Origin: Motilimonas eburnea
Lineage (GTDB): Bacteria > Pseudomonadota > Gammaproteobacteria > Enterobacterales > CBDFNC01
Direction of reading: 5' to 3'
DNA length: 64,000 bases
Assembly: GCF_021295345.1 (NCBI RefSeq)
Contig: NZ_JAIMJB010000001.1
Span: 62,001-126,000, forward strand
In this document: positions 1 to 64,000 of the stretch, piece by piece
Layout: each line of letters starts with the position of its first letter
Position numbering within the stretch: the first letter of the stretch is position 1
The notes under the pieces: generated by a model
Databases searched by the model: none
Told to the model about the DNA's origin: nothing
Seen by the model: only the letters and a program-made list of their open reading frames with translations
Position numbers and translations under genes: made by a program

Positions 1-1098
1 ATCCGTGACGATGATATATTGGCGCGCCTTGGCGGGGATGAGTTTGTCTTGCTATTACCTGACCTTTCTGAAAATCCACCGCACGCAGAGCAGCAAGCCA
101 ATATTGTGGGTGAGCGCTTGATCCAAATCGTCTCCGCGCCTTATCACTATGGCGAGCAAACCCTTCATATTGGCGCCAGTGTCGGTATTACCCTGTTCCC
201 GGGCAAAAAACAAAGCGCGAGTGACTTACTAAAACAGGCCGACACAGCCATGTATCAAGCTAAGTCTGCCGGGCGTAAAACCTTGATGTTCTTTGATATT
301 GGCATGCAAAAGCAGGCCGATAAACGCTTGACCATACATAATGCGCTACGCTCAGCCATTGAAAAGAATGAGTTATTGTTACATTTTCAGCCGCAGCACA
401 TGGTTAGCACTGGGGAAATAGTTGGGGTCGAAGCACTGATCCGCTGGCAGCCTGAAGGAAAGATGATGGTGAGCCCCGTTGAGTTTATTCCTATTGCTGA
501 AGAAAGTGATTTAATCATCGAAATTGGGTACTGGGTCTTAGTAGAGTCTTGTAAACAATATATGCGTTGGGTTGAGCAAGACATCCATTTACCGCAAATT
601 GCGGTTAATGTCAGCGCGAAACAGTTCCACCACCCAGATTTTGTTGAGCAGGTGGAAGAGGCCCTTAGGTTATCGGGGATGGAGCCAAGCCATCTGAACT
701 TAGAAATCACCGAGTCAGTGGTGCTTGGGCATGCAGAAGAAACCATTCGCAAAATGACCTTATTAAAAGATAAAGGCATTAGCTTTTCGGTGGATGATTT
801 TGGGGCAGGGTATTCATCGCTGTCATACCTTAAGCGTTTACCTGCCGATGAACTCAAGATTGACCGTTCATTTATCCGCGATATCCCGCGTGATACACGG
901 GATATGGCGATAGTTGAAGCGGTGTTGGCGCTCGCCAAACACATGGGATTCAGTGTGACCGCAGAAGGCGCAGAAACGCGCCAGCAATTGGAATTTTTGC
1001 AAAAACAAGAATGTAATTTTTATCAAGGTTACTTGGCTAGCAAACCCATTACTGGCGATGCAATAGTTCGCTATGTCAAGCGCTTAAAAACCATCTAA
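1..1098 (+). CDS. GGDEF-EAL domain protein, 5' end outside window
   Basis: This is the C-terminal 365 residues of a cyclic-di-GMP signalling protein. The reading frame is open from base 1, so the true start and any N-terminal sensor lie upstream. The GGDEF signature is RLGGDEF at about residues 9-15 of the fragment, giving an apparently competent diguanylate cyclase site. The phosphodiesterase domain begins near residue 115 with VEALIRW at about 143-149. The expected metal and catalytic positions are visible: the Asn in VNVSAKQF, the Glu in EITES, the DDFGAG motif, the Lys in LKIDRSF, the Glu in AEGAE and QGY near the end. Both domains therefore look intact. Which activity dominates cannot be told from sequence. 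The protein ends soon after the EAL domain, as is usual. Confidence 0.93.
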   Translation: MRDDDILARLGGDEFVLLLPDLSENPPHAEQQANIVGERLIQIVSAPYHYGEQTLHIGASVGITLFPGKKQSASDLLKQADTAMYQAKSAGRKTLMFFDIGMQKQADKRLTIHNALRSAIEKNELLLHFQPQHMVSTGEIVGVEALIRWQPEGKMMVSPVEFIPIAEESDLIIEIGYWVLVESCKQYMRWVEQDIHLPQIAVNVSAKQFHHPDFVEQVEEALRLSGMEPSHLNLEITESVVLGHAEETIRKMTLLKDKGISFSVDDFGAGYSSLSYLKRLPADELKIDRSFIRDIPRDTRDMAIVEAVLALAKHMGFSVTAEGAETRQQLEFLQKQECNFYQGYLASKPITGDAIVRYVKRLKTI

Positions 1099-1103
1099 TC
1101 GAA

Positions 1104-1132
1104 ACAACAGTGACAGTTTATGTCGCTGTTGT
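1104..1132 (+). terminator. stem-loop after the GGDEF-EAL gene
   Basis: A 12-bp stem with one mismatch (1104-1115 pairing with 1121-1132) around a 5-base loop lies just after the stop codon. There is no clear U-tract, so this is only a possible terminator. Confidence 0.4.
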
Positions 1133-1231
1133 CACCGTTTGTCGCAACTTTTGTTTATCTTTATTTGATTTTGTCGGTTTTCTGATAAACTGGCGCCTCC
1201 AATCTTGATTGAGTGTGACAAGGACGGTTAT

Positions 1232-1636
1232 ATGCAGCTCAAATCGCTTTTATTGTTTGTTGGCTTGCTTAGTGCACCTGTATTTGCGGGTAAAATATAC
1301 ACTTGGACCGATGCGAATGGTACGGTGCACTACAGTGCTACCCCTAGAATTGATGCTAATGCTAAGCAGTTTGATGTCTCCACGACCAATGTGATTAAAG
1401 CCGATCCTATCGACATCAAAACCGCTGCTCACGCCTCCCCTGATACCGACTATTCAAGCCAAGATGCCGCCAATATGATGAGTAGTGACATGTGCCGAGG
1501 GGCTAAACGCAAACTCAAGTTTAGCTCGCAAATGATTACCAGTGGCAATTATGAGTGGAAGGGCAACAAATTCAATAAAGAGCATATAAAAGCGATGCAA
1601 AAAAACGCCAAGAAACAAGTTGAAGCATTTTGTTAG
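1232..1636 (+). CDS. DUF4124-domain exported protein
   Basis: A small exported protein of 134 residues. The start is taken at 1232 because AAGGACGG lies about six bases upstream and the protein then begins with a clean signal peptide (MQLKSLLLFVGLLSAPVFA, cleavage about residue 19). Right after the signal is GKIYTWTDANGTVHYSATP, the hallmark of DUF4124, a short beta module found in many gammaproteobacterial periplasmic proteins. The rest is polar, with cysteines near residue 88 and at the C-terminus that might pair. It is probably transcribed alone. The function of the family is not established, and I can say no more than a periplasmic location. Confidence 0.85.
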   Translation: MQLKSLLLFVGLLSAPVFAGKIYTWTDANGTVHYSATPRIDANAKQFDVSTTNVIKADPIDIKTAAHASPDTDYSSQDAANMMSSDMCRGAKRKLKFSSQMITSGNYEWKGNKFNKEHIKAMQKNAKKQVEAFC

Positions 1637-1753
1637 GATAAAGTTTACTAAGTTCAATGGCGATAACCATGGATTTTGTATCTTATGGGGCGGTGACAAC
1701 CCGCGCTTTGGTTAAAGGGGTGATCATTCTTCACAGATTGGCTCTTGTTGAAT

Positions 1754-1780
1754 TTGACAATAACCGCTAACCTCTATGCT
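1754..1780 (+). promoter_or_regulatory. candidate sigma-70 promoter for yejABEF
   Basis: A perfect TTGACA hexamer (1754-1759) is followed by TATGCT (1775-1780). The spacer is 15 bp, shorter than the optimal 17, so this is tentative. It lies about 50 bp before the yejA start. Confidence 0.35.
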
Positions 1781-1827
1781 ACGTTTTGTTTTTCAATATG
1801 TTAAGCATGGTTTGAGGTTGTGAGTTG

Positions 1828-3648
1828 ATGAGAAAATTAGCTTGTCTTTGGTGCTTTATCTGGGTTAACTTTCTTTTTGTAGTCACTTCATTGGCAAACC
1901 CGCTGCCAGAACAGGCTAAGCATGCGATTGCCATGCATGGTGACGTGAAATATCCCGCCGGTTTTAAACATTTCGATTACGTCAACCCTAAGGCGCCAAA
2001 AGGGGGCGTTTTTAAGCGTGCTGGCCGAGGCACCTTTGATTCGTTCAACCCGTTCATCGTCAAAGGCACGCCAGCTGATGGGGTGAGCCTGATTTATGAC
2101 ACCCTAATGCAGCCGTCGGCTGATGAGGCGTTCACTAAGTATGGCCTTATTGCTAATGGCATTGCAGTGGCGCCAGATTATAGCTCAGTGACGTTTTGGC
2201 TTAATCCAAAAGCACGTTTTCATGATGGTCACCCCATTACCAGTGAAGACGTGGTGTTTAGTTTTAATACCTTCATTGAGCAAGGGGCGCCTCATTACAA
2301 ATCCTATTATGCGGGGGTGGATGGGGTCATCGCCTTAGATCCACATCAAGTTCGTTTTGATCTCAAACCCGGTGACAACCGTGAATTACCGCTCATTTTG
2401 GGTCAACTGGTGATTTTGCCTAAGCATTATTGGCAGCAACACGATTTCTCAAAATCCAGCTTGCAGATCCCTCTCGGCTCGGGACCCTATAGAATTGATT
2501 CCTTTGATGCGGGAAGAAAAGTGGTTTATCGCCGTGTGGAAGACTATTGGGCGAAGGATCTCAATGTGAATCTAGGTCGTCATAACTTTGAGCAACTGAG
2601 CTTTGATTATTTCCGTGATACCACGGTAGCCTTTCAGGCATTTAAGGCGGGGGTGTTTGATTTTCATCAAGAGTATTCCGCTAAGAATTGGGCAACGGGA
2701 TACACAGGCAAGGTATTTGAACAAGGCCAAATTATCAAAGAACAACTCAAGGATGCGAACCCGCAAGGGATGCAGGGGTTCTTTTTTAACTTACGTCGTG
2801 ACAAGTTCAAATCTCGACAGGTGCGCGAAGCCATTGGGCTGATGTTTGATTTTGAATGGTTAAATCGACAGTTTTTTTATCAAGCTTATACCCGAGGTGA
2901 TAGTTTTTTTGCTAATTCTGAACTGGCTGCGAAGGGCTATCCAAGTGAAGGGGAGCGAGGGATCTTGACTCCCTATCGAGATGAACTGCCTGCTGACGTC
3001 TTTGCTCCGGCCTACCGTCCAAGCAAAACCGCTGGAGATGGTAATATTCGAACGCAAATGCGCCAAGCTGTTGCGCTGTTAACCGAGGCGGGTTATGAGC
3101 TCAAGGGGGGGCGCTTACTCGATGCGAAAGGAGAGCAGTTATCCTTTGAGTTTTTAGTCTATGACAAAGGGTTTGAACGGATTATTCAGCCATTTCGACG
3201 AAATTTAAGTCGCATCGGCATTGCTACCGAGATCCGCTTGGTGGATATTTCACAGTACATCAATCGTCTCAATAGTTTTGATTTTGATATCACAACCTTA
3301 CGTCAGGGGCAGTCCAGCTCGCCGGGTAATGAGCAGCCTTTATATTGGAGTTGTGAGGCGGCCAATACGCCAGGGTCTCGAAATTATGCGGGGTTATGTC
3401 ACCCGGTGGTCGATCAATTAGTTGAAGGACTCATTGCAGCGCAAAATCGTGCCGATTTAGTATTACACACTCAAGCCCTCGATAGGGTATTGCGCCAATT
3501 GCACTTTGTGGTGCCACAGTGGTACAGCCCTTATCACCGTATTGCTTATTGGGATAGATTTTCACGCCCCCATACTCAGCCGCTTTATGATATTGGGTTA
3601 GATACTTGGTGGTATAAGGGAGCGAAACAGGAGGTGAAGGTTGAGTAA
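1828..3648 (+). CDS. yejA: YejA-type periplasmic peptide-binding protein
   Basis: Solute-binding protein of ABC family 5 (606 residues), which captures peptides in the periplasm for the YejBEF importer. A TTG directly precedes the ATG at 1828; the ATG is preferred. The N-terminus is a signal peptide of about 25 residues ending at SLANP. Family features seen early in the mature protein are AMHGDVKYPAGFKHFDYVNP and the APKGG segment, and FNPFIVKG is the usual start of the binding lobe. The length matches E. coli YejA, about 600 residues. It heads a four-gene operon: yejB starts 44 bp downstream, and yejE and yejF follow with overlaps. In enterobacteria this system takes up peptides, including microcin C; substrate specificity here is inferred from the family only. 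Confidence 0.93.
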   Translation: MRKLACLWCFIWVNFLFVVTSLANPLPEQAKHAIAMHGDVKYPAGFKHFDYVNPKAPKGGVFKRAGRGTFDSFNPFIVKGTPADGVSLIYDTLMQPSADEAFTKYGLIANGIAVAPDYSSVTFWLNPKARFHDGHPITSEDVVFSFNTFIEQGAPHYKSYYAGVDGVIALDPHQVRFDLKPGDNRELPLILGQLVILPKHYWQQHDFSKSSLQIPLGSGPYRIDSFDAGRKVVYRRVEDYWAKDLNVNLGRHNFEQLSFDYFRDTTVAFQAFKAGVFDFHQEYSAKNWATGYTGKVFEQGQIIKEQLKDANPQGMQGFFFNLRRDKFKSRQVREAIGLMFDFEWLNRQFFYQAYTRGDSFFANSELAAKGYPSEGERGILTPYRDELPADVFAPAYRPSKTAGDGNIRTQMRQAVALLTEAGYELKGGRLLDAKGEQLSFEFLVYDKGFERIIQPFRRNLSRIGIATEIRLVDISQYINRLNSFDFDITTLRQGQSSSPGNEQPLYWSCEAANTPGSRNYAGLCHPVVDQLVEGLIAAQNRADLVLHTQALDRVLRQLHFVVPQWYSPYHRIAYWDRFSRPHTQPLYDIGLDTWWYKGAKQEVKVE

Positions 3649-3692
3649 TCACTTAACGGAAATAGACATCGCCCTGAGCGTGGGAGAAAGAG

Positions 3693-4775
3693 ATGCATAG
3701 TTATATTTTTCGTCGATTACTGCTTATGATCCCGACCTTGATTGGCATTATGACTATCAACTTTTTCTTAGTTCAGGTGGCACCGGGCGGGCCCGTTGAG
3801 CAAGCGATAGCTAAAGTGCAAGGCTTGTCTGGTGATGCGACTAATCGTATGGGAACCGGAGATGGCAGTGAACTGGTTAGCCATTCATCGCAAAGCCAAT
3901 ATCGCGGTGCGCAGGGGATTGATCCTGAGTTTATTGCTCAACTGGAGCGTCAATATGGGTTTGATAAACCGATAATCGAGCGCTACTTCTTGATGCTTTG
4001 GAATTATGCACGATTTGACTTTGGAGACAGTTTTTACCGCGATATCAAGGTCACGGATTTGCTGCTGGAAAAAATGCCCGTGTCCATTTCCTTAGGGCTT
4101 TGGACCACCTTGTTGGTGTATTTGATTTCTATCCCCCTAGGGATCAAAAAGGCCTCCCGCCATAATTCGGGGTTTGATGTTTGGACAAGCACTGTAGTGA
4201 TCATAGGCTACGCGATTCCGGCCTTTTTATTTGCCATTATGTTAATTGTGGTGTTTGCAGGAGGCACTTATTTTAGTTGGTTTCCACTGCGAGGCTTAAC
4301 GTCAGATAATTTTGCTGAGCTGAGTCTGATGGGCAAAATTGCTGATTACTTTTGGCATCTTGCCTTGCCCGTTACCGCCTCGGTGATTGGCAGTTTTGCT
4401 GCTTTAACCATGTTGACGAAGAACGCTTTCTTAGACGAGATAGCCAAACAGTATGTGGTCACGGCGAAGGCGAAAGGTTGCAGTGAAAAACGCGTGCTAT
4501 ATGGCCATATTTTTCGTAATGCGATGTTGTTGGTGTTGGCGGGGATGCCAGCTGCATTGATCGGTATTTTTTTAACGGGCTCGATGCTGATTGAGGTGAT
4601 TTTTTCCCTTGATGGCTTAGGTCTGCTTGGTTTTGAGTCGGTGGTGAACCGAGATTATCCGGTGATCTTTGGCTCCTTGTATCTGTTTACCTTAGTCGGG
4701 CTGATCTTGAAGCTTGTCACCGACATCTCCTACACCTTGATTGATCCACGAATTAACTTTGCGGGGCGTAGTTAA
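3693..4775 (+). CDS. yejB: peptide ABC transporter permease YejB
   Basis: Inner-membrane permease subunit of the Yej importer (360 residues). It has the standard N-terminus of oligopeptide permease B subunits ([21 protein letters not shown]), a periplasmic insert of about 100 residues, then five further membrane spans. The cytoplasmic coupling loop (EAA-like) is visible as [19 protein letters not shown] at about residues 257-275 and contacts YejF. GGGAGAAAG lies just before the ATG. The stop codon overlaps the ATG of yejE by one base (TAATG), which implies translational coupling. Confidence 0.95.
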
Positions 4776-5815
4776 TGCAAGCTTGGCAGACTTTTAAAAC
4801 CAATCCGATTAATCAGCGCCGCTGGCAGCAATTTCGCGCTAACAAGCGAGGCTATTATTCCCTTTGGCTGTTTGTGGTGTTGTTTGTGATCAGCTTGTTT
4901 GCCGAGCTAATTGCTAATGACAAGCCCATTTTGGTGTCGTATCAGCAAAGCTGGTATATGCCTATATTCAGTGCTCATCCAGAAACCACTTTTGGGGGGG
5001 ACTTTGATACTTGGACTGACTTTAGCGATCCTTATATTCAAGACCAGATAAACCGACAGGGCTGGATGATATGGCCACTGATCCCATTCTCATATGATTC
5101 CATCAATTATGCCCTGACAGAGCCTGCCCCTTCAGCCCCTAATCAGGTGAACTGGCTTGGCACTGACGACCAAGGGCGAGATGTGTTAGCGAGACTGATT
5201 TATGGTTTTCGGATATCGGTGTTGTTTGCCTTAGTGCTCACTTTATCCAGCTCGGTCATCGGCATCACCGCAGGCGCTATTCAGGGCTATTACGGTGGCT
5301 GGATCGACTTGCTTGGCCAACGTTTGATTGAGATTTGGGAAGGTTTACCCATGTTGTTTATGCTGATCATTTTGGCCAGTGTGGTACAACCTAACTTTTG
5401 GTGGTTGCTGGGGTTAATGTTGCTATTTAGTTGGTCTAGCTTGGTCGGTGTGGTACGCGCCGAGTTTTTACGTGGCCGCAACCTTGAATATGTTAAAGCG
5501 GCGAAAGCCTTAGGGGTCAGTGATAAGGCGATCATGGCTAAACACATTTTGCCCAATGCCATGATTGCGACCATGACCTTTTTACCTTATATCTTTACCG
5601 GGGCGCTGACGACGTTAACGGCGCTTGACTTTCTTGGTTTTGGTTTGCCGCCAGGGTCGGCATCCTTAGGTGAGATGGTGGCCCAAGGTAAGGCTAATTT
5701 GCAGGCCCCCTGGCTAGGTTTAACGGCCTTTTTCTCGTTGTCGGTCATTTTGGTGTTATTGGTGTTTATTGGCGAGGCGGCTCGTGATGCATTCGATCCA
5801 AGGAGAGCCCAATGA
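4775..5815 (+). CDS. yejE: peptide ABC transporter permease YejE
   Basis: Second permease subunit of the Yej importer (346 residues). An N-terminal cytoplasmic stretch (RRWQQFRANKRGYYSLWLF) leads into the first membrane span, followed by a periplasmic loop containing the typical NWLGTDDQGRDVLARLIYGF segment and five more spans. The EAA-type coupling loop reads VKAAKALGVSDKAIMAKHI near residues 236-254. It overlaps yejB by one base at its start. Its stop overlaps the yejF ATG (ATGA), so the three genes are translationally coupled. Confidence 0.95.
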   Translation: MQAWQTFKTNPINQRRWQQFRANKRGYYSLWLFVVLFVISLFAELIANDKPILVSYQQSWYMPIFSAHPETTFGGDFDTWTDFSDPYIQDQINRQGWMIWPLIPFSYDSINYALTEPAPSAPNQVNWLGTDDQGRDVLARLIYGFRISVLFALVLTLSSSVIGITAGAIQGYYGGWIDLLGQRLIEIWEGLPMLFMLIILASVVQPNFWWLLGLMLLFSWSSLVGVVRAEFLRGRNLEYVKAAKALGVSDKAIMAKHILPNAMIATMTFLPYIFTGALTTLTALDFLGFGLPPGSASLGEMVAQGKANLQAPWLGLTAFFSLSVILVLLVFIGEAARDAFDPRRAQ

Positions 5816-7398
5816 ATATGAATCAAGCTACGACGTTATTGTCGGTATCGGATTTACGAGTCAACTTTGCAGATCGATGTATCGTGGATCAGGTGAGCTT
5901 TAGCTTAACTAAAGGGGAAACGCTCGCCTTGGTGGGGGAGAGCGGCAGTGGTAAGTCGCTTACCGCTTTATCGCTATTAAGGCTATTACCAAATGGCGCC
6001 AAGGCAACGGGTCAAGTGGTACTTAATGGCCAATCAATTTTGCCACTCGATGATACCCAGATGCAGCAGATCCGCGGTGAGCGCATCAGTATGATCTTTC
6101 AAGAGCCAATGACATCGTTAAATCCGTTGCATACGATAGGTCAGCAAATTGCAGAAGTGTTGTGGTTACATCAAGGTCTTAATTATCAACAGGCGATGGC
6201 TCGCATGCTCGAGTTGCTTGATTTAGTGGGTATCGATGAGCCAAAGCGACGCTTAAAGCATTACCCTCATCAGCTATCAGGTGGCCAACGTCAAAGGGTG
6301 ATGATCGCCATGGCTCTGGCCAATGAGCCTGATTTGTTAATTGCCGATGAGCCAACCACCGCGCTAGATGTCACGATTCAAAAACAAATTTTGGAGTTAC
6401 TGAAAGGCCTACAACATAAATTGGGAATGGCCATTTTACTGATTACTCATGATCTGAACATAGTGCGCCACTACGCCGATAACGTGCTCGTGATGCAACA
6501 AGGAAAGTTAGTTGAGCAAGGGCTAACTCAAGCATTATTTGCCTCGCCCCAGCATGGCTACACTCAGGCTCTATTAGCAGCTAATCCAAGCGGCGAGATG
6601 GTGCCTCTGGTTGATCCTAAGCCATTATTAACGGCCAGCAATATTCGGGTATGGTTTGCCAATAAAGGCGGTTTGTTAGGGCGAACACTGTCTTATTTTA
6701 AGGCGGTAGATGGCATTGATTTGCAAGTAAATCAAGGTGAAACCTTAGGTATAGTGGGTGAAAGCGGCTCAGGGAAAAGTACGCTAGCTCAAGCCATTTT
6801 AGGTCTGAACGCCAGCCAAGGTAGGGTCGATTTTCTTGGCGAAGAGATCAGTGATAAAACATCCGCTCAGCTCGCGCCGCTGCGTAAACAATTACAAATC
6901 GTGTTTCAAGATCCGTTTGGTAGCTTAAGTCCGAGAATGTCGGTGCAACAGATCATTAGTGAAGGTTTGCTCGTGCATGAGCAGTTGTCCCCAGAGCAAG
7001 TTCAAGCCAAAGTGAGCGAGGTACTAACTGAAGTGGGCTTGGATGAATCGGCAGCCAACCGATACCCCCATGAATTTTCAGGCGGGCAACGCCAACGTAT
7101 CGCTATTGCGCGCGCCTTAATTTTACAGCCAAGGTTAATCGTGTTGGATGAGCCGACTTCGGCGCTCGACCGTAGTGTGCAAAAGCAAATTATTGAGCTG
7201 CTAAAAGCCTTGCAAAAGAAATATGGCTTAAGCTATGTGTTTATTAGCCATGACTTGGCTGTGATAAGGGCGATGTGTCACCGAGTGATGGTGATGAAAG
7301 GAGGTAAATTAATTGAGCAGTCTGAGGTAAATTCATTATTTAACCGGCCGAAATCTGACTATACTCGGCAGTTGTTATCGGCCGCCTTTATAAGTTAA
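5812..7398 (+). CDS. yejF: peptide ABC transporter ATPase YejF, duplicated ATP-binding domains
   Basis: Energising subunit of the Yej importer (528 residues), with two fused ABC ATPase domains as in E. coli YejF. Each half has a Walker A (GESGSGKS, near residues 43 and 318), a signature (LSGGQRQR and FSGGQRQR) and a Walker B (IADEPTTALD and VLDEPTSALD), each followed by a switch His (ITHDL, ISHDL). A DppD/OppD-type C-terminal extension (HGYTQALLAA) follows the first domain. All catalytic motifs are intact. AGGAGAG precedes the ATG, which overlaps the yejE stop. slt follows after only 15 bp, so it may be read in the same transcript. Confidence 0.95.
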   Translation: MNMNQATTLLSVSDLRVNFADRCIVDQVSFSLTKGETLALVGESGSGKSLTALSLLRLLPNGAKATGQVVLNGQSILPLDDTQMQQIRGERISMIFQEPMTSLNPLHTIGQQIAEVLWLHQGLNYQQAMARMLELLDLVGIDEPKRRLKHYPHQLSGGQRQRVMIAMALANEPDLLIADEPTTALDVTIQKQILELLKGLQHKLGMAILLITHDLNIVRHYADNVLVMQQGKLVEQGLTQALFASPQHGYTQALLAANPSGEMVPLVDPKPLLTASNIRVWFANKGGLLGRTLSYFKAVDGIDLQVNQGETLGIVGESGSGKSTLAQAILGLNASQGRVDFLGEEISDKTSAQLAPLRKQLQIVFQDPFGSLSPRMSVQQIISEGLLVHEQLSPEQVQAKVSEVLTEVGLDESAANRYPHEFSGGQRQRIAIARALILQPRLIVLDEPTSALDRSVQKQIIELLKALQKKYGLSYVFISHDLAVIRAMCHRVMVMKGGKLIEQSEVNSLFNRPKSDYTRQLLSAAFIS

Positions 7399-7413
7399 CA
7401 ATAGGAGTCACCT

Positions 7414-9318
7414 TTGCGTATATCCATTTTCTGTGTGCTTTTCATTTTCTCCTTTGCCAGTGTGGCAAGTTCTTTATCACAACAACGTCAACTGTATTCA
7501 AAAGCCCTCGCTGCGCAAAAAGATAAAAATTGGACCCAAGCTGAGCTGCTTAGAAAAGAACTTGGCAGTGAGTACCCTCTGGCTGTGTTCCTTGAGTATA
7601 ATGCCCTAAAGCAGCAATTAGCCTTTTTACCGTTAGAAAAACTCCAAACTTTTGTAGCACAGAACCAAGATTCGTATTTAGCCAATACCTTAGAGCGTCA
7701 GTACCTATCTAAGTTGGCACAGCAACAGAAATGGCGAAGCTTTTTGGCCATTCAACCCAGTGAGCCCAGAAGCTTACATCTTCGTTGCCACTACTATAAT
7801 GCCCAACTCCAAGTGGGGCAGCGTGAATTAGCATGGCAAGGTGCGCAGCAGCTTTGGCTAAATGGCCGTTCATTACCCAATGCTTGTGACCCGTTGTTTG
7901 CAGGCTGGAAGCAAGCAGGAAAACTCAGCCAAGCATTGATTTTTGAACGCATGTTACTTGCTTTTGATGCCAAGCAACCCAAATTAATGGCCTATTTGCA
8001 AAAGAGTCTACAAGGCAACTATGTCAGTGAGGGTGAGCAGTTAATCGCGACTTATCATAAGCCAGAGGGATTGCTTGATTATCAGCAATATACCACAGGC
8101 AGTGTCTACCAGAGTGAAGTGATCGCGCTGGGGTTGCTTAAGCTGATCCCTAAATCGCCAACCAATGCGTTAAAAGCCTATCAGGCTTATTTATCCAAGG
8201 TTGAATTTAATGAAGCGCAACAACGTAAAGTTGAATTAAAACTCATCCAATATGTGATGTATCGTCGTTTAGATGGCAAGCTAAAGTGGGCTGATAAGCA
8301 GCTCGCTCAATGGCGTGACGCCGATGTCATCGAGCAGCGGATCCGCTATGCATTGGCTAAAGAGCAGTGGCAGACGGCCCTAAAATGGGTCGATACCTTG
8401 CCAGAGCAAGCAAAACAACATGAACGTTGGAAGTACTGGCAAGCACGTTTAAATCAGAAAGCTGGCCGAGACAAAGCCGCTAATGTCTACTTTGCTGAAG
8501 TCGCTAAAGAGCGTAGCTTTTATGGTTTTATGTCAGCACAACGTTTAGGGGTGCCTTACAGCCTAAATATTCAAAAGGTGACTTTAGATACAACCGTGAT
8601 CAGCGAACAAATGCCGGCCTTAGCCCGTATTAATGAACTTTTATATCATGGCGCGGATAACTTTGCGCGTACCGAATGGGGTCACTTGATCAGTCGCCAT
8701 CCAAAGCCCATCGTGGATCAGTTAGGTCAATATGCCCTTGAGCAAGGCTGGCTTCATTTTGCGATCTTAGCCAGCATTGAAACCAAGAGCTGGGACTTGG
8801 TTGAGCAGCGTTTTCCTCAAGTTGCATCGGCCACATTTAATAAATATGCTAAGGAGCGGAACCTAGATAGCAGTTATTTATTTGCGTTAGCCCGACAAGA
8901 AAGTGCGTTTCATACCCAAGCTCAATCACCTGTGGGAGCTCGCGGTTTGATGCAACTAATGCCAGCTACGGCTAAATATACCGCTAAAAAGATTGGCGTC
9001 CCTTACAATGGCGTGGCTAGCTTGTATGATCCTGAGGTGAATGTGCGTCTCGGTAGCGCATACATTAAAGGGTTATTAGATGACTATAACGGTAACCGCA
9101 TTCTTGCCAGTGCAGCTTATAATGCCGGACCAAACAGGGTTAAACGTTGGCGTAACAATAGCCCAGGATTAGCGGCAGATGTTTGGGTTGAAGTGATCCC
9201 GTTTCGTGAAACTCGCGGTTATGTGCAAAGTGTGTTGGCCTACAATGTGGTTTACCAACACCAGCAAAACAAGCCATTGCAGATGCTGACTAAACAAGAG
9301 TGGAATACGCAGCTGTAA
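7414..9318 (+). CDS. slt: soluble lytic murein transglycosylase
   Basis: Periplasmic enzyme (634 residues) that cleaves the MurNAc-GlcNAc bond of peptidoglycan with formation of 1,6-anhydro ends. The start is a TTG at 7414 with AGGAG seven bases upstream; no ATG gives a complete signal peptide (MRISIFCVLFIFSFASVASS). Residues from about 20 to 440 are the helical U and L domains. The catalytic domain follows, with the Glu in ARQESAFHTQAQSPVGARG near residue 495, then GLMQLMPATA and AYNAGPNRV, all hallmarks of SLT family 1. Length fits E. coli Slt70. Its products are the substrates imported by AmpG, also in this window. It is probably the last gene of the yej transcript, which ends at the stem at 9404. 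Confidence 0.93.
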   Translation: MRISIFCVLFIFSFASVASSLSQQRQLYSKALAAQKDKNWTQAELLRKELGSEYPLAVFLEYNALKQQLAFLPLEKLQTFVAQNQDSYLANTLERQYLSKLAQQQKWRSFLAIQPSEPRSLHLRCHYYNAQLQVGQRELAWQGAQQLWLNGRSLPNACDPLFAGWKQAGKLSQALIFERMLLAFDAKQPKLMAYLQKSLQGNYVSEGEQLIATYHKPEGLLDYQQYTTGSVYQSEVIALGLLKLIPKSPTNALKAYQAYLSKVEFNEAQQRKVELKLIQYVMYRRLDGKLKWADKQLAQWRDADVIEQRIRYALAKEQWQTALKWVDTLPEQAKQHERWKYWQARLNQKAGRDKAANVYFAEVAKERSFYGFMSAQRLGVPYSLNIQKVTLDTTVISEQMPALARINELLYHGADNFARTEWGHLISRHPKPIVDQLGQYALEQGWLHFAILASIETKSWDLVEQRFPQVASATFNKYAKERNLDSSYLFALARQESAFHTQAQSPVGARGLMQLMPATAKYTAKKIGVPYNGVASLYDPEVNVRLGSAYIKGLLDDYNGNRILASAAYNAGPNRVKRWRNNSPGLAADVWVEVIPFRETRGYVQSVLAYNVVYQHQQNKPLQMLTKQEWNTQL

Positions 9319-9403
9319 GTGGGATAGAACAAACAGCTTAGTGGGAGCTGCAGTCATGCAGCGATTAATTTAGGTTTTGCTTAACCGAAGTTTAAGTTCA
9401 ATA

Positions 9404-9437
9404 AACAACAAAGGCGCCAATTGGCGCCTTTGTTGTT
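9404..9437. terminator. long perfect inverted repeat between slt and the pilin gene
   Basis: A perfect 17-bp inverted repeat with no spacer (9404-9420 against 9421-9437), centred on GGCGCCAATTGGCGCC. It sits between the convergent slt and pilE-like genes and probably serves both strands. The U-tracts are interrupted (TTTGTTGTT). Confidence 0.75.
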
Positions 9438-9451
9438 GCTGAGGTAAACGA

Positions 9452-9853
9452 TTACCAACAATCTCCAGGCGCTTTGGTATCAGCTTGATCTAATGTCAGT
9501 GGTGTACAAAGCGTTGAGCCTGCTTTATCGCTCGCTTGGGTTGTTCCTGTTTTAGCACTTGCTTTCAAGGTGTAGTTATTTGCATCATTTGATTCAACCG
9601 TGAAATCATAGTACGAGTTACTCGCATCCAACCCCAAAGAAGCGAAATCAGCAGCATAGGTGGAGTTGGTAATACGCCAAGATTCTTGTTCTAACGCCGC
9701 TTTCATTAAATGGGCTTGAGCATCAGCACGACGCGTCTTTTTCACATGATCTTGGTAGGAGGGGTAGCCAATACCCGCTAGGATAGCAATGATAGCAATT
9801 GCTATTAACACTTCTATTAATGTGAAACCTGCCGCTTTATATATTTTTGTCAT
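9452..9853 (-). CDS. type IV pilin, PilE-like
   Basis: Pilin of 133 residues. After a short positively charged leader comes the prepilin cleavage and methylation site GFTLIEVLIAIAIIAILAGIGYPSYQDHV, with Glu at mature position 5. The N-terminal helix is followed by a globular domain with two cysteines near the C-terminus (STLC and DCW) that would form the usual D-loop disulfide. It resembles PilE-class minor pilins of Pseudomonas and Shewanella, although PilA-type major pilins cannot be excluded. In Pseudomonas pilE closes the fimU-pilV-pilW-pilX-pilY1-pilE operon. Here it is divergent from the other pilin genes, across a 234-bp gap. Confidence 0.88.
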   Translation of the reverse strand: MTKIYKAAGFTLIEVLIAIAIIAILAGIGYPSYQDHVKKTRRADAQAHLMKAALEQESWRITNSTYAADFASLGLDASNSYYDFTVESNDANNYTLKASAKTGTTQASDKAGSTLCTPLTLDQADTKAPGDCW

Positions 9854-10087
9854 TAATTTTAATCCTTGTGTTTAACTAGGGTATTCCTATAGCTAAATAG
9901 GATATGCCGATTTTATTGTTAATAAAGTCAAATGCATAGAATGTGACAGCAGTATATGCCAATTTGGTACCTGCATCACCTATTAAGGATCTCCTTGGGT
10001 CCCCTGATTGTGGTCAAAAATTGCACGTGATAAAATTTACTGGATTAATTTTTGAAGTGTGCTACATCACAATTTATGAGGTCATGG

Positions 10088-10678
10088 ATGATAAATAAGC
10101 CATTTAATGTAAAGGGCTTTACCTTAATGGAGCTTCTTATTGCCGTTGCAATACTAGCCATTCTATTAAGTATTGGCGTAGGTTCCTACAGCAGTTTATT
10201 CAAAAAAAATGAGCTTAGAGGGGCGACCGAGTCACTTTATTCTCTTCTGACATACGCCAAAAGCGAATCGATCAAGTCCAATAGCCAAATTGCCGTTACC
10301 TTTAAAGAGGGGACCGATGGCGCGTGGTGTGCTGGGTTAAGAACCGTATCGGGTGCAAATAATACATGTGATTGTGATGCGCTAATCACGGCTGATAACA
10401 GCTGTAAGTTAACCTCTGATGCAGGTACAGCTAAGCGTTTAGTGGTCGTTGATGGCAGTGAGTTTGGTCAGATAGATTTAACCGTCAATAGCATGACAGA
10501 TAAAACAATAATTTTTGATAATGTACGAGGCATGCCGGTGCAAACAGGCCGTGTGCTAGGTAGTGTGCAGGTAGCAACTGACGAAGGTGACAAAGTCAAA
10601 GCGGAAGTGAATATCATGGGCAATGTGAAAACCTGTACCGTGTCTGGGTCGTCTGATTACGCATCTTGTACTCCATAG
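10088..10678 (+). CDS. GspH/FimT-family pseudopilin (FimU-like)
   Basis: Minor pseudopilin of 196 residues. The start at 10088 (MINKPFNVKGFTLMELL) is chosen over upstream ATG and TTG codons because GAGG lies about five bases before it and the leader length is then normal. The type III signal GFTLMELLIAVAILAILLSIGV is followed by a GspH-like beta domain containing a Cys-rich patch (CDCDALITADNSC). In type IV pilus systems this subunit caps or primes the pilus with PilV, PilW and PilX. It is first of four pseudopilin genes; pilW follows nine bases later. Operon membership strongly supports a pilus role. Confidence 0.85.
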   Translation: MINKPFNVKGFTLMELLIAVAILAILLSIGVGSYSSLFKKNELRGATESLYSLLTYAKSESIKSNSQIAVTFKEGTDGAWCAGLRTVSGANNTCDCDALITADNSCKLTSDAGTAKRLVVVDGSEFGQIDLTVNSMTDKTIIFDNVRGMPVQTGRVLGSVQVATDEGDKVKAEVNIMGNVKTCTVSGSSDYASCTP

Positions 10679-10686
10679 GTGTCCAT

Positions 10687-11352
10687 ATGATTAGCCGCCG
10701 TTGCCAAAACACTCGCTTGCAAAAGGGATTTAGTTTAGTCGAACTGATGATCTCTATGGTGCTGGGGTTATTGGTGGTGGCGATGATGATTTCACTTTAT
10801 ACCACGAGTGTGGTGAATAACAGTAAGATCATTAGTTTGGGCAAGCTTAATTTAGAAATGAAGAGCTTAATCGAATTAATGTCGCGCGATATTCGTCGGG
10901 CGGGATACTGGGCGGGTGCCACTTCGGCAGCATTTAGCTCAGATTTTAGCCATAATTTGTATAACAATGCATCGTCAGCCATAGCGGTTTCCCCTGATAG
11001 CACTTGTATCACATTTGCTTATGATATGGATGCAAACAACTCTGCGATTACAGCGCAAGAGTTTATTGGTTATAAACTTTATCAGGGCGGTGTCTACATT
11101 CGCTCTGGTTTTTCCCCTTGTGGGACGCAAAATAACTGGACGCGTTTAACCAACGACGCCATTTATGTAGAAAAACTCACTTTTGCGTTAACTCAGGTTA
11201 ATGCAAAAGGTGAAACCGGCACCGTACCATCAGAGGGCCTAAATACAATGATGAGTACAGTGACCATTAACCTGAAAGCGGCAATCGATTCGCAACGCGA
11301 CAAATATGTCGAGTTAGATAAAACCGTATTGGTGCGCAATCAAGGTTATTGA
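10687..11352 (+). CDS. pilW: PilW-family minor pilin
   Basis: Minor pilin of 221 residues. The start at 10687 has AGGTG about six bases upstream. The prepilin site is GFSLVELMISMVLGLLVVAMMISLY, typical of PilW. The adjoining helix (LNLEMKSLIELMSRDIRRAGYWAG) is a strong family marker, corresponding to the GspJ position. The C-terminal part is a beta domain with two cysteines (STC, PCG). It would sit in the pilus-tip complex with the FimU-, PilX- and PilV-like proteins encoded alongside. Confidence 0.88.
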   Translation: MISRRCQNTRLQKGFSLVELMISMVLGLLVVAMMISLYTTSVVNNSKIISLGKLNLEMKSLIELMSRDIRRAGYWAGATSAAFSSDFSHNLYNNASSAIAVSPDSTCITFAYDMDANNSAITAQEFIGYKLYQGGVYIRSGFSPCGTQNNWTRLTNDAIYVEKLTFALTQVNAKGETGTVPSEGLNTMMSTVTINLKAAIDSQRDKYVELDKTVLVRNQGY

Positions 11353-11574
11353 AGATTTTAACCAGTAAAGGGTTTCCGTAGAGAGACTCGGTTTTAATCA
11401 ATAAATAAATACCCATAGGGCGAGTTTTGTAAGCTGTTATGCCTTATTGCTGATTTTCAACGTAGAATTACTATGTCTCAAATCAGCCGCCTAACAGCCG
11501 TCAAATTCTCGCTGAACCTGCACCTCTGGGGTAACTTGGGTATTAAGCTCATTGAGAAGTACAACGGGAGCTGT

Positions 11575-12957
11575 ATGATCAAACCTATTTCCTCATATAA
11601 ACAAGAGGGGATGGCGACCTTAATGATCACCATCTTACTCATGCTAAGTGCCACCGCATTTAGCTTTTACACCGCCAAGAACAAGCTATTTGAAATTCGT
11701 GCATCGAGTAATGATTATCGTTACAAAGAAGCCTATGCCAATGCTGAGCTTGGTTTAGATTATGCCGGAACCTGGCTGGCCTTTGGCAAAGTGGATGTAG
11801 GTGGCAAGCAGCAGCCTGCTGCCATGTCATTTTTGAACAAAACCAGTGATGAGCCACTCAGTATGAATATTGGCTCAAGCTCCCACCCTGGTACCCAGAA
11901 ATTTATTAACTTCTTTGCTTCCAACCAAGTTGAAGTCGTCGTCAAGCAGAGCCCTAAGAACCCAAAACTGCTTAATGTGATCAGTACTGGCCGCTCCCGT
12001 GATGGTCAGGCACAAGCGACCGTCAGTCGTGAGTTTTATTTTTCGGGTAATGCCAATAATGGCGGTAACGGCATTCCGTTAGCGCCGATTACGACCAATA
12101 CACAAACGTTAATTGAAGGAGCTGTTTCATTAGCCAGTAACCCTAAAGCCTTTTCCGATCAAGAATTAAGTTATTGGAGTAGCTTTCATGCTCTGCAATT
12201 AGCCGGTAACTGGTTCAGCTACAGTAACGATGGTTTTGCTGATTTATCTAAGTTTGAAAATACCCTTGAGGCCGGTGATGCCACCCTTGAAAATGAGTTA
12301 GGTTGGTATAGTGCCGATACCCTAGCAGGATTTCCTGATGGCAAAGGGGGGGAAGAGACCTTTGCAAATAATGATATTTCATTGGCGGATCCGCGTTTCC
12401 CTGAAAGTTTAAAATCGGAATACTTAGGCGTAGAAGAGGCTGACTTTGCTAATTTACGCAATGAAGTGGCGCAGCGTGCGGCTGAGGGCGAAGAAGGCAT
12501 TATTTTTGTTGAACCCAATGAACTGGGGGTCTGTGAAGTCCCCCCTGGTGGCGAGGGCGAGAAGGTCGTGTGGATTTACGGTGATTGCCCAATCCATGTC
12601 GGTGGCATTGATGGTGCTGGCTATAACGCAGGCTTAACCACAGATGCTGTCACTTTGATCATTGATGGCAACGCGGATTTTCGCGGCGGAGCTTCAATTA
12701 ATGGTTTAGTTTATGTCGTTAATAGTAATAAAGAAACGCAAAACAGTGCGGCAATTAATGCCAAATTTGGCGGCTCCATCAGTGTGAAAGGCGCCATGAT
12801 AGTGGATGGGGTTAATCATGGTGTGGTGTTAACCTCTGGCTCTATTGTAGTGGACTACAGTGCAGAAGTGCTGCGATCTCTCTCGGGAGTGAGCAAGAAC
12901 ACAGGCAGTAGTCGTTTTGGTTGGGTGCCTGGCACCTGGCGAGATTTTAGCGAGTAA
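11575..12957 (+). CDS. PilX-type minor pilin with long C-terminal beta-rich region
   Basis: A 460-residue protein with a PilX N-terminus. The start at 11575 has CGGGAG five bases upstream. The first residues (MIKPISSYKQEGMATLMIT) give the short leader and hydrophobic helix of PilX/GspK proteins, followed by YRYKEAYANAELGLDYAGTWLA, typical of that helix. An in-frame ATG at 11473 would add 34 residues before the prepilin signal and is unlikely. The protein is more than twice the size of Pseudomonas PilX (about 190 residues). Its last 130 residues are Gly/Val-rich (AVTLIIDGNADFRGGASINGLVYVV) and look like a repetitive beta structure. Two cysteines occur near residue 320 (GVCEVP, YGDCP). Confidence 0.8.
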   Translation: MIKPISSYKQEGMATLMITILLMLSATAFSFYTAKNKLFEIRASSNDYRYKEAYANAELGLDYAGTWLAFGKVDVGGKQQPAAMSFLNKTSDEPLSMNIGSSSHPGTQKFINFFASNQVEVVVKQSPKNPKLLNVISTGRSRDGQAQATVSREFYFSGNANNGGNGIPLAPITTNTQTLIEGAVSLASNPKAFSDQELSYWSSFHALQLAGNWFSYSNDGFADLSKFENTLEAGDATLENELGWYSADTLAGFPDGKGGEETFANNDISLADPRFPESLKSEYLGVEEADFANLRNEVAQRAAEGEEGIIFVEPNELGVCEVPPGGEGEKVVWIYGDCPIHVGGIDGAGYNAGLTTDAVTLIIDGNADFRGGASINGLVYVVNSNKETQNSAAINAKFGGSISVKGAMIVDGVNHGVVLTSGSIVVDYSAEVLRSLSGVSKNTGSSRFGWVPGTWRDFSE

Positions 12958-12977
12958 ATGGACTTAGTCGTTATATC

Positions 12978-13418
12978 ATGCAACGTAAAGCGCAAGGGTT
13001 TAGCTTAGTCGAAATTCTTATCTCCGTACTGATTATTAGTGTGGCGGTAATGGCGACGGTTAAATTACAAAAGCATTTGTTTCTTAAGAGCAGTCAAGCG
13101 GAAGCCCGCTTGGTTGCCCTTGAGCTTGCGCAAGCGAAAATGGAAGACTTTAAAGACTTTCTTACCCCAGATGATTTTGCTGCCATAGCCAGTGGCCATG
13201 AAGGCCCCCAGCACTATGGCATATATACCTACGAAGTAAAATGGGAAGTGGAGGAGCTTAAATTACTTGATGGCACCACTAACCCGAAAAAAATTGATAT
13301 CTCTGTGGCTTGGCAGGGGATCAATCAGACCGCCCATGAAGTGCAGTTGAGCGGCTTTCTCAGTCCATTAAGCCAATTCTCATCCGACAATATCTTTCGC
13401 GATCTTACCGGCAACTAA
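12978..13418 (+). CDS. PilV-like minor pilin
   Basis: Minor pilin of 146 residues, the last of the four-gene pseudopilin cluster. Its prepilin signal is GFSLVEILISVLIISVAVMATVKLQ, and the helix continues as SSQAEARLVALELAQAKMEDF, as in PilV and GspI. The remaining 80 residues form a small beta domain without cysteines. It starts 20 bp after the pilX-like gene. A pilY1 tip-adhesin gene would be expected in this neighbourhood but is absent; threonine aldolase follows directly. Confidence 0.82.
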   Translation: MQRKAQGFSLVEILISVLIISVAVMATVKLQKHLFLKSSQAEARLVALELAQAKMEDFKDFLTPDDFAAIASGHEGPQHYGIYTYEVKWEVEELKLLDGTTNPKKIDISVAWQGINQTAHEVQLSGFLSPLSQFSSDNIFRDLTGN

Positions 13419-13458
13419 TTTTTCGACACTGCCTTTTCTTCCTGCTATTTAACTCGGT

Positions 13459-13464
13459 TATACT
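13459..13464 (+). promoter_or_regulatory. candidate -10 element for ltaE
   Basis: TATACT lies 32 bp before the ltaE start. The -35 region at the right distance (TTCTTC) is poor, so the call is weak. Confidence 0.3.
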
Positions 13465-13495
13465 CAGTCAACTTTCCTGATTGCTAGGCCTGCTT

Positions 13496-14506
13496 ATGAT
13501 TGATTTTAGAAGTGATACCGTGACCCAGCCATGCGCGGCAATGCGTCAAGCCATGTTTGATGCCCCCCTGGGCGATGATGTTTATCAAGATGATCCTAGT
13601 GTGAACGCACTACAAGACTACGCCGCCGAGCTATTAGGTTTTGATGATGCCCTGTTTACGCCATCGGGAACCCAAGCTAACTTATTGGCTTTAATGGCCC
13701 ATTGCGGTCGTGGCGATGAATATATATGTGGCCAGCAAGCCCATAACTATCTTTACGAAGGCGGCGGTGCAGCGGTGCTCGGCTCGGTGCAGGCACAGCC
13801 GATTGAAAACCTAAGGGATGGCAGCATGGATTTAAATAAGGTGCGAGCGGCGATCAAGGCCGATGATATCCACTTTGTTAAAACCAAGCTGATTTCTTTG
13901 GAAAATACCATCAATGGCAAGGTACTTAGCCAAGACTATATGGCGGCGATCCAAGCCCTCGCGTTTGAGCATAACCTGCGTATGCATCTTGATGGAGCGC
14001 GTGCCTTTAATGCCGCAGTGAAGCTCGATATTCCTATCTGTGAGTTAGTCCAATATTTCGACTCTGTTTCTATTTGTTTGTCAAAGGGATTAGGCGCGCC
14101 AGTTGGATCTTTGTTAATGGGCAGCCAAGACTTTATTGCTCGAGCCAGACGCTGGCGTAAAACCTGCGGTGGAGGTATGCGCCAAGCGGGTATGTTGGCA
14201 GCAGCTGGCTTGTATGCATTGCAGCATAATGTGGCTCGCTTAGCCGACGATCATGACAATGCTTTGTATCTGGCTAAGCAACTGGCAGCGATCACTGAGC
14301 TAGACGTCAAGCCTGAATTAGTGCAAACCAACATGGTATTTGTTAAATCAGAAGTGGTGAATTTTAATGAGCTGGCAGCGGCGCTGCAAAACCAAGGGAT
14401 ATTCATCTCAGGTGGCCAAGTGCTGCGTTTAGTCACGCATTTAGATGTCAACAAGGACAAGATAGATAAACTGGTGGCGGCGATTAAACGCTATATTCGA
14501 GGCTAA
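13496..14506 (+). CDS. ltaE: low-specificity L-threonine aldolase
   Basis: PLP enzyme of 336 residues that cleaves L-threonine and L-allo-threonine to glycine and acetaldehyde in the cytosol. The N-terminus (MIDFRSDTVTQPCAAMRQAM) is diagnostic of the family. The start at 13496 is preferred to an upstream TTG at 13481. Seen motifs: GDDVYQDDPSVN, the cofactor loop TPSGTQANLLALMAH, LHLDGARAFNA-type segment (MHLDGARAFNAAV), and the Schiff-base lysine in SICLSKGLGAPVGS near residue 198. Length matches E. coli LtaE (333). Its stop codon overlaps that of the convergent alkyltransferase-like gene. Confidence 0.94.
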   Translation: MIDFRSDTVTQPCAAMRQAMFDAPLGDDVYQDDPSVNALQDYAAELLGFDDALFTPSGTQANLLALMAHCGRGDEYICGQQAHNYLYEGGGAAVLGSVQAQPIENLRDGSMDLNKVRAAIKADDIHFVKTKLISLENTINGKVLSQDYMAAIQALAFEHNLRMHLDGARAFNAAVKLDIPICELVQYFDSVSICLSKGLGAPVGSLLMGSQDFIARARRWRKTCGGGMRQAGMLAAAGLYALQHNVARLADDHDNALYLAKQLAAITELDVKPELVQTNMVFVKSEVVNFNELAAALQNQGIFISGGQVLRLVTHLDVNKDKIDKLVAAIKRYIRG

Positions 14507-14850
14507 TAATCTAATTGTTGCAACAAGGTAAACAGATCGGGTTGCCAGTGATGCTTGGCTTGTATTTTGCTGCCATTAAACTCAACCTGCTCAGCTAACA
14601 GCGCTTGTTTTTGCTCAATATACATGGGGCTAGAAGCGGGGAAGGCGATTTTGAGTTGGCTAGCTATCACTCTATGCCAAGGTAAATTAAGGCGCTCTGG
14701 GGCCAGTTTTAACGCTTTACTGACAAGGCGAGCATGCCTTGGCAAGCCGGCTAAATCGGCAACTTGGCCATAGCTCGCTACCTGCCCGCTTGGGATCAAG
14801 GCCACCACTTGATAGATGCGCTGAAATTTTTGCTGTGTGGTTTGACTCAC
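14503..14850 (-). CDS. alkyltransferase-like protein (ATL, MGMT family with Trp for Cys)
   Basis: DNA-lesion recognition protein of about 115 residues in the O6-alkylguanine transferase fold. The active-site PCHR of true MGMTs is PWHRVI here, so the alkyl-accepting Cys is replaced by Trp. This is the hallmark of ATL proteins (E. coli YbaZ, yeast Atl1), which bind O6-alkylguanine without repairing it and flag it to nucleotide excision repair. The helix-turn-helix (SYGQVADLAGLPRHARLVSKAL) with its Arg finger is intact. I prefer the GTG at 14850, which overlaps the upstream MATE stop (GTGA) and gives a normal N-terminus. An ATG at 14877 would add nine residues and overlap MATE by 31 bp. Confidence 0.87.
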   Translation of the reverse strand: MSQTTQQKFQRIYQVVALIPSGQVASYGQVADLAGLPRHARLVSKALKLAPERLNLPWHRVIASQLKIAFPASSPMYIEQKQALLAEQVEFNGSKIQAKHHWQPDLFTLLQQLDY

Positions 14851-16220
14851 TGATCGGTTACCAAGTTTTTTAACCATATTTTGCGGTGTACGCGAAACAA
14901 TACCATCACCGCCTTGACGATTTCTTCACTCAAGGAGCACAAGTAAACCAGGTATAACGGCCAGCCCCAAACGGTCGCTGCGATAAAGGCAAGGGGGATA
15001 CCAATACACCACATACAAAATAGGTCAATGAATATACTGTAGTTAACATCGCCACCGCTGCGCAGTACCCCCATGATACCCACCATATTAAGTACCTTGA
15101 TACTCAATGCCAGCGCCATGATCATCAACACGCGGATTGCACTGTCTAGGGTGTCACCTTCAAAGCCACTGAAAATATTCGCAATCTGATCTTTAAATAG
15201 CAAGATGATTAAGGTCATCAGGATGGCTAATATGGGGCTAAAGATCATAAACACCCAAGACTGCTGCCAAGCTTGGTCGTATTTATCAGCGCCTAGCTCG
15301 TGGCCAAGCATGGTTGAGCACGCCACTGCAAAGCCAACAAACAAGGCAAATATACTGCCTTCAACCGAGGCCAGCATGCTCATCACCGCCAACTCATCAA
15401 CGCCAATACGGGCAAAAATAAAGCTGTAAACCAGCACGCCAAAGGCCCAAAAGCCATCGTGGATCAGTAATGGCACCGCAATCAAGGCAAAGCGTTTCAC
15501 CTCTTTGATTTTGAGTGCTTGAAGCACATCCTGTTTTGTAAACACGACCAGGCGGCGCTTATACAGCACATAAACAATCAACAGCAGCGTTTGAAATAAT
15601 CGAGACAATGTCGTCCCCCAAGCACTACCTGCCACGCCCATGGGCTCAAAGCCTAAGTGGCCGAAAATCAGTACCCAGTTTAGAAACACATTCACTATGA
15701 TAGCGAGAATACCAATGTTGGTGGGGGTTTTGGCGTCACCGACAGCACGCAATGCGGCTTCAATGGGCACCACGATGGCGGTGAGTAAGATGGTGGCGCC
15801 AGTGATGTTTAAATACACTGAACCTAGCTCAACTAGAGCGGCGGCATCACTGGCAAAGGCAATGACTTGCTCGGGGGCTAAGGTATAAAAGAGTGCAAAA
15901 GGGAATGAAATGCTAAAGGCACATATCAGGGCTAATACTAAACAGCGGCGAACCCCTGATACTTCCCCTTTACCATAATATTGTGCGGCGAGCACGCTGA
16001 CTCCGCCGGATAAACCAAAAATGATCAGTAGGTTGAAAAAAAAGACTCGGTTTCCCAGTCCAACCGCAGCCACTTCGGCTTCGCCCAGCTGACCGACCAT
16101 TAAGATGTCGACCAAGCCAAGCAGGGAAAACAAGAACGACTGTAACGAGATGGGCAAAGCCAGATGCCATAACTTCTGTAGGAAGTCCGGATTGGTTGCC
16201 GTTGCTATCTTCGCCTTCAT
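14847..16220 (-). CDS. MATE-family efflux transporter
   Basis: Inner-membrane exporter of 457 residues with about 12 membrane spans in two similar halves, as in NorM and DinF. Motifs include the opening ALPISLQSFLFSLLGLVDILMVGQLGEAEVAAVGLG and LNWVLIFGHLGFEPMGVAGSAWGTTLSR, both typical of the family. MATE proteins export cationic drugs or metabolites using Na+ or H+ gradients. Given the Nqr pump in this window a sodium gradient would be available, but the coupling ion is not visible. It is translationally coupled to the ATL gene and divergent from an AraC-type regulator. Confidence 0.92.
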   Translation of the reverse strand: MKAKIATATNPDFLQKLWHLALPISLQSFLFSLLGLVDILMVGQLGEAEVAAVGLGNRVFFFNLLIIFGLSGGVSVLAAQYYGKGEVSGVRRCLVLALICAFSISFPFALFYTLAPEQVIAFASDAAALVELGSVYLNITGATILLTAIVVPIEAALRAVGDAKTPTNIGILAIIVNVFLNWVLIFGHLGFEPMGVAGSAWGTTLSRLFQTLLLIVYVLYKRRLVVFTKQDVLQALKIKEVKRFALIAVPLLIHDGFWAFGVLVYSFIFARIGVDELAVMSMLASVEGSIFALFVGFAVACSTMLGHELGADKYDQAWQQSWVFMIFSPILAILMTLIILLFKDQIANIFSGFEGDTLDSAIRVLMIMALALSIKVLNMVGIMGVLRSGGDVNYSIFIDLFCMWCIGIPLAFIAATVWGWPLYLVYLCSLSEEIVKAVMVLFRVHRKIWLKNLVTDQ

Positions 16221-16303
16221 CTTGTTTCCTCATGGTTCAACGGGAAACCGAAAAGATTCGATCAGGTGTTGATTTATAAGACCTAAACATCATAGCCGCT
16301 TTT

Positions 16304-16316
16304 GCTAAATGTTAGC
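16304..16316. promoter_or_regulatory. candidate operator in the MATE/araC divergent region
   Basis: A 13-bp dyad GCTAA-ATG-TTAGC lies 50 bp before the AraC-type gene and about 84 bp from the MATE start. It is placed where a regulator of both could bind. No experimental family consensus is claimed. Confidence 0.3.
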
Positions 16317-16365
16317 ATAGTGTAAACTCGCATCATGTTGTTCTAAACTATCATTTGGTGATTTA

Positions 16366-17211
16366 ATGGAACTTTGGCAAGATTGTTGTGAGGCCGCAGA
16401 TGCCTGCCAAGAGGTGTTTTTTGGCCCAGAAGAAGCTATATACCTACAAGATCAAGGGATTATATTGTGTGGCACCAGTTTAGCACGAGAGCATTTTCTG
16501 GTGCGTCGTACTCGGCCAAATTTCCATGTGTTGTTGTATAGCATCAAAGGCCAAGGCAAGATGCTTACCCCAAACGCTGAGATGGTGATCGAAGCCGATA
16601 CCTTAACCTTGTTACCTGCAGGCAGCGTCAATGGCTTTCAATTAGATTCTGATGAGTGGCAAGTAGCGTGGTTGATTTTGGAAAACAACGAGCAATGGCA
16701 AGGCTTGGCAAATGGTGAGCCTAAAGTGAGTTATTGCGAACATGCTCAAGGGATATTTCATGCCATGAATATGTACTTTTCTGAGGCCAAGTTAAGCGGT
16801 GATCAATCGGGGCTCGCGGTCAATTGCCTCGATATGTTAATGCAACTGACCCACAAATCCTTATTCAAACAAGGCCAGCAAAGTGGTATTGAAATTAAGT
16901 TGCGCCATTTATTTAATCAAGTTGAACAGCAATTGCATCGACCTTGGAGTGTGGCCGAGTTGGCTGAGCAATTACATTATTCTGAGCCGCACTTTTTCCG
17001 CTTATGTTTGCAATATCTGGGCATGAGCCCCAAGCAATATTTATTGCAATTAAAAATGGCGCGGGCCAAGCACTTGTTGGTCACGCAACGTTGGGCGGTC
17101 GGACAGGTCGCGTTAGCCCTTGGCTATTCCGATGTGGCCAACTTCTCCAATCGCTTTAAAAAACATTTTGGCGAGTCCCCCAGCCAAATGCGTTTAAGCC
17201 GTCAAGTTTAG
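16366..17211 (+). CDS. AraC-family transcriptional regulator
   Basis: Regulator of 281 residues. The N-terminal part (about 20-150) is a cupin-like ligand-binding domain (FHVLLYSIKGQGKMLTP, LTLLPAGSVNGFQL). The C-terminal 100 residues form the two helix-turn-helix motifs: WSVAELAEQLHYSEPHFFRLCLQYLGMSPKQYL and VGQVALALGYSDVANFSNRFKKHFGESPSQMR. The second is the AraC signature. It is transcribed away from the MATE-ATL pair across a 145-bp gap, so control of that pair is the natural hypothesis. The ligand is unknown. Confidence 0.9.
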   Translation: MELWQDCCEAADACQEVFFGPEEAIYLQDQGIILCGTSLAREHFLVRRTRPNFHVLLYSIKGQGKMLTPNAEMVIEADTLTLLPAGSVNGFQLDSDEWQVAWLILENNEQWQGLANGEPKVSYCEHAQGIFHAMNMYFSEAKLSGDQSGLAVNCLDMLMQLTHKSLFKQGQQSGIEIKLRHLFNQVEQQLHRPWSVAELAEQLHYSEPHFFRLCLQYLGMSPKQYLLQLKMARAKHLLVTQRWAVGQVALALGYSDVANFSNRFKKHFGESPSQMRLSRQV

Positions 17212-17234
17212 TCACTCACAAAACCATAAGACAC

Positions 17235-17260
17235 AAAAAAGGCCAGCGAGGCTGGCCTAT
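17235..17260. terminator. terminator between araC-type gene and pntB
   Basis: A 7-bp GC-rich stem GGCCAGC-GAG-GCTGGCC (17241-17257) has six A on the left, which reads as a U-tract on the minus strand. It therefore terminates the pntAB transcript, and may also serve the convergent regulator gene. Confidence 0.85.
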
Positions 17261-17282
17261 TTAGCTGCTTTAATCTTACCGA

Positions 17283-18674
17283 TTATAGCGCGTGCAGTAT
17301 GTTGTCTACCGATGCTTTTGCATCGCCAAATAGCATATCTGTGTTCTCTTTAAAGAACAGTGGATTTTGTACGCCCGCATAGCCAGATGCCATTGAACGC
17401 TTAAACACGATAACATTCTTCGCTTCCCACACTTCAAGCACCGGCATACCCGCAATCGGTGAGCCTGGCTCTTTTGCTGCTGGGTTAACGGTATCGTTAG
17501 CGCCGATAACAAGTACTGTATCTGTGTCAGCAAAGTCATCGTTGATCTCGTCCATTTCGAGTACGATATCGTAAGGCACTTTGGCTTCTGCTAGTAGTAC
17601 GTTCATGTGACCCGGTAATCGACCCGCTACAGGGTGAATACCAAAGCGTACATTGATGCCTTTGTCGCGTAGTTTACGCGTAATATCGGCAACCGGATAC
17701 TGAGCTTGAGCTACCGCCATGCCGTAACCTGGAACGATGATCACGCTGCGGCTGTTACGTAGCATTTCGGCAACTTCTTCGGCTTGAACTTCGGTGTGCT
17801 CGCCTTGTTCACCATCACTGGCAACCGTGCCGCCTTCTGCGCCAAAGCCACCTAAGATAACGCTGATGAACGAGCGGTTCATCGCTTTACACATGATGTA
17901 AGATAAGATGGCACCGCTCGAGCCCACTAATGCACCTGTGATGATAAGTAGGTCGTTTGATAGCATGAAACCGGTCGCAGCAGCGGCCCAACCCGAGTAA
18001 GAGTTAAGCATAGATACCACCACTGGCATATCAGCGCCACCGATGGAAGCCACTAGGTGAACACCGAAGGCAAAAGCGATGAGCGTCATTAGCAGTAGTG
18101 CAAACATGCTGCCGTTTTCAGCGTTTACGAACAATAGCAGTAATAAGGTAGAGCTACCTAATGCCGCTACGTTCAGCCAGTTCTTCGCCGGTAGGTTTAA
18201 TGGCGCACTTTTAAATTTACCGCTTAACTTACCGTAAGCAACAATCGAACCGGTAAAGGTGACGGCACCGATAAAGATACCTAAAAATACCTCTACTAAG
18301 TGGATCATGTGCTCGGCGTGAGCATCTGGGCCTGGTACGACTTCAGGTGGCACGATAAACGAGTTGAAACCAATTAATACCGCGGCTAAACCAACGAATG
18401 AGTGCAAAATTGCAATCAATTCTGGCATTTCAGTCATTTCAACTTTTTTCGCCTTGTGCACACCAATAGCAGCACCGATTAACATGGCAAGGATGATCCA
18501 ACCTAGACCTGATACACCATCGCTAAATACGGTGGCGAAAATCGCAATCGCCATACCGATAATGCCGTAGATGTTACCGCGTTTAGCCGTTTCTTGCTTG
18601 CTTAAGCCATTAAGGCTAAGAATAAATAGGATAGCGGCTATGATATAAGCGGCTGTCATAATTCCTGCTGACAT
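17283..18674 (-). CDS. pntB: NAD(P) transhydrogenase subunit beta
   Basis: Beta subunit (463 residues; E. coli 462) of the proton-translocating transhydrogenase, which uses the proton gradient to drive NADH plus NADP+ to NAD+ plus NADPH. About nine membrane spans occupy residues 1-260. The NADP-binding domain III follows, with [21 protein letters not shown] near residues 310-330, [21 protein letters not shown], and [14 protein letters not shown]. All expected motifs are present. It follows pntA by 11 bp in one operon. Confidence 0.96.
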
Positions 18675-18685
18675 TGAATATCCCC

Positions 18686-20218
18686 TTAGTCTTTAGTAAA
18701 CATTTTCAGCATGCGCTGAGTTACAGTAAAGCCGCCCACTATATTGATAGTGGCTATCAGCACGCCGATAAAGGCCAAGAAGCTAGCAAAGCCGTTTTCA
18801 CTGCCTACTTGCAGTAGGGCACCGATCACGATAATGCCAGAGATAGCATTGGTTACACTCATTAGCGGAGTGTGCAGAGAGTGACTTACATTCCATACCA
18901 CACCGTAACCCACCACACAGGCTAGAACAAAGACGGTGAAGTGAGAAAGGAAGCTACTTGGTACGCTGTCGGCTACCCAGAAAAAGGCCAGCGCGCCTAA
19001 GCCTGCGATAACCGGTTTTAACCAAGGGTTGGTTGGTTTTTCTTCAACCACTGGGGCTGGCTCAGCTGCTGCTTGTGGCGCAGGCGCCGCGCTGACTTTA
19101 ATCGCTGGTGGTGGCCAGCTAATTTCGCCTTCTTTAACTACTGTGGTACCGCGGATAACTTCATCTTCAAAGTCGATGTTGATGTTACCGTCTTTTTCTT
19201 TACACAGTAACTTCATCAAGTTAACTAGGTTAGTACCGTACAACTGGCTTGATTGCGTCGGTAGTCGGCCGGGTAAATCACTGTAACCGACGATTTTCAC
19301 GCCATTTACTTCAATAATTTTACCGTGTTCGGTGAAAGCACAGTTACCACCGGTTTGCGCGGCTAAGTCCACAATCACACTACCGGTTTTCATTGACTTA
19401 ACCATGTCTTCGGTAATGATCAGCGGCGCAGGGCGACCCGGGATCAAGGCCGTGGTAATGATGATGTCCACGTCTTTGGCCTGCTCGGCAATCATTTCGG
19501 CTTGCGCTTTTAGGTAGCCTTCACTCATTACTTTGGCGTAACCGTCTGTACTTGAGCCGTCTTCTTCGTAATCAGGCATCAAGAACTCTGCGCCCATCGA
19601 TTCGATTTGCTCGGCAACTTCTGGGCGGGTATCGGTTGCGCGCACAATCGCGCCTAAGCTACCCGCTGCGCCGATGGCGGCAAGACCTGCTACACCGGCA
19701 CCTACTACTAATACTTTAGCGGGGGGCACCTTACCTGCAGCAGTAATTTGACCGGTAAAGAAGCGGCCAAATTGGTTAGCGGCTTCAATCACAGCACGGT
19801 AACCGGCAATGTTAGCCATTGAGCTTAATGCGTCGAGCGCTTGAGCGCGTGAAATACGCGGCACGGCGTCCATCGCCAGCACGTTAATGTTCTTGCTGCT
19901 TAATTTCGCCATTAACTCTTCGTTTTGTGCAGGCCAAATAAAGCTGATTAAGGTCGCTCCTTCTTTGATCAAATCGATTTCTTCAAAGGTTGGTGCGTTC
20001 ACCTTAAAAATAATGTCTGACTGCCAGATGGTGTTGGCATCGGTTGCCAGTGTTGCACCCGCGTCAACATAGTCTTGATCATTAAAGCTGGCTTTTTCAC
20101 CAGCGCTGGCTTCAATAGAAACTGAAAATCCGAGTTTTAATAGTTGCTCAACGGTTTTGGGCGTCGCGGCAACACGAGTTTCATTTTCTAACAGCTCTTT
20201 TGGTACACCTATCTGCAT
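18686..20218 (-). CDS. pntA: NAD(P) transhydrogenase subunit alpha
   Basis: Alpha subunit of 510 residues, the same length as E. coli PntA. The start at 20218 ([20 protein letters not shown]) is chosen because AGGGAA lies about six bases upstream and the N-terminus matches the family; an upstream TTG would add 16 unrelated residues. Domain I (1-380) binds NAD(H), with [22 protein letters not shown] as the dinucleotide fold and RVPAK-type region VPPAKVLV. A Pro/Ala linker (about 375-400) leads to four C-terminal membrane spans. It is first in the pntAB operon. Confidence 0.96.
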
Positions 20219-20554
20219 AGTTATTCCCTGAGTTATTAAGTTTTGTGCACATTTTACTGATAACAAATCAGCAAGGCTGGATCTGGATCATGATTCAGTG
20301 GCTTAGCTTAGTTTTCAATAAAGGTGTTATTTTACAACATTTACCCGTCATCCTAGAGAAAATAGCCGTTTCAATCTACTAGTTAAGGGAAAAAAGAGCT
20401 ATTTTCTTTGGATAATTACGTCATTTTTTATAACCTATCGTTCTAAAGCCAAAATTCAATTGGTTATTTGGGTATAAAAAAGTCATAAACTGAGTGTTAA
20501 CTCTGTGAGCGTGAGGGGTGGCCTTGAGTCATAAATGAATAGTTAGTTAACTAA
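20219..20554. other. intergenic region between pntA and ampG
   Basis: No gene is seen in these 336 bp. A 10-bp inverted repeat (AGAAAATAGC at 20357-20366, complement at 20398-20407) surrounds a 31-base loop. A 22-bp perfect palindrome (20538-20559) overlaps the ampG stop. The pntAB promoter must lie here on the minus strand, but no convincing hexamers were identified. Confidence 0.5.
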
Positions 20555-20559
20555 CTATT
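20538..20559 (-). terminator. palindrome across the ampG stop codon
   Basis: A perfect 22-bp palindrome (AATAGTTAGTT and its complement, no spacer) includes the TAG stop of ampG. It is AT-rich and lacks a U-tract, so it may be a weak terminator or an mRNA 3' stabiliser. Confidence 0.4.
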
Positions 20560-22060
20560 GGTTGGACTCTGCCACATTAAGCTTGGACATGGTGCGATTA
20601 GCAGGTACGCATCGAGCAACAAAAATGATCAGAATCAGGACCGGCGCGCCTAACAGAGCTGATACGGTAAAGAAGTTGACGTAATCAAAATGATCGACAT
20701 ACATTCCCGAAAAGCCTGCAATAAATTTGGGCAGTAAGATCATCATTGAACTGAACACGGCATACTGAGTCGCAGAAAAAGCCTTGTTGGTAAGGCTTGA
20801 TAAGTAAGTAATAAAGGCTGACGTCGCAATGCCGGCACTGAGGTTGTCTAGGGATATCACGGCGATAAGAAGGTGAAAATTGGTGATTTCAATCAACCCT
20901 TGATAGCCAAACATGTTTATTTCGCTTTGTAATAGACTGGGTTGGTCTTGTGTCATCGCGAGCAAAGCAAAGGTAAGGTTGGTGGCTGCGGCTAGCAGTG
21001 CGCCCACAAACAGTATTTTCATGGTGCCAAAGCGATGGATCAAGATGCCGCCAATACCAGCGCCGACTAAGGTCATGATCACACCAAACACTTTCGTGAC
21101 GGCGGCAATTTGCTCCTTGGTGAAGTTCATATCGACATAGAAAGGGTTTGCCATGATCCCCATGACAATATCTGAAATCCGGTAGGTGGCGATCAGCGCT
21201 AAAATCAACAAGGCTTGCCAACGATAACGCAGGAAAAAGTCCATAAACGGGTTGGCGATGGCCACTTTCAGCCAGGCTAAGAGGTGGGCAAGGATGGCTG
21301 GAAGGCCTCCGGCTCTTAGCTCTTGTTTAATCTTATCTTGTTCTGCATCGGCTTCTTTGAAGTCAATAGTTGGCTCATGACAAAACAAGCAAGTGATCAC
21401 GCCAACCAGCATAAAGCTCATCATCACGAGGTAGGACTGTGACCAAGCTTCACGTTGGTAGGCTAACGAGTGGTCGGCAAATAAGGCTGCCAAAGCTAAT
21501 GCCCCTGCACCGGCTGCAATCATGGCGAGACGATAGCCCGCTTGATAGGAGGCCGACATCGCGGCTTGATATTGCTCCGGAGCTGACTCAATACGATAAG
21601 CATCTATCACGATGTCTTGGGTTGCTGAAGCAAAGGCGACTAAGACCGCAAAGGCAATAAATAACCCTAGGTTTTCGAGTGGATCGGTAGCCGCGATACC
21701 TGCGATGGCGGCCATGATTGTTAATTGTGACAGGATCAACCAACTGCGACGGCGACCCATTAGGTTTGATAACCAAGGGATAGGCATGCGGTCAACCAAA
21801 GGTGACCAGACCCATTTAAAGCCGTAGGCAAGGCCCGCCCAACTGGCAAAGGCAATAGTGGTTCTGTCTATGCCTGCTTCACGTAGCCAGAAGGATAAGG
21901 TACCAAAGACTAACAGGATCGGTAACCCAGCCGAAAAGCCTAACAGAAATAAGATCGCGACGCGCTTTTCTGTGTATACATTGAGGGCTTGCCACCATGT
22001 GGGTTTGGTTACGGCATTGGGTTTTGTCAATGGTTTGGCCTCTAGTCGGAAAGTGCCCAT
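20555..22060 (-). CDS. ampG: muropeptide permease AmpG
   Basis: Inner-membrane MFS transporter (501 residues, E. coli 491) that imports GlcNAc-anhydroMurNAc peptides for cell-wall recycling. The opening after a 30-residue cytoplasmic tail (ILFLLGFSAGLPILLVFGTLSFWLREAGID) and WAGLAYGFKWVWSPLVDRMPIPWLS are AmpG hallmarks. ATQDIVIDAYRIE in the fifth span region is likewise conserved. About 14 membrane spans are predicted by eye. It is the last gene of a yajG-ppi-ampG run; yajG-ampG adjacency is also found in E. coli. Slt in this window makes its substrates. Confidence 0.94.
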   Translation of the reverse strand: MGTFRLEAKPLTKPNAVTKPTWWQALNVYTEKRVAILFLLGFSAGLPILLVFGTLSFWLREAGIDRTTIAFASWAGLAYGFKWVWSPLVDRMPIPWLSNLMGRRRSWLILSQLTIMAAIAGIAATDPLENLGLFIAFAVLVAFASATQDIVIDAYRIESAPEQYQAAMSASYQAGYRLAMIAAGAGALALAALFADHSLAYQREAWSQSYLVMMSFMLVGVITCLFCHEPTIDFKEADAEQDKIKQELRAGGLPAILAHLLAWLKVAIANPFMDFFLRYRWQALLILALIATYRISDIVMGIMANPFYVDMNFTKEQIAAVTKVFGVIMTLVGAGIGGILIHRFGTMKILFVGALLAAATNLTFALLAMTQDQPSLLQSEINMFGYQGLIEITNFHLLIAVISLDNLSAGIATSAFITYLSSLTNKAFSATQYAVFSSMMILLPKFIAGFSGMYVDHFDYVNFFTVSALLGAPVLILIIFVARCVPANRTMSKLNVAESNQ

Positions 22061-22110
22061 GCATTTTGCGAGGCTGACGCCATAAAATCAAGGGGATGGG
22101 TATACAATGA

Positions 22111-22128
22111 GCCCCATGATGATGGGGC
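22111..22128 (-). terminator. stem-loop between ppi and ampG
   Basis: A perfect 7-bp stem GCCCCAT-GATG-ATGGGGC lies 15 bp past the cyclophilin stop. There is no U-tract; it may pause or partly terminate transcription into ampG or stabilise the upstream mRNA. Confidence 0.4.
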
Positions 22129-22143
22129 CCAAATCAGTTTGCC

Positions 22144-22722
22144 TTAATCTTTTTCAATTAAGCGAATGGATTTGATGACCACTTGGCTTTGTGGCACGTC
22201 GCGGGCACCTGGCATTGCGCTCGTTGTGCCAGTTTTTACAGAAGCAATCGCATCGACTACATCCATGCCAGTGGTTACTTTACCAAATACGGCATAGCCG
22301 GCACCGTATGCACCTTGGTCAAGGTTTGGGTTATTTCTGTGGTTGATGAAAAATTGGCGAGTGGCAGAGTTTGGATTATTGGTACGTGCCATTGCGATAG
22401 TGCCACGGCTATTAGACAGGCCATTGTCGGCTTCATTTTTGATTGGTGCATTCGTGGCCAGGCGCTGGTAGTCGGTTTTAAAACCGCCCCCTTGGATCAT
22501 AAATTCAGGGATGACGCGGTGGAAAATGCTGTCTTTAAAACCATCTTGTTGAATATAAGTCAAAAAATTAGCCACCGTGGTAGGTGCTTTGTCTTGGTAT
22601 AACTCAAGTTTGATATCACCCTTGTTGGTGCTAATGAGGATTTCTGGGTTAGCGGCATGGGCTTGACTTGTGGTGAGAGCAAGCATAAATAAACTAAAAG
22701 CGGCTAGATAGTGACGAAACAT
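22144..22722 (-). CDS. periplasmic peptidyl-prolyl isomerase, cyclophilin type
   Basis: Cyclophilin of 192 residues that catalyses cis-trans isomerisation of prolyl bonds. A signal peptide (MFRHYLAAFSLFMLALTTSQAHA) indicates a periplasmic location, as for E. coli PpiA. The cyclophilin core is visible as TTVANFLTYIQ, FHRVIPEFMIQGGGF with the catalytic Arg, MARTNNPNSATRQFFINH and YAVFGKVTTGMDVVDAI. The insertion pattern is that of the bacterial PpiA/PpiB type. It lies between yajG and ampG, 15 bp after yajG, so the three are probably cotranscribed. Confidence 0.93.
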   Translation of the reverse strand: MFRHYLAAFSLFMLALTTSQAHAANPEILISTNKGDIKLELYQDKAPTTVANFLTYIQQDGFKDSIFHRVIPEFMIQGGGFKTDYQRLATNAPIKNEADNGLSNSRGTIAMARTNNPNSATRQFFINHRNNPNLDQGAYGAGYAVFGKVTTGMDVVDAIASVKTGTTSAMPGARDVPQSQVVIKSIRLIEKD

Positions 22723-22737
22723 GGTTTATCGGTCCTT

Positions 22738-23301
22738 CTATTTGATTTCTTGTTGAACTTGTTTATCAACCAACATTTGATTTAAAACGTTGGCAAGCAG
22801 TTTATCAAGCGCAGCTTCTAAATCGGCTGAACTTGGGCTAAATGAGCCTTCACTGGATGTAATGTTTTTATATTGTTTGGTGACTTTACGCGCCGGCGTG
22901 GTCACTACCAAGCGTAACTCTACGGTATTTTTCGCTGTGTGTTTAGTGCGGTATTGTGTTACTTCCGTGACCAATTGGATCACTTCTAGGTGAACTTTAG
23001 TCGTGGCTAGGCTGGTGATGCTGACGCCTTGTTGGGTTAATGCTTGCCCGAGTTTATCGGCCAACACGTCGTTGATTGGAGCGTCATTGTTGATAAGCTG
23101 AGTTGGCTTACTCTTTTCGGTAATGCTAACGATATGCTTATTTGTACGTAAATCCGCTGAGGTTAATGCGACGCTGGGCGTATTGGGGTATTGCGCGTCT
23201 GATACTGTCAAATCAGGGGAGAGATGAAGGTAAATGGGCTGAGTTGAAGAACAACCGCTAAGTAAAAGTAGTGAAAAAAGCGCTGCAACTAGGTATTTCA
23301 T
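22738..23301 (-). CDS. yajG: YajG-family lipoprotein
   Basis: Predicted outer-membrane lipoprotein of 187 residues. The lipobox LLSGC places the lipidated Cys at residue 17. The body matches the YajG family: IYLHLSPDLTV near the N-terminus, then VALTSADLRTNKHIVSI, and a C-terminal segment rich in Lys and Ser. In E. coli yajG is directly upstream of ampG, which supports the assignment here although a cyclophilin gene has come between. The molecular function of YajG is not established. Confidence 0.87.
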   Translation of the reverse strand: MKYLVAALFSLLLLSGCSSTQPIYLHLSPDLTVSDAQYPNTPSVALTSADLRTNKHIVSITEKSKPTQLINNDAPINDVLADKLGQALTQQGVSITSLATTKVHLEVIQLVTEVTQYRTKHTAKNTVELRLVVTTPARKVTKQYKNITSSEGSFSPSSADLEAALDKLLANVLNQMLVDKQVQQEIK

Positions 23302-23382
23302 ATTAGCCTTAAATCTGAGATGCGTTGGCGCTGATAATAGCGTATTTAAGGGTAAAATCTATACCGGGAAATCGATTTATTT

Positions 23383-23994
23383 ATGGATTTATTTAGTCAA
23401 CAAGAGGGTTTAGCGCGAATTGAACTGACCGATGGTGAGCTTCTAGTACAACCGCATTTTTATTGTGCTAGTCGATGCAGGGCGCTCTTTACATCACTTG
23501 AGCAACTGAATTGGCAGCAGCAAGCGATTCAAATGTTTGGTAAGTCTGTGATGCAACCCAGGCTGCAATTTTGGTGCGGCGATAAGCCCTACACCTATTC
23601 TGGCCTAACCTTACCCGCCACTCCTTGGCCGCGTATTTTGCTGGCTATCAAGTCGGAAATTGAGCAAGTCAGTGGCTATCAATTTAACAGTGTATTGGGC
23701 AACTTGTATCGCGATGGGCAAGATTATATGGGCTGGCACAGTGATGATGAGCCAGAGCTGGGCAGTTGTCCTGTTATCGCTTCATTGAGTTTGGGGCAAA
23801 CAAGGCGGTTTTTAATGCGCCATAAACAAACGGGAGAGAAGCATGAGTTTGCATTGGGCGATGGCTGTTTGCTGATCATGGCTGGCGCGACCCAACATCA
23901 CTGGTTGCATCAGATTGCGAAAACCCAGCGTCAATGTGAGCCCCGGATTAATCTCACTTTTCGGTATATACCCAATCAACCTGGAGATGCTTGA
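23383..23994 (+). CDS. AlkB-family 2-oxoglutarate dioxygenase with element-derived C-terminus
   Basis: DNA alkylation repair dioxygenase of the ALKBH2/3-like class (203 residues). It would remove methyl groups from 1-methyladenine and 3-methylcytosine using Fe(II) and 2-oxoglutarate. The iron ligands are His119 and Asp121 in WHSDDE and His176 in HHWLHQ. The 2-oxoglutarate-binding arginines are Arg188 and Arg194 in PRINLTFR. The nucleotide-flip region NLYRDGQDYMGWH is normal. The last eight residues (IPNQPGDA) and the stop codon are encoded by the left terminal repeat of a MITE-like element beginning at about 23967, so the native end has been replaced. The catalytic core is complete and the enzyme may still work. 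Confidence 0.92.
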   Translation: MDLFSQQEGLARIELTDGELLVQPHFYCASRCRALFTSLEQLNWQQQAIQMFGKSVMQPRLQFWCGDKPYTYSGLTLPATPWPRILLAIKSEIEQVSGYQFNSVLGNLYRDGQDYMGWHSDDEPELGSCPVIASLSLGQTRRFLMRHKQTGEKHEFALGDGCLLIMAGATQHHWLHQIAKTQRQCEPRINLTFRYIPNQPGDA

Positions 23995-24110
23995 TTTCAG
24001 CAAGCGTTTACAGGCGTTTAGGCAAGGCATTGATTGCAGGTAATGGTTGTTCCCTTATCAAAATCAATAACGCGCCATAAACGCCTGTAAAACTTGCCCT
24101 TTGGGAGCGC

Positions 24111-24144
24111 CTCCGTGCTTCCACTACCTCCGTGCTTCCACTAC
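24111..24144 (+). repeat. 17-bp tandem duplication inside MITE copy 1
   Basis: CTCCGTGCTTCCACTAC occurs twice head to tail. Copy 2 of the element has the segment only once, with two substitutions, so the duplication is specific to copy 1. Confidence 0.9.
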
Positions 24145-24194
24145 GTTGTTACGCTAATTTAGAAGGTGCCTAAATTCCTGCATTAGCGTGCCTA

Positions 24195-24498
24195 GGGCCT
24201 GTTGATCTTTGATGGTTGATTTTTGTTCGAGTGGGAGACACCCTGTCTAAAAGCGTTTTGGGCAAGGCGAGCAGTGTGAAGCTTAGCATTCTAAGTAAAT
24301 ACTGCTCAACGACGAACAGAATGCTTACGCCCGAAGGGCTTTAGCCGAATCCGTAGGACAGCGTTTGTTGGTCATTTCTACTGCGTTAGCGCCTTTTCGC
24401 GTAGATGACTATGCCACAAAGCCGCTGCCCACAACGATTGTTTGGTATTAATACCCTACAAATCGCTGCAAAAACCAGCACGAAAGATCAACAGGCCC
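24195..24498. mobile_element. second MITE-like element (304 bp) inserted in copy 1, TA-flanked
   Basis: A 304-bp non-coding element with inverted ends GGGCCTGTTGATCTTT, extending imperfectly for about 30 bp. It is bounded by TA on both sides (24193-24194 and 24499-24500). The uninterrupted site in MITE copy 2 reads GCCTAGTATTG, so a single TA was duplicated. TA duplication suggests mobilisation by an IS630/Tc1-mariner-type transposase, supplied in trans; this is inference. No ORF of note lies inside. Confidence 0.87.
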
Positions 24499-24554
24499 TA
24501 GTACTGAAAGCACGGTGGCAATCTGAAACATGCATCTTCCAGTAGATTGGGTAG

Positions 24555-24717
24555 GTAGACTGAGTATTGCCAGCGACCTACTCGGTTCGCTGGCAAGTCC
24601 ACCACTTGATTTGCTTCATGTTTTTTTGCTGACTTGGTTGTTTCATCTTTTTTTTAGATTAGTATTGTCAACTTGTTAATCTTGTTACCAATTTGAAATA
24701 ATTCAGGGAAGAACTCG
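24555..24717. other. intergenic region before the TRAP genes, with stem-loop
   Basis: A perfect 10-bp inverted repeat (TTGCCAGCGA at 24567-24576, complement 24587-24596) lies just after the MITE, followed by T-rich sequence and the leader of the TRAP operon. It could end transcription from the alkB side, but the U-tract is distant. Confidence 0.4.
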
Positions 24718-25275
24718 TTGAAACAATCAAGCACAGTGTCCGCAATGCGCAAGCTTGCACTTGCGATAAGCAGAAGCTCAGACTGGCTAGGCAATGGGCT
24801 GGCGTGGTTGTTGTTGTTAATGGTTCTGGTGATGTTAACCGTGGTGCTGCTGCGCTATGGTTTTGATTATGGCTCGATCGGACTACAAGAGTCGACACTT
24901 TACCTCCATGCTCTGACCTTCATGCTTGGGGCGGGCTATACCTTGAAGTTTGATGATCATGTTCGAGTGGATGTGTTCTATCGTAACTTTGCACCCCGAA
25001 CTAAAGCTTGGGTCGATATCTTTGGCTTTCTCTTTTTATTGTTACCTGTTTGCCTGTTTTTGTTCTTTAGTAGTTGGGACTATGTCATCGGCTCTTGGCT
25101 GCTACTCGAGGGCAGCCCAGAGCCTGGTGGTTTGCCCTTGGTGTTTATCCTTAAAACAAATTTGTTATTAATGCCTATGCTGCTGTTATTGCAAGGCATT
25201 GCTCAAACCTTGATTCATGTTCTTACGCTGCTGGGCCTGCCTATGGAGCAGCCTGCCGATGAGGTGCTGTTGTAA
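24718..25275 (+). CDS. dctQ: TRAP transporter small permease (DctQ)
   Basis: Small membrane subunit of a tripartite ATP-independent periplasmic transporter (185 residues, four membrane spans). The TTG start at 24718 has AGGGA nine bases upstream; an in-frame ATG at 24745 is the alternative and would remove nine residues. Family features are WLLLLMVLVMLTVVLLRYGFDYGSIGLQE in the first span and GAGYTLKFDDHVRVDVFYRNF in the loop after the second. It overlaps dctM by one base (TAATG). The binding-protein gene follows dctM. Confidence 0.9.
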   Translation: MKQSSTVSAMRKLALAISRSSDWLGNGLAWLLLLMVLVMLTVVLLRYGFDYGSIGLQESTLYLHALTFMLGAGYTLKFDDHVRVDVFYRNFAPRTKAWVDIFGFLFLLLPVCLFLFFSSWDYVIGSWLLLEGSPEPGGLPLVFILKTNLLLMPMLLLLQGIAQTLIHVLTLLGLPMEQPADEVLL

Positions 25276-26654
25276 TGGAATATATCTCTTTGGTGATGTT
25301 TGCAGTTGTATGTTTGGTCCTGATGGCAGGTTACCCGGTTGCGTTTTCTCTGGCGGGAACCGCGTTATTGTTTGCCAGTGTCGGTATCATTACAGGCACA
25401 TTCGATGGCAGCTATTTAGGCGCCTTGCCAAACCGCATCTTTGGCATCATGAACAACCAAACGCTTTTAGCCGTGCCACTATTCGTACTGATGGGGGTGA
25501 TGTTAGAAAAGTCGCAAGTGGCGGAAAAATTGTTGACCTCAATGGGACAGTTGATGGGGCGGGTAAAAGGTGGCTTGGCCATTGCTGTGGTGATGGTGGG
25601 GATGCTATTGGCTGCCAGTACCGGCATTGTGGGGGCTACGGTGGTCACTATGGGGTTGTTGTCACTACCCACCATGCTAAAGCGGGGTTACAAAGCCAGC
25701 TTTGCCACCGGCACCATTTGCGCAACGGGGACCTTAGGTCAGATTATCCCTCCTTCTATCGCCCTCGTATTGCTAGGCGATGTATTGTCGAGTGCTTATC
25801 AACAAGCACAAATGAAAATGGGGATCTTTTCTCCTGACACGGTGTCGGTGGGCGATCTGTTTGCCGGTGCTATTGTCCCAGGATTAATCTTAGTGTGTTG
25901 CTATCTGTTATATGTGTTTTTCATGAGTTGGCTCAGTAAAGACACCATTAATCAAGATCTATCGGAGCAAGATTTAGATAGCGAGCCGCTACTTAAAGTC
26001 GCATTGTTTAAGGCATTAGTGCCGCCTTTACTGCTTATTATTGCGGTTTTAGGCTCTATTTTACTGGGTTTAGCGACGCCCACTGAAGCGGCTGGCGTGG
26101 GTGCTTTTGGTGCGAGCCTATTAGCTTTTACGCAAGGTAAAATGAACAAACAAGTGATGGCGGAGGTGGTGCAATCAACCCTAAAAATCACCTGTATGGT
26201 GTTTATGATTTTGATTGGCGCTTCGGTGTTTTCATTGGTTTTTCGCGGTTTTGGTGGCGAAGACTTGATCCACGAGATGTTTACTAATATGCCGGGTGGA
26301 CCCGTTGGAGCCATGTTAGTGGTCATGCTAGTGGTGTTTTTATTGGGCTTTATTTTAGATTTTATCGAGATCACCTTCGTGGTGGTGCCGATAGTTGGCC
26401 CCGTATTATTAGCGATGGGCTTTGATCCGGTTTGGCTTGGCATCATGTTTGCGGTCAACCTACAAACGTCGTTTTTAACACCGCCTTTTGGCTTTGCTTT
26501 ATTTTATTTGCGAGGCGTGGCGCCGGCGACGGTGCCCACTCGGGAAATATACAAAGGGGTCGCCCCATATATTGCTATCCAAGTTTTGGTGCTAATTGCT
26601 ATCGCTATCTGGCCACAACTGGTCACTTGGTTGCCAGATCAAATATATAATTAA
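25275..26654 (+). CDS. dctM: TRAP transporter large permease (DctM)
   Basis: Large membrane subunit (459 residues) of the TRAP importer, which moves substrate together with sodium ions. It has about 12-14 spans. Typical stretches are AGYPVAFSLAGTALLFA, the re-entrant region STGIVGATVVTMGLLSLPTML, TGTICATGTLGQIIPPSIALVLLGD, ATPTEAAGVGAFGA and LQTSFLTPPFGFALFYLRGV, all strongly conserved in DctM. Nothing is missing. The gene is coupled to dctQ; the binding protein gene starts 120 bp downstream behind three 12-bp iterons. Confidence 0.94.
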   Translation: MEYISLVMFAVVCLVLMAGYPVAFSLAGTALLFASVGIITGTFDGSYLGALPNRIFGIMNNQTLLAVPLFVLMGVMLEKSQVAEKLLTSMGQLMGRVKGGLAIAVVMVGMLLAASTGIVGATVVTMGLLSLPTMLKRGYKASFATGTICATGTLGQIIPPSIALVLLGDVLSSAYQQAQMKMGIFSPDTVSVGDLFAGAIVPGLILVCCYLLYVFFMSWLSKDTINQDLSEQDLDSEPLLKVALFKALVPPLLLIIAVLGSILLGLATPTEAAGVGAFGASLLAFTQGKMNKQVMAEVVQSTLKITCMVFMILIGASVFSLVFRGFGGEDLIHEMFTNMPGGPVGAMLVVMLVVFLLGFILDFIEITFVVVPIVGPVLLAMGFDPVWLGIMFAVNLQTSFLTPPFGFALFYLRGVAPATVPTREIYKGVAPYIAIQVLVLIAIAIWPQLVTWLPDQIYN

Positions 26655-26711
26655 TTATCAATAATCTACAACACAACTTGCATTAACTATTTATGGTAAA
26701 CAAAGACAATC

Positions 26712-26747
26712 GTCGAGACAGTTGTCAAGACGATTGTCGAGACAGCC
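26712..26747 (+). repeat. three 12-bp iterons upstream of the TRAP binding-protein gene
   Basis: GTCGAGACAGTT, GTCAAGACGATT and GTCGAGACAGCC run head to tail with exact 12-bp period. The segment also contains an inverted repeat GACAATCGTC (26705-26714) and GACGATTGTC (26729-26738). It lies 28 bp before the dctP start, suitable for an operator or an mRNA structure near the ribosome-binding site. Confidence 0.7.
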
Positions 26748-26774
26748 TATTTGCCGTAACAACAGGAGAAAGAG

Positions 26775-27881
26775 ATGAAACAATTAACCAAAATGGCGTT
26801 TGCCTTTGCCATCACTGCCGCCGCAAGCTTGTCTCTGCTCGGTTGTGGTGAGCAAAAAGCAGATAGTCAAGGACAAGTAAAACAAGAGCAGATTAAGTGG
26901 AAATTAGTGACCTCTTGGCCTAAAAATTTCCCCGGTCTGGGGGTGGCACCGGAGCGCTTTGCTGAAAAAGTGAATGTGATGAGTGGTGGGCGCCTAACCA
27001 TCAAGGTTTATGGTGCGGGTGAATTAGTTCCTGCATTGCAAGTGTTTGATGCCGTTTCTGCTGGCACCGCGCAAATGGGGCATTCAGGGGCTTACTACTG
27101 GAAAGGCAAGTCACCGGCAGCACAATTCTTTTCAACGATGCCCTTTGGTATGACGGCGCAAGAGATGAATGCTTGGCTTCATAATGGGGGTGGCCTTGAG
27201 CTTTGGCAAGAAGTGTACGCGCCTTTTAATCTGGTCCCACTGGCGGGCGGTAATACCGACATTCAAATGGGTGGATGGTTTAATAAAGAAATCAACACGG
27301 TTGCCGACCTAGAAGGCCTTAAAATGCGCTTGCCGGGATTAGGCGGAGAAGTGCTTAAGCGCGCAGGCGGTGTGCCTGTGAATTTACCGGGCGGTGAAAT
27401 CTTTACTTCATTACAAACAGGGGCCATTGACGCGACGGAATGGGTTGGTCCATACAATGATTTAGCGTTTGGCTTACATAAAGCTGCCAAATATTATTAC
27501 TACCCGGGTTGGCATGAGCCAGGCACGACTATTGAATTTATGGCTAATAAAGCAGCATTGGAAGCATTACCGGAAGATTTACGCATGATTGTGGAAGTGG
27601 CGGCAAAAGCAACTAACCAAGAAATGCTAGATGAATACATGGTAAAAAATGCTGAGGCATTGAAAAACTTAGTGGATGAACACGGCGTAGAGCTGCGTCA
27701 ATTCCCTGTTGAAGTAATGCAAAAGCTGAAGTCCTTAAGTGATGAGGTATTACAAGAGCAGGTCGCCAATGATCCGCAGATGAAAAAAGTTTACGATGCT
27801 TACATGGCATTTTTAAATGACGCGAAAGACTACAGTAAAGTCTCATCAAAAGCGTATATAGAATTACGTGACCAAGAATAA
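26775..27881 (+). CDS. dctP: TRAP substrate-binding lipoprotein (DctP, TakP-like)
   Basis: Periplasmic binding component of the TRAP importer (368 residues). Instead of a cleaved soluble signal it has a lipobox (LSLLGCG, Cys24), so it is predicted to be membrane-anchored. The mature protein matches the DctP group typified by TakP, which binds 2-oxo acids with a cation: VTSWPKNFPGLGVAPERFAE, AGTAQMGHSGAYYWKGK, MRLPGLGGEVLKRAGG with the conserved carboxylate-binding Arg, and AIDATEWVGPYND. A monocarboxylate or 2-oxo-acid substrate is therefore likely, but specificity is inferred. AACAGGAGAAAG precedes the ATG. The gene is followed by a good terminator at 27962. Confidence 0.9.
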   Translation: MKQLTKMAFAFAITAAASLSLLGCGEQKADSQGQVKQEQIKWKLVTSWPKNFPGLGVAPERFAEKVNVMSGGRLTIKVYGAGELVPALQVFDAVSAGTAQMGHSGAYYWKGKSPAAQFFSTMPFGMTAQEMNAWLHNGGGLELWQEVYAPFNLVPLAGGNTDIQMGGWFNKEINTVADLEGLKMRLPGLGGEVLKRAGGVPVNLPGGEIFTSLQTGAIDATEWVGPYNDLAFGLHKAAKYYYYPGWHEPGTTIEFMANKAALEALPEDLRMIVEVAAKATNQEMLDEYMVKNAEALKNLVDEHGVELRQFPVEVMQKLKSLSDEVLQEQVANDPQMKKVYDAYMAFLNDAKDYSKVSSKAYIELRDQE

Positions 27882-27961
27882 AGGTCTAGGGGCAAAAAAC
27901 GAACTAAGTCAGGGCGATTGAATCGCGCTTAAATCTTGATTTTGTTGACTTAGATCAATTT

Positions 27962-27992
27962 ATATAGCGGGCAAATGGCTCGCTATTTTTTT
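27962..27992 (+). terminator. intrinsic terminator of the TRAP operon
   Basis: Stem ATAGCGGG/CTCGCTAT (27964-27971 with 27979-27986, one G-U pair) around a 7-base loop, followed by seven T. Confidence 0.87.
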
Positions 27993-28107
27993 ACCCATTT
28001 AGTTATATTTTTGTAAACTAAGGGCGGATTGTTTGTAACAAGTGAATTCTCTACCTATGTTTTGATTTGTTAATCAGTCCGCGAATTTTAAAGGAGGCAT
28101 GCTGTAA

Positions 28108-28170
28108 ATGCGCATTTTTTTTGGCGATTTCATCCGCTTTAATGCTAGAATACAGCGCCTGAAAATTTAG
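28108..28170 (+). CDS. possible 20-codon leader ORF upstream of nqrA
   Basis: AAAGGAGG, a nearly ideal Shine-Dalgarno (28090-28097), is followed ten bases later by an ATG opening a 20-codon frame, MRIFFGDFIRFNARIQRLKI, ending in TAG. It has no recognisable family and is too short for similarity to mean much. It overlaps a candidate extended -10 promoter (28143-28151). Either the ORF lies on a longer transcript or the ribosome-binding site is fortuitous. The call is tentative. Confidence 0.3.
   Translation: MRIFFGDFIRFNARIQRLKI
28143..28151 (+). promoter_or_regulatory. candidate extended -10 promoter for the nqr operon
   Basis: TGCTAGAAT fits the extended -10 consensus (TGN-TATAAT). The best -35-like hexamer, TTGGCG at 28121, is at 19 bp spacing. 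Transcription would begin near 28158 and leave a leader of about 145 nt. Confidence 0.45.
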
Positions 28171-28303
28171 CTGGATGTTATCTTCATGTCGCAGGGGTGT
28201 TACAAAGGAACGTATCACTGGCGTCAGATCAGGTGTCTAGCGAATAAAATAGAGTGTCTTTAGGCACAAACCCTTTCTTCCCGATAAAGTAGTGCAAGTG
28301 AGT

Positions 28304-29641
28304 ATGATTACAATAAAAAGAGGACTGGATCTCCCGATTCAAGGTGCTCCAGAGCAAGTAATCCATGATGGCAAAGCCATCACTAAGGTAGCTACCCTGG
28401 GCGAAGACTATGTTGGCATGCGCCCGACCATGAAAGTTAAGGTGGGTGATAGTGTAAAAAAAGGCCAAGTTCTTTTTGTTGATAAAAAGAATGAAGGTGT
28501 GCAATACACAGCGCCAGCATCCGGAGTAGTTGAAGAAATTAACCGTGGAGCCAAACGTGTGCTTCAGTCAGTTGTTATCGCTATCAAAGGCGATGACAGT
28601 GTTTCATTTGAGAAATACAGTGCGGCTGAACTCGCGTCATTAAGTCAAGATAAAGTTAAGGCCAACCTCATTGAGTCAGGTGCTTGGACAGCATTTCGTA
28701 CTCGACCTTTCAATAAGGTTCCTGCTATTGACGCCACCCCCGCAGCGATTTTTGTTACCGCGATGGATTCCAATCCACTTGCGGCTGATGCTGCAGTTAT
28801 TATTAATCAACAAGAGCAAGCTTACTTGAATGGTTTGGCTGTGATTGCCCGCCTTACCGAAGGTAAAGTGTATGTTTGTAAAGGTGATTCAAACTTACCG
28901 AAAGCAACATCAGCAAACGTTGAAGAGCATGTTTTTGCCGGTCCGCATCCCGCTGGTTTGCCGGGCACTCATATTCACTTCCTTGAACCTGTTAGCGCGA
29001 ACAAGCAAGTTTGGTTTATTAATTACCAAGACGTGATTGCATTTGGTCACCTGTTCCTAACGGGTGAGCTATACACAGATCGCATTGTATCCCTTGCTGG
29101 TCCTGCTGTTAATCAGCCTCGTCTAGTGCGTACTCGCTTGGGTGCGAGTTTGACTGAGCTGACTCAAGGTGAGCTGAAGTCGGGCGAGAACCGTATTATC
29201 TCAGGTTCTGTTTTATACGGCACCAATGCAGCGGGTCCATTAGCATACTTAGGCCGATACAGTAACCAAGTGTCGGTGCTGGCAGAAGGCCGCGAAAAAG
29301 AATTTTTAGGCTGGGGTGCGCCTGGTTTTAATAAATTCTCTGTTGCAAACGTATTTGCTTCTGGCTTTACCAAGAAACTGTTTAACTTCACTACAACAAC
29401 GGGCGGCAGTGACCGTGCTATGGTGCCAATTGGTCAATACGAGCGTGTAATGCCGCTTGATATCTTGCCAACCATGCTACTACGCGACTTAATTGCGGGT
29501 GATTTAGACGGTGCTCAGGCTCTGGGTTGTTTAGAGCTAGATGAAGAAGATCTTGCCCTATGTACCTTTGTATGCCCAGGTAAGTATGACTTTGGTCCTA
29601 TTCTTCGTGACTGTTTGACCACGATAGAGAAGGAAGGCTAA
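28304..29641 (+). CDS. nqrA: Na+-translocating NADH-quinone reductase subunit A
   Basis: First subunit of the Nqr complex, which oxidises NADH, reduces ubiquinone and pumps sodium across the inner membrane. The start at 28304 gives [20 protein letters not shown] and 445 residues, as in Vibrio NqrA (446); an in-frame GTG four codons upstream is not supported by the family. NqrA is a cytoplasmic-side subunit implicated in quinone interaction. Conserved segments include [34 protein letters not shown] and [17 protein letters not shown] near the C-terminus. nqrB begins three bases after the stop. Confidence 0.97.
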
Positions 29642-29643
29642 CA

Positions 29644-30849
29644 ATGTTGAAAAAATTTATTGAGGATATTGAGCCTCATTTTGAGCCTGGTGGAAAACAC
29701 GAGAAGTGGTATGCCCTCTATGAAGCGGCCGCTACCTTTGCTTACACCCCAGGTTTTGTAAACAAAGGTCGCTCTCACGTTCGTGATGGCATTGATTTAA
29801 AACGCATCATGATTTTCGTATGGCTAGCGACATTCCCGACCATGTTTTATGGTATGTACAATGTCGGTTTCCAAGCAAACGAAGCCATTGCTGCGGGCAC
29901 CGGAACTGCATTTGATGATTGGCGTGTAGCTATTCTGCAAATGCTTGGCGTGACCATGGGGGCTGATGCGGGTGTATTTGCCAACATGATGTTTGGCGCC
30001 ATGTACTTTCTGCCTATCTATGCGGTTACCTTTATCGTAGGTGGCTTCTGGGAAGTATTATTTGCAACGGTCCGTCGCCATGAAGTGAACGAAGGCTTCT
30101 TTGTGACCTCGGTTCTGTTTGCTCTCATCGTGCCTGCGTCCATTCCTTTATGGCAAGTGGCCATCGGTATTACGTTTGGTGTGGTTATCGCTAAAGAAAT
30201 CTTTGGTGGTACCGGTCGTAACTTCCTAAACCCAGCACTTGCTGGCCGTGCATTCTTATTCTTTGCTTACCCGTCAGATATTTCAGGTGACTCAGTTTGG
30301 ACTGCTGTTGATGGTTTCTCTGGTGCAACGTCACTTAGCTTAGCGGCTAATGGTGGTATGGAAGCGGTGACCACTCAAATGAGCTGGATGGATGCTTTCG
30401 TTGGTAACATGCAAGGTTCTATTGGTGAGGTATCAACGCTGGCCATCTTAATCGGTGGTGCATTCTTGATGATCACTAAGATTGCGTCTTGGCGAATTGT
30501 TGCCGGTGTCATGATTGGTATGGGTGTAACCGCATTCTTGTTCAATGCGATTGGCTCTGACACTAACCCTATGTTTGAAGTGCCATGGCACTGGCACCTA
30601 GTGATGGGTGGCTTTGCGTTCGGTATGATGTTTATGGCAACAGACCCAGTATCGGCGTCATTTACCAATAATGGTAAGTGGATGTACGGTGCGCTTATCG
30701 GTGTAATGGTGGTCTTGATTCGTGTGGTTAACCCTGCTTTCCCAGAAGGCATGATGCTAGCAATCCTATTTGCTAACTTGTTCGCCCCGTTATTCGACTA
30801 CTTGGTTGTTCAGTCAAACGTTAAACGGAGACTTGCACGCAATGGCTAG
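29644..30849 (+). CDS. nqrB: Na+-NQR subunit B
   Basis: Membrane subunit (401 residues) with about ten spans, which carries riboflavin and a covalently bound FMN and forms much of the sodium path. The FMN attachment site is Thr229 in [12 protein letters not shown], modified by ApbE, which is encoded downstream. The N-terminus ([23 protein letters not shown]) and [20 protein letters not shown] are diagnostic. It overlaps nqrC by eight bases. Confidence 0.97.
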
Positions 30850-31621
30850 TAAAGAATCCTTAGGCAAAACTATCTCCGTCGTAGTAGGTGTTTGTCTTGC
30901 TTGTTCTATCGTCGTATCGGTTGCCGCTGTAGGCTTACGCCCAACTCAGCAAGCTAATGCGCTTTTGGATAAGCAAAAAAATATTTTGGCCGTTTCTGGT
31001 TTAGAAGTCGGTTCACAAAAAATGGCTGATGTGTTCGCGAAAAACATCGAAGCCCGTGTTGTCGATCTAGCGACAGGTGAATACTCAAACGCGGTTAATG
31101 CGAATGAATATGACCCCCTCGCAGCTGCTAAAGATCCTAGCACCAGCACTAAGCTGACATCAGACCAAGCGAAAGCGGGTTTCTCGACTCGTGAAAACTT
31201 AGGTTTGGTGTACTTAGTAAAAAATGATGCTGGCGACCTTGAGCGCGTCATTGTTCCTGTACGTGGCGCAGGTCTGTGGAATATGATGTACGCCTTTGTA
31301 GCGGTACAGCCTGATGGCAATACCGTTGACGGCATTACTTACTACCAACACGGTGAAACACCGGGTCTAGGTGGTGAGGTTGATAACCCTATGTGGAAGG
31401 CCCTTTGGCCAGGCAAGAAACTGTTTGATGAGCAAGGTAACCCTGCCATTAAGATCGTTAAAGGTGGCGCAGCGGCCGGTGACGTTCACGGTGTAGATGG
31501 TTTATCTGGTGCAACCCTGACAGGTGTGGGTATCCAGCATAGCTTTGATTTTTGGTTAGGTACGCAAGGCTATGGTGCTTACTTGAAAAAGCTAGGTAAA
31601 GGAGAGCTAAACAATGGCTAG
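30842..31621 (+). CDS. nqrC: Na+-NQR subunit C
   Basis: Subunit of 259 residues with one N-terminal membrane span (about 10-31) and a periplasmic FMN-binding domain. FMN is attached to Thr225 in [10 protein letters not shown], the same residue number as in Vibrio cholerae. The start at 30842 overlaps the nqrB end by eight bases and is preceded by ACGGAGA. The conserved [11 protein letters not shown] segment occurs near residue 170. Its 3' end overlaps nqrD by eight bases. Confidence 0.97.
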
Positions 31622-32240
31622 TGATACTAAGAGCGTCCTAACAGGGCCGATTATCTCGAACAACCCAATTGCATTGCAAATATTAGGTGTTTGTTCGGCT
31701 CTAGCGGTAACCAGTAAATTAGAAACAGCTTTCGTTATGACCTTAGCGGTTGTCTTCGTATGTGCTTTTTCTAACTTGTTTATTTCGATTATTCGTAATC
31801 ACATTCCAGGCAGTGTCCGTATTATCGTACAAATGGCGATCATTGCGTCATTGGTAATTGTGGTTGACCAAGTACTTAAGGCGGTGGCATTTGAACTGTC
31901 TAAACAGCTGTCGGTTTACGTTGGTCTGATTATTACCAACTGTATCGTAATGGGTCGTGCTGAAGCTTACGCAATGAAGAGCCCTCCAGGCGCGAGCTTT
32001 ATGGACGGTATCGGTAATGGTCTAGGTTATGGCTTCATTCTAGTCGCTGTCGGTGGTATTCGAGAGTTCTTTGGCTCTGGTGCACTTTTCGGTATCGAAA
32101 TCATGCCATTAACGTCAGCAGGTGGTTGGTACCAAAGTAATGGCTTATTGCTATTACCGCCAAGTGCGTTCTTTATCATCGGGTTATTGATCTGGGCAAT
32201 CAGAACATACAAACCTGAACAGGTTGAGGCGAAGGACTAA
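31614..32240 (+). CDS. nqrD: Na+-NQR subunit D
   Basis: Integral membrane subunit of 208 residues with six spans, homologous to NqrE and arranged with it as an inverted pair; together they ligate an intramembrane iron centre. The family segments [22 protein letters not shown] and [18 protein letters not shown], with the conserved Cys in ITNC, are present. The stop overlaps the nqrE ATG by one base. Confidence 0.96.
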
Positions 32241-32848
32241 TGGAACATTATTTAAGTATTTTTATTCGCTCAATTTTCATTGAGAATATGGCGTTAGCTT
32301 TCTTTCTAGGGATGTGTACCTTCCTTGCTGTATCAAAGAAAGTGAAAACGGCATTCGGTTTAGGTGTTGCGGTTATCGTGGTGCTCGCCATTTCGGTTCC
32401 GGTTAACCAAGTGATCTACTTTAACTTACTTGCACCCGGTGCACTTGAGTGGGCAGGCCTTGGCGAAGCGGACTTAAGCTTCTTAGGTTACATCACTTTC
32501 ATCGGTGTGATTGCGGCTTTAGTGCAAATCCTAGAAATGGTATTGGATAAGTATTTCCCTGCGTTATACCAAGCTCTGGGTATCTTCCTACCTTTGATTA
32601 CGGTTAACTGTGCGATCTTTGGTGGTGTGTCATTCATGGTGCAACGTGAATACAACATCGCAGAGTCTTTCGTTTACGGTGTAGGTAGTGGTGTTGGTTG
32701 GTTACTTGCGATTGTGGCCCTAGCCGGTATCCGTGAGAAAATGAAATACGCAGACGTGCCAGATGGTCTTCGTGGTTTAGGTATTACCTTCATCACTTCA
32801 GGTCTAATGGCGTTAGGCTTCATGTCTTTCTCTGGTATTCAGTTGTAA
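32240..32848 (+). CDS. nqrE: Na+-NQR subunit E
   Basis: Integral membrane subunit of 202 residues with six spans. The segments [25 protein letters not shown] and [20 protein letters not shown] contain the conserved cysteines that, with those of NqrD, bind iron within the membrane. Length is that of Vibrio NqrE (198). A 41-bp gap with a hairpin separates it from nqrF, the only real gap within the nqr subunit genes besides nqrA-nqrB. Confidence 0.96.
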
Positions 32849-32852
32849 TTTT

Positions 32853-32870
32853 GGGGCCTACTTAGGCCCC
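32853..32870 (+). promoter_or_regulatory. intercistronic hairpin between nqrE and nqrF
   Basis: A perfect stem GGGGCCT-ACTT-AGGCCCC, seven pairs, nearly all G-C, lies four bases after the nqrE stop and six bases before AAGGA of nqrF. It has no U-tract, so mRNA processing, stabilisation or partial attenuation is more likely than termination. Confidence 0.6.
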
Positions 32871-32889
32871 TGAAGCAAGGAAATTGTCG

Positions 32890-34113
32890 ATGGAAATTAT
32901 TCTCGGCGTTGTCATGTTCACCTTAATCGTTTTGGCCTTGGTATTTATTATCTTGTCTGCTAAATCGAAGTTGGTGGCCTCTGGCGACATTACAATCTCA
33001 GTAAACGGTGATCCTGAAAAGGCGATCACCTGTGGCGCTGGCGGCAAACTGCTGGGCGCATTAGCTAATTCAGGTATTTTCGTTTCTTCAGCTTGTGGTG
33101 GCGGTGGCTCATGTGGCCAGTGTCGCGTAAAAGTGAAAGCAGGCGGCGGTGACATTTTACCTACCGAACTTGATCACATCTCTAAAGGTGAAGCGCGCGA
33201 AGGTGAGCGTTTGGCTTGTCAAGTTAACGTCAAACAAGACATGGACATTGAGCTTCCAGAAGAAATTTTTGGCGTTAAGAAGTGGGAATGTACGGTTATC
33301 TCTAACGATAACAAAGCGACCTTTATTAAGGAGCTTAAGTTGCAAATCCCAGACGGTGAGTCGGTTCCTTTCCGTGCCGGTGGTTACATCCAAATTGAAG
33401 CACCCGCTCATCACGTTAAATACAAAGACTTCGATATTGAAGAGCAATACCGTGGTGACTGGGAACATTTTGGTTTCTTCGATTTAGAATCTAAGGTCGA
33501 TGAAGAAACCATCCGCGCTTACTCGATGGCTAACTACCCAGAAGAGCATGGCATCATCATGCTTAACGTACGTATCGCGACGCCGCCACCAAATAACATG
33601 AAGTTACCATGTGGTAAGATGTCGTCTTACATCTTTAGCTTGAAAGCGGGTGATAAGGTGACTATTTCTGGTCCATTTGGTGAATTCTTTGCTAAAGACA
33701 CCGATGCTGAAATGGTATTTGTCGGTGGTGGTGCAGGTATGGCGCCAATGCGTTCTCATATCTTTGACCAATTCCGTCGTTTACATACTAAGCGTAAAGT
33801 AAGCTTCTGGTATGGTGCGCGTTCGAAACGTGAAATGTTCTATGTAGAAGATTTCGACTCAATCGCAGCAGAAAACGAAAACTTTGAATGGCATGTGGCA
33901 TTAAGTGATCCACAACCTGAAGATAACTGGGATGGCTACACTGGCTTTATCCACAATGTATTGTTTGAAAACTACTTGCGCGATCATGAAGCGCCGGAAG
34001 ATTGTGAATACTACATGTGTGGTCCACCGGTGATGAACGCAGCCGTTATCAACATGCTAAAAGAATTAGGTGTTGAAGACGAGAATATCCTATTGGATGA
34101 CTTTGGTGGTTAA
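32890..34113 (+). CDS. nqrF: Na+-NQR subunit F, NADH-oxidising
   Basis: Entry point of electrons into Nqr (407 residues). One N-terminal span (about 3-23) anchors it. A ferredoxin-like domain carries the 2Fe-2S ligands Cys69, Cys75, Cys78 and Cys110 ([12 protein letters not shown], then LAC). The FAD-binding motif is [11 protein letters not shown] and the NADH-binding site [12 protein letters not shown], with a C-terminal CGPPVMN. The start at 32890 ([10 protein letters not shown]) is preferred to a TTG two codons upstream; AAGGA is at 32876. apbE follows after six bases. Confidence 0.97.
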
Positions 34114-34119
34114 TCCCTG

Positions 34120-35145
34120 ATGTTCAAATCCATAACGCAATGGCTAGCCCTTATCGGGCTAGCCTTTTTTATTGTAGGCTGCAGCCAAGATGCGCCAACC
34201 AAACCTATGGTGGTGGTGGAAGGCGCGACAATGGGCACCTACTATCGGGTTAAAGTAGTTACCGAAGGCATCAGTGATGTTGCCCAATTTCAGGCCGAAT
34301 TAGATAAGCGCTTAGAATTGGTTAACGACCAAATGTCGACTTATCGTCCGCAGTCGGAATTGTCTTTGTTTAATCAGGCACAGCAAAGCCATAGGGTTTC
34401 AGCTGATACCATCAAGGTTGTTAAACAAGGGATTGAACTGGCTCACTTAACCCAAGGCGCCTTGGATATTACCTTAGGCCCTTTGGTTAATTTATGGGGT
34501 TTTGGGCCTGATGCAAAACCTAAGCATTTGCCAACGGCGCAACAAATCGCTGAGCGCAAGGCGATCACAGGGGTTGAACATTTATCTTTTGATGGGCTGA
34601 TCCTATATAAAGCGATCCCGGAACTTTATGTTGATTTATCATCCATCGCTAAAGGTTATGGGGTCGATGTGCTGGCCGAATATATTGAAAGCTTGGGTGA
34701 GCACCATTACCTTGTTGATATCGGTGGTGAGCTGAGAATGAAGGGCAATAACGACAAGGATTTGCCTTGGCGCATTGCCGTTGAAAAGCCTGTTACCACA
34801 GAGCGAGCGATCCAAAAAGTGGTCGTGCCGGGTAATAATGCAGTGGCGACCTCAGGAAATTACCGTAATTACTTTGAAGAAAACGGTGAACGTTTCTCCC
34901 ATATGATCGATCCTAATACGGGCATGCCAATCAAGCATAAGTTGGTTTCGGTTACCGTGATAGGGCCATCCTCTATGGTGACCGACGGTTTAGCGACAGC
35001 AATAATGGTGATGGGACCTAAACTCGGCTATGATTTTGCCAGCGAACAAAAACTAGCCGTTTATATGATAATTAAAACAGATTCTGGTTTTGTTGAGCGT
35101 TATACTCAAGACTTTGAACCGTTTCTGCTTACGGAGGCAAAATGA
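34120..35145 (+). CDS. apbE: FAD:protein FMN transferase
   Basis: Periplasmic flavin transferase (341 residues) that attaches FMN from FAD to threonines of NqrB and NqrC through phosphoester bonds. It is a lipoprotein (lipobox FIVGC, Cys21). Conserved features: GATMGTYYRVKV, STYRPQSELSLFNQ, LGPLVNLWGFGP, the Ala-Lys-Gly-Tyr segment SSIAKGYGVDVLAEYIE, DIGGELRMKG, and HMIDPNTGMPI with the metal-binding residues. It sits between its substrate genes and nqrM, as in Vibrio and Shewanella. The stop overlaps the nqrM start by four bases (ATGA). Confidence 0.95.
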   Translation: MFKSITQWLALIGLAFFIVGCSQDAPTKPMVVVEGATMGTYYRVKVVTEGISDVAQFQAELDKRLELVNDQMSTYRPQSELSLFNQAQQSHRVSADTIKVVKQGIELAHLTQGALDITLGPLVNLWGFGPDAKPKHLPTAQQIAERKAITGVEHLSFDGLILYKAIPELYVDLSSIAKGYGVDVLAEYIESLGEHHYLVDIGGELRMKGNNDKDLPWRIAVEKPVTTERAIQKVVVPGNNAVATSGNYRNYFEENGERFSHMIDPNTGMPIKHKLVSVTVIGPSSMVTDGLATAIMVMGPKLGYDFASEQKLAVYMIIKTDSGFVERYTQDFEPFLLTEAK

Positions 35146-35366
35146 CGTATTTTATTGCTACCTTTGTGGTTTTTTTACTGGTGATCATTGCCATGTCAGT
35201 AGGCTATATCTTTCAGAAGAAAGCCGTCAGTGGCAGTTGTGGCGGTTTAGGCAGTATCGGCATTGATAAAGAATGTGATTGCCCCGATCCTTGTGATAAT
35301 CGCAAGAGGAAAATGGCTAAAGAAGAAGCCAGACGCCAAATGTTGGAAGATAATCGCATTATTTAG
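35142..35366 (+). CDS. nqrM: Na+-NQR maturation protein NqrM
   Basis: Small protein of 74 residues required for assembly of active Nqr, thought to deliver iron to the NqrD/NqrE centre. It has one N-terminal membrane span (about 3-23) and four conserved cysteines at residues 33, 45, 47 and 51 (GSCGG, ECDCPDPC), followed by a basic tail. The pattern and the position after apbE are typical. It is the last gene of the operon. Confidence 0.95.
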   Translation: MTYFIATFVVFLLVIIAMSVGYIFQKKAVSGSCGGLGSIGIDKECDCPDPCDNRKRKMAKEEARRQMLEDNRII

Positions 35367-35387
35367 CATGGCATCCTAGCTTGATAG

Positions 35388-35410
35388 AAGGCCCCATTGG
35401 GCCTTTTTTT
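35388..35410 (+). terminator. intrinsic terminator of the nqr operon
   Basis: Stem AAGGCCC with its complement GGGCCTT around a short loop, directly followed by a run of seven T ending at 35410. Confidence 0.9.
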
Positions 35411-35445
35411 ACATCTAAACCTTGTGAATTGTTTATTTATACATA

Positions 35446-35465
35446 TACTGTTTTTATGTACAGTT
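35446..35465 (+). promoter_or_regulatory. LexA (SOS) box upstream of dinB
   Basis: TACTGTTTTTATGTACAGTT has both conserved half-sites, CTGT-N8-ACAG, and differs only in the AT-rich core from the ideal E. coli box. It lies 15 bp before the dinB ATG, overlapping the likely promoter. Confidence 0.9.
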
Positions 35466-35479
35466 TGATGGGTTTGGTT

Positions 35480-36544
35480 ATGCAACGTAAAATTATTCAC
35501 GTCGATATGGATTGTTTTTTTGCTGCTGTTGAGATGCGAGATGATCCTTCGCTCACCTCCTTACCTATCGCCGTCGGGGGCGCAGCGTCGCGCCGTGGTG
35601 TCCTTTCAACGTGCAATTATGTGGCTAGAAAGTTTGGCATTCGTAGTGCGATGCCAATCCATAAAGCACTGCAATTATGTCCTGAATTAGTCATCTTGCC
35701 CGGACGTATGGATGCGTATAAGGCCGTTTCAAAGCAAGTGTTACAAATCTTTCACCGCTACACCGACATCATAGAGCCATTATCGTTAGATGAAGCTTAT
35801 TTAGATGTAAGTGAGTCATCACTTTTCTCTGGCTCAGCAACCTACATAGCTCAAGATATACGCAGAGCCATTGAAGAGGAAACCGGGCTCACGGCTTCTG
35901 CTGGGGTTGCGCCTTGTAAGTTTATTGCCAAAGTGGCATCGGATGAGAACAAGCCCAATGGCTTATGTGTGGTGACGCCTGCTGAAGTCGATGCTTTTGT
36001 GGCCAGCCTGCCTTTAGAAAAGATTCCTGGTGTTGGCAAGGTCACTTTAGAAAAATTACATGCCCTTGGCCTTTACACCTGTAAAGACGTTCACGCTTAT
36101 CCACGGGAAGTTATCTTAACTAAGTTTGGTAAATTTGGTCGTGTGCTGCTAGAGCGCAGCCAAGGTATCGATAACCGTGAGGTAGTAACAAGCAGAGAGC
36201 GTAAGTCGGTTGGTGTTGAGCGTACCCTTAGCCACAATATTGCTGAGCAAGCCGAGTGTGAGGTGATCCTGAAAGATTTATACCAAGAGTTACAGCGCAG
36301 GTTAACCCGGGTAGGAGCAAAAGACAGGATCCGATCATTGGCGGTAAAAATGAAGTTTGCTGACTTTCAGTTGCGCTCGGCCGAGCAAAAGGTGGCTCAA
36401 CTTGAGCCGGAATGTTATCAGCCATTACTGCTTCAGTTGTTGTCAAAAAGTCAGGGCAGAGGGATACGTTTGTTAGGTTTATCAGCTCAGCTCAACAGTG
36501 AAGGGAATAACGCTTTAGATGCCAAGCAATTAAACCTGATTTAG
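35480..36544 (+). CDS. dinB: DNA polymerase IV (Y-family translesion polymerase)
   Basis: Error-prone polymerase of 354 residues that bypasses DNA lesions. The start at 35480 gives MQRKIIHVDMDCFFAAVEMRDDP, equivalent to E. coli DinB. Catalytic acidic residues are in VDMDCFF (palm) and LSLDEAYLDV. The thumb helix-hairpin-helix is IPGVGKVTLEKLHALGL, and the little finger follows from about residue 235 (SVGVERTLSHNI). A C-terminal beta-clamp-binding motif is not obvious; LLGLSAQL may serve. The LexA box just upstream predicts SOS induction. Its stop codon abuts that of the convergent repeat-protein gene with no gap. Confidence 0.95.
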   Translation: MQRKIIHVDMDCFFAAVEMRDDPSLTSLPIAVGGAASRRGVLSTCNYVARKFGIRSAMPIHKALQLCPELVILPGRMDAYKAVSKQVLQIFHRYTDIIEPLSLDEAYLDVSESSLFSGSATYIAQDIRRAIEEETGLTASAGVAPCKFIAKVASDENKPNGLCVVTPAEVDAFVASLPLEKIPGVGKVTLEKLHALGLYTCKDVHAYPREVILTKFGKFGRVLLERSQGIDNREVVTSRERKSVGVERTLSHNIAEQAECEVILKDLYQELQRRLTRVGAKDRIRSLAVKMKFADFQLRSAEQKVAQLEPECYQPLLLQLLSKSQGRGIRLLGLSAQLNSEGNNALDAKQLNLI

Positions 36545-36970
36545 TTACTCACCCCAGTCATATTCGATGACTTCAACCTCTGCATCGCCTTGGGCTTTTG
36601 CCTTGGTGTTAACTTGATTGTCTGAGCTGGCTGAAGCGGATGACTCTTCACTAAATAGGCCACTGGTCTCTTGCCATGCTTGATTGGATATATCTTTAGT
36701 GCCGTCCCAAACTTCAGTAGACACGTCGGTTGTGGTCTGCCACACATCACTCGACACTTCTTTGGTACCTTGCCAAACGTCGGAGGAGACCTCTTTAGTT
36801 CCTTGCCATGCATCTTCACTGGTTTCTTTCGTTGCTGACCACACTTGACTGCTGGCTTGCTTAGTACTTTGCCAAGCCTTTTCCCAGCTTGATTCTGCAT
36901 GGGCTGGGAGCATTAAGGTGAGGGAAGCTAATATGACCATTCGCAGTGGGTAGTGAAGTATCCTTTTCAT
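36545..36970 (-). CDS. exported protein of tryptophan-phased 11-residue repeats
   Basis: Unrecognised small protein of 141 residues. A Sec signal peptide (MKRILHYPLRMVILASLTLMLPAHA) ends near residue 25. Residues 33-99 are six tandem 11-mers, each starting with Trp (W33, 44, 55, 66, 77, 88, 99), with consensus W-Q-G-T-K-E-V-S-S-D-V. Two neighbouring units (55-65 and 66-76) are identical in protein but use different synonymous codons at eight of 11 positions. An acidic, Ser-rich tail follows. Undecad repeats usually form long amphipathic or coiled helices. The periplasm is the likely location. Function is unknown; there is no operon partner. Confidence 0.85.
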   Translation of the reverse strand: MKRILHYPLRMVILASLTLMLPAHAESSWEKAWQSTKQASSQVWSATKETSEDAWQGTKEVSSDVWQGTKEVSSDVWQTTTDVSTEVWDGTKDISNQAWQETSGLFSEESSASASSDNQVNTKAKAQGDAEVEVIEYDWGE

Positions 36971-37070
36971 CTTTTTCCCTAAAGTAAACTGATTTTCAAC
37001 CCCACTATTTTAGCCGAGGTTACTGAGGGGCTAAAGCGGTTTTCAATTAAAGATAATTTAGAGAAGGTTA

Positions 37071-37090
37071 GCTGGGTGTTGCCACCCAGC
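37071..37090 (-). terminator. stem-loop after pepD
   Basis: A perfect 8-bp stem GCTGGGTG-TTGC-CACCCAGC lies 20 bp beyond the pepD stop. The U-tract on the minus strand is poor (TAACCTT). Confidence 0.55.
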
Positions 37091-37109
37091 GGTAAGGCTA
37101 GCAGCAAGG

Positions 37110-38567
37110 TCATTGGTTAGGGATGGCCGCCAATACCTTAGTTAACAGCTGCCAATATTTTTCCACACTGGGAATATGGACTTTTTCATCAGGTGAATGA
37201 GGAAATTTAATGGTTGGACCGATAGAAACCATGTCCCAATGAGGGTACACCGCTTTGAATAGGCCACACTCAAGGCCGGCATGGATCATCATGATCTTAG
37301 GTGTGCTGCCGAATGCTTGCAGGTAAACTTGTTGCACTAGATCGCGCATGTCGGAGTCGGCTTTAGGTGCCCAGCCTGGGTAGGCTCCTGAAAAGGAGAC
37401 TTGACCATCGGCCAATTGAAACACAGCGGCTAACATGTGTTGTACATCTTCGCGACAGCTATCGTGCATTGAGCGCACTAAGCATTGCACATCGATACCC
37501 TGGTTATTACAACTGACCACACCTAAGTTGGTTGAGGTTTCTACTACGCCGCTAAACTCATCACTCATACGAATGACACCGTTAACGGCGCCGTGTAAGG
37601 CGCTAATCAGCTTTCTTTGCTGGGCATCATCTATGATGGTCTCTATGTTGGCGGGAGTTAACGTTAACTTTAAATCAGGCTCGGTGTGAGCGAGGGTGGT
37701 TTGTATTTGCTTTGCCAAGCTGGCAAACGCTGCCTGAAACGCCCCTTGTTGCGCTTTGGCAATAGCAAACTTAGCGCTGCCTTCGCGTGGTATGGCATTG
37801 CGTAAACTGCCGCCCTGTAGCTCACTTAACTGCAACTGAAATTCGCTTTGTTGGCTTAATTCATAAAGGCAGCGTGCCAAGATCTTATTGGCATTACCAC
37901 GGCCAAGATGAATGTCACAGCCGGAGTGGCCCCCTTTGAGGCCGCTAACCTTTAATTCAAATCCAAAGGGATGAGGACACACGCTCCGTTCAAGAGGAAA
38001 GTGTACGTTAACATTTACACCGCCAGCGCAGCCCATATAGACTTCGCCTTCTTCTTCTGAATCCGTGTTGATTAGAATGTCACCGTCTAAGTAGCCAGGC
38101 TCAAGGCCAAATGCGCCTGTCATGCCCGCCTCTTCGTCCGTGGTCAGTAAAACCTCTATGGGTCCATGGGGAATATCTTGGCTGGCCAGTACTGCAAGAC
38201 AAGAGGCCATGCCTATGCCGTTATCGGCGCCTAAGGTGGTATTGTTGGCCGTGACCCAGTCGCCATCAATATAGGCTTCTATCGGGTCTTGAGTAAAGTC
38301 ATGTTCAGTGTCATTGTTTTTTTGTGGCACCATGTCAAGGTGTGCTTGTAAAATCACGCCTTTCTTGTTTTCCATGCCGGGGGTAGCCGGTTTTTTTATG
38401 ATGACATTGCCAATCGGGTCTTGTTGAACGGCTAAACCTTGTGTCTTGGCCCAGTGCATGATCCAATCAGCAAGCACTTGTTCGTGTTTAGACGGGTGGG
38501 GTATCTGGCAAATTTGGCTAAAAAAAGACCATAAGGGTTGGGGCGACAATAGGTCAAGTTGGCTCAT
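37110..38567 (-). CDS. pepD: aminoacyl-histidine dipeptidase (peptidase D)
   Basis: Cytosolic M20-family metallopeptidase (485 residues, equal to E. coli PepD) that hydrolyses dipeptides such as carnosine-like Xaa-His. The ATG at 38567 (MSQLDLLSPQPLW) is chosen over a GTG three codons upstream by family alignment. Zinc ligands and catalytic residues are in LQAHLDMVPQ, LGADNGIGMA, TTDEEAGMTGAFG and the C-terminal IMIHAGLECGLF. The lid domain (about 210-390) contains GGHSGCDIHLGRGNA. It is transcribed alone. Confidence 0.95.
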   Translation of the reverse strand: MSQLDLLSPQPLWSFFSQICQIPHPSKHEQVLADWIMHWAKTQGLAVQQDPIGNVIIKKPATPGMENKKGVILQAHLDMVPQKNNDTEHDFTQDPIEAYIDGDWVTANNTTLGADNGIGMASCLAVLASQDIPHGPIEVLLTTDEEAGMTGAFGLEPGYLDGDILINTDSEEEGEVYMGCAGGVNVNVHFPLERSVCPHPFGFELKVSGLKGGHSGCDIHLGRGNANKILARCLYELSQQSEFQLQLSELQGGSLRNAIPREGSAKFAIAKAQQGAFQAAFASLAKQIQTTLAHTEPDLKLTLTPANIETIIDDAQQRKLISALHGAVNGVIRMSDEFSGVVETSTNLGVVSCNNQGIDVQCLVRSMHDSCREDVQHMLAAVFQLADGQVSFSGAYPGWAPKADSDMRDLVQQVYLQAFGSTPKIMMIHAGLECGLFKAVYPHWDMVSIGPTIKFPHSPDEKVHIPSVEKYWQLLTKVLAAIPNQ

Positions 38568-38576
38568 GATAATCAC

Positions 38577-38997
38577 TTTGTGTTAGCAAGTAGAATGCGC
38601 CCATTATAGGGTAAGGTAGGAGAATGAATAAAGTATCATCTACTAAAAGGGCTAATCTTAGTTGTTTATATTTGGCGCTGAGGCATAAATGAACAGGACG
38701 TCTTGATTAGACGCCCTGTTATATACCCAATCAACCTGGAGATGCTTGATTTCAGCAAGAATTTACAGGCGTTTAGGCAAGGCATTGATTGCAGGTAATG
38801 GTTGTTCCCTTATCAAAATCAATAACGCGGCATAAACGCCTGTAAAATTTGCCCTTTGGGAGCGCCACCGTACTTCCACTACGCTGTTACGCTCATTTAG
38901 AAGGTGTCTACATTCCTGCATTAGCGTGCCTAGTATTGAAAGCACGGTGGCGCTCTGAAACATGCATCTTCAAGTAGATAGGGTATAGAAAGTAAGG
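38577..38997. other. intergenic region between the chemoreceptor and pepD
   Basis: This 421-bp stretch holds MITE copy 2 (38722-38987) and about 145 bp of pepD upstream sequence without a convincing promoter. A 66-codon frame inside the element is not regarded as a gene. Confidence 0.6.
38722..38987. mobile_element. MITE-like element copy 2, intact (266 bp)
   Basis: Uninterrupted copy of the element at 23967. Left end TATACCCAATCAACCTGG, right end the complement of TATACCCTATCTACTTGA, so the terminal repeats are about 24 bp with few mismatches. Internal inverted arms (TTTACAGGCGTTTA at 38762-38775, complement at 38833-38846) are conserved. It is flanked by TA. There is no transposase, so a related full-length element elsewhere would be needed for movement. 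Confidence 0.88.
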
Positions 38998-40635
38998 TTA
39001 AGCTTTAAATTGCGACATCAGTTGTCGTAATTCCTGACCCACTTGTTGTAATTGCCCACTGACTTCACTGGTGGTTTGATTGTTTGCCGTTGATTCACTC
39101 GCCAGCTCCGAAATATTGGTCACATTTCGGTTTATTTCATCTAATGCTTTAGATTGTTGCTCTGACGCACTGGCAATTTGATGATTCATATCAGTGATAA
39201 CATTAATGGCCGTTACAATCTCATTGAGCGCTTCCCCTGCGCTAGTCGCTTGGCTGGCGGTCTTGTCTGATTGACTTTGGGTTTGCTCCATAGACGAGGC
39301 AACGCTATTTGTCCCCTTTTGTAATTTAGCGATCATCTCTTGAATTTCGTCGGTGGAAGCCTGCGTGCGTGTTGCTAAAGTGCGCACTTCATCGGCTACC
39401 ACAGCAAAGCCGCGACCTTGTTCACCGGCACGCGCGGCTTCGATAGCCGCATTGAGTGCGAGCAGGTTAGTTTGCTCGGCAATGCCGCGGATCACATCTA
39501 AAATAGTGCCAATTTGCTGGCTATCTTGCTCGAGCTGGTTAACTAAGGTAACGGTTTCTTTGAGCTCTTCGCCGAGCAGTGCAATGGAACTGATGGTCTG
39601 CTCAACTGCTGCTTGACCATGTTGCGCCCGTTGGTCGGCATCGCCAGCTGAGTCGGCAGCCAATTGGGCACTATTCGCCACTTCTTGGGTGGTCGCTAGC
39701 ATTTCATTCATTGCTGCGGCGACACCATCGGTTTCATGATGTTGCTGCTCAGCAATACGGTGATTAGCATTAACGGATTGATTTAAATGTTCTGCTGTAT
39801 CGCCAACTTGTTGACTTACCGGCTGCATTTGCCTGACTAACTCGGCAATTTTGTGCGTGAACAAGTTAAAATTGTCTGATAGTCGGGCGATTTCATCTTG
39901 GCCTTGGTCGGTTAAGACCTGGGTTAAATCTCCATCTCCTTGTGCAATCTCAGCCATCGCGATGGACGTATGTTTCAAGGGTTTAGTGATACTTAAAATG
40001 ATTAATGTAGAAAGCCCCAGTAGCAGTAGGGCAACGGCGATAAATACGCCGCTGACTTGGTAAACCATGTCGCTGTAAAGTGCATCAACGTCATCAATGT
40101 AAAGTCCGGTGCCGATTATCCAACCCCAAGGTTGATAGCCCTTAACAAATGATATTTTATCTACGGGTTGGTCAAAGCCAGGTTTTGGCCATTGATAGTC
40201 AACAAAGCCTTCACCCTGTTGTTTAACGATATTCGCAAATTCAACAAACAGGCGTTTACCATTGGGATCTTGTAAATCACTTAAGGGTTTGCCGTCGAGG
40301 CTAGGCTTGATAGGATGCATTACCATTACAGGCTCAAGGTCGTTGATCCAAAAGTAATCGGTTTTGTTATACCGTATGGCTCTAATCGCATTCATGGCAT
40401 TTTGCTGCGCTGTTGCTTCGTCGTATACCCCATCCTTAGCCTGCTGATGATAATGTTGGATGAGTGAGTAAACCGTATCCACTTCAAATTGTACTTGCAG
40501 ACGCTTATCTTCAAGTAAGGCATGCTTGTACTGAACTAACACTAAGACGATTAATGCGCACATGCCTAATAAAGCGATAATCAGGTTGCCATATAAACGA
40601 TGACCGATAGACAGTTTTCTTAATATTGATAACAT
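38998..40635 (-). CDS. methyl-accepting chemotaxis protein with Cache sensor
   Basis: Chemoreceptor of 545 residues. Membrane spans lie near residues 13-33 and 192-214. The periplasmic domain between them is a single Cache type, recognised by [25 protein letters not shown] and the closing [16 protein letters not shown]; such domains bind small organic ligands, often carboxylates. A HAMP domain (about 215-270) leads to the signalling domain, whose hairpin tip [21 protein letters not shown] is invariant and contacts CheA/CheW. No C-terminal NWETF-type pentapeptide is seen. The gene is transcribed alone and divergent from the purine permease gene. Confidence 0.93.
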
Positions 40636-40986
40636 CGCAGTACCTCGATAGGTTGTATTTAATTGATTAGTATCAATAAATCACAATGAAAAATTTTGCG
40701 TTGTTCACACTTTCAGCTTACTAGAATATTTCACTGGTCTTTTATGTGATTTAGTTTTGATTATTTCAGCTGCTTTGATGATTTTGATTGATTAATTTTA
40801 TGGCGAAACTGAGCTAATTCTGACTAAAGTCATGGTTAATTGCTGAGCAGACTTTTATAATCCGCCGCTCAATTTCATACACCTCCCCCTACCCAATAAA
40901 TAAACCAACATGGGGTGCAAAAGTTGACTAAGTAGTTTTCCGGCGCAACAGGGAATCGTTGTTAAACGATAGGGAGTTAACCAACA
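40636..40986. other. divergent region between the chemoreceptor and purine permease genes
   Basis: Contains an AT-rich stretch, a TATAAT element (40856-40861) and a leader of about 120 nt to the permease. A small hairpin ATCGTT-GTTA-AACGAT (40955-40970) lies just before AGGGAG of the permease gene. No purine riboswitch fold or PurR palindrome was recognised. Confidence 0.5.
40856..40861 (+). promoter_or_regulatory. candidate -10 element for the purine permease gene
   Basis: A perfect TATAAT with only a poor -35 at 17 bp (TGGTTA). Placement 126 bp before the ATG gives a moderate leader. Confidence 0.45.
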
Positions 40987-42291
40987 ATGGACCTCAAGAT
41001 GTTAGAAAAAATATTTAAACTGAAAGAGAACGGCACCAGTGTGCGAACGGAAGTTATCGCTGGTATCACTACTTTCTTAACCATGGCATACATTATTTTC
41101 GTTAACCCAAGCATGCTATCTGATACGGGTATGGATCGCGGTGCGGTTTTTGTTGCAACTTGTTTAGCCGCGGCGATTGGCTGTTTTATTATGGGGTTCT
41201 ATGCAAACTACCCCGTTGCTCTCGCCCCGGGCATGGGCTTAAACGCGTTCTTCGCTTATGTGGTGGTGGGTGATATGGGCTATAGCTGGGAAGTGGCACT
41301 GGGTGCCGTTTTCCTATCTGGCTGCTGTTTCTTGCTACTAAGCCTGTTTCGCATTCGAGAGTGGATCATTAACAGTATCCCACAAGCTTTAAGAACGGGT
41401 ATTGCCGCCGGTATTGGTCTGTTCCTCGCATTAATCGCGCTGAAAAATGCGGGTATCGTGGTGGGTAACCCAAATACCTTAGTGTCGATGGGGGAAATCA
41501 CTTCACTGCATTCGCTATTAGCCTGTGCGGGCTTTTTTGCCATTATTGCTATGGTGCATTTTCGCGTTAAGGGCGGCATCATGTACGCCGTGTTGGGCGT
41601 GACCTTCCTTGGTTGGGCATTGGGCGACATCGCTTATGGCGGTATTGTTTCTATGCCGCCTTCTGTGGCACCGACTTATTTGGCATTAGACATTGCTGGT
41701 GCATTTAATGTTGCCATGATCAGTGTGGTGTTTGCCTTCCTATTTGTTGATTTATTCGATACTTCTGGCACCTTAATTGCGGTGGCCGATAAAGCGAAAT
41801 TACTTGATGAAAAAGGGAATTTACCGCGTTTGAACCGTGCGCTATTGGCCGACAGTGGTGCCTCTATTGCCGGCTCTGTGATGGGAACATCGACGACGAC
41901 CAGCTATATTGAAAGTGTCAGTGGTGTTGCTGAAGGCGGAAAAACAGGATTAACTGCGGTTATAGTTGGATTTTTATTCCTTTTATGTTTATTCTTTGCG
42001 CCCCTTGCCGGTATGGTACCAGCTTATGCCACTGCAGGTGCGCTATTTTATGTTGCTATATTAATGATGTCGGGCTTAACCCGCATTGATTGGCACGATA
42101 TTACTGAAGCTGCGCCCGTTGTGGTGGTGACGCTATTAATGCCACTGACATTTTCAATTGCACATGGTATTGCAATTGGCTTTATCGCCTATGCTGTCAT
42201 CAAGCTCATAACAGGTAAAGCGATGTCGGTAAGTAGCAGTGTTTGGGTATTGGCAATCCTATTTACAGTTAAGTTTGCATTGCAGTTTTAA
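40987..42291 (+). CDS. NCS2-family purine permease (adenine/guanine/hypoxanthine type)
   Basis: Inner-membrane purine importer of 434 residues with about 12-14 spans. Family markers of the AzgA-like branch are EVIAGITTFLTMAYIIFVNP at the start, ALAPGMGLNAFFAYVVV, FVDLFDTSGTLIAVADKA and the loop GTSTTTSYIESVSGVAEGGKTGLTAV. These distinguish it from the UraA/xanthine branch. Gpt, which uses guanine, xanthine and hypoxanthine, follows 46 bp downstream, giving an uptake-and-salvage pair. AGGGAG lies ten bases before the ATG; a second ATG at 40999 is an alternative start. Confidence 0.92.
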   Translation: MDLKMLEKIFKLKENGTSVRTEVIAGITTFLTMAYIIFVNPSMLSDTGMDRGAVFVATCLAAAIGCFIMGFYANYPVALAPGMGLNAFFAYVVVGDMGYSWEVALGAVFLSGCCFLLLSLFRIREWIINSIPQALRTGIAAGIGLFLALIALKNAGIVVGNPNTLVSMGEITSLHSLLACAGFFAIIAMVHFRVKGGIMYAVLGVTFLGWALGDIAYGGIVSMPPSVAPTYLALDIAGAFNVAMISVVFAFLFVDLFDTSGTLIAVADKAKLLDEKGNLPRLNRALLADSGASIAGSVMGTSTTTSYIESVSGVAEGGKTGLTAVIVGFLFLLCLFFAPLAGMVPAYATAGALFYVAILMMSGLTRIDWHDITEAAPVVVVTLLMPLTFSIAHGIAIGFIAYAVIKLITGKAMSVSSSVWVLAILFTVKFALQF

Positions 42292-42337
42292 ATGATCGCT
42301 TTGCGCCAACGTCAATCTGAATCATATTGAGGTAAAT

Positions 42338-42799
42338 ATGAGCAAAAAATTCTACGTCTCTTGGGAATTAGAGCAAAGAGAATCTCGCCGTTTGGCGCGT
42401 AAGTTACTTCCAGCTGATCAATGGAAAGGTATTATTGCTGTTAGTCGCGGTGGTCTTGTACCTGCAGCTATTTTGGCTCGTGAGTTAGGTATTCGTCATG
42501 TTGATACCATTTGTATTGCGAGCTATAGCCATGATCAGCAAAAAGAATTGAAAGTGATCAAAGGTGTTGATCATGATGGTGAAGGCTTCATTGTAGTTGA
42601 CGATCTAGTCGACACGGGTGGCACAGCTAAAGTGATCCGTGAGATGTTGCCAAAAGCCCGTTTTGTTACGGTTTTTGCCAAGCCCGCGGGTAAACACTTA
42701 GTGGATGACTTTATTACTGAAATTCCACAAGATACTTGGATTGAGCAGCCTTGGGATATGTCCCTTTGTTACACCACGCCCTTGGTTGATGAACAATAA
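42338..42799 (+). CDS. gpt: xanthine-guanine phosphoribosyltransferase
   Basis: Purine salvage enzyme of 153 residues (E. coli 152) that converts guanine, xanthine and hypoxanthine plus PRPP to the nucleotides. The PRPP-binding motif is [14 protein letters not shown] near residues 86-99. The N-terminus ([22 protein letters not shown]) and [26 protein letters not shown] are family-specific. It precedes frsA and crl as in E. coli and ends in a strong terminator. Confidence 0.96.
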
Positions 42800-42810
42800 T
42801 CCCCTCTATT

Positions 42811-42836
42811 AAAAGCGGCTGAGGCCGCTTTTTTAA
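42811..42836 (+). terminator. intrinsic terminator after gpt
   Basis: Perfect 9-bp stem AAAAGCGGC-TGAG-GCCGCTTTT followed by two further T. Confidence 0.9.
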
Positions 42837-42840
42837 TGTT

Positions 42841-42886
42841 TATACCCAATCTACCTGGAACAGGTATCTTTAAGAAGGTGGGTATA
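42841..42886. repeat. relic of the MITE ends
   Basis: A 46-bp sequence beginning TATACCCAATCTACCTGG and ending GGTGGGTATA. The left 18 bases match the terminal repeat of the elements at 23967 and 38722 almost exactly; the right end keeps only GGGTATA. It looks like a deletion remnant of the same family. Confidence 0.55.
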
Positions 42887-43002
42887 TTATCAAATTACTT
42901 TATAACTCGTTGATCTAAGCCAATGATGGCAATGAGATTCACTCTGCCAAATGCCAATAAAAGACGTATAATTTAGTCAATTAATCAACAACAAGTTCCT
43001 TT

Positions 43003-44265
43003 ATGTCTAGTCAAAATCTTTCAGAAAAATTATTCAAGATTAATTTCAATTATCCCGAAACATCAACCATTACTAACCCTAGCGCTCAGGTTGGCAAGGA
43101 GCAGCAAGTGGTTGGGGAGATGATGGATGATGAAATTGTGAGTGGCTGGTACCGAGCTTTACGTCGCGCTCAATGGGCTTGGCAAGGTGTTGATCCTGTT
43201 ACGGTGGAAGAGATATTTGCCAAAATAGCGGTGTCAAAGCAAAAGCGTACACGTGATGATCTACTCGATACGGTTAAGGATTACCACTCGGGGAATTGGA
43301 CTTATGAGTGGACCCAGCCGGCATCACAGTGGCAACATACAGCAAAAGATGCCCTGGTGGCGGGTGATACGCAGCTTGCAAAAGACGCCTTTTACCTTGC
43401 CTCGCAATATTATGCTATCTCTGGCTATCCCCATCTAAAAGGTGATGAGCTAGCACTACAGGCTCAAACACTGGCAAATTTATGCTATCGCGAGATGGGG
43501 AAGTTATTACCTTGTCCTTTGCGCATTGTCGATGTGCCTTATGGTAATAAGAAAGTTCAATGTTATTTACATCTCGCCCAAGATGACGTGCCGTCACCTG
43601 TGGTGGTGGTTTGTGGTGCCATCGACAGTATGCAAATCGAATACTTTAAGATTTTTGAACGCCATTTAGCCCCCGCTGGGCTGGCCATGTTAACCGTGGA
43701 CATGCCGGGGCTAGGATTTGCGAGTGGTATCAAGTTAGAACAAGATAGTACGGCTTTGCTGCGCGCTGTGGTTGAGCATATTAAGCAAGTGCCTTGGTTA
43801 GACCATGATAAAATAGCCTTAATGGGCGGTCGTTTGGGCGCCAATTTAGTCACTCGCTTGGCCTATCTTGAGCCATTTAATGTTAAAGCCGCAGTGAGTA
43901 TCGGTGGTGCGGTTGATAAACTATTTATGGAGCCGGAGCGGTTTGCTGCGCTACCGCAAATGATGCGGGATGCCATCGCGAATCGGATGGGTTTGACCAG
44001 TGAAGACAGTGCACGTTTGTTTCACCACTGTAAGGTTTTTTCTCTGTCCCGTCAGGGCTTACTCGGTCGCAGTAAAACCCAAGTGCCATTGTTAAGCATA
44101 GGTCATGCCGATGACCTTATTTGCCCTGAAGAAGATATCCTAAAGATTGCCAATGGCAGTAAACGGGGTGAATCCATAGTGATAGACAAACCGCCTATAT
44201 TCCAATCGTATTTTCATGCCCTAGAGCAAGCGGCTGAGTGGCTTAAACAACACTTGGTAGACTGA
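43003..44265 (+). CDS. frsA: FrsA-family alpha/beta-hydrolase-like protein
   Basis: Protein of 420 residues (E. coli FrsA 414). FrsA interacts with dephosphorylated EIIA-Glc and affects the balance of fermentation and respiration; esterase and other activities have been proposed and debated. The N-terminal 180 residues are helical (SGWYRALRRAQWAWQGVDPVTVEEI). The hydrolase-like fold follows: VVVVCGAIDSMQIEYF, TVDMPGLGFASG and the nucleophile-elbow position LMGGRLGANLVTRLA, where a Gly-x-Ser-x-Gly is not found. The C-terminal GHADDLICPEEDI matches the fold's acidic loop. Gene order gpt-frsA-crl-proB matches E. coli and supports the name. Confidence 0.9.
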   Translation: MSSQNLSEKLFKINFNYPETSTITNPSAQVGKEQQVVGEMMDDEIVSGWYRALRRAQWAWQGVDPVTVEEIFAKIAVSKQKRTRDDLLDTVKDYHSGNWTYEWTQPASQWQHTAKDALVAGDTQLAKDAFYLASQYYAISGYPHLKGDELALQAQTLANLCYREMGKLLPCPLRIVDVPYGNKKVQCYLHLAQDDVPSPVVVVCGAIDSMQIEYFKIFERHLAPAGLAMLTVDMPGLGFASGIKLEQDSTALLRAVVEHIKQVPWLDHDKIALMGGRLGANLVTRLAYLEPFNVKAAVSIGGAVDKLFMEPERFAALPQMMRDAIANRMGLTSEDSARLFHHCKVFSLSRQGLLGRSKTQVPLLSIGHADDLICPEEDILKIANGSKRGESIVIDKPPIFQSYFHALEQAAEWLKQHLVD

Positions 44266-44430
44266 ACTCGGTTTGGCTTTAGCATGACATGGTGCCGGCT
44301 TAAATTGCACTGTTATTGTGCACTCTGTTAATTATCGCGAGCTGGATCAGGCTACGGTGTGATAGTCATTGCACCTTATCCATTAATCAGTTATTGGTAT
44401 CCTCTCTAAACGTGAAGGAGACGAGTAAAG

Positions 44431-44832
44431 ATGGCGCAAGCGCAATTCCCAGCTCAGGGACGATTGACTAAAAAGTTCACCGATATTGGCCCTTATTTTC
44501 GTATTGGTCAAAGTGATGAGCAGAAGTTCTTTTTTGATTGTTTGGCGGTATGTGTAAAAATTAATGCCGAGCCAGAGCTGCGCGAGTTCTATGGCTGGTG
44601 GCTTGAGTTAACTAAAACAGAAACGGGTTTTACTTATCACTATCACTATGGTTTTTATGATGTAGCGGGTCATTGGCAAGAGCAAGCCATTCCTAAGCCA
44701 CATCAAGCTGAAGTGACGCGCTCGTTACAAGTGTTCTTTGACAAAGTGTCTGAGCTGGTAGAGACCACTTTTGAGCTCGACTTACAGCCTTCTTCTTCCC
44801 TTGATAGAAACCTCATTTTAACCGCTGCTTAG
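44431..44832 (+). CDS. crl: sigma factor-binding protein Crl
   Basis: Small cytosolic protein of 133 residues, the same length as E. coli Crl. It binds the stress sigma factor RpoS and favours its association with core RNA polymerase. Conserved motifs seen are KKFTDIGPYFR near residue 15, CLAVCVK, PELREFYGWWLEL, and the aromatic patch HYHYGFYD. GAAGGAGACG precedes the ATG. It follows frsA by 165 bp. Its presence implies an RpoS-dependent stress response in this organism. Confidence 0.93.
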   Translation: MAQAQFPAQGRLTKKFTDIGPYFRIGQSDEQKFFFDCLAVCVKINAEPELREFYGWWLELTKTETGFTYHYHYGFYDVAGHWQEQAIPKPHQAEVTRSLQVFFDKVSELVETTFELDLQPSSSLDRNLILTAA

Positions 44833-44840
44833 TCCTATGC

Positions 44841-44867
44841 ACCAGCACATAACGTCGTCGTGCTGGT
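44841..44867 (+). terminator. stem-loop after crl
   Basis: Perfect 8-bp stem ACCAGCAC/GTGCTGGT (44841-44848, 44860-44867) with an 11-base loop. No U-tract, so termination is uncertain. Confidence 0.4.
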
Positions 44868-44978
44868 GATCGCTGCATTATTGTATCAAAGCCGATTTTT
44901 CAGGTGTGAGTGCACCATAAACTTGGTATCATGATGGCCAATTAGGTTTATGTTTTACTTATTGAATTAGCCAGCCCC

Positions 44979-46082
44979 ATGTTAAAAAAAACCATCGTTG
45001 TTAAATTAGGGACCAGTGTGCTCACTGGCGGAAGCGCTAAACTCGATCGTGCTCATATGGTCGAGTTAGTACGGCAATGTGCCAAGCTGCACCAAGCGGG
45101 TCATCAAATTATTGTAGTGACATCAGGGGCGGTGGCTGCTGGGCGCGAACACCTTGGCCGTCATGATCTCCCTACAACCGTGGCCAACAAGCAAATGTTG
45201 GCGGCAGTAGGGCAAAGCCAACTGATTTTAGCATGGGAAAACCTGTTTAACATTTACGGCTTACATGTTGGTCAAATGCTCCTGACACGTGCCGACTTAG
45301 ATGACCGAGAGCGTTTTTTGAATGCGCGCGATACCATGCGCACCTTGCTAAAACATCGCATTATTCCCATTGTGAATGAAAATGATGCCGTGGCCACGTC
45401 TGAAATCAAAGTGGGTGATAATGACAACCTTTCAGCGTTGGCTGCAATACTCGCCGATGCTGATTTATTGTTATTACTGACAGACCAAGCGGGTCTGTAT
45501 ACCGCGGATCCGCGAAATAATAAAGACGCAAAATTAATTTCGCAGATCACCGAAATTACCGATGAAATTCGCATGTTAGCCGGCGGCAGTGTGTCAGGCC
45601 TAGGTACTGGAGGCATGGCGACTAAGTTACAAGCCGCAGATGTCGCGATACGAGCCGGGATTGATGTGGTGATCGCAGCGGGTAATGAAGAGCAGGTGAT
45701 TAAACGCATTGCCGAAGGTGAATCTTTAGGGACCTTATTTTTATCGAAAAAGTCGCCACTTGAGCACCGTAAGCAGTGGATCTTGGCCGGTCCTCCCCCT
45801 GCTGGCTCGATTATGATCGACCAAGGTGCTGCGAATGCGGTGGCGGCAAAAGGAAGTAGCTTATTGCCCAAAGGGATCACTCAAGTGCATGGGCAATATG
45901 GCCGTGGTGATGTGATTTTGGTGACTGATTTAGCGGGCAAGGTGATTGCCCGTGGCATATCCCGCTATTCAAGTAGCGAGCTAAGCAAAATTAAAGGCTT
46001 ACATTCGGAACAAATTGAGGCTGCGCTAGGTTATGCCTATGGTTCCGTGGCCATCCACCGAGATGATCTGGTGGTACTGTAG
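44979..46082 (+). CDS. proB: glutamate 5-kinase
   Basis: First enzyme of proline synthesis (367 residues, as in E. coli), phosphorylating L-glutamate with ATP. The amino-acid-kinase domain (1-250) has [27 protein letters not shown] and [29 protein letters not shown] domain occupies the C-terminal 90 residues ([24 protein letters not shown]), as is usual for proteobacterial ProB. No proA follows, unlike in E. coli; the convergent lipA gene comes next after a bidirectional terminator, so proA must be elsewhere. Confidence 0.96.
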
Positions 46083-46110
46083 GGTAGCGACGGCGGTTTG
46101 TGACTGATAA

Positions 46111-46136
46111 CAAAAAGGCCCAGATGGGCCTTTTTG
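46111..46136. terminator. bidirectional terminator between proB and lipA
   Basis: 12-bp inverted repeat CAAAAAGGCCCA (46111-46122) and complement (46125-46136). A-runs on the left and T-runs on the right suit both convergent transcripts. Confidence 0.92.
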
Positions 46137-46164
46137 TGTATTAGGGCTGACCGTGAGTGTTATT

Positions 46165-47130
46165 TTAGCTCACTTCTTTCCCCGCGGCTTGTAAGTCGGC
46201 ATGGTATGACGAGCGCACAAACGGGCCACAAGCTGCGTGAGTGAAGCCATTTTGCTTGGCAATTTCACCGAGTGCATCAAACTCTGCCGGAGGCACATAA
46301 CGTTCAACAGCAAGGTGATTGCGACTAGGCTGCAAATATTGACCTAATGTTAGCATGGTCACACCATGCGCACTTAAATCTTTAATCACTTGCTCAATTT
46401 CTTCATTGCTTTCACCTAACCCCATCATTAAACCTGACTTGGTTGGCACATTAGGGTGCAGCTCTTTAAAGCGCTTAAGCAAGGTGAGCGACCACTGATA
46501 ATCAGCGCCAGGGCGTACTTTTTTATACAATCTTGGGGCGGTTTCTAGGTTGTGGTTAAACACGTCAGGGGGCGTGTCTTTTAAGATTTCTAGAGCGCGA
46601 TCCATACGGCCCTTAAAGTCAGGCACCAAGATTTCAATTTTGATTTCAGGATTCAACGCGCGAATTTCACGAATACAGTCGGCAAAATGCTGTGCGCCGC
46701 CATCTCGCAGATCATCACGATCCACTGAGGTGATCACCACATATTTCAACTTCATATCTTTAATGGTTTGCGCAAGTTTGGCTGGCTCTTCGGCCGACGG
46801 CGGTAAAGGGCGACCGTGGGCAACATCGCAAAAAGGACAACGTCGAGTACAGATGGCCCCCAAGATCATAAAGGTTGCCGTACCATGATTAAAACATTCA
46901 GATAGGTTAGGGCAGGAGGCTTCCTCACACACCGAATGTAAATCATTCTTACGCATGGCATCTTTGATTTCTTGGATGCGGGCGCTTGAGCTAGGCAGTT
47001 TTATTTTCATCCACTCAGGTTTTTTCAACATGGTGGCTTTGTCACTGGGGACGACTTTTACAGGGATCAAAGATACCTTGTCTGCGTCTCTTAATTTAAC
47101 GCCAGCAACGGGTTTATTGGGTTTACTCAT
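46165..47130 (-). CDS. lipA: lipoyl synthase
   Basis: Radical-SAM enzyme (321 residues, as in E. coli) that inserts two sulfurs into octanoyl groups on lipoyl domains. The radical-SAM cysteines are in CTRRCPFC; the auxiliary cluster cysteines are in [12 protein letters not shown]. The C-terminal [12 protein letters not shown] supplies the conserved Ser ligand region (RSSYHA). The start at 47130 overlaps the lipB stop (ATGA), which decides against an in-frame ATG six codons earlier. It acts directly after LipB. Confidence 0.97.
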
Positions 47131-47792
47131 TGTTTTGGACCTGTCCATTCCATCTCGTTGTAATCGAGTAATTGGCTGAGTTGTTCGATCAACTGGCGTT
47201 GCAGTTGGTTAAAATCAATAGCATCGGTAAAATCGCGAAGCTGAGTCATTTCAAGTCCTGCATAGCCACAAGGGTTAATACGTTGAAATGGGGTAAGATC
47301 CATATCAACATTCAGAGCCAAACCATGAAATGAGCAACCTTTACGGATCCTTAGTCCCAACGAAGCCATTTTTTTATTACCGACATAAACGCCAGGCGCA
47401 TCGGGTTTGGCGTAAGACTCAACTTGATATTCTTGTAGCAGGGCTATCAAGGCATTTTCGATATGGCTGACCAGATCACGAACCCCGAAGTCTTTGCGTT
47501 TGAGGTTGACTAAAATGTATGCGACCTGCTGTCCGGGACCGTGATAAGTGACTTGCCCACCGCGATCGGATGCAACAACCGGTATGTCACCAGGGATCAG
47601 AACATGCTCAGCCTTACCGGCCTGGCCTTGGGTAAACACACTGGGGTGCTGCACCAGCCAGATTTCGTCGGCGTCTTGTTCACCTCGGGTATCGGTAAAG
47701 GTTTTCATTTGTTGCCAAACTGTTTGGTATTCGCACAGCGGATACTGCCTGACAATCAACTTTTGGCTTATCAAGGGATAACCTGCCGACAT
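47127..47792 (-). CDS. lipB: octanoyltransferase
   Basis: Transfers octanoate from acyl carrier protein to lipoyl-dependent enzymes (221 residues). The core motifs are [39 protein letters not shown], the lysine in [23 protein letters not shown], and the catalytic Cys in [14 protein letters not shown]. The gene is coupled to lipA by an ATGA overlap and lies three bases after ybeD, forming a ybeD-lipB-lipA unit. Confidence 0.96.
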
Positions 47793-47795
47793 AAA

Positions 47796-48065
47796 TTAAA
47801 GTACAGTGCGTACGATATCTATTTTACCCAATGCGGTGTAAAGGGTTTCGATATGCTCTTTGCTTTCCACTCGCACCCTAACAGACACGGTATGGTAAGT
47901 GCCTTTGGCACTGGCACGAATGGTGGGGCTATAGTCACCGGGGGCGTGTTGCTGAATGACCTCAACCACTAAATCTGGCAGTTCTTTTTGTGCAAGTCCT
48001 ACGACTTTGAACAAAAAATCATTGGGAAATTCTAAAAACTCATCGAATCGCGTATTTAATGCCAT
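47796..48065 (-). CDS. ybeD: DUF493 (YbeD) protein
   Basis: Small cytosolic protein of 89 residues (E. coli YbeD 87), with an alpha/beta fold resembling ACT regulatory domains. Recognised from [17 protein letters not shown] near the start, [20 protein letters not shown] and [12 protein letters not shown] at the end. It lies between dacA and lipB exactly as in E. coli. The function is not established; a link to lipoate synthesis is suggested only by context. Confidence 0.93.
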
Positions 48066-48124
48066 TGCTTACTTCACTATGTTAAATCAATCAAGGCCCA
48101 GTGTTGGGCTAAGACGGCTAATTT

Positions 48125-48147
48125 TACCTCAGCTGGATGTTGAGGTA
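48125..48147. repeat. small inverted repeat upstream of ybeD
   Basis: TACCTCA (48125-48131) and its complement (48141-48147) with a 9-base loop, in the 145-bp gap between dacA and ybeD. Confidence 0.4.
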
Positions 48148-48178
48148 TATCACATTTTTTATGCGGTTTATTTGGGAG

Positions 48179-48201
48179 GCTGCGCTCAAAGGGAGCGCAG
48201 C
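48179..48201 (-). terminator. stem-loop after dacA
   Basis: Perfect 9-bp stem GCTGCGCTC-AAAGG-GAGCGCAGC lies ten bases past the dacA stop. The U-tract is weak. Confidence 0.6.
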
Positions 48202-48210
48202 GCAATCAAC

Positions 48211-49383
48211 TTATCCAAACCAACGTTTGAACAGTAATTGGAAGTAGTCCATCAAACGGCTAAACCAGCTGCCTTCGTTGACATCATTTAGGGCTACAAG
48301 GGGAAATTCGGCCAGGTTTTCACCGTCGACTTCATAATACACTTTACCGACCACTTGGCCTTTCGCGATAGGGGCAGATAATTCAGTATCAAGTACAAAA
48401 TTGGCTTTTAAGCTTTTAGCTGAGCCGCGAGGAATGGTGATGGGCGTGCTCGTGGCCAAGCCTAGATCAACATATTCGGTGTCGCCCATCCAAATACGTT
48501 CAGAGGCCAGTTTATCACCTGCTTGGTAGGGTGTAAGGGTTTCAAAAAAGCGAAAACCCCAGTTAAGTAATTTTTTACTTTCTTCTTTACGGGCTTGTTC
48601 GCTCTTCGTGCCCATCACAACGGCAATTAAGCGCATGCCATCTTTGGTGGCAGAAGACACTAAGCTGTAGCCTGCCGCACTGGTGTGGCCTGTTTTGATG
48701 CCATCGACATTCAGGCTTTTATCCCACAATAACGAGTTGCGGTTGTATTGGGTAATATTGTTGAATGTAAATGCTTTTTCTTTGTAAATTGCGTACTCTT
48801 CTGGCACATCTCGGATCATCGCCTTGGCTAAAATAGCCATGTCACGAGGCGAGGTGTTATGGGTTTCTGAATGCAAACCATGGCTGTTTTCAAAGTGGGT
48901 ATTGGTCATGCCCAATTGTTTTGCCCACGAGTTCATGAGATCGGCAAAGGCTTCTTCACTACCGGCAATATGTTCAGCCATGGCAACACATGCATCGTTA
49001 CCAGACTGAATTATGATGCCACGATTTAAGTCAGCAACCGAGACGGTTTTACCCACTTCAATAAACATTTTTGAAGAGTCTGGGAAGTTTTTAGACCAAG
49101 CCTTTTCACTGATAACCACTTGGTCATCCAGTGAGATATTGCCTGATTTGACTTCTTGACCGATCACATAGCTGGTCATCATCTTGGTTAAACTGGCGGG
49201 AGGAATTGGCACGTCTTCATTATTGCCGGCTAACACTTCACCCGAGTCGTAATCCATCAACAAATAGCCTTTAGCGGCAATGGTCGGCGCATTCGGGATG
49301 GCCTTGGGAGCAGAAAATACACTGGTACTGATAAATAAACAAAGGAGGGCGGTCTTTCGCGAAATATTGGCAATTATCGACAT
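48211..49383 (-). CDS. dacA: D-alanyl-D-alanine carboxypeptidase (PBP5/6 type)
   Basis: Periplasmic enzyme (390 residues) that removes the terminal D-Ala from peptidoglycan stem peptides. A signal peptide (residues 1-24) is followed by the penicillin-binding motifs SLTKM (catalytic Ser, about residue 65), SGNDA, and KTGHT. A beta-sandwich domain precedes the C-terminal amphipathic helix (WFSRLMDYFQLLFKRWFG), which anchors it to the inner membrane face. It follows rodA but is separated by 224 bp in which rlpA, present in E. coli, is missing. Confidence 0.95.
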   Translation of the reverse strand: MSIIANISRKTALLCLFISTSVFSAPKAIPNAPTIAAKGYLLMDYDSGEVLAGNNEDVPIPPASLTKMMTSYVIGQEVKSGNISLDDQVVISEKAWSKNFPDSSKMFIEVGKTVSVADLNRGIIIQSGNDACVAMAEHIAGSEEAFADLMNSWAKQLGMTNTHFENSHGLHSETHNTSPRDMAILAKAMIRDVPEEYAIYKEKAFTFNNITQYNRNSLLWDKSLNVDGIKTGHTSAAGYSLVSSATKDGMRLIAVVMGTKSEQARKEESKKLLNWGFRFFETLTPYQAGDKLASERIWMGDTEYVDLGLATSTPITIPRGSAKSLKANFVLDTELSAPIAKGQVVGKVYYEVDGENLAEFPLVALNDVNEGSWFSRLMDYFQLLFKRWFG

Positions 49384-49478
49384 TGAAATGCAGGTCTCTT
49401 TATTTGGTCACTATTGGAAAATCCCTGAATACGAATAGGTGTTCGATTCACGGCGCACAATTTCATTCAAAAAATAGC

Positions 49479-49541
49479 AGAAGTTGGCACATGGGCGGAG
49501 TGGGTATCGCTTATTCACGCCAGATATTTCAGCCAACTTCT
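49479..49541. repeat. inverted repeat in the rodA-dacA gap
   Basis: AGAAGTTGGC (49479-49488) and its perfect complement (49532-49541) enclose 43 bases. This is the only structure noticed in the gap where rlpA would be expected. Confidence 0.5.
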
Positions 49542-49607
49542 TGGTTATGACAGGTTAAATGCCATCATGTTCAATTACAAACGGGTATTTTGTGATGTTA
49601 CAACTCA

Positions 49608-50711
49608 TTAGTTTGCTAACAAGCGCTTATGGGTATGAATTGACATCAAGATGCCAAATCCCGCCATCAAGGTTACCATGGAGGTCCCTCCATAGCTTAC
49701 CAAGGGTAAGGGGACCCCGACAACGGGTAATAACCCACTGACCATGCCAATGTTAACAAAAATATAAACAAAAAAGGTTAATGTTAGTGCGCCTGCGGTT
49801 AAACGGCTAAATGCACTTTGGCCTTGGCTTGCGATGTAAAGCCCACGGCAAATAATAAAAATGTACAGTAGCAACAGTAAGGCTATCCCCACTAAACCAA
49901 ACTCTTCGGAATAAACCGCAAAAATAAAGTCAGTGTGCCGTTCAGGCAAAAAGTCGAGTTGAGATTGGGTGCCTTGCATCCAGCCTTTGCCAAAAATACC
50001 GCCAGAGCCGATGGCTATTTTTGATTGAATAATGTGGTAGCCCGAGCCAAGGGGATCGCTCTCTGGATTTAAAAAGGTCAGTACGCGTTGGCGCTGATAA
50101 TTGTGCATTAGGAAAAACCACAGCACGGGGGCGAAGGCAGATGCGCCCGCCACGGCTACGCCGATAAGTTTCCAGCTAACGCCTGCCAGAAATAATGCAA
50201 ACACGCCAGACGCCGCGACTAAAAGAGAGGTCCCTAAATCGGGTTGCTTGGAAATCAACAGGGTCGGGGTCAAAATAATGGCGCAAGCAACAAATGTATG
50301 TTTCAAACTAGGCGGCAAGTTTTTATTTCCGATATAGCTGGCAACCATTAATGGCATTGCCAATTTCATGATTTCAGAGGGCTGAAACATAAAGAAGCCT
50401 AAGTTGAGCCAACGTTGGGCACCCTTACCAACATGACCCACTAAGAGTACGGCAACCAGCAAGGCAACGCCTGCCAAAAACACCGGCATGGCCCAGCGGG
50501 CATAAAAGCTGGGGGAAAATTGGGCTAACACAAACATGGTAATAAGACCAAAGCCCAAGCGTACCGCTTGGCGCAGCATTAAGTCCATGTCTTGTCCGCC
50601 GGCAGAATAGAGGACAATCAAACTAATGGTCATTAAGCCCAATAAGCCAAGTAACAAGGGCAAGTCGATATGTAACTTGTACCAAATGGTGTTTTCTTGA
50701 CGGCGCTCCAC
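49608..50711 (-). CDS. rodA: rod shape-determining glycosyltransferase RodA
   Basis: SEDS-family peptidoglycan polymerase (367 residues, ten spans) that works with PBP2 in cell elongation. Motifs: [24 protein letters not shown], the [11 protein letters not shown] segment with the catalytic Asp region, [32 protein letters not shown] and [15 protein letters not shown]. Its GTG start overlaps the mrdA stop by one base (TAGTG). The length matches E. coli RodA (370). Confidence 0.96.
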
Positions 50712-52684
50712 TATTGGGCTCCTACTTCTGTTGATTCAGGCTGCTCATCACTTAAGGTTTCTAACTCATCTCGGGTTAAATTACTCTGTAAGCTATTCGA
50801 TAAGGAGAATGATGGGTTAAATGGCTGCGCTTGTTTGCGCTCAAAGTAGGCATCTAACATTGCTCGTGCAACGGGGGCGGCGTGAGAGCTTCCGCCACCG
50901 GCATTTTCTACCACGACGGAAGTAACCACTTCAGGGTTATCAAACGGGGCATAAGCCACAAACATAGCGTTATCACGATGATGTTCAGCTAACTTTTCGG
51001 CGTCGTATTCTTCGTCCTCTTTCATGCCGATAACCTGAGCGGTACCGGATTTACCCGCTGCAACATAAGCCGTGTCGGCAAACGCTTTATGGGCTGTCCC
51101 CGTTTTTTTGTTGACGACACCGTACATGCCATCAAGGGCCACCTGCCAGTGGCTGTCATTATTGAGCACTATCGGTGGCTTATGATCAGGCGGAACTTCA
51201 AATGTACCACTGACCGTGCGAATCGACTTCAGGAGCCGAGGCACAATGATCTCGCCTCGACGGGCTAGGTTGGCCGTCGCATGGGCCAGTTGAATCGGGG
51301 TGGCTGTCCAATACCCTTGGCCAATACCTACAGAGATAGTATCTCCCTGATACCAAGGTTGATTAAAGCGCGCCCGCTTCCAGCCGCGTGAAGGCATCAC
51401 GGCTCGGGTTTCTTCGGCAATATCAATGCCTGTGTAATCGCCAAAGCCAAACTGTTTCATAAACTCACTGGTTTTATCTATCCCTACCTGATAAATCAAA
51501 TCATAGAAATAGGTATCACAGCTTTGCTCAATGGCATGGTAAACATCTACCCAGCCATGGCCCCAACGTTTCCAATCGCGAAAACGCTTAGACGTGTTAG
51601 GAATTTGCCAACTGCCTGGATCCCAAATCCGGGTTTGAGGGGTGACAACGCCTTCGTTCAGACCAAGCAGCGCCATTTGCATTTTAATGGTTGATGCCGG
51701 TGGATAACGCCCTTGCGTCGCTCGGTTAATGAGCGGGCGATCTTTTGAATGCAATAAGGCATTGTAATTTTTACTACTAATACCATGAACAAACAAGTTC
51801 GGGTCGTAGCTGGGGCTAGATGCTAGGGCTAACACACCGCCGTCATTGGCATCGAGCATCACCACCGAGCCCCGTCGGCCATCAAGCATTTTCTTCGCTT
51901 TTTGCTGCATCGCGAGGTCGATATTGAGGTAGATATCTTTGCCGGGCTCTGGTGGAACAAACTTCAGTACGCGAATGATTTTTCCGCGGTTATTAACCTC
52001 AACTTCTTGATAACCGGGCACTCCGTGTAGCATGTCTTCGTAGTATCGCTCTATACCTTGTTTACCGATATCACGAGTTGCGGCGTAGGTCGCTGATTTT
52101 CCTTCTTTTTCTAGTCGAATGACATCTCTGTCGTTAATTTTTCCGACATAGCCGAGCATGTGGGTTAAGGTCTCACCATAAGGGTAGTAACGCTTTAGGT
52201 AAGCCTCGATATTGACCCCTTCATAATGGTGCTGGTTAACACTAAAGATGGCCGCTTGCTCCATGGTTAAACGGGGCACTAGGGCAACGGGCTTAAACCG
52301 GCGTTGACGTTTTTTTTGACGATAGAAGTTGTCGATATCGTCTTGATCTAGCCCGAGTAATTGAGCTAAGTCGTTAACGGTCTGCTCGAGATCCGCGATT
52401 TTTTCAGTGGTGATCTCAAGACTAAAGATAGGGCGGTTTTCTGCTAACAGCACGCCATTGCGGTCGTAAATCAACCCCCGATTGGGCGCCACAGGTAACA
52501 CATTGATGCGGTTGTCGTTTGAGCGGGTTTTGTAGACTTGAAACGATTCAACCTGCAGGTAATACAGGTTCAAGAACAAGATCGAAATTAATGTCAGCAC
52601 AAACACAATACTGACGACGACTCGCCTGACAAACAGCGCAGATTCGGCGCTATGATCTCGCATTGCTACGCTGGGTTGGTTCAT
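50711..52684 (-). CDS. mrdA: peptidoglycan transpeptidase PBP2
   Basis: Elongation-specific class B penicillin-binding protein (657 residues). One N-terminal span (about 20-44) precedes the pedestal domain. Transpeptidase motifs: PPASTIKM with the catalytic Ser, SCDTYFYDL and [10 protein letters not shown]. The C-terminal 50 residues are polar. It is coupled to rodA, its functional partner, and lies three bases after rlmH. Confidence 0.96.
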
Positions 52685-52687
52685 TAA

Positions 52688-53158
52688 TTACTCTCTGTGG
52701 TAGGGATGGTTTGCGGTGACGCTCCATGCCCTATAAAGTGATTCCGCTACGACCACGCGCACTAATGGATGAGGTAAGGTTAAGGGCGATAACGACCATT
52801 TTTGTTCCGATGCTGCAATACATGCTGGAGCCAGTCCTTCCGGGCCGCCAATCAGTAAGCTCACATCACGACCATCATGTTTCCAGGTGTCCAGTTGCTT
52901 AGCAAGAGTGGGGGTATCCCAAGGGCGTCCGGTTACTTCAAGGGTAACAATGCGGTTTCCCTTCGGGATCGCGGCTAGGGTTAGCTCCCCTTCCTTTTGT
53001 AAAATGCGTTTGATATCGGCATTTTTACCGCGTTTTCCCGCCGCAATTTCGACTAACTCTAAGGGCATATCATGGGGAAAGCGCCGCGCATATTCTTGAT
53101 AGCCACGCTCCACCCAATCAGGCATCTTACTGCCCACTGCCACTAGTTGGATCTTCAT
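52688..53158 (-). CDS. rlmH: 23S rRNA (pseudouridine-1915-N3) methyltransferase
   Basis: SPOUT methyltransferase of 156 residues (E. coli 155) acting on helix 69 of 23S rRNA in assembled ribosomes. The start at 53158 ([15 protein letters not shown]) overlaps the rsfS stop by ATGA. The knot region is [11 protein letters not shown] and [36 protein letters not shown], the family signature, closes the protein. Confidence 0.97.
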
Positions 53159-53493
53159 TGGGTTTGCTCGCCCGCGTCGTTCCACAATTTCTCAAGCTGG
53201 TAAAAATCACGTGTTTCATCTTGCATCACGTGCACAACGATGTCGCCTAAGTCTACCAATACCCATTCGCCTGTGTCGTTGCCTTCCATGCCCAAGGGTT
53301 TGTTACCGGCACGCTTAGCTTCGGTGTATAGGTTCTCCGCAATGGAGATAACGTGGCGTTTCGAATTACCTGAACAAACCACCATTACGTCGGTCAGGTT
53401 AGATTTGCTACGCACATCTAAAATAGTGATGTCACGACCTTTTAAATCTTCGATTTTTTCTACCACGAACTGGCGTAATGCTTCTGCTTGCAA
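53155..53493 (-). CDS. rsfS: ribosomal silencing factor RsfS
   Basis: Protein of 112 residues that binds ribosomal protein L14 and blocks subunit joining during starvation. The start is TTG (53493) with AGAGGA about seven bases upstream; no ATG fits. Conserved parts: [28 protein letters not shown] and [28 protein letters not shown]. It follows nadD by 69 bp and is coupled to rlmH. Confidence 0.95.
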
Positions 53494-53562
53494 TGGATTT
53501 TCCTCTGATTAATTTAAGGGCGGCATTCTAACATGAACAAACAAAGGGATTAAGTAGTCTCG

Positions 53563-54246
53563 TTAAAGATACAGTTGGTTTTGTTCTATGTAGTCAATAA
53601 CGGGATCGGGTAGCAGATACTTAATTGACTGTCCTTGCTGACGTAATTGTCTTATTTGACTGGAACTGATCGCCAATTGAGTGACTTGGGTAAAGTATAG
53701 ATGGCCGTGTAAATCTTGATGTAATAATGACGGCTCAGTGATCTGATGAGGCAGCACTTGATTACGAAGTGGCTGGCAATAAGTCGGTTGCCAACCCGGG
53801 CGCTGACACACAATCAAATGGCAGTAATCTAATAGTGATTCCCAGCGATACCATTTGGGTAAGTTGATAAAGGAGTCCATGCCGATAATAAAACACAAAG
53901 GCGTGTCAGGATAACGCTGGCGCAGTTCACTTAAGGTAGCGACAGAGTAATTCGGTTGCGGTAAGGTGAGCTCGCAGGTATCAAGTACCAAGGTAGGGGC
54001 TCCCTGAATGGCCAATTCAAGCATGGCGCAGCGCTGCTCGGTCGTCGTTGAATCGTGCGCCTTGTGGGGGGCGATATGGTTTGGCATTAGGTGAACCGCA
54101 GCAAAGCCTAATCTTTGTTGTAGCTCTAAAGCCGGACGTAAATGGCCATAGTGTATCGGATTAAACGAGCCGCCCATGATGGCAATGGGTTGAGCCGGGC
54201 CTGTTAAGTGGGGCGTATGATGATCAATTGGGTTGGGAGAGTGCAT
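53563..54246 (-). CDS. nadD: nicotinate-nucleotide adenylyltransferase
   Basis: NAD biosynthesis enzyme (227 residues) converting nicotinate mononucleotide and ATP to the dinucleotide. The nucleotidyltransferase signature is GGSFNPIHYGHLRPALEL, with the HxGH histidines; the C-terminal ISSSQIRQLRQQG matches the second motif. The ATG at 54246 overlaps holA by 23 bp and leaves a 20-residue N-terminal extension before PIAIMGG; a start nearer the fold is possible but no better codon was found. Confidence 0.94.
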   Translation of the reverse strand: MHSPNPIDHHTPHLTGPAQPIAIMGGSFNPIHYGHLRPALELQQRLGFAAVHLMPNHIAPHKAHDSTTTEQRCAMLELAIQGAPTLVLDTCELTLPQPNYSVATLSELRQRYPDTPLCFIIGMDSFINLPKWYRWESLLDYCHLIVCQRPGWQPTYCQPLRNQVLPHQITEPSLLHQDLHGHLYFTQVTQLAISSSQIRQLRQQGQSIKYLLPDPVIDYIEQNQLYL

Positions 54247-55252
54247 AGTGCTGTGCCGTTTTTCCTTGAAACAATAGGCAGATCATTTGTAATTGAGGCC
54301 AGCTGTTTTGCTCATATTGGGTTTTGATGCTGAGTTCTAGTTGGCAGCATAGTTGGTAGATATACTCTAACTCTCGACTGGGAAGGCGAGTTAAGGCTTG
54401 ATTGATTAACGCTTGTTTACTGCTCCACACACGCGCTTGCTTCATGATGTTTGCAAAGGGTTGACCTTGGTTAAGCTGATACTGATATTCAAGTAGCTTT
54501 TTGACTTCATTATTAAGGGTACCACTGAGTAATACGATGTCAGTGCCTTCTTCATGTAACTGTTGCAACATACGTTGAGCTCGATTGACCTTACCTGCAA
54601 ACAAGGTATCTAGCCATTGGAAAACCCCAAAATGCGTATGGCCAGTGATGTTATTGGCGACATCTTGCAGGCTTAATTTTGTTTGACCAAAATGTAATGC
54701 AAGTTTTTCGATTTCTTGCATACAGGCTAATAAATTCCCCTCAAAATTACGGCACATAAAGTTAACCACATCCTGAGTCGCGGTTAAGCCAGCGGCGCGC
54801 AAACGCTTATGCATCCATTGCGGGAAAAACTTACCTTCAGGATGGTTTGTTGGAATGTACAGGCCTTGCTCAGATAGGGCGACAAACCATTTTGCCTTCA
54901 TTTGCTGTAGGCTGAGTTTTTCGCCATGGACAATCAATAAGGTATCGGGGTTATTTAATTGGCTTAGCTCAAACAGGGCGTCGGTGATGCGTTTATCTGT
55001 CTTAGTGACTTCAATGCTGATAATTTGTTGGTTAGAAAACAATGACATGGCATTGGCACAATCAAACACTTGATCCCAATTCATGTCATTGTCGGTAACA
55101 AATTGATGGTGCTCTTGAAAACCATGCTTTTGCGCTGCCTGTTTAATATCGCGCAGCGCTTCAAAACGCAATAAGTGTTCATCACCAAAGACTAGATACG
55201 CGTCTTTGAGTTGTTTTAAATGGTTAACCAGAGCTTCTGGATAAACCCGCAC
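54224..55252 (-). CDS. holA: DNA polymerase III subunit delta
   Basis: Clamp-loader delta subunit (342 residues, E. coli 343) that opens the beta clamp. The start is GTG, directly abutting the lptE stop (TAAGTG). N-terminal AYLVFGDEHLLRFEALRDI is the family's opening; the domain architecture is AAA-like without Walker motifs, as expected for delta. The conserved region VNFMCRNFEGNLLACMQEIEKLAL is present. Confidence 0.95.
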   Translation of the reverse strand: MRVYPEALVNHLKQLKDAYLVFGDEHLLRFEALRDIKQAAQKHGFQEHHQFVTDNDMNWDQVFDCANAMSLFSNQQIISIEVTKTDKRITDALFELSQLNNPDTLLIVHGEKLSLQQMKAKWFVALSEQGLYIPTNHPEGKFFPQWMHKRLRAAGLTATQDVVNFMCRNFEGNLLACMQEIEKLALHFGQTKLSLQDVANNITGHTHFGVFQWLDTLFAGKVNRAQRMLQQLHEEGTDIVLLSGTLNNEVKKLLEYQYQLNQGQPFANIMKQARVWSSKQALINQALTRLPSRELEYIYQLCCQLELSIKTQYEQNSWPQLQMICLLFQGKTAQHYALSQPN

Positions 55253-55744
55253 TTACGGCTCCAACGTAGTGAGACGACGGATAATACGACGTGCCGCGTG
55301 CTCTCGCATCTCATTCAAGATAAGCTCAGCCTCACGAGATGAGGCTAGCGCTTGTTGAGGGTTTTCAAGAAAATCACGATGGATGTTAATGGTAAAGCTC
55401 AGTGGCTCTTTGCCGGGTTGAATAATTTGATACTGCACGCCATAGCCCAATTCATATTCAGCCGACTGGCCATTATCATAAAGTGAAATGGTGCGTTTTG
55501 ATTGTTGCTCACTTCCTACCCTGAGTTGTACCATGTGCTCATCGGGGTGGCGCAAAATATCGATTTTAGCAAAGCGTAATTGTTGCTCTACCTCGCGGGT
55601 TAATTGACCGTAAGGATCGGGCGTAGACAAATACACACTGTTAATGTCAGCACGATTAATCACTTGGCCTTTTGGGGTAAAGCCACAGCCTGTTAAAAGC
55701 AATAATCCGGCTAGCCATAGGCTAGCCTGTTTTAAAATCGACAT
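55253..55744 (-). CDS. lptE: LPS-assembly lipoprotein LptE
   Basis: Outer-membrane lipoprotein (163 residues) that plugs LptD and helps insert lipopolysaccharide. The lipobox LLLTGC gives Cys20, followed by GFTPKGQ, typical of LptE (GF-x-LRG-type start). The leuS-lptE-holA-nadD order is conserved with E. coli. Sequence is otherwise variable, as in the family. Confidence 0.93.
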   Translation of the reverse strand: MSILKQASLWLAGLLLLTGCGFTPKGQVINRADINSVYLSTPDPYGQLTREVEQQLRFAKIDILRHPDEHMVQLRVGSEQQSKRTISLYDNGQSAEYELGYGVQYQIIQPGKEPLSFTINIHRDFLENPQQALASSREAELILNEMREHAARRIIRRLTTLEP

Positions 55745-55758
55745 TGAGCCTCTACGTA

Positions 55759-58356
<2,598 letters not shown>

Positions 58357-58456
58357 TCAATGGGGTTAAAATATATCGGCATAGGATACAGCAGCAGGGC
58401 CAAGGCAACAATAAGGGAGTCGCCTTGGCTGGCGTTTTTCGCATGTTTTTAGTGAG

Positions 58457-58485
58457 AAAAAACCATCGCTAGTATGGGGTTTTTT
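58457..58485 (-). terminator. terminator after lnt
   Basis: Stem AAAAAACC (58457-58464) with GGTTTTTT (58478-58485), loop 13, in the gap after the lnt stop. A/T runs suit either strand. Confidence 0.7.
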
Positions 58486-58506
58486 GGTCACTGTATCGTT
58501 TCTTCT

Positions 58507-60048
58507 CTAGGCTTTGCTCGTTTGGCGATAATAGCGCCAGAGACATAAACTAAAGATGCTGGTGACAAAAATAATCAACGGCCATGAACCCAAGCGGCCA
58601 TAAGGCGTGTGACCTTGCATTGGGATCACCTCTTGGGTGATCACTTGGGTTTTAAATTGTTCAGCCCGAGAAGTGATCTTACCTTGATGATCAATAAACG
58701 CCGTGATACCGGTATTGGTAGCCCTTAGCACTGGGCGGCCAAACTCAAGGGCGCGCATCTGGGCAATTTCTAAATGCTGATGGGGGCCGTTAGAGTTGCC
58801 AAACCAAGCATCATTACTGACGGTTAAGATCATGCTGGTATCGGTTTGAATATTTTGTCTAAGTTGCTCTGAATAGGCAATTTCATAACAAATGGCCGGG
58901 GCAAGCTTGTTGTGCTTACTTTGTAAGTTAGGCTGCACGTAGTCACCGCGATTGAACGAAGACATGGGCAAGTCAAAGTAAGGTGCAAGGGGCCTTAGCC
59001 ATGCTTCAAATGGCACAAATTCACCTATGGGTAATAGGTGGTGTTTGGCGTAACGGTTTGGGTGATTGGGCTCATAGCCATGCTCAAAGGGGGTATCACC
59101 TAGGGCTATGAGGGTGTTGTAATAGGTATTCTCGGGTTGACGATATTCAATGATACCGGTGATCAGGCTGGTTTGGCGATCTTTCATGTCTTGATTTAGG
59201 CGGACAATGAAGGGCTCGACATTAAACTCCAATGCGGCGATGGCTGATTCTGGCCAGATGATAAGATCGAGCTCTTGTTGGATTTGACTCAGTTGGTAAT
59301 AGAGCTTAAGAGATGGCCATAAGTGCTCATTTTCCCACTTGATGTTTTGATCTATGTTGCCTTGCACCAAAGCGACTTTACTTGGCGCTAAGGGCTGAGT
59401 GAACGTTTGCTGTTTTAAAAAGCCTCCCAAGGCCATCAGCACGACAATCGTGGCAAGGGATAAGCCGGTTGTCAGCCAAGTCCGCTGCTTTATTGCAATG
59501 GTTAACAAGCCAGAAATCAGCATAACAGCTAAGGTTACGCCCTGAACCCCTAAGATGGGCGCGTAGCCTGCTAGCGGCGAATCGATTTGGCTATATCCTA
59601 ACCATAACCAGGGGAAACCGGTGAGGAAATGGCCTCTGAACCAATCAAACAATAACCATACCACCGGAATGAAGAGTCCATACTGCCAGCGCGTTGGTAA
59701 TGAAAAGCGTTGGCAGACATATCCCACCAGTAACGTAAATAATGCCAGGTAGGCACACAGTAGCGCCATCAATGACCAGGTTGCAATCGCTGGCATGCCA
59801 CCGAAGAGATCCATGCTGACATGGATCCAACTGATGCCAAAGACATACATGCCCATAGCAAAAAGAAAGCCTAACTTAGCCCCTTCTTTGGCCGTACGTT
59901 GGTCAAGCAACAGCATAAATCCGGTGATACTGATGAAGACCACAGGCCAATAGGAGTACGGGGCAAACCCAAGGGGAATTAAGCTACCTAATAGAAAAGC
60001 GATGATGCGTATTGACCAAGGGGATAGTTTATTCACGGCGTCATTCAA
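58507..60048 (-). CDS. lnt: apolipoprotein N-acyltransferase
   Basis: Inner-membrane enzyme (513 residues, E. coli 512) that adds the third acyl chain to lipoproteins such as LptE, YajG and ApbE of this window. Six N-terminal spans are followed by a periplasmic nitrilase-like domain with the triad Glu in IWPESAIAAL, Lys in KHHLLPIGEF, and Cys in APAICYEIAYSEQ. A final span ends the protein. corC lies upstream behind a terminator, so lnt may have its own promoter or be read through. Confidence 0.95.
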   Translation of the reverse strand: MNDAVNKLSPWSIRIIAFLLGSLIPLGFAPYSYWPVVFISITGFMLLLDQRTAKEGAKLGFLFAMGMYVFGISWIHVSMDLFGGMPAIATWSLMALLCAYLALFTLLVGYVCQRFSLPTRWQYGLFIPVVWLLFDWFRGHFLTGFPWLWLGYSQIDSPLAGYAPILGVQGVTLAVMLISGLLTIAIKQRTWLTTGLSLATIVVLMALGGFLKQQTFTQPLAPSKVALVQGNIDQNIKWENEHLWPSLKLYYQLSQIQQELDLIIWPESAIAALEFNVEPFIVRLNQDMKDRQTSLITGIIEYRQPENTYYNTLIALGDTPFEHGYEPNHPNRYAKHHLLPIGEFVPFEAWLRPLAPYFDLPMSSFNRGDYVQPNLQSKHNKLAPAICYEIAYSEQLRQNIQTDTSMILTVSNDAWFGNSNGPHQHLEIAQMRALEFGRPVLRATNTGITAFIDHQGKITSRAEQFKTQVITQEVIPMQGHTPYGRLGSWPLIIFVTSIFSLCLWRYYRQTSKA

Positions 60049-60063
60049 TTGCGTTATTCACTT

Positions 60064-60091
60064 AAAAAAATGGCCATCTTACGATAGCCAT
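60064..60091 (-). terminator. intrinsic terminator between corC and lnt
   Basis: On the minus strand a 9-bp stem with one G-U pair (60083-60091 with 60070-60078, loop of four) is followed by seven U. It would end most transcripts after corC. Confidence 0.87.
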
Positions 60092-60100
60092 GGATGGGGA

Positions 60101-60982
60101 TTATTCGGTCTCGACCAGTGAGTCCGTCACATTGTCTGGCAATTTAACTTGTAACTGGATCAAACGGCGCTTGTCGGCGCTGACCACTTTAAAGGTAAAG
60201 CCTTCAATTTCGATACTCTCACCACGAGCGGGTAAATGACCAAATGCATGCATGACCATGCCACCTATGGTGTCTTGCTCGTCATCGGCAAAGTTGACGT
60301 TAAATGTTTCATTAAAGTCTTCAATCGGGGTTAGGGCCCGAACGGAATAATGGCGTTTACTGATGCGGCGTATATCTTCTTGCGGCGCATCCTCTGCGTC
60401 GGTCTCATCTTCGATTTCGCCCACGATCAATTCAAGGATATCTTCGATAGTGACCAAACCTGACACGCCACCGTATTCATCAACGACAATGGCCATGTGG
60501 TAACGCTCGGAGCGAAATTCCTTGAGGAGTTTATCTAATCGCTTACTTTCTGGTACAACCACCGCAGGGCGCAATATTTTAGATAAAGAGAAATCTTCTT
60601 GCTGGTTTGAAAAGCCAAAGCTAATCAGATCCTTAGCTAGCATGATACCTTCAATGTGGTCTTTATCTTCATTGATCACAGGGAAGCGCGAATGTGCAGA
60701 TTCAATCACAATAGGCAAAAAAGTATCAACCGATTGGCTCTTTTCTATCGTCACCATTTGTGAGCGTGGGATCATGATGTCGCGCACGCGCATTTTTGAA
60801 ACATCAAGCACACCTTCGATCATTTCGGCGGTGTTTTGATCAATCAAGTCGCGTTGATTCGCTTCTTGGATCACCTCGACAAGTTCTTCCTGACTCTTCG
60901 GCTCTGCTTGAAACATTTGGCTAAATTTACCTAACCAGCCGCGTTTGGCAGAACCGCTGGGCTGGGGAATATCGTCACTCAT
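60101..60982 (-). CDS. corC: CorC-type CBS-domain protein
   Basis: Cytosolic protein of 293 residues (E. coli CorC/YbeX 292), associated with magnesium and cobalt efflux and, more recently, ribosome-related phenotypes. Two CBS domains span about 65-190 ([48 protein letters not shown]). The C-terminal CorC/HlyC domain begins near 205 ([10 protein letters not shown]). It starts two bases after ybeY ends, in the miaB-ybeZ-ybeY-corC unit. Confidence 0.95.
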
Positions 60983-60984
60983 GC

Positions 60985-61449
60985 TTAAATATCTTCCTTT
61001 TCACTGATATAAGGATCAATAAAACCCAGTTGTAGCATAATCTGGGTTTCAAGGCTTTCCATTTCTTCGGCTTCGTGGTCATCAATGTGATCATACCCGA
61101 GTAAATGTAACGTGCCGTGGATGATCATGTGTGCCCAATGGGCATTTAACGCCTTACCTTGTTCTTTAGCCTCTTGTTCTACCACACTTTTACAAACAAC
61201 AAGATCACCTAAAAGCGGTAAATCAAGGCCCGGTGGTGATTCAAAAGGAAAAGACAACACATTGGTTGGCTTATCTTTACCACGATAATCACAATTTAAT
61301 TGCTGGCTTTCCTGTGTGTCAACAATTCTGATCGTGAGTTCGGCTTCGTCAGCAGTAATGGTGGCATTTAACCAAGTTTCAAGGTCTGTTGTGCTAGGAA
61401 TATTATTTTCGTTGTCACAGGCCAGCTGTAAATCAAGAATCACTGCCAT
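60985..61449 (-). CDS. ybeY: endoribonuclease YbeY
   Basis: Metal-dependent endoribonuclease (154 residues) involved in 16S rRNA 3' maturation and ribosome quality control. The zinc motif H-x3-H-x5-H is [11 protein letters not shown] near residue 112. TNVLSFPFE is another family mark. It overlaps the ybeZ 3' end by 17 bp. Confidence 0.96.
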
Positions 61450-62500
61450 TATTGGCCTCTGCTGCTCTTTCTGCTTCTCGTTTTCGTTTTTTCGCTAGCT
61501 CTTGTGCCTGCTGCTGTTGTTCAAACGCGTCATAGGCTTGCACAATTCGCGCAACGACAGGGTGACGCACTACGTCTTCAGCTTGGAAAAAGCTGAAGCC
61601 AATTTCTTCAACATTAGGGAGCACTTCAATGGCGTGACGTAAGCCGGATTTGACATGACGAGGCAAGTCGACTTGGGTGATGTCCCCGGTGACCACGGCT
61701 TTGGTATTAAAGCCAATGCGGGTGAGGAACATCTTCATTTGCTCTACCGTGGTGTTTTGGCTTTCATCTAAGATCACAAAGGCATCATTTAAGGTGCGTC
61801 CACGCATATAGGCTAACGGAGCAATTTCAATCACGTTACGCTCAATTAAACGCTCGACTTTTTCAAAGCCAAGCATTTCAAATAAGGCGTCATATAAGGG
61901 GCGCAGGTAAGGATCAACCTTTTGTGATAAATCACCCGGTAAAAAGCCTAACTTTTCACCGGCTTCAACAGCTGGACGCGTTAACAAGATACGGCGAACT
62001 TCTTGGCGCTCTAAGGCATCCACGGCGCAAGCCACGGCAAGGTAGGTTTTACCTGTACCGGCAGGACCAATACCAAAGCTAATGTCGTTGGTTAAAATAT
62101 TGGCGACGTAGTTGGATTGGTTTTCGCCGCGAGGCTTGATCACACCGCGCTTCGTCTTGATGGAAATGCTCTTGTGAAACGATGCGCTCTCTTGCTGGTG
62201 ATGTTGTTCAAGTACTTTTGATTCTTGTATGGCCAGATGCACTTGATCGGGTAGCAAGTCAGCTGCTTTCCCTTTTACGGGTTGGGTTTCAACATAAAGC
62301 TGCTGCAAAATCGCCTTTGCAGCATTGGCATGTAAAGCCTTACCGACAATCTTCACATCATGATTGCGGTAGGTGATCTCAACCCCTAAACGGCGCTCGA
62401 TCTGTTTGATGTTGTCGTCAAATGGGCCACATAGATTCGCCAATCGCTCTGGATCGGCGGGGCTCAAAACAAATTCAACTTTTTCTAGTGTTGTACTCAA
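61433..62500 (-). CDS. ybeZ: PhoH-like ATPase YbeZ
   Basis: Cytosolic PhoH-family nucleotide hydrolase that partners YbeY in RNA metabolism. The Walker A motif is GPAGTGKTY; Walker B is [15 protein letters not shown] at 62500 with AGAGA upstream gives [16 protein letters not shown], the usual N-terminus, 11 bases after the miaB stop. A GTG at 62536 would overlap miaB and add 12 unrelated residues. About 355 residues. The C-terminus is Gln/Arg/Glu-rich. Confidence 0.93.
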
Positions 62501-62510
62501 TATCAATTCT

Positions 62511-63944
62511 CTAGTTCGGTGTGTACGAACCCACACCTAAGTGGTCGGTATGGTTTGGATTTTTACTGATTATATCGGCTGGGCGAATGGATTCTCTTAA
62601 GTTCATCTCATCTTCACCACAAATAAATTCACCGCGTAGTGAGTTTGCGTACACATCCACAATCTTAACGTCGACAAATTGGCCGATAAACTTATGTGGT
62701 GCTTCAAAATTTACCACGCGGTTATTTTCAGTACGGCCGCGTAGCTCAAGTGGATTCTTTTTCGACGGGCCTTCCACTAAGATGCGCTGCGTGGTGTTGA
62801 GCATTTGACGGCTAATTTGCATGGCTTGTTGGTTGATTCTGTCTTGCAAAATGTACAAACGCTGCTTTTTCTCGTCTTCGGTTACGTCGTCAGGTAAATC
62901 GGCCGCTGGTGTGCCTGGACGCGCACTGTAAATAAAGCTAAAGCTGTGATCAAAGTTAACATCGCTAATCAGCTTCATGGTTTGTTCGAAATCTTCTTGG
63001 GTTTCACCCGGGAAACCAACGATGAAGTCCGAGCTAATGGTGATGTCAGGACGTGCTTTGCGTAATTTACGGATTGTCGATTTGTACTCGATAGCCGTAT
63101 GACCACGTTTCATTAGGTTTAGAATACGATCGGCACCACTTTGCACCGGTAGGTGTAAGAAGCTTACTACTTCAGGGGTATCGGCATACACTTCAACGAT
63201 GTCGTCGGTAAACTCAATCGGGTGGCTGGTGGTGTAACGAATGCGATCGATGCCGTCGATGGCAGCCACATAACGCAGTAACTCAGCAAAGCTACAGATT
63301 TGGTCATCAAATGTCGCGCCGCGATAGGCGTTTACGTTTTGGCCTAGCAGGTTAACTTCACGTACGCCTTGTTCGGCTAATTGCGCCACTTCGTAAAGTA
63401 CGTCATCAAGCGGACGGCTAACCTCTTCTCCACGGGTATAAGGTACCACGCAGAAAGTACAGTATTTAGAACAGCCTTCCATGATGGAAACAAAGGCACT
63501 GGCGCCTTCTGCTTTTGGCTCAGGTAAACGGTCGAACTTTTCAATCTCAGGGAAGGACACGTCAACCACGGAAGTGCCGTCGTTGGTTTGAACCTGTTTG
63601 ATCATTTCAGGTAAACGGTGCAAGGTCTGTGGGCCAAATACGATATCGACAAACGGCGCTCGCTCACGAATGGCATCGCCTTCTTGTGATGCAACACAGC
63701 CACCCACGCCGATCACTAAGCCCGGCTTTTGATCTTTGAAGTTTTTCCAACGACCTAATTGGTGGAACACTTTCTCTTGCGCCTTTTCGCGAATAGAGCA
63801 GGTATTGAGTAACAGTACATCCGCCTCTTCTGGCTCTTCCGTTAAGGTGTAACCATGGGTAGCGTCTAATAGGTCTGCCATTTTTGATGAATCATATTCG
63901 TTCATCTGACAGCCCCAAGTTTTGATATGAAGTTTTTTGCTCAT
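62511..63944 (-). CDS. miaB: tRNA-2-methylthio-N6-isopentenyladenosine synthase
   Basis: Radical-SAM methylthiotransferase (477 residues, E. coli 474) that thiomethylates position A37 of tRNAs reading codons beginning with U. The N-terminal cluster cysteines are in [22 protein letters not shown] and [10 protein letters not shown]. The radical-SAM triad is [13 protein letters not shown] domain closes the protein ([18 protein letters not shown]), followed by a 30-residue polar tail. It is the first gene of the miaB-ybeZ-ybeY-corC operon; only 56 bp of its upstream region are in the window. Confidence 0.97.
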
Positions 63945-64000
63945 TTGCTGTAACTGCTCTACTTACTGGACAACGAAAAAAGAGGGCATATTCTACTGAT

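Follow-up and report, generated by a model that had tools for sequence, protein, structure and literature searches.

Nested miniature elements of Motilimonas eburnea and a covarying hairpin module found beneath varied ends

Nested insertion and copies of the two elements

The window analysed here is a 64,000-nucleotide stretch of Motilimonas eburnea (C11:62001-126000 of a draft genome in 71 contigs, G000). It contains an AlkB-like open reading frame at 23383-23994 (PF13532, matched to residue 194 of 203), the end of which falls inside a small repeat that supplies the last eight or nine residues and the stop codon. This repeat (outer copy 1) is itself split by a second, inner element, and an uninterrupted outer copy 2 lies further along the same window. 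The initial annotation had described the nesting and proposed outer copy 2 as a clean empty-site reference; the intact copy at 38722-38987 does serve as such, and comparison with it returned exactly the coordinates that had been given for the inner element. The features of the nested insertion are as follows.

23967-24194, + strand: outer copy 1, left part (by comparison with outer copy 2)
24193-24194, no strand: left TA of the target duplication (by comparison with the unbroken CCTAGTATTG of outer copy 2)
24195-24498, + strand: inner element, 304 bp, in the longest of its family's length classes (262/277/290/304 bp); multicopy, with constant ends
24195-24210, + strand: inner left terminal repeat GGGCCTGTTGATCTTT, resembling the ends of IS5-family elements
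24483-24498, - strand: inner right terminal repeat AAAGATCAACAGGCCC, likewise resembling IS5-family ends
24499-24500, no strand: right TA of the target duplication (by comparison with outer copy 2)
24499-24555, + strand: outer copy 1, right part (right end approximate, the final two bases having diverged)
38722-38987, + strand: outer copy 2, uninterrupted, 262 bp plus TA on each side

Once the flanking TA on each side is excluded, the outer element proper is 262 bp long and reads TACCC...GGGTA. The insertion site of the inner element is CTAG, located on the 3' side of the second arm of the predicted outer fold (see below), and this arm of outer copy 1 is split as a result (24193-24500). Outer copy 1 also carries a 17-bp CTCCGTGCTTCCACTAC in tandem duplicate (24111-24144), which is present singly, with differences, in outer copy 2.

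Both elements are multicopy. In G000 the inner element was matched at least 40 times, one match being partial (scoring covered 40 of the 59 candidates from a first look), and the inner terminal pattern was found 56 times forward and 54 times reverse at ≤3 mismatches (2 and 0 for a reversed control). TA flanked both sides in 27 of 30 fetched inner copies (exceptions L015, L017, and L023), in agreement with the TA duplication originally read from the window at 24193-24194 and 24499-24500. The outer element had 46 matches, of which many were fragmentary; full-length copies (262-266 bp) comprised outer copy 2 and eight others, and the 304-bp segment was present in none of these nine. Because the inner element is multicopy, TA-flanked, and missing from 9/9 full-length outer copies, we regard the 304-bp segment as a later insertion with constant boundaries. 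The proposed order of insertion (inner after outer) therefore holds, and these copies speak against a native origin of the segment within the outer element. The genome-wide searches also answered the concern that copies might differ in their boundaries: those of the inner family were constant, at several lengths.

Inner copies were of four approximate lengths (262, 277, 290, and 304 bp), and the same classes were seen in other families of the order; the matched length of 69 aligned copies was 258-304 bp, too short for a transposase. The steps of ~14 bp come from extra blocks at separate sites (L001-L030, L160), and in L160 two such blocks lie on either side of one stem and are paired in the predicted fold. 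Shortened outer derivatives were also seen (L060, L057, L041, L047), some of less than ~60 bp and roughly equivalent to two ends joined. Inner matches occurred in three of the four genomes of the genus; the remaining genome (G002) had neither an inner nor an outer match. In the congener G003, inner-type copies were located at contig ends (L067-L070, L072, L074), fitting recent, near-identical copies. With regard to genomic setting, none of 30 inner copies lay within an open reading frame in a simple scan (≥80 aa) that is blind to gene-splitting insertions, and the flanking genes were convergent in 12 cases, tandem in 15, and divergent in 3.

Ends of the inner element and a candidate helper

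A congener (G001) has two copies of an 884-bp element encoding a 253-aa transposase of the IS5 family (NCBIfam NF033580, E=4e-78; Pfam PF13340 and PF01609, DDE_Tnp_1). We take this element to belong to the IS427-like group. Its terminal 34 bp match those of the inner element at 27/34 positions (left with left) and 28/34 (right with right), with 15/16 in the outer 16 bases; the best of 9000 34-mers sampled from the window reached 20/34. The end comparison covered 11 of 30 transposase loci, including L085 and L086, with one copy represented twice (L086 is L099), and YTA was found on both sides in 10/10 distinct copies (picked from the 30 loci for clear ends). More distant relatives shared fewer end bases (down to 16/34), and both ends lay within three mismatches of an 18-base end query in 19/30 fetched transposase loci. 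IS5-family elements (NF033580 transpos_IS5_3) thus resemble the inner element in their ends (TA|GGGNNTGTTGATCTTT), in YTA on both sides, and in TA duplication, but the copies examined differ in being 851-884 bp long and encoding a transposase; L085 and L086, both from the congener, also differ in having no hairpin module (no R1 match at E≤0.01; the model is described below).

These ends bear directly on the helper suggested in the initial annotation. An IS630/Tc1-type transposase would account for the TA duplication, but the terminal 34 bp and the YTA flanks instead point to the IS5-family element of the congener, and we consider that an IS630/Tc1-type enzyme very improbably moved the inner element. 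That candidate was displaced by the match to the IS5-family ends. An autonomous IS with the same terminal repeats, which the annotation had recommended looking for, was indeed found, albeit in the congener; G000 gave none.

The inner element has several properties of an IS5-family MITE, namely IS-like terminal repeats, a TA duplication, and a length too short for a transposase. A helper IS in the same genome, also expected of such MITEs, is present in G001 and had 0 instances in G000, where searches of the draft assembly gave 0 proteins with PF13340 and 0 at E≤1e-40. Across the order, the transposase was detected at E≤1e-40 in 26 of 295 genomes, and inner and outer matches in 70/295 and 44/295, respectively (E≤0.001, counting partial matches and scoring two candidates in each genome). 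Transposase and inner match occurred together in 7/295 genomes, with a chance expectation of 26 x 70 / 295 = 6.2. This co-occurrence is about what chance gives and counts against the helper reading. Nonetheless, judging from the ends and flanks, we infer that the inner family was most likely mobilised in trans by an IS5-family-type transposase into mostly (C/T)TA(A/G) sites.

A predicted double hairpin common to both families

The predicted folds of the inner and outer elements follow the same plan, in which a terminal stem is followed by arm 1, a mini-hairpin (CCC-NNN-GGG), and arm 2; the arms are ~98 nt each and appear to be a single hairpin module repeated in inverted orientation. Compared with shuffled sequences, the predicted fold of each window element is much more stable (z=-8.2 for outer copy 2 as DNA; z=-7.5 for the inner element as RNA). 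The inner alignment (A1) used 20 of 28 short-class copies, drawn from the 69 aligned, and 35 of its 89 predicted pairs showed double-sided compensation. For the outer element, 58 of 88 predicted pairs did so in an alignment (A2) of 16 of 25 delimited elements, five more of the 30 loci being without a pair of ends. The sequence of the stems varies freely with pairing kept; an internal loop (CAAGGC / AACGC) is conserved, as is the apical segment AATGGTNNTTCCCTT in most members.

To compare the families we used two covariance models, R1, made from arm 1 of the 16 outer elements only, and R2, made from 119 modules; their E-values are rough. R1 recovered both arms on opposite strands in 20/22 inner loci (E 1.3e-16 to 2.5e-3, mostly over 98/98 positions) and a single arm in the other two (L164 and L177). 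Both arms were likewise recovered (E≤0.01) in 24/25 further inner loci of the window's own genome, with one arm in L005. Within the outer family itself, R1 found arm 2 on the opposite strand in 5/9 loci; neither outer copy of the window had an R1 match in arm 2. Matches in the window were distributed as follows.

24000-24097, + strand: outer copy 1, arm 1 module (R1 E=6.4e-25)
24251-24326, + strand (sense): inner arm 1, module core, model positions 12-88 (R1 E=1.3e-5; R2 E=1.6e-8)
24359-24468, - strand: inner arm 2, inverted module (R1 E=2.9e-4; R2 E=2.5e-5)
38755-38852, + strand: outer copy 2, arm 1 module (R1 E=2.4e-27)
38860-38955, - strand: outer copy 2, arm 2, inverted module (R2 E=2e-13; no R1 match)
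11410-11542, - strand: third, one-armed element with TACCC/GGGTA ends, from sequence and fold (R1 11420-11512, E=1.1e-12)

The one-armed element carries the module once, is of ERIC-like size, and has no clear flanking TA.

As modelled, the inner and outer families have one folded double-hairpin body under entirely different ends. The initial view of two non-autonomous families was supported, but the families are not independent; this common body had been overlooked.

Across the class, R1 matched 89 of 369 genomes, representing 69/272 genera (E≤1e-4; at most 11 candidates scored per genome), and a sequence pattern of the module recovered at least 120 stretches in named genomes. Hosts among the matches listed included Pseudomonas, Stutzerimonas, Azotobacter, Shewanella, Cognaticolwellia, Thiotrichales, and others; also among those listed were metagenome-assembled genomes labelled Nitrosomonas, Hydrogenophilaceae, Aquificaceae, and Bacteroidetes, which may be misbinned. 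The pattern was found once in viral contigs (L336), with a full-length R1 match. Two adjacent inverted modules, mostly 7 nt apart, occurred in 19/29 class loci; the other ten had one module or a distant second, some of them at contig ends. In the named loci (covariance-model scans covered 30 and 58 of the 120), spacing was mostly 7-9 nt and in a few cases 23-69.

The ends of these elements were diverse. In 54 elements compared by eye (18 + 36), the two ends of an element matched each other in most cases, and ends differed widely between elements (e.g., GGGNCTGTTG.., GGGGCTGTTCTCAAT.., GTACTCC.., GTGTAG.., GTGGGCC.., TATACCC.., and more). G615, a genome in one contig, held 27 module matches with at least two end types. 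For one G615 element with TAGTACTCC ends, no larger element with these ends was found, nor did the ends occur elsewhere in G615 at ≤3 mismatches.

Selection on the folded strand and comparison with known repeats

To evaluate pairing in a larger set, we fitted 119 modules (E≤1e-7, both arms, sense reading) to the RNA model (alignment A4). Pairing was kept in 94.7% of 4094 cells, compared with 55.4% in shuffled alignments, and the covariation score was 0.956, compared with 0.210 for shuffled and 0.089-0.129 for slid alignments. Double changes were seen in 34 of 35 pairs, the remaining pair departing by unpaired cells only. Two of the five measures were near the shuffles (34 vs. 32.0 double-change pairs; 136 vs. 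133.6 pair types).

Strand counts in A4 gave G.U:A.C = 220:40, a ratio that overstates the bias, since an RNA model, with a prior in favour of G.U, had selected the modules. Since A4 had been fitted to the model, we realigned 111 of the 119 modules (length 92-102) without structure and counted only pairs predicted on both strands. The excess persisted roughly threefold on one strand (231 G.U vs. 76 A.C), although the picking of modules by the RNA model may inflate this ratio as well. Per column, 23 pairs favoured G.U, 10 favoured A.C, and 2 neither. A pooled test on A2 (44 vs. 38) is uninformative because its two arms are inverted, and per-arm tests on the small A1 and A2 alignments were weak and mixed, with inner arm 2 in the opposite direction (6 vs. 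10). The strand bias is therefore clear in the large module set only, and we state it without a P value, the module sequences being related.

Given the one-strand excess of G.U, the sense strand seems to be under constraint to fold when single-stranded. The selected form seems to be such a strand, probably RNA, which fits best; G.T in single-stranded DNA gives the same signal as G.U in RNA, and the two cannot be told apart here.

It is possible that the fold acts as DNA, with hairpins extruded from single strands as the substrate of a structure-recognising recombinase (cf. REP/REPIN or attC) and the TA-flanked ends being secondary. REPINs have two hairpin arms, and the two inverted hairpins described here resemble their layout; G.T pairs in DNA could also yield the observed bias. 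The constant boundaries, TA duplication, and IS5-type ends fit a DDE transposase instead, and we consider action as DNA unlikely.

A more conventional possibility is that both elements are ordinary MITEs, i.e., each an IS derivative with an internal deletion, whose folding follows from its inverted repeats without being selected, the symmetry being maintained by template switching (quasi-palindrome correction). The inner ends do match an IS, and long stem-loops are common in MITEs (PMC2229807, PMC10969869). Such correction should also have removed the loops that stay unpaired and conserved, and it leaves unexplained a module that is common to families with unrelated ends and present in 69/272 genera, as well as an excess of G.U over A.C on one strand. 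We therefore judge ordinary MITEs an improbable explanation.

The reading that we prefer, to which we give a probability of roughly 0.7, is that of double-hairpin MITEs built on one plan, with interchangeable ends, an IS5-type helper for the inner family, and a hairpin selected as RNA or single-stranded DNA. Both elements would be small non-autonomous DNA transposons in which a terminal inverted-repeat stem closes two ~98-nt imperfect hairpins. Their ends would be interchangeable, with the inner family using those of an IS5-family element and the outer family TATACCC ends. The module would be present once per strand in two-armed elements and, being on either strand, would let any strand that is read or exposed offer one correctly folded hairpin. 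The nesting, the copies, the TA duplication, the common fold with its covariation and strand bias, and the variety of ends are observed, whereas we infer the helper, an action at the RNA level, and what the hairpin does; it might fold or shield transcripts running across an insertion or bring them to an end, or it might bind a factor of the host or of transposition. A broader suggestion, which we put forward tentatively and at slightly less than even odds, is that the class-wide module is the real selfish or functional unit, usually present twice and inverted, that rides many unrelated transposon ends as a cargo outliving any one transposase and gives a folded RNA in either reading direction.

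MITEs with stable folds are already known (PMC2229807, PMC10969869, PMC4133298), and we file this module as a variant of MITE-like elements. Bacterial MITEs are usually described by their ends, as decayed IS elements; here the conserved part is the body. The covarying double hairpin can offer a concrete, testable module for the old question of an RNA-level role of such repeats, and scattered MITE families could be grouped by their cargo.

Several known repeats were compared with these elements. ERIC and RU-1 of enterobacteria are short and intergenic like the outer element, with TATAC..GTATA ends of which the right one looks alike by eye (L215), but ERIC is ~127 bp long (PMC2229807) and has one arm. 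The same family was rejected for ERIC on one E. coli locus, which was matched neither by R1 nor by R2 at E<1, and blastn of the outer element against E. coli gave no match at E≤10. TIMEs, which are Tn3-derived miniature elements, resemble the present ones in their 262-bp constant size, conserved core stretches, and similar predicted folds, and differ in Tn3-type 38-bp ends and 5-6 bp duplications (PMC4133298). Identity with TIMEs, suggested by the 262-bp size, was set aside on plasmid pQKH54 (L337), which had no R1 match and whose repeat at 12288-12550, taken to be its TIME, differs in its ends; the TIME and ERIC comparisons each rest on one record. CIR elements are composed of two arms and a linker (PMC2229807), and both they and REPINs are like our elements in having two hairpin arms. 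REPINs differ in their REP hairpins of 20-40 bp and GTAG/CGTC tags compared with the ~98-nt arms and DDE-type ends found here.

Rfam 15 gave 0 hits at gathering thresholds in the window (one sub-threshold hit, E=0.16, lay outside the elements), and a search of 12 class loci gave none at E≤0.1. Searches of freely available journal papers gave nothing that we recognised as this module. The descriptions of the R178/R200 repeats of P. fluorescens (PMC2718517) and an Azotobacter paper (PMC4465626) led to no identification of the element, and PMC4383904 and PMC4666352 held nothing bearing on it. Among plasmids, searches with two class elements returned 2 records and 0 records, and blastn of 23401-25300 gave partial matches in eight records, six from Pseudoalteromonas and two from Vibrio.
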